Shown here piece after piece: positions 1-64,000 of a stretch of 64,000 nt of DNA. The notes under the pieces were generated by a model that was given only the letters and a program-made list of their open reading frames with translations, did no database searches and was not told where the DNA came from. The stretch is from Cladocopium goreaui (Eukaryota; Sar; Dinophyceae; Suessiales; Symbiodiniaceae), in the NCBI GenBank assembly GCA_947184155.2, contig CAMXCT020000262.1, positions 33,501 to 97,500 on the forward strand. The letters are read 5' to 3'. How positions within the stretch are numbered: position 1 is the stretch's first letter; every line of letters begins with the position of its first letter. A program made the position numbers and the translations under genes.

Positions 1-45
1 CCAGCTAAACATGTTTTTCTGTTCTTTCTGAAGTTCTTTCTTCAG

Positions 46-422
46 GCTATCAAAGATGATCCATTCGTGCGCGCCAGGGTATCTATGGTCATCTCTGACA
101 AGATGAGATGTTCTCCTTTGCAGGTAAAGCCTGCATGAGAACCCTTGCATGGTTGGACTGTGTTTCCTCATGTCACCCACCAGTTCCATAGATATGACAC
201 GGAAAGCCCATGTTTTTCGGACAGTTTTCCATGTCTAATTATGCTGATTTACAGGAGGGTAATCTATTTTGAATATCTAGGCAGCTTACAATGTTTTCTC
301 GTGTTTTCTCCGGACACTGTTTTTACATCCACGCAGTATGCGTCGGGAAAAAGGGGACCCGCAATGTCATCCAAGAGGCAAGTCAGGGAGTGACTTTGGA
401 GCAGCTATTCGATACCGAGCAA
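46..422 (+). CDS. Two small exons of an unidentified gene (partial)
   Basis: Exon 46-123 (26 codons) starts after TTCAG and ends in CAG before GTAAAG, a good GT donor. A second exon, 378-422 (15 codons), starts after an AG followed by G and ends before a GC donor. Both begin and end in phase 0, so they join cleanly across a 254-bp intron. The encoded peptide runs from AIKDDPFVRARVSM to TLEQLFDTEQ and has ordinary soluble-protein composition; no domain was recognised. The gene must begin before the window. Its next exon was not found; the repeat array that starts about 20 bases later would lie in its next intron. The splice pattern matches the rest of the window, which is the main support. Confidence 0.5.
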
Positions 423-439
423 GCGTGGATCCAGTTTCA

Positions 440-790
440 TCTTCATGTAAACATCTATTTTTGTTTGGTTTTCCCGTGATTTTCCTACGTGGACATTTAT
501 TTTTGTTGGGTTTCCCATGAATTTCCCATGTAAACCTTCATTTGTCGTTGGGATTTCCGATGATTTTACCATGTAAACCGTCATTTTTGTGTGGTTTTCC
601 CATGAATTTCCCATGTGAACATCTATTTTTGTTGGGTTTCCCATGAATTTCCCATGCAAACCTTTTTTTGTCGTTGGGTTTTCCCATGATTTTCCCATGT
701 AAACCTCTATTTTTGTTGGGTTTCCAAATTCATGTAAACCTTCATGTGTTGTCGGGTTTTCCAATGATTTTACCGTGTAATCCTCTATTT
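440..790. repeat. Degenerate TTTCCCATG tandem array, copy 1
   Basis: About six imperfect units of 50-60 bases built around TTGGGTTTCCCATGAATTTCCCATGTAAACC and TCTATTTTTG are repeated head to tail. ORFs on either strand across it read as repeated FPMNFPCKP or GKFMGNPTK type peptides and are artefacts of the repeat. A second array of the same unit lies at 1428-1910. Confidence 0.9.
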
Positions 791-1427
791 AACCGCCTTC
801 GGCGTGTTCCGCCGGCCACCATGGAAAGCTATCCTGTAGGCTGCAAACAGCCCTTGCGCAGGCCCAGCAAGAACATTGTTTTTGTGTAAAACATTGTGTT
901 TGTCGATAACGCAGTTTTTGTGTAAAACAGCTCTTTGTGCAAAAGATGGTTTGGACGCAAAAACATTGGTTTTGTTCAAACCACGATTTTAAGTTTAAAC
1001 CAAAACATGTGTGTTCACCAGGGTTTTGGAAAAGGCCATAGTGAGAACGGCTTTGGAAAAGGCCATATTTAGAAAGGTTATGCGTGTAAAAGGTGTTCGG
1101 CACAAAAGCCAGTGGATCAAGTATTGGATATAAGAAGCGACGGAGCAAATCGATGATCGATGGCAAACACAAAAAAACGGAAACAACCATGGAAATGACA
1201 GCAAGATGTGCAAAACCAAGCCGGTGTTGAGCGAGGCGTGGGCAGAGTTGAGCCCACCACAACGTAAGGAAAGGTCAAGACGAAACGAAGAAGAGCTAGG
1301 TGGCGGGGGGGTTCAAGTTAGACGAGGCAAAAATCCGCGCCAAGGGGGAAGTCTAGACAAGACAAAAGCAAAACAGACAGTACAACTGCGAACAAGCAAG
1401 ATCCACAAGACACGCCGGCAGGCGTGC
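791..1427. other. Spacer between the two repeat arrays, no gene recognised
   Basis: The stretch contains short direct repeats around TTTTGTGTAAAAC (about 880-930) and GGAAAAGGCCATA (about 1025-1065). An ORF of 95 codons (1206-1493) runs into the next repeat array and shows no recognisable domain. I see nothing here that supports a gene. Confidence 0.5.
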
Positions 1428-1910
1428 GGATTTTTGTTGGGTTTTCCCATGATTTTCCCATGTGAACATCTATTTTTGTTGGGTTTCCCCTGAATTTCCC
1501 ATGTAAACCTTTTTTTGTCGCTGGGTTTCCCCATGATTTTACCATGTAAACCTTCATTTGTCGTTGGGTTTTCCCATGACTTTACCATGTAAACTTCTAT
1601 TTTTGTATGGTTTTCCCATGAATTTCCCATGTGAACATCTATTTTTGTTGGGTTTCCCATGAATTTCCCATGTAAACCTTCATTTGTCGTTGTGTTTTCC
1701 GATGATTTTTCCATGTAAACCGTCATTTGTGTTTGGTTTTCCCATGAATTTCCCATGTGAACATCTATTTTTGTTGGGTTTTCCCATGAATTTCCCATGG
1801 CAAACCATGAATTTCCCATGTAAACCTTCATTTGTCGTGGGATTTTTACCATCTATAAATCTCTATTTTTGTTTGGTTTCCCATGATTTCACCATATAGC
1901 ATTTTTTGTT
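1428..1910. repeat. Degenerate TTTCCCATG tandem array, copy 2
   Basis: About nine imperfect copies of the unit seen at 440-790, again with CCCATGAATTTCCCATG and TTCATTTGTCGTTGG segments. It ends about 100 bases before the first ATG of the mobile element ORFs. Whether the array belongs to that element (for example as a 5-prime region) or is independent cannot be told from one copy. Confidence 0.9.
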
Positions 1911-2009
1911 GGGTGTTTAAGGAGTTTCCTTCCCATTGCGACGCGACAGGTCCTGGTGACACGCGTGGACCACGAGCATGCGAAGCGCTTAGCCCGTGAG
2001 GCCTGCACC

Positions 2010-2444
2010 ATGGGTACCCCTGGATGGTTTGTGATGGAAAGTCCTACTAAAATGGATGATTTGGGGTTACCCCCATGGATTGGAAACCTTCATATGTATG
2101 TGGATATACATATATATGCTCTGGATGTTTACGTGTCCTTGGTGCTGGAGAACTTTTGGCTCATGCATGGGCTCACCAACGGCCTAGGGACGGGAAGTTC
2201 TTTAGCCGTAGCTTATAAGTTGCTTACTTGGGCCGATCGCGCTGATCTCACGGCACTTTCTGGTTGGCGCCTGGACGGTGTCAGTTTTGTGCTGGGGCTT
2301 GTGGCCGGCATCATCGTGTTTCTCCTCCTGGAGATCTGGTTCACTACCAAGTGGTGCGTGTTGAGGTGGGCTGAGCGGGTGACTGAAGCTGAGCGGCCTT
2401 CACGGCCGCGCAGCTTGGGAAAATCACTGTACAAGCTGTGTTGA
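2010..2444 (+). CDS. Mobile-element ORF0, 144 codons, one membrane segment
   Basis: The frame has a GTG at 1956, but the first ATG is at 2010 in the strong context ACCATGG, so I start there. The C-terminal half holds one clear hydrophobic segment (VLGLVAGIIVFLLLEIW) followed by basic residues, suggesting a single-pass membrane protein. The stop TGA (2442-2444) overlaps the ATG of the next ORF as TGATG. The N-terminal part is not typical coding sequence: 2030-2090 matches a non-coding dispersed repeat at 14330-14395, so the real start may be downstream or the repeat has been co-opted. No family was recognised; the assignment to the element rests on the chained stop/start overlaps. Confidence 0.5.
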   Translation: MGTPGWFVMESPTKMDDLGLPPWIGNLHMYVDIHIYALDVYVSLVLENFWLMHGLTNGLGTGSSLAVAYKLLTWADRADLTALSGWRLDGVSFVLGLVAGIIVFLLLEIWFTTKWCVLRWAERVTEAERPSRPRSLGKSLYKLC

Positions 2445-3073
2445 TGCGTCGTGATCACGCTCTGGAGGACGTTGTCGTCGAGCTCCAGGACGAGGTTGCG
2501 GATCTACGGGGTCAGATCAGGCAGCTCTGGAAAGCTATCCGAGAGCTTGAGTCGTCAGTGCACTCAGGAGGAGATCGAGACAGCGAGTCCAGACCGAATT
2601 CCCAGTCTTTGGACAGATCAGTGCAGAGGCGGAGCTCTTCAGGATACTCCACCAGTGACGAGACCAAGTCTCCTGAGCAGTTTTTGGTTGTGAGCGGCCC
2701 AGCCACCTCTTCTGTGGCTCCTACAGCGGCTCCTGCGTCAACCACCACCTCGCTCACTTGGCTTGAGAGAGAGGAGATCTGTGATCAGATTGGACGATTT
2801 TTGGCCCGCAGCATCAGCGGAGGGCACCGAGGTGCGAGTGGAAGGGATAAGATTCCCTTACCTTCCCGCATTTGGATTGTGGTGAGAGACTACGCAGGGC
2901 AGATCTACACTCCCGTGAAAGTGGTGAAATCGTGGACGAGCTGCAAATTGCTCTGCAAGCCGACGAGCCACGAGTGTGGAGATAGTGTCTTTGTGGGGCT
3001 CCCATCGGAGCGTGAAGCCAGGAGGGTCGTGCAGGCAGCACAGCTCATCTGGCCGGCAGTGATTGAGGGATGA
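2444..3073 (+). CDS. Mobile-element ORF1, 209 codons, coiled-coil N-terminus
   Basis: The start ATG at 2444 shares its A with the TGA of the preceding ORF. Residues 1-40 are heptad-like (ELQDEVADLRGQIRQLWKAI), suggesting a coiled coil. A Ser/Thr/Ala-rich linker follows, then a compact C-terminal domain of about 90 residues (from WLEREEICDQIGRF onward). The stop TGA at 3071-3073 lies inside ATGA, so the next ORF starts at 3070. In mobile elements a small ORF of this kind, upstream of a gag-like ORF, is often a structural or nucleic-acid-binding protein, but no domain was recognised. The protein is intact. Confidence 0.6.
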   Translation: MRRDHALEDVVVELQDEVADLRGQIRQLWKAIRELESSVHSGGDRDSESRPNSQSLDRSVQRRSSSGYSTSDETKSPEQFLVVSGPATSSVAPTAAPASTTTSLTWLEREEICDQIGRFLARSISGGHRGASGRDKIPLPSRIWIVVRDYAGQIYTPVKVVKSWTSCKLLCKPTSHECGDSVFVGLPSEREARRVVQAAQLIWPAVIEG

Positions 3074-4816
3074 GTTGTTTCCGGCAGCCTGCTTGGCCGT
3101 CGGAAAAGTTGCCCTACATCGTTGACGAGGGCACTGTGAATTCAGATTACCCGGTGGGGCTTTTTGTGGTCGACCCCGCAACCTTTGCACCTACTTTGCA
3201 GATAATTCAGATAGGTGAGTTCAGCGGCCAATTGTTGGTGGCTGTACCTTCCTCTGTCTGGCATCGTACAGTGGCTTTGCGCGTGCTCCCCTCGAAGAGC
3301 CTTCTCAAACCTACTTTGGTTGAGGTGGCCGCTGCTCTTCCTTCCAATCTTGCTGAGCAGTACAAGGACTCCACGTTGAAGGTATGGATTGGCTTCCTCA
3401 AGCCGACAGCAAGGGACCAGTTGGAGATTTTGGAGGAATTCGATGTCGAGTATTCCTTCGACGATGCGACTGGTTTCTACCTCCTTCCAATGGCTCAAGC
3501 TTTGGTGGATGTTGCCAACGAGCACTTCGCCTTTTTCTCAGCCGATGGGGCTGCGACAGAACCGAGCCTTTCTGGAGAGGACGTCGATGGTTTGCCCATG
3601 GACGAAGCCGATGCTGGTTCGCCTGTGCCTTCACTCCAGATGATGGACCAGCGAGTCTCCCGAGTCGAGGACACCATGATGGAGGTTTTGAACGAGATGA
3701 AGAAGCTGACGAGCAGTGCTGGCAATCCGAAACCAAAGTCTCTTCTCAAAGCCTCTCCGAAGGCAAAATCGTCCAAGACCCCTGCAACTGGAGTGATGTT
3801 TCCCGATGTGGCAGGTGCTTTTCCTCTGCTCGATCCAGGAGTTGTGAATGCTGCTCTCCAAGCGGGAGTGCCGAAGGAGAACCTAGAGCAGATGCAGGCT
3901 CTGATAGGGCATGGGAAAAAGGGTGTGAGAGTCAAGGACATGAGCACATTGGTCCAACCGGACCCGTTGTCAGAGGAAGAAGTTGTGCACTGCTCCGACA
4001 AGGAGGTTGCCGAGGGATCCTGTCTAGAGACTCAAGATCCAGTTGCAGCTTCCCTGATAAAGCTGACTTCTCTCATGCAGATCCTCACGGACGACAAGGT
4101 GAAGAGAGCATCGACGTCGAGGCTCGAGCTGGCTCTCGAAGGAGGGGTTGCGTCCTCCGTCGATCCCCCATTGCAGGGGACTGGGAAGAAGGCTGCATCC
4201 GCCAGAAGAGCCTTACGTGCAGCTTACGAGAATGCCCCCGAGGAGATCTCGGCCCTGATCGAAAAGTTGATGCTGGAGGATCTTCACTCTGCAACTGTTG
4301 CTCCAGGAATGCCTGTACCGCAACTTTGTGCCAGAGCTTGGGTCGAGTTCAGGTCAAAGATTGGAGCCTATCGTTCCTCTGCCTATGCTGCTTGGTGTGC
4401 TGCTGGGATTCTCGACTCATTGGTTCAAGGCAATGTGAAGAAGGCTCGAGCTCGGGCTGCAGTACTCCTTCTGATGCTGGATCAAGCCTCGATAGACAAG
4501 GGGAATTGGACCCTTGCGTCAGAGTTGGCTTTGGAGCCGGGGCCGCCTTTCTCGAACCTGGCAATGCACCAACCTCCATCAGTCAGCGATGGGGAGCCTC
4601 CCTACAGCAAGCTGTTGGACAGCAGGTGGCAGGAAGTAGCGCTTGCCCAAAGACACGGAGGACTACCTCACCAAGCGGAAGAACCTCGGCAAGCAGTATG
4701 GCAAGACGGGGAAGGACGCCACTGGAGACGAGCAGAACGATGCCGACCCAAAGAGGAAGGCGAGGCCAAAGGCAAAGGCAAAGAGCCAAGCAGCGGGAAG
4801 CTCCACGGATCCATAG
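3070..4816 (+). CDS. Mobile-element ORF2, gag-like, frameshifted near 4648
   Basis: The start ATG at 3070 overlaps the previous stop as ATGA. The frame encodes about 526 residues: an N-terminal globular part, an acidic linker, a predicted coiled coil (RVSRVEDTMMEVLNEMKKL), a Lys-rich stretch, and a helical C-terminal part. Around 4645-4650 the natural reading jumps by one base into another frame, which continues with KDTEDYLTKRKNLGKQYGK and a basic KARPKAKAKSQ tail before TAG at 4814-4816. The basic tail, the highly charged composition and the position suggest a gag-like nucleic-acid-binding role; this is inference. The original frame stays open after the shift only by chance or because of the downstream coding region. 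An unrelated 479-codon frame across 3384-4823 is a shadow. Confidence 0.6.
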
Positions 4817-6850
4817 ATGCTGAACGTGGAGGTGCATGTTGTGCCCCTCTCCCTGGTGATTTGATGTCTTCATCGGGTTCAGGGGCTGTTATAGTTAGAC
4901 TCCCCGCTCTTTTGAATTTGTTGCCTCGGTGGGTCATGAAAGCAAGTTGTGCCCTCCTGGGTTTTTTGCAGTCCATCGTGATGATGTCCCGCTGCAGTTC
5001 ATGCACTACGTCACCATCTGGTGCCGCGCTCTCCATGCCGCCTTCTTTTGGCGAGTTGTTCCGATCTGGGGCCTTTCTTGTTGCTGATTCCAGCACGAAG
5101 TGGCTGGTGTCGATGCAAGTGGCTATGTTCAAATGGCGGTCGCTCAGAAGACCTATGAGGGCCCCGCCTTTCCTTCGACTGGGCACTTCGCTGTCTGCGA
5201 GACAATGGAGCGTGGTGATGATACTTTTGCACCTGGTGGTTGATGGTACAACTTTGAAATTCGTCGAGGTCCCTGGGACGGAATGTTTCTCCGTTATTCA
5301 GGAGGGGTACGAAGTCTACCTCTATGTTCTTTCCTGGGTGGTTGAGACGGCGCATGTTTTTGTGTGCTCCTTTGCTGGGTTCCGGCAGGAAGCGGAGGTT
5401 CATTGCCGTGACTGTCTCCTTCGACAGTGTGATCAAGGGAGCGGAAAAGTGTTGGTCCGCTGCGATCTCATCCTAAAGGGAACTGGGGCTGAAAGACCTT
5501 TGTTTCCCTTGAGTGGCTCTTTTGATCCAACGCCCTACGGTGTCATGGACTGCTGTGGGCTCTACGATATGCCCTTGGATCGGGTGTCGCTTTTGGATGA
5601 AGTCGCTACGTCCTCTTCAGTTTTCTTGCTTGCCAAGTCTGCCAACGGAATGTTTGCGTTCAGCAACTTGACTGGATGCATCCAGGGCATGAGGGTGACG
5701 GTGAGCCTATCTGACCCCTTTGCTTGCTTCGCACTGGGACAGGGTTTGTCAAGTAGTGATCAGGATGTGGCGGACCTGAAGTGCATGTACCACTCCTTTT
5801 GGGAAGTCATGGCAAAAACCTCTGCTTTTAGTCCGTGCTGGCTGGGTGAAATTCGTTTTTTGCAGCTTCGTCTAGGCAGTTTGATGTGGCTTTTCGTGCT
5901 GGAGGAGATGAGTGTTGCCAACTTTTTGCCAAGTTCGAAGTGCCTGGCCAGAGCCTACCGCCTGCTCAAACTTCGACCTGACTTGGAGAGTAGTGCCCTG
6001 TTGCACTTCTTGAAAACGGTGATGCAGCTTCCGTCTCTCCATTGTCCTGGTTGGGAAGCCGGCTCTAGGTCTCTGTACTTTGCCATGGCTGCAAGTGGTG
6101 CTGATGCATCAACTTGTGAGTCGGTCGCACCTGGGGCATTTATGGAGACGCTACTTTGGAGTGGCAGCCGGGGCCTGGGTTCTTTTTACGTTTGTGGCGG
6201 ATGGATGCTCTATGTCGGATCTCCTTCAGTTGAGTTTCAACATTCTCCTGGAGACTTTGGCGGCTCACACCACATCAACCTATTCCAAACGATGACTGAA
6301 GAGAGTGTGTGCTGGCGAGCCACAATGCCTGGGGGAACCAGTGCTACTGGAACGGATCCTGACAGAAGTTTTGCACCATCACCCAATCGCCAAGCCCCTT
6401 CGGCAGCTGAAGATCCTCGACATGGTGGACTCAACGGCCGAACAAACCTTTCGGCTGAAGTTGACGAGCTTCTGGGAGTTCTTTCTTGGCAGCAGTTTTT
6501 CTTCAGAGAAGGAGGATTATTCAACGGTGCTCGCAACTTGCACTATGGCCGACGCAGACAGGCGCCCCTCGACGCCGACGGCATTTGGTGCTTCAAGATG
6601 TTTGGTGTTTCTTTGACACGCTGGAGTGCTTTGCAAGGCCGCCCTAGGTCGTTTCCTTTGAGTCTGACAGCCCGCTGCTGGAAGGCTAAACGTCTTGATG
6701 TGGCCGGATGCTCGATGACGGGTTCGCTGCGTGTTGGTGAAGCACTACACCCAGGGCCACGAACCAGAGGGACGCCCGTGCGTTTGGGGGCGCTATCTGA
6801 TGTGCAGCTCCTTACACCTCAGACCCTGGCACTGGAAGCCAGACAGCTCG
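4817..6850 (+). CDS. Long open region of the mobile element ending in VGEALHPGP
   Basis: One plus frame is open without stops from 3070 to 6942, so the 2 kb after the gag-like ORF stays open. Its product is rich in hydrophobic and Cys residues and has no recognised domain. I looked for reverse-transcriptase hallmarks such as YADD or FADD and saw none. Near the end, at 6733-6759, it encodes VGEALHPGP, a short motif that I associate with dinoflagellate mobile-element proteins. A second frame at 6080-6616 also reads plausibly (for example KILDMVDSTAEQTFRLKL), so the true frame of this section is uncertain and small indels are likely. The region links the gag-like ORF to the recombinase ORF and is probably part of the same element. 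Confidence 0.4.
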
Positions 6851-6878
6851 ACGCCTCAAGCGTTGGTGCCTTAACTTC

Positions 6879-7739
6879 ATGCCAGCGGTCGACATTGAAG
6901 CGCTGTTTGCTACGGTGCCGCAGTTCTTGCCATGGGCGCTGAGGTCGTTTTCTGAGGCGATGTTTAAGAATGGTGGCGCCCTCAGCAACTACCGGCATTT
7001 GGTTTTGGCTGCTCAACGTTGGGTACCTAGTTCCAGGGTATATATGATGCCCGCATGGGAGATGGTTGAGAAGTGGGAGATGCTGACCCCTGTCAATCAC
7101 CGTACCCCCATACCAGAGACGCTGGTGATGGCGATGTGTGCCTTAGCTTGGCACCTGAAATGGTATGCATGGGTTGGAGCAACAGTTTTAGCTTTTTATG
7201 GTGCCGGCAGGCTTGGTGAGATTTTGAGATGCTCTCGTGAGGATCTTGTGCTTCCTTCCGATGTGCTTGAGCCCATCGGTGCGCCTGTTTTCCTACGACT
7301 TCGAAGCTTCAAGTCTCAGACCAGGCAACCTGCGAAAGTGCAACATATGAAAGTGGTTGACGCTACTGCTTCACGGATCCTGACGGTGATCTTCAGGAAG
7401 TTGCCTTTGGAAGCTCCGCTTTTTGGAGCTTTGCCATACCAATACAGGAAGAGATGGGATCTTTTGCTGGAGAAACTTGGCATAGGAAAGGACTTCCAGC
7501 TCACTCCCGGCGGTTTGCGTGGTGGAGCAGCAGTCTACCACTATAAGAATGGGAAGGCCATTGCAGACCTCCTTTGGTTGCTTCGTTTGAGGTCGCAATC
7601 AACGTTGGAAAGTTACCTGCAGGAAGTGGCCGCCCTCAACTTGTTGGCAAAACTCTCTCCAAAAGTCAGAAGCTGCATTCAGACCTTTGCTGCTACCTTT
7701 GCATTTTTGACCGCTGGTGATTGCCCATTAGCAGGGTAA
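6879..7739 (+). CDS. Tyrosine recombinase-like protein of the mobile element
   Basis: The frame of 286 codons carries the signature boxes of tyrosine recombinases: GAGRLGE (Arg111, box I), TPGGLRGGAAVYHY (Arg214, box II) and LRLRSQSTLESYLQE (Tyr246, the expected nucleophile). The His usually three residues before the second Arg is replaced by Gly (211), and the third-box His/Trp position is Arg, so activity is uncertain. Reading upstream in the same frame gives RRLKRWCLNF, which is expected to follow LEARQLDA in the other frame, so a one-base shift near 6850 separates this ORF from the VGEALHPGP part. Such enzymes mobilise DIRS-type retrotransposons and Cryptons by cutting and rejoining DNA. 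With no reverse transcriptase seen, a Crypton-like or decayed DIRS-like element are both possible. It stops at TAA 7737-7739. Confidence 0.7.
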   Translation: MPAVDIEALFATVPQFLPWALRSFSEAMFKNGGALSNYRHLVLAAQRWVPSSRVYMMPAWEMVEKWEMLTPVNHRTPIPETLVMAMCALAWHLKWYAWVGATVLAFYGAGRLGEILRCSREDLVLPSDVLEPIGAPVFLRLRSFKSQTRQPAKVQHMKVVDATASRILTVIFRKLPLEAPLFGALPYQYRKRWDLLLEKLGIGKDFQLTPGGLRGGAAVYHYKNGKAIADLLWLLRLRSQSTLESYLQEVAALNLLAKLSPKVRSCIQTFAATFAFLTAGDCPLAG

Positions 7740-8735
7740 ACACAAACGCCACGCCTTAGTGGTACAGGAACTTCGCACCTGCTTGTCCCGATCCTGCTAA
7801 AAGTGGTGTGCCTGCAGCTGCAATCCTGGGCTCATCTGTGCCCCTTTTCTGGTTTCTGCGATGGTGGCCTTGTGCAGGCCCTTGGTCTTCAACTTGGTCG
7901 CGCTGATCCTTTGGTCACCTCCTTTGACCTCACGGACTTGGCCGCAGCTGCTGACCTCTTGAGCTTATATGGGTGATGGACAAAAGATATGCGTGCAGCA
8001 CCAGCTTCATTCCTTGCTTGGCACTGTAAGGGGAAAGTCAACATATATATATATATGTAAATATATTGGTATACATGATACATGAAGGTTTCATTCCATT
8101 GTTTTTTTGGAGAATTGATGATCTAAACTATGAGCCTTGTATGCCAATACTGTTCGTTGGGGAGTGTAGTTTATTGCTCTTGACAGATGGAATGATACCA
8201 ACAATCCCCAAGGTTTTTTTGGATCAGAGGAGTTGAAACCACCGAACAGTCTAGTGGAATGAGGTCATAAATTCAAGTTGTTTTTTTTATTTGTTCGGTT
8301 GTTATTTTAAGTAAAGATGCCATTCAGTAGTGTATGATGATATATGATGATTATGTCTGAGGGTGTCTCATCACAGCGGTAGATAGCGCGACAAAGGCAG
8401 CATTCCTTCGGGTCAGAATGCTAGCGGCTAAAGTGGGCAAGTGGATGGTTTCTCCAGTCTGTTGATGTTTTGAGGTATTATCCTCTGTTAAACATCCAAA
8501 AAGTTATGGACAATCACCATCTTTAAGTTCGGTAAATCAACTCTTTTTATGGGCCATTTTCAATGGCTATGTTAAATTATCAGAGGGTAACAAATTCAAA
8601 CCCCTTTGTGATCATTGGAATGGCTGAAAGGGAAGCCTTCAAAAAGACCTTCAAAAAGAATCAAAAAGATAGAACATGATAGAACTTAGAACAGAAATTT
8701 CATGTAAATTCTCAGTTTCTCACCGATTTATACTG
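7740..8735. other. 3-prime flank of the mobile element and AT-rich spacer
   Basis: The first 240 bases after the recombinase stop have the same base composition as the element and may be its 3-prime untranslated end. A TA microsatellite is at 8041-8062. The rest is AT-rich with no convincing ORF or exon. At 8545-8592 there is a half copy of the dispersed CCATAGCTATGTTAAATTA-CAGAGGGT inverted-repeat family. Confidence 0.5.
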
Positions 8736-10649
8736 GGGTAAAAGTAGATGGCTCAACTCAAAAACCAAAATACCCATAAGATGGCACCGCGCGCTGAGAA
8801 AGAAAACGGCGCTATTTTAGCTGGAACATAAAACGAGGTCCGCCAATTGAAGAAAAAATCGCCCTACTTTAAAATGAAAAGGTAGATGGCGCAACTGCCA
8901 CTCCAGTAGATGGATATAAGGGTATTGTTAACTAAAATTACTACATTTCCTATCATTTTTGCTTGTATATACGGTGAAATTGCACAAATTTGTATTGTAT
9001 AAAATGAGTTGCGCCATCTATGTCCCTTAAATCCCATTCAAACGCCAGAATCATTTTTTCGGTGAATTCAAAAATGAATTGCGCCATCTACGTCCCTTAA
9101 ATCGTATACAAATCTTTCAAAATTTCAGTGCCACGCCTTAAAAATGAACCACTGAAGGTTTTAAAACTGATTGTGGACAGAATGGATGGATGTAAATTTC
9201 ATTGTTCAACATATTTTGACAAACATATATTGGAAAAACACTTTTAAAAATTCATTGCCACACCTTGAAGATGAGTTGCGCCATCCATGTCCCTTAAATC
9301 CCATTCAAACGCCAGAAAATTATTTTCGATGGGTTCAAAAATGAGTTGCGCCATCTATGTCCCTTAAATCGCAGTCAAATCTTCGAACAAATTCATTGCA
9401 ATACCTTGAAAATGAACCACTGAATGTTTTAAAACTGATTGTAGACAAAATTTTATGGATAGAAATGCTAGAAATCTCATCCTTCAACATATTTTGACAA
9501 ATATATTGAAAAAAACTTTTACAATTGCATTGCAATACCTTGAAAATGAGTTGCGCCATTTATGTCCCTTAAACCCCATTCAAACACCCGAAATTTCTTT
9601 TTCGATGGGTTCAAAAATGAGTTGCGCCATCTATGTCCCTTAAATCGCAGTCAAATCTTCGAACAAATTCATTGCAATACCTTGTAAATGAACCACTGAA
9701 TGTTTGAAAACTCATTGTGGACAGAATTTTATGGATAGAAATGATAGAAATCTCATCTTTCAACATATTTTGATGTGGCATATTTTGGTTGGGTTGGTTG
9801 ATGGATGTCGGGAGATATGAGGGAGTTGCGCCATCTATGTGGGCATTTGCAGCCTGATTTTGGCGAATGAGTGGGAGTTGCGCCATCTATGTCCCTAAAA
9901 ATGACATATTTTTTCAATCTTCTGCACTGGTTTCTCCCCATGTTTTTTCTCAACATCAAGCTGCCTTTTTGGGACATAGATGGCGCAACTCCCACTCATT
10001 CGCCAAAATCAGGCTGGGAATGTCACATAGATGGCGCAACTCCCTCATATCTCCCGACATCAATAAACCAACCTAACCAAAATATGCCACATCGATCAGA
10101 GTCCTTGGGATAACTCTGATCGATGTAGCATATTTTGGTTAGGTTGGTTGATGGATGTCGGGAGATATGAGGGAGTTGCGCCATCTATGTGACATTCCCA
10201 GCCTGATTTTGGCGAATGAGTGGGAGTTGCGTCATCTATGTCCCTGAAAATGACCTATTTTTGGCAATCTTCTACGCTCTGGCAATTTGCCACTTTGCTT
10301 GGCCCTGGAAAACGGGCCCCACCAAGTCCCCCGAAAAAGTGGCTTTTTCCTGAGTTTGCCAAAGGAAACTTGACACTTGGTGGGGTCCGTTTTCCGGGGC
10401 GAACCCAAGTGGAAAATTGGCACTGCGCTGGTTTCCCCCCATTTTTTTTCTCAACATCAAGCTGCCTTTTTGGGACATAGATGGCGCAACTCCAACTCGT
10501 TCGCCAAAATCAGGCTGGGAATGCCCACATAGATGGCGCAACTCCCTCATATCTCCCGACATCCATCAACCAACCTAACCAAAATATGCCACATCGATCA
10601 GAGTTTTCCCAAGACAGGAGGCAGTTGCGCCATCTATGTCCCAAAAAGG

Positions 10650-10790
10650 ACAACTCTGATGTCTTTCCTGGTGGTTTTGCTTCCTGTCTTGGGATAGCTC
10701 TGATGTCTTTCCTGGTGGTTTTGCCTCCTGTCTTGGGACAGCTCTGATGTCTTTCCTGGTGGTTTTGCCTTCTGCCTTGGGATAACTCTG
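10650..10790. repeat. Three direct repeats of about 50 bp inside the foldback element
   Basis: The unit CTCTGATGTCTTTCCTGGTGGTTTTGCCTCCTGTCTTGGGA is repeated three times head to tail. A shorter inverted version with two units is at about 11280-11370. Confidence 0.85.
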
Positions 10791-11397
10791 ATCGATGTAG
10801 CATATTTTGGTTAGGTTGGTTGATGGATGTCGGGAGATATGAGGGAGTTGCGCCATCTATGTGACATTCCCAGCCTGATTTTGGCGAATGAGTGGGAGTT
10901 GCGTCATCTATGTCCCTGAAAATGACCTATTTTTGGCAATCTTCTACGCTCTGGCAATTTGCCACTTTGCTTGGCCCTGGAAAACGGGCCCCACCAAGTC
11001 CCCCGAAAAGTGGCTTTTTCCTGAGTTTGCCAAAGGAAACTTGACACTTGGTGGGGTCCGTTTTCCGGGGCGAACCCAAGTGGAAAATTGGCACTGCGCT
11101 GGTTTCCCCCCATTTTTTTTCTCAACATCAAGCTGCCTTTTTGGGCATAGATGGCGCAACTCCCACTCATTCGCCAAAATCAGGCTGGGAATGCCCACAT
11201 AGATGGCGCAACTCCCTCATATCTCCCGACATCCATCAACCAACCTAACCAAAATATGCCACATCGATCAGAGTTATCCCCAGGCAGAAGGCAAAACCAC
11301 CAGGAAAGACATCAGAGTTGTCCCCAAGACAGGAGGCAAAACCACCAGGAAAGACATCAGAGTTGTCCCTTTTTGGGACATAGATGGCGCAACTTCC

Positions 11398-11540
11398 GTC
11401 ATTTTGCCAGCAAAGGTCGAGACGCTTTAAAACCAAATTTTAACAAGTGACCTGAGGAACCGTTTCTTGACGGCAAAAACGGTTCCTCAGGTCACTTGTT
11501 AAAGTTGGGTTTTAAAGCGTCTCGGCCTTTGCTGGCTCAA
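11398..11540. repeat. Long near-perfect hairpin nested in the foldback element
   Basis: The arms CCAGCAAAGG-CGAGACGCTTTAAAACC-AACAAGTGACCTGAGGAACCGTTT (about 11406-11466) and their reverse complement (about 11478-11536) flank a loop of about ten bases. Arm identity is very high compared with the surrounding repeats, so it is probably a younger, separate MITE-like insertion or a recent inverted duplication. Confidence 0.8.
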
Positions 11541-11812
11541 AACAACTTCCGTCATTTCGCCAAAATCAGGCTGGGAATGCCCACATAGATGGCGCAACCC
11601 CGGGAGTTGCGCCATCTATGTCCCAAAAAAGCAGCTTGATGTTGAGAAAAAAAAATGGGGAGAAACCAGCGCAGAAGATTGCAAAAAATATGTCATTTTT
11701 AGGGACATAGATGGCTCAACTGCCCTGTTTTAAAGGGAGTTGAGCCATCTATCCCCCTTTTTTTTTGACATAGATGGCGCAACTCAAGATTCTGAGCCAT
11801 CTACTTTTACCC

Positions 11813-13543
11813 TAGAGTAACAGGATTTACTGTAACTACCGTTCTTTTTTTTTGGTGAGGGGTTACTCTGAGATTTGCTGGCCAAGGTGCAAACGGATGA
11901 TTGACCTTGCGAGTATTTGCGATGTCATGTATTTGGGGTTGAAAAAACAAGCATATACTTTCACAGACGTAGATAATATATATATATATATACACATTCA
12001 TATATGATATTATGTATTATACTATATACAATATGTTATAATATATATACATTATATATATATAAGTTATCATATAAATATCAATTAATACGACTATGTT
12101 TCTTTGGGACATGCCCTCGGACCAGGCGCTGGCAAAGTTCCAGTGGGTATAACCAGAAAGCGCTGCCCCGTTACCAAAAGTTCTGTGCGCGCCCTGAATT
12201 TCACAGGATCGGTCAGACATGGGTTGGTAATGGCACAAGGCATGAGTTGATCCTTGCAATCCACGGTGAGGATTCCATCAACAAGGGATTTGATAGTGGC
12301 ACACACACACATCACCACCCAGTAGAATTGCATTTGTTTTTTGGTTCGTTTTCAGTAACTGGGGGTAGTTACACCTCACCTGTAACCAGCAATTTTCATC
12401 AATTATCTGAAGCAGACCATTTTTGTATATATTACAGTAAAACCCTTTGTTTTTGGGGATCCCCCATTTTTTAAAGAACCCTTCATATATGATGATATGA
12501 TGAGATGTAGTGGAACATGATGGAACATTGGATATAAGACTACAACCTGTATGGACATTTATTTCATCGTGTTTCTGTATACATTTGTGATCATCTGCTT
12601 GTGTGAAAGCAAGCATGTGACTACTAGGCGTCAATGCCTACTTTGACACTTTTTGTGCCTGGGTTAGAATGCCTGACGCGTTCTTCACAAAAGTGTGATT
12701 GCAATAGTGGATAGCAGCTACATTCCAGCCAGCCCTGTGATCCCTATGGCTGAAAAGCTCAAAAAATATATCAATACCCATGCAGCAGAGATACTCCCAA
12801 TATCCGCAGTACACTTAAGATGGTTTTGAAGACAAACAATTGATGCCAGTGACCGGTTCCTAAAGCAGAGACTTACGGTAGCTCCTGAAGGCAATTCACT
12901 CAATAGCTAGATATTTTTTAGCAAACAAACAAAATCATTTGTCCAGTGCTGTCGCGGAGTTTTCCGACTTGAACGGCCATCTATGCTATGCTGTATGCTG
13001 CTGGACTTACAACAAATTGCAGATGACGCATCTCGTTAGCTGTTTGAAAGCCATCAGAAAGACACAGCGCAGAAACTTCCCAGCGATGTGCATGGCAGTT
13101 GCTTCTTTGGCCAGCTGATTGGGAGGTGTGGATGGAGACTTGTGGAGATGGAGCTATTCACCAGCAGAGTTCTTTAATGTGCTCCTGAGGACGGCGTTAA
13201 CTTAGCTGTAGTATGCAAGTGTTTGTCCAATTTGTCAAGATTAGATGACTGTTGGTGTGCAAAGGTTTGGTGATGTTCGTCCATGGTGAGATCGATTTTG
13301 ATCACAACGGTTCAGCTGGGCGACACGCAGCATTTTGTAATGACCGCAGCTATTTTCGTTCAAGTCATTTCCAGGGTGCAAGATTTCGGGAGCTGCCTTC
13401 GACCACCTTCTGATGGCTACGGAGGTCAGGGGATGAAGGGAAGTGTCGCAAGGGCCGATTGAGTTGCACAAGGGCCACTCTACCTAGTCCTAATCAGGCA
13501 AACTTCCCATGAAGCTTTGTGCATAGAAGGTACTTGAATGCAG
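11813..13543. other. Intergenic stretch with AT microsatellites and an antisense ORF remnant
   Basis: AT-rich microsatellites occupy 11976-12065. On the minus strand, 12333-12094 reads VDGILTVDCKDQLMPCAI then FRARTELLVTGQRFLVIPTG, is GC-richer than its flanks and looks like degraded coding sequence; I do not recognise its family. Short plus-strand exon-like pieces are possible between 13020 and 13430, but none has phase support. Otherwise I see nothing definite. Confidence 0.35.
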
Positions 13544-13814
13544 GAGCCTGTTCGCGAATTGGTGACAGATGTGAATGCCAATAGAGTAGTCCACAGGAAA
13601 GAGTATGAGATACTGGGGTCGAAAGAACCACCCAAAGCTCAAACTGGATTGTTTCCTAAGTATTCAAAAACAATCAACAAATATTGTCGCGGAAATCTAT
13701 TGCACTTCGGGTTTCCAAGCGAATCGACTGTTGATGAACTGGAGGATGTCAAGCACATCGAGACGTGGAAAGAGTTTATCAGCAAGCAGGACGGCAGCAG
13801 AGAACAGACCTGTG
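13544..13814 (+). CDS. Exon of about 90 codons, probably 5-prime part of the U-box gene or a neighbour
   Basis: The exon begins after TGCAG with G and ends at TGTG before the strong donor GTGAGG. It is open for 90 codons plus one base (EPVRELVTDVNANRV through KEFISKQDGSREQTC), hydrophilic and without a recognised domain. Its phase-1 end does not fit the phase-0 start at 14469, so at least one exon between them is missing or this is a separate gene. An introner-like element starts 52 bases downstream, in the presumed intron. Confidence 0.5.
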
Positions 13815-13861
13815 GTGAGGGTGGCACCCCCCTGAAATCAGAATTCCACAGGAAATCAATG

Positions 13862-13969
13862 ATAACTGGTTGGTGGTTTCAAACATGTTTTATTTGCCAT
13901 CATATATGGGATAATCCTTTCCATTGACTAATATTTTTCAGAGGGGTAGGTATACCACCAACCAGATAA
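13862..13969. mobile_element. Introner-like MITE, CTGGTTGGTGGT family, with 4-bp target duplication
   Basis: CTGGTTGGTGGT (13866-13877) is perfectly inverted as ACCACCAACCAG (13954-13965). The element is 100 bases and is flanked on both sides by ATAA (13862-13865 and 13966-13969), a plausible target-site duplication. Related copies are at 16611-16730 and 49807-49910, and an exportin intron (61694-61784) has the same kind of ends. Confidence 0.8.
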
Positions 13970-14468
13970 TCAATCTTTCACTTTTGTTGGGTTCTGCAGC
14001 CCAAGATACATCAAGATCAGATAGGGTTGCTATGCCATGCTATACCATGCTGAGGATCAACGAATCAAGTGGAAGCCAGCGTGTGGGAGAAACCAGAGAA
14101 AGGTTTTCCGAAAGTGTTGGTACAAGCCCACACCTGAGCCTAAACCACGCACGAAATTGAAAATAGTTGTTGTCGCAACTTGATATCAGCATACATTAGA
14201 CATCATTAGACAATGTGCAGCAAATTTGTGTAAACAATATTTGCTTTGATTAGCATCCTTTCACTTAGAAACATGTATTTATACATGTATGATCATGTAT
14301 GTAAGTGAATGGGGGATCCCCAAAAATGGTTGGCTTGTAATGGAAACTCCTTTTAAAATGGATGATTTAGGGATACCCCCATTTCAGGAAACCTCCAAAT
14401 ATTTATACAATTTAGTCCGTGCGTGGTTGTGCGCGACCTAGACCTTTGGATGACATCACGAGAGCCAG
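13970..14468. other. Intronic stretch with a dispersed-repeat copy
   Basis: At 14330-14395 lies the repeat whose core is AAAATGGATGATTTAGGGATACCCCC; a diverged copy sits inside mobile-element ORF0 (2030-2090). Nothing else is recognisable. Confidence 0.5.
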
Positions 14469-17400
14469 GAAGAAAAGGTCGAGGGAATCAATCAAGATGC
14501 AGATGAGCTCATCTGGCGCATGAGCGTCCTGGCTCTGAATGGTGCAGAAAGATCTATCTCACTGTGACGAAAAACTGGAGTGATGGTTAGGATTGGGGTA
14601 AGTCTCCCAAAATGACCTTATTTCAGGTTAGTGAATTATTATAAGTCATCCAGATTTATGATGATTTATGATGGTTTATGAATTTATGGACTGTGGAAAG
14701 TGGCATATCTTAATTCAAATTTGTGATACCCTCAGACGAAGTGTAGAGACTGCAGGTTTAGACGAATGTAACAACGACGGAAGACAGGGAAGCCACGGTT
14801 ATCTTTGGTATTTGTTGGATGTCTTTCGACATGATTATAGATTTAGTTATATCATGTTATATCACCCGTTCTTCCGGTACCTAATTTTGAGCCACAGATG
14901 TGGGTTTATCCAAAGATAGGGTAGTCCCAAAATTGATGATGACTGATGATGGTTCAACCTCATATTCCCCTAAAAGTTGCGATAAAATGGGGGTGCATAT
15001 CCACTATTTTCAGACACGCCCATATACTGTTGATTCTGTGCACCAGGATGATGCTAGGCAATACCCTTCTAAGCGCCAACGCCCAGGCCGGGAGGGCCTG
15101 TCAGTAGCGCAGATCTCAAAAGTCCTTGGATGCGAAGAAGCTGCCGTGGTGCGGTCGCTGGCTCGCATGGGCTTGGTGACGGTGAGGACCGCGGAATGTT
15201 CCCAGCGGGATTCAGTTGCGGCAGTTGCGATGCGGTCGCAAATGGTGGCAGGGATCGGATGGATCTAAACAATTCTAAAATTCTAAACCAATTGGTCGTG
15301 TCCCATGAATGGTAACCATACCACCTATATATTTATGGTGATGACTGGGGGATGGTAAACATGGCATTCTCCCATCAAAAATTCCCTATAAAATCCCATT
15401 GAGACCATTCGAAACAGCCTGGTGACCTGGCGACCGAAGCCTGGTTTATCATGGTTTATTATGGGGAGATCATCCCCAAATGGCCTTAATTTAGGTTAGT
15501 GAAATATTCTATTTTACCCAGATAATCCCAGATATATGATTTATATATGATTAATTATTCATCCTGAAGTAGATAGAATATGGAATGTTCAATAAAAACA
15601 GTAGATAATTATGATATAACTCTGTTTTCGCAGACACTAGCGGGTTTTGTTGCCCAACTCTTGCCCTCCACATGGGATTTCTCAACACTTCCAGGATGTC
15701 AACCAACCAATCACCACCAAAGTCCTATCCCCCGAACCACCAACTCAGGGTTTCCTAATATAAAATGACCCCGTAACCATGGGTATCAATACTAACATGG
15801 TCCAATGACTTGGATGATTGGGAGTACACCTGTTTTAGGAACCCACCACATCATAGTAATTATAATTAATTATAGTCATCTTGAAGTATCATCACTTTGA
15901 ACCAGTTTGAATCAAAAAGATAAGGGTGAGAAAGTGACCCACCCAACCATCAATGATCCTTCGCTCGGTGAAGTCAGGGGGCTGCCGATAGTGGACCCAT
16001 GACTGGCATTTTTGTTAAAAAGATCTTAGGTTATCCACCTGTCAATTGTTCGGGTGTAGCTAGCCATACCTTCTAGCACATGGTTCACGCATTATGCTAA
16101 ACCAGCCATAACATTGATAGGAGATGATAGCAGGAATAATCAGTAGCGGTCTGGCTAACCTCATCTATTGAAATACCAGCAATTCGCGCGGTACAACTTC
16201 TAGTTTGTGTTTCAAAACTCCAGTCGGACCAACTGTGTATCGCAATTCCTTCTTGGAAGGATTGAAACGGCCCATCAATTCATCAAACTAATGTCCACTG
16301 GCGCTGCAGTGGGCACAGGAGATGCAGGATAGCCACAGCTTGAGAAAGGCGGACAATGAGCAAAGATTCATCTCAGAGGCCCCGGCTGTTGGCATGGCTT
16401 GAAGTGTGTCAAGTGTATCCCAAAGATGAGCTATAGCAACACCCGAAAAGGTAGAAAAAGTGAAAGAAGCCTAAAATAGTTGACTTTTCATGACTTTTCA
16501 TGACTTTTTGCAGGGTCACTGGTCAGCTCCAATTTGCAGGTCATTGATGGGATGATCCCAAGAACTGAACATTGCAGAGCTTGTCTTTTCAATTCATCGG
16601 GAAAAACGTACTGGTTGGTGGTTTCAAACATGAATGGATTTTATGTTCCATTTCATTAATATGGGATGTCATCCCAACCCCATTGACGAACTCATATTTT
16701 TCAAGATGGGCACATTGCACCAGCAACCAGAGTAGTCCAACACTCAGATCAATACAATCAAAATCACAGCAATTTGAGCAATTTCCACATCAAATCCCTG
16801 CCGTTGGCTATCGGACAACAGAATGACTGACAATCAGCACATTGATCATATAGAGAAAATTGCCATGTTTCTAAAGATCCCATTTTTGAATATGTTTGAT
16901 GGGACAAATCAAGTAATTTCCCTATCTATTTATATATATATATATATCAGATATCCTATAATATATATATATGTATCCATATATTTGATTCATTTTGACC
17001 GCTTTTTTGGTGCAGGACTTGCTGAAGGATCGCAGAGAGTTGCTTTGTCCTTGCTCTCCTTAGAGTTGATGGAGGATCCGGTCATTGCTGATGGCTACAC
17101 CTATGAGAGGTGGATCTTGTGAAATTGGATGGTTTGATATGGTTTAATCATGTGTAGTCCAACATTGGATGCTGTTATGAATCGTAGAATTTCTACCAAA
17201 TTGGATGGGTTTCAGTCTTATCAAGCCAAATCTGGATGGCTTTCAGTCGTATCCACCCAAATCTGAAAGCTACCCCAATCGCTTCTGGGTCGAGACGATC
17301 TGCAGGTCCTTTATCGAGCGCAGTTTGGATTTAAAGAAGGAGAGTCCAATGACCAAGGAGCAAATCCAAAGTTTGGCACCATGGATGGCAGAAGGCTTTT

Positions 17401-19375
17401 TACTCTTTATTTGGCTATTTAGCAAGGGGAATATGTAAGCCCCAAATCATCACCTTGAGCATTTCAGGTGAATTATCATAAGTCAACCTCATCAACTTGG
17501 GTTTCCTTGGGGTTCCTACAAAATATGACGTTGGATTGCTTGGTGTTGGATCCCTGCTTTCGTTTTTGTAGAAGAGGTTGATGTTCGTTGGAAGCGGTAT
17601 GGTGTGTCAGAAGAGCATTTTTCCGTCATATGACTATCAATTGTATCATTTTGAGAGCACTGTGAACGGAAATGAAAAAGAACTCCTGAAAGTCTTTAGT
17701 CACTAGTCTGGAAAGCTCGAACCTTGAGGTATTGTTTCCCAACCGGGATAAGAAGTCCGCCATCGTGCAATACAAGGAGTCAGTGGTTCAGGGAGTCTTC
17801 TCTCTCAAGGAGCAACTGCTCAGCAGCGACAGGATTGACCAAGCTCTGAAACTGGAACTGTTGGAAAAAGCAGAGCTATTTGTGCGCCCCCTTCTACCAG
17901 ATACCTCAGCTCGAAAACAGCTGGCAGCGCTGCTGCTGATTCGCGTGAAATTGCTTAGTTCGAACAGGGACTCGGTCATTTTGGAAATTTGTGTTTTGCT
18001 CCTGGATTTCGGGGATGAGAAGCTAACTCTAGAATTCCTGAGCGGCATTTCCGCACAAGAAGTTGCACGCGTGATTGAAGAACTTGAAGATGAGATGTTC
18101 AGCCGATTGCGAGAGACGCAGGTTTTTCACCTTTCCCCAGTGCATCCGCACAGAGATGCTTTTGATCTGGAGTGTGCCCGTAGGCTTGCGAGACGTGCAG
18201 GGGATGATGTAGAGCTAAAAGAACTTTGGAATTTGTTACTGCTACATGACCCCCAGGACTCCTGGCTAAATGCTGCAGCCGTGGTTCTGGCATCTTTTAT
18301 TGATAAGCTGGATGTGGACCTCCCAACGCTTGGAGATCAGTTGCTTCATCAGGCTTACAGATGCCTGCATAACAAAGATGTTGCAATGTCCATGGCCACT
18401 GAGTTTTTCAAGTATGATCTGGGCATTTCAGCAAACCTAGCTTGGCCGCCCAAAGGGTGCGCCTGTATTCTGATGGAGGTAGCTATTCGCACGGAAGATG
18501 ATCAGCGAAAGATCCGCTTGCTGGCACAAGCATACAACATGGACCCTGGGAACCAATCGCTCCGCTCAACAAACTTGAAGCATCTTCATCAGTATCTTCT
18601 TTCAGATCACGAGGGTGCCAGCACAGACATGGCCGAGCGATTGTTCCTGAAACTCAGTGTGGAGAAGGAGGAAATCCCGGAAGACCTGATTCTCAGGTTG
18701 ACCTTGGGAGACAGCCAATTGGACGATGTCTCTGCTGACCAACTTCTCGTTTTGGCCCGGCAGATAGGCCCAAAGTTGCAAATGGATGGAGCCCGACTTG
18801 CTGCCAAAGCAGGCAGGTTGTTAAGGTCCAGAGACTTGGCAGAGGCACAAGACGCGTTTCTGCTGGCATTTTCTTTGGATTGCAAGAATGATGGTGTTGT
18901 AGATGGCTTGATCCAAAGCGCGAGGGACTTCAAGAAAAAGTGCCAGTCCCTGGAAGAAGAGTGCCAACGCCTTGAGAAAAGTTGTCAGGATCGTTCCGTG
19001 ATCTCGTTCGTATGGGACTTGTCTGGCCACGATTTCAGGGGCTTTCGAAAGGGCGAGCGGCAGACAAGTGAGAAGCTGCCACTGTCCTGGGGCATCAATG
19101 CGTGGATCTCACTGTTCCCAAAGGGAGAGGAAGGATCGCTTTATGGTAAGGCATCTTTGCACCTAGATTTCGAAAACGTTGCCTGTGTGAGAGGAAAAGT
19201 GAGAGGTGGAAACCAGGCTGATGTAGACTTTGCGCTGGACAGACCAGGTACATGGCTACGGCGGAATTTCATGGACACGTCTGAGATCTTGGATGAGAAG
19301 GGTGCCCATATAACTCTTCAGATCTATTGTTTGTCCAACTTCCAACCTGGTGGTGATGGCGTGCCCAAAGGGTAG
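14469..19375 (+). CDS. U-box / helical-repeat / MATH-like protein (probable E3 ubiquitin ligase), multi-exon
   Basis: Probable exons are 14469-14541, 15087-15181, 16328-16378, 17016-17109, 17306-about 17370 and about 17690-19375 (stop 19373-19375). The first four join in phase and give a helix-turn-helix-like stretch (SVAQISKVLGCEEAAVVRSL) before the U-box. The U-box spans exons 4-6: ELLCP, LSLELMEDPVIADGYTYER, then SFIERSLDLKKESPMTKEQ and VLFPNRDKKSAIVQY. The last exon of about 550 codons encodes a helical solenoid, a short coiled coil (KKKCQSLEEECQRLEKSCQ) and a MATH-like C-terminus (FVWDLSGHDFRGF, then WGINAWISLFPKG). U-box proteins recruit E2 enzymes; MATH domains bind substrates. Two problems: two extra bases (TG, 17052-17053) break the U-box frame, and the junction near 17370/17715 is not resolved. 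The upstream exons are assigned by phase, not by homology. Confidence 0.75.
16611..16730. mobile_element. Introner-like MITE copy, CTGGTTGGTGG family
   Basis: The left end CTGGTTGGTGGTTTCAAACATG shares 22 bases with the copy at 13866. The right end CACCAGCAACCAG is the matching inverted end with one change. Flanking GTA and AGTA are a possible degenerate target duplication. It lies in the intron before the U-box exon 17016-17109. Confidence 0.7.
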
Positions 19376-20986
19376 CCGTTTCGGGAAGACTGAGATGAAG
19401 TGCGGGGAACAAAGCGATGGATGTGTCTGAGCATTGGGCCAATACCCTCCAAAGGGCAATCTTCATGGAAAAAGTGCATGTGATGACTAACAAATTGTTG
19501 TAACCATTGAACTTAGGTTGTTTCTTTACGCACACCACTTTTGGCAGGGTACAACAGTTGGGTGAAGCCCTTGCAAAACATAGCAAGAAGTTCCAAGAAC
19601 AACGATTTGTGCGGATGTGTTGTGCGGTCTTTTTACTTGTAGAAAGTAGGTGTCCGAAGGAACTTGTCCTCTGAAAATGCGAACGCTTTTCTACCATCAA
19701 ACGTCCCTGCATTCCTTGATGCCAGGCTCATGTTTACAGTCCTCTCCGAGAACATGAGATGTAGTGGCTCCCTTGCGCAGATTTTAAGCACCTGACTTTT
19801 ATGACTTTTGGATACACTGAACAAAATTGGTATCGAGGCATCTCTGAGACTGTGCCAGGTAGAGTCAGCTTGAAAATACTGACCCCCCCATTTTGGGTTG
19901 GTTGAATACTATATGAAAACCGTCAAACTATGCCGGATTATCTGGGTCGATTAGCACCGTTTTTTAAACCATATATAAATATTATATACACGAGTGTTGT
20001 GTAAAAAAAAAACTACGTGTAGCACGGTCTATGCTTAAAAGTGGCATGTTAAAATGAAATCGCAACAAAAGTGCCCCAACAAAAAAATGATGATCCACAA
20101 TATAAAATAATATGAACTTCAGACCACTGTTGACATTTTCCAAGGAAATGTCCGAATACTTCCGGAAGCTCATCAAGTCCCTCGGGCGCGACTGATATGC
20201 TGGAGGTGGACACAATAGGCATTAACAATGGATTACATAGGGATTAATAGGATCTTACAAATAAAATCAAATTTTAGGATAGATTCTATATTCATTGTAA
20301 TCCAAATATACTTTTTTTTTTGGATTACAACGGATAAAAAATAGGGGATCTTTTGGGATTATGAGGATTGACCTGGCAAAACATTGGATTTGTCACAAGA
20401 AACGTGGGGATGTAGTGGGAACTGACAGGTTATTCCCCTCACAAAAATGAAACGTTAAGGTGATAAGTGATTTTTGCTTTTCATACCCGAAATTGGAATT
20501 TAAACCCCGTGCAAATAGGATTTGCCTACGAAGCACGGGGCTATATACATTATAGATCCTCTGCTATTCAAAGCTGGCTACCTGGATATTGTACTGGGTG
20601 GTGTATCGTATTCGACGTTGGATTCCCAGAAAATAACAAAAATGTCGATTTAAATACCCCAGTGATGCATGTTGAGCCCACTGGTTTTGACCAAGTGAGG
20701 CGATTCCGGGTTAGGACTCCACATTTTACATCGGAATACATCGGGTATGAACATTGGGTACCCTCTAATCCACTGGTTAATGATCACTTTGGCAACAAAC
20801 ACGTTGTTTTTGTTTGATATTTTTTGGGTATCCCCCAATTTTTCAGACACACGCAAACCATCCGAAAACAGATCCCAAATATTTTTTTCCAACCATATCC
20901 CAGATGAATTGTCATAACTTTGGGCCCAGTTGGTCGAAGCCTCAAGGCGCAACGCTTCCCCAAGGCGGGACCCGCCACCAGCAGCG
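19376..20986. other. Spacer between the U-box gene and the TTLL9-like gene
   Basis: This should contain the 3-prime untranslated region of the U-box gene and the 5-prime part of the TTLL9-like gene. AT-rich tracts lie at 19960-20000 and 20260-20340. A plus ORF at 20467-20817 is open for 116 codons, but I could not place it in a family or find matching splice sites. At 20820-20860 there is a copy of the short repeat ending in TTTTTCAGACACACGC. Confidence 0.4.
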
Positions 20987-52549
<31,563 letters not shown>

Positions 52550-53465
52550 GCCTGGGAACTGAGGCAGAGCCAGGGAGCTGGGCAGGGTGGTGCACCATGG
52601 TGCATGGGACTCCCATGGCAGGGAATATCATGGAAATACATGGGGAAATATGTGGCAATATATGGACATTTGCCATTTATCCATATATTATCCAATGTAA
52701 TTGTGTTGAGCATAGACCATATTTTTAATGGTGAAATCCATCTCATGATTCTCGATCTAATGGTGCAATCCAATTCAGCTTTCGCTGACTTTGAGTGGAT
52801 GAAGCCGAATACAAAAGGAAGATCCAAAGATTTTGGTCCAGACGTTTTCACAGGGAGGGTCAAATGCAAATCCGAATCAGCACCAAGTCTAGAATGTAAT
52901 TACAATGGATTGAATATGATCGTGTTAACCCCCAGATAGACATGCAACTTTTACCACTTTAGGATTTGACTTTGCCATTTTTGGGGTTGGATTTCCGCCA
53001 GGAACACGAGCAAATCGACCGGTTCGGACCTCAGATCATCATTTCATATCGTTTCCCTGATATTTTCCTGGGATTGATATGGGTCCAGTCGGAAACACGG
53101 ATGACACCCAGTCGCGGATAGCGACTGGGCGTTCACAGCAAGGTGGCTTTTTCGGCGAGGCGGGCAGCTGCTACATGGAATCCATCCATTCTGATTTGGT
53201 TACCATCCTTTTTTGAGCTATTGAACCATGGACCATTGAAACCCATTTAATAACATTGTTTTTTAACTGATGGTTTTTATTACCAGTAGTACCGCACAAG
53301 GCGGTGGCGGAAGTTTCAAAAATAGGAAACCTATAGGAGAGATTGGTTGTTGTGAATCAGGGATCGCAGAGCGAAGCCACTGATGGACCGAAAGGTGCTT
53401 GAGGTCTCCTGACTTTCTCTCTCTTTCTGTCTCTTTCTCTGACTATCTACCCTGTCTATCTGTGG
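52550..53465. other. 3-prime region of the TTLL9-like gene
   Basis: The stretch holds the candidate terminal exon 53002-53121: acceptor CGCCAG then GAACACGAG, 39 codons, TAG. Its residues have no counterpart that I recognise. A short CT-rich tract at 53412-53450 precedes the GTGTA satellite. Confidence 0.4.
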
Positions 53466-55268
53466 TGCAGTGTCATTCAGTGTAATGTAGTGTAGTGTAA
53501 TGTAGTGTGGTGTAGTGGAGTGTAGTGGAATGTAGTGTAGTGTAGTGTAATGTAGTGTAGTGTACTTTAGTGTAGTGGAGTGTAGTGGAGTGCAGTTGTG
53601 TAGTTGGAGTTGTAGTTGTAGTTGTAGTGAAGTGGAGTGTCATGTAGTGGAAGGTAGTGTAGTGTAGTGTAATGTAGTGTAGTGTAGTGGAGTGTAGTGT
53701 AGTGTAATGTAGTGAAGTGTAGTGGAAGTTAGTGTAGTGTAATGTAGTGTAGTGGGGTGTAGTGTAATGTAGTGTAGTGTAGTGTAATTTAGTGTAGTGT
53801 AATTTAGTGTAGTGTAATTGAGTGTAGTGGAGTGTAGTTGTGTAGTTGTAGTTGTAGTTGTAGGGTAGTGGAGTGTAGTGTAGTGTTATGTAGTGAAGTG
53901 AGTGGAAGGTAGTGTAGTGTAGTGTAGTGGGTGTAGTGTAGTGTAGTGTAATGTAGTGTAGTGTAGTGTAATTTAGTGTAGTGGAGTGTAGTTGTGTAGT
54001 TGTAGTGTGGTGGAGTGTAGTGTAGTGGAAGGTAGTGTAGTGCAGTGTAATATAGTGTAGTGGAGTGCAATGTAGTGTAGTGTAGTGTAATTTAGTGTAG
54101 TGGGGTGTCGTGGAGTGCAGTGTAATGTAGTGTAGTGTAGTGTAATTTAGTGCAGTGGAGTGTAGTGGAGTGTAGTGAAGTGTAGTTGTGTAGTTGCAGC
54201 TGTAGTGTAGTGGAGTGTAGTGTAGTGTAACGTAGTGAAGTGTAGCGGAAGGTGGTGTAGTGGAGTGCAGTGTAGTGTAGTGGAGTGTAGTGTAATGTAA
54301 TGTACTGTAGCGTAATTTAGTGTAGTGTAATTTAGTGTAGTGGAGTGTAGTGGAGCGTAGTGGAGTGTAGTTGTATAGTTGTAGTTGTAGTTGTAGTGTA
54401 GTGGAGTGTAGTGTAGTGTAATGTAGTGAAGTGTAGTGCAAGGTAGTGTAGTGTAGTGTAATGTAGTGTAGTGAAGTGGGATGTAGTGTAGTGTAATGTA
54501 GTGTAGTGTAGTGTAATTTAGCGTAGTGGAGTGTAGTGGACTGTAGTGGAGTGTAGTTGTGTAGTTGTAGTGTAGTGGGGTGTAGTGTAGTGTAATGTAG
54601 TGTAGTGTAGTGAAAGGTACTGTAGTGTAGTGTAATGTAGTGTAGTGTAGTGGGGCGCAGTGTAGTGTAATTCAGTGTAGTGTAGTTTAATGTAGTGTAG
54701 TGGAGTGTAGTGTAGTGGAGTGTAGTGTAATTGTAGTTGTAGTTGTAGTTGTAGTGTGGTGGAGTGTAGTGTAGTGTAATGTAGTGAAGTGTAGTGAAAG
54801 GTAGTGTAGTGTAGTGTAATGTAGTGTAGTGGAGTGTAGTGTAGTGTAATGTAGTGTAGTGGAGTGTAGTGGAGCGTAGTGGAGTGTAGTTGTGTAGTTG
54901 TAGTGTAGTGGAGTGTAGTGTAGTGTAATGTAGTGAAATGTAGCGGAAGGTAGTGTAGTGTAGTGTAATGTAGTGTAGTGTAGTGGAGTGTAGCGTAGTG
55001 TAATGTAGTGTAGTGTAATTCAGTGTAGTGGAGTGTCGTGGAGTGTAGTTGTGTAGTTGTGTAGTTGTGTAGTTGTGTAGTTGTGTAGTTGTGTAGTTGT
55101 GTAGTTGTAGTGTAGTGGAAGGTAGTGTAGTGGAAGGTAGTGTAGTGTAATGTAGTGTAGCCGAGTGTAGTGTAGTGTAATTTAGTGTAGTGGAGTGTAG
55201 TTGTGTAGTTGTAGTTGTTGTGGAGTGTAGTGTATTGTAATGTAGAGTAGTGTAGTGGAGTGTAGCAT
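53466..55268. repeat. GTGTA/GTAGT pentanucleotide-type satellite, 1.8 kb
   Basis: The plus strand is almost entirely a degenerate mix of GTGTAGT, GTAATGTAGT, GTAGTTGTAGTT and GTAGTGGA. Frequent single-base changes give higher-order units. One minus frame is open for 662 codons as LHYTTLHYTT-like peptide, an automatic result of a repeat without stop codons. Confidence 0.95.
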
Positions 55269-55274
55269 CTGAAC

Positions 55275-55800
55275 CTCCAAAAGTGGTCCGAACCCCTAGT
55301 GTTTTTAACATTTTGACTTCGAAATGTGCTTCGCGCCACAACGGCGTGCACTTTTTCAACATCTCAACTTCCAAAAGTGGTCCGAGAATGGTGTGTTTTG
55401 TACATTTTGACTTCGAAATGTGCTTCGCGCCACAACGGCGTGCACTTTTGCGACATCTCAACTTCCAAAAGTGGTCCGACCATGGTGTGTTTTGTACATT
55501 TTGACTTTGAAATCACAACGTTGTGCACTTTTTCAACATCTCAACTTCCAAAAGTGGTCCGACCATGGTGTGTTTTGTACATTTTGACTTTGAAATCACA
55601 ACGTTGTGCACTTTTTCAACATCTCAACTTCCAAAAGTGGTCCGAACCCCTTAGTAAATAACACATTTTACTTCCAAATGTGCTTCGCGCCACAACGCCG
55701 TGCACTTTTCCAACATCGGAACTTCCAAAAGTGGTCCGACGCTGCGGTGTTTTGTACCTTTTCACTTCGAAATCAGCTTCGCGCCACAACGGCGTGCAAC
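55275..55800. repeat. Tandem repeat with 80-96 base period
   Basis: Six copies of AACTTCCAAAAGTGGTCCGA recur at about 55277, 55369, 55463, 55546, 55627 and 55722. Each is followed by TGTGTTTTGTACATTTTGACTTCGAAAT or a variant and CGCCACAACGGCGTGCACTTTTTCAACATC. The CTTCGCGC segment is present in some units and absent in others. Confidence 0.9.
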
Positions 55801-58115
55801 TTTTCATCTCTCATCTCCCCAGATGTCTCCGCACCCGCCGCTTTAGCGAGGCTACTTTTCAACCCTCCGGAGCCACAAAACCACGAAAGAACACAGTGTT
55901 TCGCGACTTTCCTACCTTTTCGCGCACCTGCATCTTCTTTCTTCTGATCTTTTCTCTGTTGACTCTTCTCCCTGCTGACTGCTTTTTCATCTCTCCATAT
56001 TGTCGGAAGTTTGACTTCTAAACTTCCTTCGATCATCCATTTATAAACCATCAGTTAACCCCAGGGGGTTTAAACAATCCATTTTTGGGCCAATCGTTCT
56101 CACCCGACCCCCACGAAGTCTGCTAAGTCTGCGAACAAATTGTGCCAGGAAGAAGTTGTGCGGTCTCAGTGGCTTGGTATGGCTTGGTTGATAGGTCGGA
56201 TAGGTCAAAAATGAGGATGGGTCAAAATTATCGTTACCACATGACTGGGGGAATAGCCATCCATTTTCCCCAGCTACTCGTATTTTGCGGTAGGGTGCGA
56301 GGGTTTTGACTCATAGACATATAGTCAAAAGTAAAACTTGGTATATCATGGGGATATGAATCGATATGATAATTTGTAATTAGGAGGTGTTTTAACTCCA
56401 CAATATGCTGTTTTGGTTTGTCCAACAAGTCCAACAATGAGTAATTTACATCCTGATATCAAATGATGATCAGCCATGAAATTTGGCGTACTACTCACTT
56501 GAAGTACAGATTTTGCATGCACCCTTGTAACATGTTAACTTGCACCAGCTGGCGGGGAAACGAAAAAAGAAGCGTTTCAGTATGCGTAGGGAATACGGAT
56601 TCACCCTTGTGAAGGTGAAACATGTTTCAAGTGGAAAAACCTGGATTTGGAAGCTAGCAAAAAAAATCACCCAGGACCCAAGAGTTGAGAAACCTGGGTC
56701 TGTAAATTTTCCCCCCCAAAAAAGACAACTCAGAGGTGCTGCAGCCACAAGGACAGCAATGTAGAAATGAAGCATCTGAATGGAATTTTGTTTGTTCCCC
56801 TGGTGAAGAGACAAGTGTCTATGTGCTCGAAAATGAATTGGAGAAATCTTCATGCTGAATGATAAGTTGTTGGTTCTGAACAGGTGGTGTTTCATTCCTT
56901 TTGGTGGAACTTGAACAAAAGTATATATCGATTAGATGACCCTGTTAACAACATTTTCCAGCAAGAACTGACAATTTATCATCATCAATTAGCATTCATT
57001 CCCCATTCAGAACCGATATTTCTCCATTCTACATCGAGGTTGATGCATTCTTTTGGTGAAGTTTTGTCTCCATTCGGAATGAATATTTTTATCTGTTCTG
57101 AATGGTTATGGTTCCATTGATTAACATGAAAGATTCAAGATGCAGAAACAATTTCAAAAAGGCCAACCAAAAAAGGACTGGATACGTCTCCATTCGGCGA
57201 TTTCTCCATGTTGCAAGGTGCTTCCTTGTTCCGCCTTTTTTGAAACAGAAAACTATGGTGCTATGTATATATATATATGTACAATATATATATATATATA
57301 ATATACATATATATATATTCCTCTCCATCGTAGGCTCTTAGTTTGAGCCTTCATGCCGTGGCACTGGCAGCTCTACATGAATAATCAATCATATGAGCAT
57401 CATTCCCTGATCATAAAGTAACGAATATGTTTTGCTTGGAAAATGAGTTCAATATTGTTTTTTTGTCCTGATTTTAAGGTATCTGAGGTATGGCTATGCT
57501 ACATACAGGACATACAGGAATATAACTTCCTATAGGCAAAGTTTTGGCAACGTGTAGCTGATCCTTGTCTGGCGCACATACGATTGCAATCTCAAACCTG
57601 GCAAGTTCCAGAACACCTGGAAAACGCATATTCTATTTCGGCACTAGCTCGTGCAAGTTAACATTGTAAAATGGGATAACATCCTAACAGGGAAGTTCCA
57701 AATTCATCCAAATTCATTATTTGATTTTGCTGCCAAATGTGCACTGCGGGTTTCCTGATTCCCTCATGTTGCACTGAAGAGCATGCAGATATTGCTTGGC
57801 AATTGGTGACTCCTCCATATTGTTTTCTTGCAAAACTGCACATATCACATGGTTTTTCTGCCTGCACTGGCAACCCCCATGGAGGCACCTGCGCCTCAAG
57901 CCCCTTCATTTTTTGTCATTCTCTCGGGGCAAGTCAGATTCTACAGGGATGATAACTGGGTTAGCACTTCGATTCCGCTGGCCTATTCGTACTGAAAGCA
58001 ACCATGGAAGGTCGCTACTGCCCCTTTACCAACCATTCCCTGACCTCTGTATTCCATCCCCAGTTCCATCAGTACATTGGATGAGCTGAGCTCGAAAAGG
58101 GTGAATAACTGAATA

Positions 58116-58230
58116 CCCACTGGTAATCAAACGTGGCAATGGAAAAATCCTCTATAAATGGAGGTCTATACATGAAAAAAACATCTCTTAACGGTGGATT
58201 TTCCCTTGCTATGTTTGATTACTAGAGGTC
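58116..58230. mobile_element. Inverted-repeat element, TGGTAATCAAACGTGGCAATGG family
   Basis: CCACTGGTAATCAAACGTGGC at the left pairs imperfectly with GCTATGTTTGATTACTAGAGG at the right, around paired CTCTATAAATGGAGG. The layout matches the 25146 and 59451 elements. Confidence 0.6.
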
Positions 58231-59450
58231 TCACCCCATATTTTTTGGGCTCTACCATGGTAAAAAATCGTTTTATCCCATGATAATCATGGATTATCCC
58301 ATATTCAATGTCATTTATAGCAGGATGACCTGAATACGTTTTAACCACGTTTCCACCACGTCGCCCAAATCGTTCGCCCTTTGCTCGCCAAATCGGCATC
58401 CGAAGGCCATCCCGAAGGCATGCAGAGGACATCAGGCAGGTCATGTTGTCACTTGACATATATATATATATATATATATACTGATATGCATATATGCATA
58501 TACATATATACATATGGTGTGTGCATATATCGTGTATATATATATGTATATACATATGTATAAAACATGGTGTATGTATATATACATAATATCCATATTG
58601 TGTTGTAAATATGAAGAAATATTTATATATATACACATTATATATCTATATATATAGCTGGGACCGGGGCAAAAATGGCAGAACAACACGAAGACCTGTG
58701 CATTGCCACAGGAACCCTTCAGATCCCAGTTGTGCCCGGACTGTTCGATCCTATCCTGCCCCGGCGGCTGTCTCTGGGCCGCAAAAAGTGGGGATCTCAC
58801 CAAAGATGGGGATCCCACCAAAGAATATGAAACTAAAAACCGCTACCGAAGGATTTCATCACTACTCACCAATCATTGTGCTTCTGCGGATGCAATGGGC
58901 GTCCTGACGGCATGTAGATATGAGATCCACAGTTTGCCCATCTATTGGAATGGTATATTAGTCCGCATCCACATCTGAAATGGATAGTGGCTGTTCGGAT
59001 CTTGACAGGATTGGGCCGAGCCCAACTTGGGGAACTCTGAACTCAGAGCACACGATAGGATGGTCACATAGCTGTCATGGAGAGTCTTTGCATGATGGTG
59101 GGAGCGTATGTTATTTTCACTGTACCTCTTGACCCAAATTTCATAGTTTAAACAGTGCAAATTTTCACGTGTCATTTGTCAAACCTGCCTTTTACTTGGG
59201 GCAAATACGGAAAATGATATAACCCCATTTTCAGACACGCCCAAATAGCTGGCAAACTGGCAAGTCATACCATGGTACTGAGGCTGGCAAGAATTGAGAA
59301 TCTTCTCCTTCGCTTCACCCATTTCACAACGGTGGCAGGACCTGTCCTACCAAGTAGCTGACAGATTCGTCCCGGACCCTCGAAGCGTGGCAAAAAGACG
59401 TTCAATTGGCCATGGTCGTTCGCGTGAACATCGAGTTGTTAATTAATGTT

Positions 59451-59535
59451 ACCATCTGGTTATTTAACATAGCCATGGAAAATTGCCCATTTATAGATGG
59501 TTTACCCATGGCTATGTTAAATAACCAGAGGGTAA
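59451..59535. mobile_element. Compact inverted-repeat element with perfect 23-bp arms
   Basis: CTGGTTATTTAACATAGCCATGG (59456-59478) is perfectly inverted at 59506-59528. The pairing extends outward to TTACC-ATCTGG versus its complement with one mismatch. It is the cleanest member of the family that includes 25146 and 26570. Confidence 0.8.
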
Positions 59536-60307
59536 TTGCACCGGAATTGATATTCCACAAGATTGCCATATCAATCCATCAGTCCATATTGGATTTCTAT
59601 ATCTGTAGTGGTTTCTAGATCCAAAGTCAGGAATCCCTACCAAGGGACCGTATATAGAAGGTCGCTTGGCGTATCTGACATCATTCCCCCTGTCATCATG
59701 CTATGTAGATGCATGAGTTTCTTGATGTTCCAAGAATCTACATGCTTTTGCGTTGCAGTGGATCAACAGTAGCGGCAAATGGCAACAACATGTAGAGGAG
59801 TACTCGGAGCACTGCAGATGGGGGAAACCAATTCGCACTCATTCTGACAAGGAAGTATGCTGGGAAACCAGGCCGAAGCTTTCCAAATTCAAAATTTTGC
59901 AAGCATCCATCATACAGACAACCAGCCACTGGCGACAGCCTTCGGAAGCAAAACACTCACATTTTCTCGGGAGCACTGTAATTGCAACTTGTGCGGATTT
60001 TGTGTCATAGGGGCATTCATGAGCGCTCTGGTCACAACTGGTCGTTGTAGACATAGATAATCATAGATATCTTTTCCAAACTCTCCCTGCAAGGCAGTCA
60101 CCATTGTGCATGTGCGGTACTTTGGAAAAGTGAAGGAAAACCGGAGAGATTTGAACGGATTTGCATCTAAATCATCTCAAATCCCAACATCAGATAAATA
60201 TGACCAGGTCATGAGAAGAGTTATCCATGGTCATCATCAAATCTTCAATGCCAGTGCATGAAATAAAACGCAAATTTGGCCGACACGGGCTTCACCGATC
60301 ACCGTCC

Positions 60308-63164
60308 ATGTCGAGCACGAGCGGCCTGGAAATTTTCGAGGAGTTGCCCCGAATCCTGGATGACCCACGGCGGCTGACGCAAGCCGCCGAGCTGTTTGAG
60401 CAGCTGAAACGGCCCCCTGGGTTACAAGTTATGAAGGGGTATAGGTTAATAATCTTCATAAGTTGGGGGGGCCTATTTCAAAACGAAGCCTGGACCAACC
60501 ACTACAACCACTTCTTAGTGGAACCGCACCCCCAAGTTGGATGGAAATGTTTAATGGTGCCGATGCTGGTGCGCATGGTGGTTTAAGAATGTTGAATACT
60601 TACGCTGTCATAGTTATTAATAGTTCAAAATTAGCCTATTGGCTGATTGGAATCATAGATCCTATTGGTCGTTTCCAATGGGGCTTGGAAGTTGAAAGGG
60701 GTGAGAGACAAGGTGAACAACGGTGAACTAATGCTGTCTAATATGGCTTGAATGGGCCTTGCAGTGGGAGTGAAAATGGCTGGATTTAGAATTAGAGCTG
60801 CATTAAAAGCTGCATGAAAAGCATGGATGGAGATAGGGTAGCCAAGCCGGATATGGATGATATATATATATATACACATACATACATACACATACACATT
60901 TATTTTTACATGCGAACTCCCAAAAGCTTCCCGAACAAAGATCAAAGAACCCGTTTTATTATATATATAGTTATATATATATATATTATAGTTATATATA
61001 TATATATTATAGTTATATATATATATACAGTTATATATATAATATAATATCTATATATAATATATTATATATATATTATATAATATATATATGTATATTA
61101 TATAATATATAATATATATATATAATATAATATATATATATATTATATAATATATAATATATATATTATATATATATTATATTATATATTATATATATAG
61201 ATATTATAATATAATATATATATATAATATATGTATAAAATTCTGACCTTGGGGGTCCTAATTCCTACCGTACCTGGGGTTGATCCAAGAGGTTCAGCCG
61301 GGATTGTTTCACGCCTGTCGGATACCACCTTTGGCCAGTGATTCATTTCTTACGGTTCTACCACCTTTGTGCCACTGATAAAGATGGATAAAGAGAGTCT
61401 ATTGACATCTATGGATTGGGGAATTGGTGGATTCTTGGTCCTCCTTCCTCTTTTCTTACATAGCCACAAGCAGAGTCTCCAAGACGCATGGCTAAGAGGT
61501 AACTTGCTTGTTTTGTCCTCTGCGCTTCAGACTTGGTTTCCAGGTTGTGTCGGGAGTCAGCAGCTGCCCTCCAACATGTGATGAGATTCGCCACTGCTGA
61601 GCAGCCAGCTGTGCAACACTTTGCCTTGAAATTATTGCTTAGCTGGGTTCAACCAAGAGCCCGCCATGAATTTCCTTCGGAATGGCTGGCCCTGAGACTG
61701 GTTGGTGGTTTCATTCATCTTTGTGTTTCCCCCTAGAAATGGGATGATTGCCAAATGACTTTCATTGTGTGGCTCCTCAACCAGGAAAACTTGGTTGCTC
61801 CAAAGCATGCAAAAAGATTGGTCCTCAGCTCCCGTCTTTGTTCGCGGCAAGTTGGCCGATGTCATCGTCAACGTGGCCAAAGTGGAATGGCCCGGCGCAT
61901 GGCCGGAACTCAGCAGTGCACTGTTTGGGGAGCAAACTTTAAGTTCAACCTTGTTGCTGGTTGGGGAATTCATTTTTGCTATTTTGCATACTATCTGCGA
62001 TGATATCAACAAATATCAACGAATCAAATATCAGATATGGTTCAAATCGATGATAGTCCCAATTGCCTACTTACTACTTATCGTATCTTGTTGTATAATT
62101 TATGATACTATGATTAATATTGATTAATAATATGACACACTTAATGATCAATACTTTTTCAACTGGTGGCTGAACCCCCAGGTTGAAGCTGAGCATTTGG
62201 ACTCGCTTTTGTGAATGCTTGGGCGAAGATGCCAAAGATCTCACTGCTGAAAGGCGAAGGGAGATTTCGCAGGGCATTGGAAAGCATTTCGAAGAACCCC
62301 CTGAGGCACCCTGGAGCTGGCGGAGTTGGGAAGAAGTTGAATTGGCCTACAGAATCTACAGGAAAGCATGTAATTTGTGCCTCTAAACATAGTTTTTTTG
62401 GGTATCAGCTCACCATTTCACAAGCAACAATTCTGGGAGAAGTGGGTTTTGGCCCGCACGTGGGCCGGTATATTTTGTTGAAGAAACGCCAAGGGCGGAT
62501 CACACACCAAACATAGGGTACCATGTGACATTGGATTCCGGTGTGAATTGGTTTGTGGCGGCTTGTGGTTCTAATGTTTCACTTTGCATCTGGGCAAGCA
62601 TCCCAGTTGACTTGCGTTTTTGTCCTGTTAACAAAGCGAGAAACCAGATACAGTTGATAAACTTCACTCATCCGAAAGGGTCGGAATTTAATCTACTCCA
62701 GTTGATGTGGGAAAAAGATGCGCCAGCCCTGTGTCGTCTTCCCAGCTAAACAGACTGAGGCGCCTATCTTTGTTGCAAGTTTGCAGCAATCCCTGCAACA
62801 CTTCGGAGCAGATGGGAGAGTGCTCAGTAGCTTGTTCCACTTGGACATTATTTTTTCTGATTTGGTCTGTGGTTTATACGCTTGTTTCCTCTCATTTTTC
62901 ATGAATAACTTGGGATAAGTCTCCCAGTCATTGAGTTGACAGCTCTTTTTTATTTTTCATAACAAAGGGAAACATATGATACTATGATTTCATTGTACAT
63001 ATATCTATGTAAATCCATAGATATTGGTTAAAACATGCTAAAACCAACAGGATGAACCTCCAAATCGCAAATCGTCAGGGGAGGTCCTGCAGCTCTGCCG
63101 AGCCTTACCCAATGCAGTGACGGTGAAGCTCTTGCTGAAGAACCACTTCGACAAGATTGTGAAG
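60308..63164 (+). CDS. Exportin-family karyopherin, N-terminal exons (partial)
   Basis: Exons: 60308-60420, 61544-61693, 61785-61931, 62182-62365, 62760-62807 and 63051-63164, continuing beyond the window. All joins keep phase; donors are GT, GA, GC, GC, GC and GT, each acceptor AG then G. The start MSSTSGLEIFEELPRILD is at 60308, although the frame is open to an ATG at 60227. The segment AEQPAVQHFALKLLLSWV, then FVRGKLADVIVNVAKVEWPG and AWPELSSALF, is the importin-beta/Xpo1-like signature (a conserved Lys-Leu and the WP-x-x-WP pair). FCECLGEDAKDLTAERRREI continues the HEAT-repeat pattern. Such proteins export cargo such as small RNAs from the nucleus with Ran-GTP. The exact member (XPO5/HASTY-like seems closest) is not certain from the N-terminus alone. 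Confidence 0.85.
60858..61240. repeat. Long AT microsatellite in the first exportin intron
   Basis: About 380 bases, mostly (TA)n with GTTATATATA, TATTATATAA and CATACATACA variants. It lies in the intron 60421-61543. Confidence 0.95.
61694..61784. mobile_element. Exportin intron 2 is itself an introner-like element
   Basis: The whole 91-bp intron starts GA-GACTGGTTGGTGGTTTC and ends CTCAACCAG, the same inverted ends as the free elements at 13866, 16611 and 49807. The donor is GA and the acceptor AG then G. The exon joins ...WLAL-KTWLLQ in phase once it is removed. Confidence 0.7.
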
Positions 63165-63420
63165 GTGACGTTTGGCACTCATGTCATCATTTTGTACGTC
63201 AGTAAATGAGTACAGCCTGAGCGCTGGTTAAGAACCCGAAATTTTGAGGTCCAGGGTCCCTGAAATTCTTATTTTTAAATACAGGCAAATTTACACCACA
63301 ACAGGCCGAGGGTCCCTCAAATTCTTAGGGCATTCTTAGTTATGTATTGCATGCATCTGCACAAGTTGGAGCAAGCTTAAACGAGGTAACAAGGCGCAGT
63401 TGGCAGATTTGACAAGAGGC
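63165..63420. other. Exportin intron start, no further exon seen
   Basis: AT-balanced sequence with a short repeated GAGGTCCAGGGTCCCTGAAATTCTTA-type phrase (63246-63330). The next exportin exon is presumably beyond the window or hidden. Confidence 0.4.
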
Positions 63421-63422
63421 AT

Positions 63423-63860
63423 GCGAAAAAATGATTTTTTAGAGCCTGAAAAATTGGTTTTTGCAAAGCCGAGCTTCTCTGAGTTTCATCAGAGCAGTGT
63501 GAAAAAAGCAATTTTTTAGAGCCTGAAAAGTTGTTTTTTTGCAAAGCCATGCTTGTATGATTTTTTTGAGGTTAGTGCGCAAAAACATTTTTTGGAGCCT
63601 GATTTTTTTTGCAAAGCCGAGCTTCTCTGAGTTTCATCAGAGCAGTGTGAAAACACACAATTTTTTAGAGCCTGAAAAGTTGTTTTTTTTTGCAAAGCCA
63701 TGCTTGTATGATTTTTATGAGGTTAGCGCGCAAAAAGAAAAAATGGAGCCTTTTTTTTGGCAAAGCCGAGCTTCTCTGAGTTTCATGAGAGCAGTGTGGA
63801 AAAGACGATTTTTTAGAGCCTGAAAAGTTGTTTTTCTGCAGAGCCCTGTTTGTGGCCAAC
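63423..63860. repeat. Tandem repeat with alternating GCAAAGCCGAGC / GCAAAGCCATGC units
   Basis: Units of about 65-75 bases alternate: GCAAAGCCGAGCTTCTCTGAGTTTCATCAGAGCAGTGTGAAAA then ATTTTTTAGAGCCTGAAAAGTTG, and GCAAAGCCATGCTTGTATGATTTTT-GAGGTTAG-GCGCAAAAA. The composite unit recurs about three times with small indels. Confidence 0.9.
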
Positions 63861-63921
63861 TTTCTTGGCTATTCTAGCTATTGTTGTTGTTGAGCCCCTT
63901 ATTTTTCGGAAAGTGTTCAAA

Positions 63922-64000
63922 GCCTGCCTAGCTCAGTCGGCAGCGCGGTTGGCTTAGGCGTCCAGGTTGCGGTCCGGGTCGCGGGCTCGATTCCCGGCGC
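63922..64000 (+). tRNA. tRNA-like sequence, truncated by the window end
   Basis: It has an A-box (TAGCTCAGTCGG), a plausible anticodon loop CTTAGGCG (AGG, proline-like, if the loop is TTAGGCG) and a B-box (GGCTCGATTCC). By 79 bases the acceptor end has not been reached, longer than a normal class-I tRNA, and the anticodon stem pairs poorly. It may therefore be the tRNA-derived head of a SINE rather than a functional tRNA. The 3-prime end is outside the window. Confidence 0.55.

Follow-up and report, generated by a model that had tools for sequence, protein, structure and literature searches.

The 91-bp segment at positions 61694-61784 of the analysed stretch of Cladocopium goreaui DNA, a 64-kb window (C262:33501-97500), is probably an intron that arose from the insertion of a MITE, the splice sites being shared by the duplicated target (TSD) and the terminal inverted repeat (TIR); the upstream exon and the splicing are predicted. 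The sampled copies of the corresponding MITE family, family 1, hold one orientation over at least 50 kb, mostly that of the coding strand. The features of the window that belong to the predicted intron and to family 1 are the following:

61542-61693, + strand: putative upstream exon part with the frame ...VQHFALKLLLSWVQPRARHEFPSEWLAL, without a domain match of its own
61694-61784, + strand: predicted spliceosomal intron GA...AG/G, 91 bp, made up of the 87-bp element and a 4-bp TSD copy
61694-61697, + strand: left TSD copy GAGA, bearing the GA donor
61698-61784, + strand: diverged family 1 copy of 87 bp (the intron copy), characterised by HMM matches and alignment divergence
61785-61788, + strand: right TSD copy GAAA, 3/4 identical to the left copy
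61785-61940, + strand: downstream exon part, ...KTWLLQSMQKDWSSAPVFVRGKLADVIVNVAKVEWPGAWPELSSALFGEQ, with a weak Xpo1 (PF08389) match
13866-13965, + strand: family 1 copy, apparently non-coding, with the perfect TSD ATAA/ATAA
16611-16730, + strand: family 1 copy, apparently non-coding, with the TSD CGTA/AGTA
49807-49910, + strand: family 1 copy, apparently non-coding, with the TSD TCAT/TCAG

The excisions with the first base at 61684-61709 and the last base at 61770-61794 were tested for an AG end, a kept frame and a GT, GC or GA start. Two excisions qualified: 61694-61784 (GA...AG/G) and one with a GC start at 61685. The former removes just the element and one TSD copy, and the GC start at 61685 costs three exon codons. 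Without splicing, the upstream frame extends over 77 open codons and then runs into a stop within the element, and the excision of 61694-61784 re-joins the flanking frame in phase. The predicted donor GA is located in the TSD and the acceptor CAG in the TIR. For this one predicted intron, the coincidence with an element, the origin of the splice sites from the element and the TSD, and the length of the element plus 4 bp with restoration of the frame are those of an introner, as judged from the reading frames. Only one of the 59 aligned copies was more diverged than the intron copy, the mismatch of which, 33% compared to the family median of 12%, indicates that the insertion is old. A tblastn search of the genome with the joined exons, conducted for an intronless paralog, matched only the exons themselves.

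The formation of the intron can be described by the following mechanism. A non-autonomous MITE (CTGGTTGGTGGT...ACCACCAACCAG), the transposition of which would be carried out by a transposase, would have inserted at a GAGA site within an exon, duplicating the 4-bp target. The TIR ending in CAG would provide the 3' splice site and the duplicated target the GA 5' splice site, and the removal of the element with one TSD copy would return the original frame. The initial annotation had regarded the segment as an introner of a family that occurs in both free and spliced form. This reading was sustained with respect to the element plus one TSD copy, the GA-AG excision that restores the frame and the presence of thousands of copies in the genome, but it could not be extended to an introner status of the whole family.

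The host gene had been named an exportin, an identity that is weakly suggested by the sequence matches. The Pfam match to Xpo1 (PF08389) resulted in E=0.0025 and 18.4 bits, under the cut-off of 22.7, and concerned the downstream exon only. The PDB match to Exportin-1 had an E value of ~0.6-1, and an unrelated protein scored better. The joined exons had no match in NCBIfam, and the Pfam matches of ten long ORFs of the window were all under the curated cut-offs. The weak domain match, together with a splicing that is predicted from the sequence, would also suit a pseudogene broken by the insertion, in which the segment 61694-61784 stays unspliced. This is an unlikely explanation, as the copy is old (33% diverged) and yet the flanking frames are still open and in phase; an intron made by the MITE insertion is the preferred reading.

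The predicted coding segments of the window were on the + strand as far as 19.3 kb, on the - strand with few exceptions over 20.9-46.3 kb, and on the + strand at 48 kb, while those on the - strand recurred at 55.8 kb and across the downstream exon. All four family 1 copies of the window fell outside the mostly-minus stretch of 20.9-46.3 kb. The GC content of the window was 43.9%, and the Rfam scan of the window gave 0 matches. Direct repeats with a period of ~150 bp and TTTTTTAGAGCCTGAAAAGTTG units were observed at 63458-63853. The segment at 63922-64000 was tRNA-like by eye and uncalled by ARAGORN, perhaps on account of an interruption or of truncation at the window end. Downstream of the gene, locus L048 (C262:97501-107500) contained ~5 kb of N, which may be an assembly gap or a withheld stretch.

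The four family 1 copies named in the initial annotation were all found in their places; they align end to end, every one on the + strand. The motif CTGGTTGGTGG (<=1 mismatch) occurred 8 times in the window compared to 1.57 expected occurrences, and 0/100 shuffles reached 8. The HMM built from the three other window copies matched the intron copy with E=1.6e-7, the alignment covering positions 1-93 of the 100-position model, so the intron copy resembles the family beyond its ends. With the HMM of 55 genome copies, from which the window copies were excluded, the E values of the four window copies were 1.6e-23, 3.8e-12, 9.4e-12 and 3.4e-7, the last one belonging to the intron copy (aligned over 61698-61766). 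The family membership of the intron copy, its ends, its TSD and the joining of the frame are regarded as shown. When 20 random sequences with the dinucleotide frequencies of the window were scanned, the HMM of the 55 genome copies had no match at E<=100. The weak matches of this HMM in the window at 26062-26120 (E=0.006) and 8170-8248 (E=0.009) are perhaps decayed copies.

The genome search was performed with the 1.166-Gb assembly of 6,202 contigs. The contig C1 (G000) of this assembly, at least 7.28 Mb long, matched protein kinase domains dozens of times in its long open frames; it looks bacterial and would originate from a companion bacterium or a contaminant. The family 1 pattern CTGGTTGGTGG-N(50-80)-CCAACCAG resulted in 4382 forward and 4370 reverse matches genome-wide, and the reversed pattern, used as a control, in 0. 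As the pattern is near-palindromic, most elements were matched on both strands, and the 100 matches listed corresponded to 55 distinct elements. These counts give a minimum of 4,382 copies whose ends are exact, and they suggest ~4,800 elements overall. All the 55 listed elements were taken with 2-kb flanks; they lie on the first-numbered contigs and do not represent a random choice.

Family 1 has the TIR CTGGTTGGTGGT ... ACCACCAACCAG and an HMM consensus of 98 bp. The TSD length was exactly 4 bp, with perfect duplications in 35/55 elements and a 3-of-4 match in 9/55. The left and right flank bases agreed in 43-47/55 elements at offset 4, compared to 2-30/55 at the remaining offsets and positions. 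The target flanks were near-palindromic by eye, A-rich before and T-rich after the element. The median mismatch to the consensus was 12% among the 59 aligned copies, some of which differed by only 3-5%. The fetched loci and the window were also scanned for elements of the form CTG...CAG that had a 12-bp TIR (<=1 mismatch) and a perfect TSD of 4-8 bp; of the 51 elements obtained, 48 belonged to family 1 and 3 to a second family, the TSD of which is 6 bp long. Family 1 is thus short, has TIRs and a TSD of fixed length and is present in a high copy number, which are the properties of a MITE family. The element had 0 exact matches in the IMG/VR and GTDB contigs.

The ability of family 1 to make introns in general was evaluated with 104 merged copies (nhmmer E<=0.01; 4 under 30 bits; the overlapping locus L057 left out), and 95 of the 104, those with 250 bp on each side, were scored for coding potential around the exact excision. 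At least 5 bits on both sides were detected with 2/95 copies, the intron copy (8.7 and 6.7 on its two sides) and L049:8443-8543 (19.6 and 5.2), compared to 10/519 random positions. A summed score of >=14 was determined for 5/95 copies and 38/519 random positions. Since random positions pass at the same rate, the coding score neither marks family 1 as intron-making nor proves the intron. Candidates for introns made by family 1 among the 95 copies were the window intron and the doubtful case of L049:8443-8543, a rate equal to that of random positions. The fact that the two-sided support of the intron copy is no better than that of some random positions, and the confinement of the Xpo1 match to the downstream exon, would also be in accordance with an upstream frame that is not an exon; the copy would then end a longer intron and give at most its 3' splice site. 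To this reading a low probability is assigned, somewhat above that of the pseudogene, as the upstream frame stays open for 77 codons and joins in phase upon the exact removal of the element and the TSD. The intron that consists of the element and one TSD copy is therefore retained as the preferred reading.

The first TSD base in sense was A in 22, T in 16, C in 7 and G in 2 of the 47 copies with a perfect TSD, 83 copies having recognisable ends. With only 2/47 TSDs starting with G, the TSD of most of these copies could not serve as a GT, GC or GA donor. In the case of L049:8443-8543, which has a perfect CTTA TSD, an open frame runs through the copy, 105 bp in phase; the copy may have been exonised or may form a second intron, or the open frame may be due to chance. 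Coding segments within 50 bp started downstream at 5 copies (2.6 expected) and ended upstream at 2 (2.4 expected); within 100 bp, the corresponding numbers were 8 (4.1 expected) and 9 (4.8 expected). The family 1 copies were somewhat closer to coding segments than random positions on both sides. A role of the copies as acceptors of downstream exons was also considered, and it was not seen. Overall, family 1 looks like a MITE that is able to make an intron, the copies of which are mostly not introns.

All the loci with at least two family 1 copies were single-stranded (31/31, 48 adjacent pairs), and the same was determined without the copies under 30 bits (29/29, 45 adjacent pairs). The set was enlarged with the 100 listed places of an internal asymmetric motif of family 1, which has 929 forward and 837 reverse matches genome-wide; after leaving out the copies under 30 bits, it comprised 198 copies on 72 contigs. 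In this set, neighbours were on the same strand in 21/21 pairs at distances below 1 kb, 31/31 at 1-10 kb and 37/37 at 10-50 kb, resulting in an agreement of 89/89 pairs below 50 kb. At longer distances, the agreement was 17/18 at 50-100 kb, 8/9 at 100-200 kb and 6/10 above 200 kb.

The coding strand was determined with a crude codon model that was self-trained on the same loci and did not use the element strand. Among 57 loci, including the overlapping L057, it was the same as the element strand in 44, opposite in 9 and without a call in 4. When the window and L057 were left out, 125 coding segments remained, 89 on the element strand and 36 against it. The larger summed coding score was on the element strand in 19/20 contigs, C21 being the exception and C3 and C5 close calls. 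The strand of protein kinase exons equalled the element strand on 3/3 contigs common to both listings, at distances of 53-68 kb. On the element strand, the flanks had more G than C in 43/55 loci and more T than A in 41/55. Among the best 100 of 170 sense ORFs, Pfam matches to four families were obtained with one ORF each, too few for a test; the best 100 of 170 antisense ORFs matched no Pfam family.

Other repeat families in the same loci were oriented relative to the family 1 element strand. A second MITE family, with the TIR CTGGGTAAATTATAA, CTGG...CCAG ends, a 6-bp TSD and an internal TTCAG/GTTAGTG, agreed with the family 1 strand in 19:0 cases, and a re-extraction with other settings resulted in 15 members, all sense. 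The copies of this family include:

14622-14667 of the window, + strand: partial copy
15434-15523 of the window, + strand: partial copy
L013:1024-1138, L014:2329-2448 and L037:3498-3618: copies in the fetched loci

The internal TTCAG/GTTAGTG reads as a 3' splice site directly followed by a 5' splice site. A 3' splice site abutting a 5' splice site is the form of recursive splice sites.

Three MITE-like families were mixed in orientation, 5:9, 4:4 and 3:3, and 4:8, 4:2 and 4:3 after re-extraction. Being palindromic, the largest repeat family, of 105 stretches, is uninformative on orientation. The small families of three or four members had the ratios 0:4, 0:3, 3:0, 2:1, 2:1 and 1:2, with pairs both ways. 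As mixed controls occur in the same loci, the lock seems to belong to certain families rather than to the loci, though the control families are small.

From these data we infer that either the elements insert directionally or their antisense copies are eliminated with very high efficiency, and the two are about equally likely. In the case of directional insertion, which is a realistic explanation although it falls short of being probable, the machinery would set one orientation relative to the movement of the fork or polymerase. It is favoured by the fact that none of the 89 pairs of neighbours less than 50 kb apart is discordant, with little-diverged copies (3-5%) being among those sampled, and by the second family, which is locked likewise with a 6-bp TSD. 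However, the flank preference is near-palindromic by eye, so the target does not obviously set the orientation. In bacteria, the insertion of Tn7 with TnsE is oriented relative to fork or polymerase movement.

Selection deserves the same degree of credence: the insertion would be random, and the antisense copies would be purged for harming pre-mRNA processing, while the sense copies are tolerated. The sense copies bear a branch-point-like and acceptor-like stretch, GACTAATATTTTTCAG, and the element strand is mostly the coding strand. In addition, both locked families have CTG at the start and CAG at the end, with a further CAG inside the element on the sense strand, whereas the three mixed families are without CTG...CAG TIRs (alignments judged by eye). 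These observations point to selection, but it requires near-lethal antisense copies even between genes, and owing to the TIR the antisense strand likewise ends in CAG.

A more specific proposal, made tentatively and with more doubt than confidence, is that family 1 (CTGGTTGGTGG, 4-bp TSD) and the second family (CTGGGTAAATTATAA, 6-bp TSD) insert one way only, as set by the direction of gene-block transcription or replication. If this is true, dinoflagellate DNA transposition is directional, exonic insertions land in the spliceable direction and each copy is a strand marker of its chromosomal domain. The strand lock itself, if new, would give a reason why some MITEs become introners, being already in the spliceable direction, and would make the gene-block direction readable from repeats. 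It also allows directional insertion to be distinguished from splicing-based selection by testing. In the literature on introners and dinoflagellate gene blocks, the portions covered do not discuss how non-coding copies of introners or MITEs are oriented relative to the gene blocks; these portions are partial and do not establish that the lock is unreported.

MITEs are in general short elements with TIRs, a fixed TSD and a high copy number. They are not known to keep a single orientation. Family 1 shares the build of MITEs in general and is locked, whereas the three MITE-like families of the same loci are mixed. Dinoflagellate genes are arranged in unidirectional blocks, and transposable-element genes against the block direction were without expression evidence, according to the excerpts of the respective papers (PMC8110479 and PMC9412976 for the blocks; PMC9412976 for the transposable-element genes).

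GC-AG and GA-AG introns are common in Symbiodiniaceae, as described in an excerpt of PMC11453091. In Polarella and other dinoflagellates, introns were made in numbers by introner insertion (Roy et al. 2023, as quoted in the excerpt of PMC11453091), and the creation of a dinoflagellate intron by introner insertion is what the window intron would have in common with them. The introner elements of Amoebophrya have inverted repeats at the intron ends and direct repeats of 3-5 nt at the exon borders (Farhat et al. 2021, PMC7789003, in the sections available). Intron-end inverted repeats and short direct repeats at the exon borders are features common to both systems; Amoebophrya differs in its mostly non-canonical splice motifs, and a family-specific IR motif was not detected there, according to the same sections of PMC7789003.

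The introners of Symbiodinium microadriaticum have 4-bp TSDs, TIRs and their own 3' splice site, the 5' site being provided by the TSD (Gozashti et al. 2022, PMC9860276, in the excerpted text). The 4-bp TSD, the TIRs, the element 3' splice site and the TSD 5' splice site are common to family 1 of the S. microadriaticum introners and the elements studied here. The elements studied here differ in that introns can be made up by few of the sampled copies. They are also strand-locked, and the excerpt does not discuss the orientation of S. microadriaticum copies outside introns. By analogy, the predicted window intron would work as an S. microadriaticum introner, the architecture of which has already been published (PMC9860276), and it would represent one more case of intron gain from a DNA transposon, with the source family at hand.
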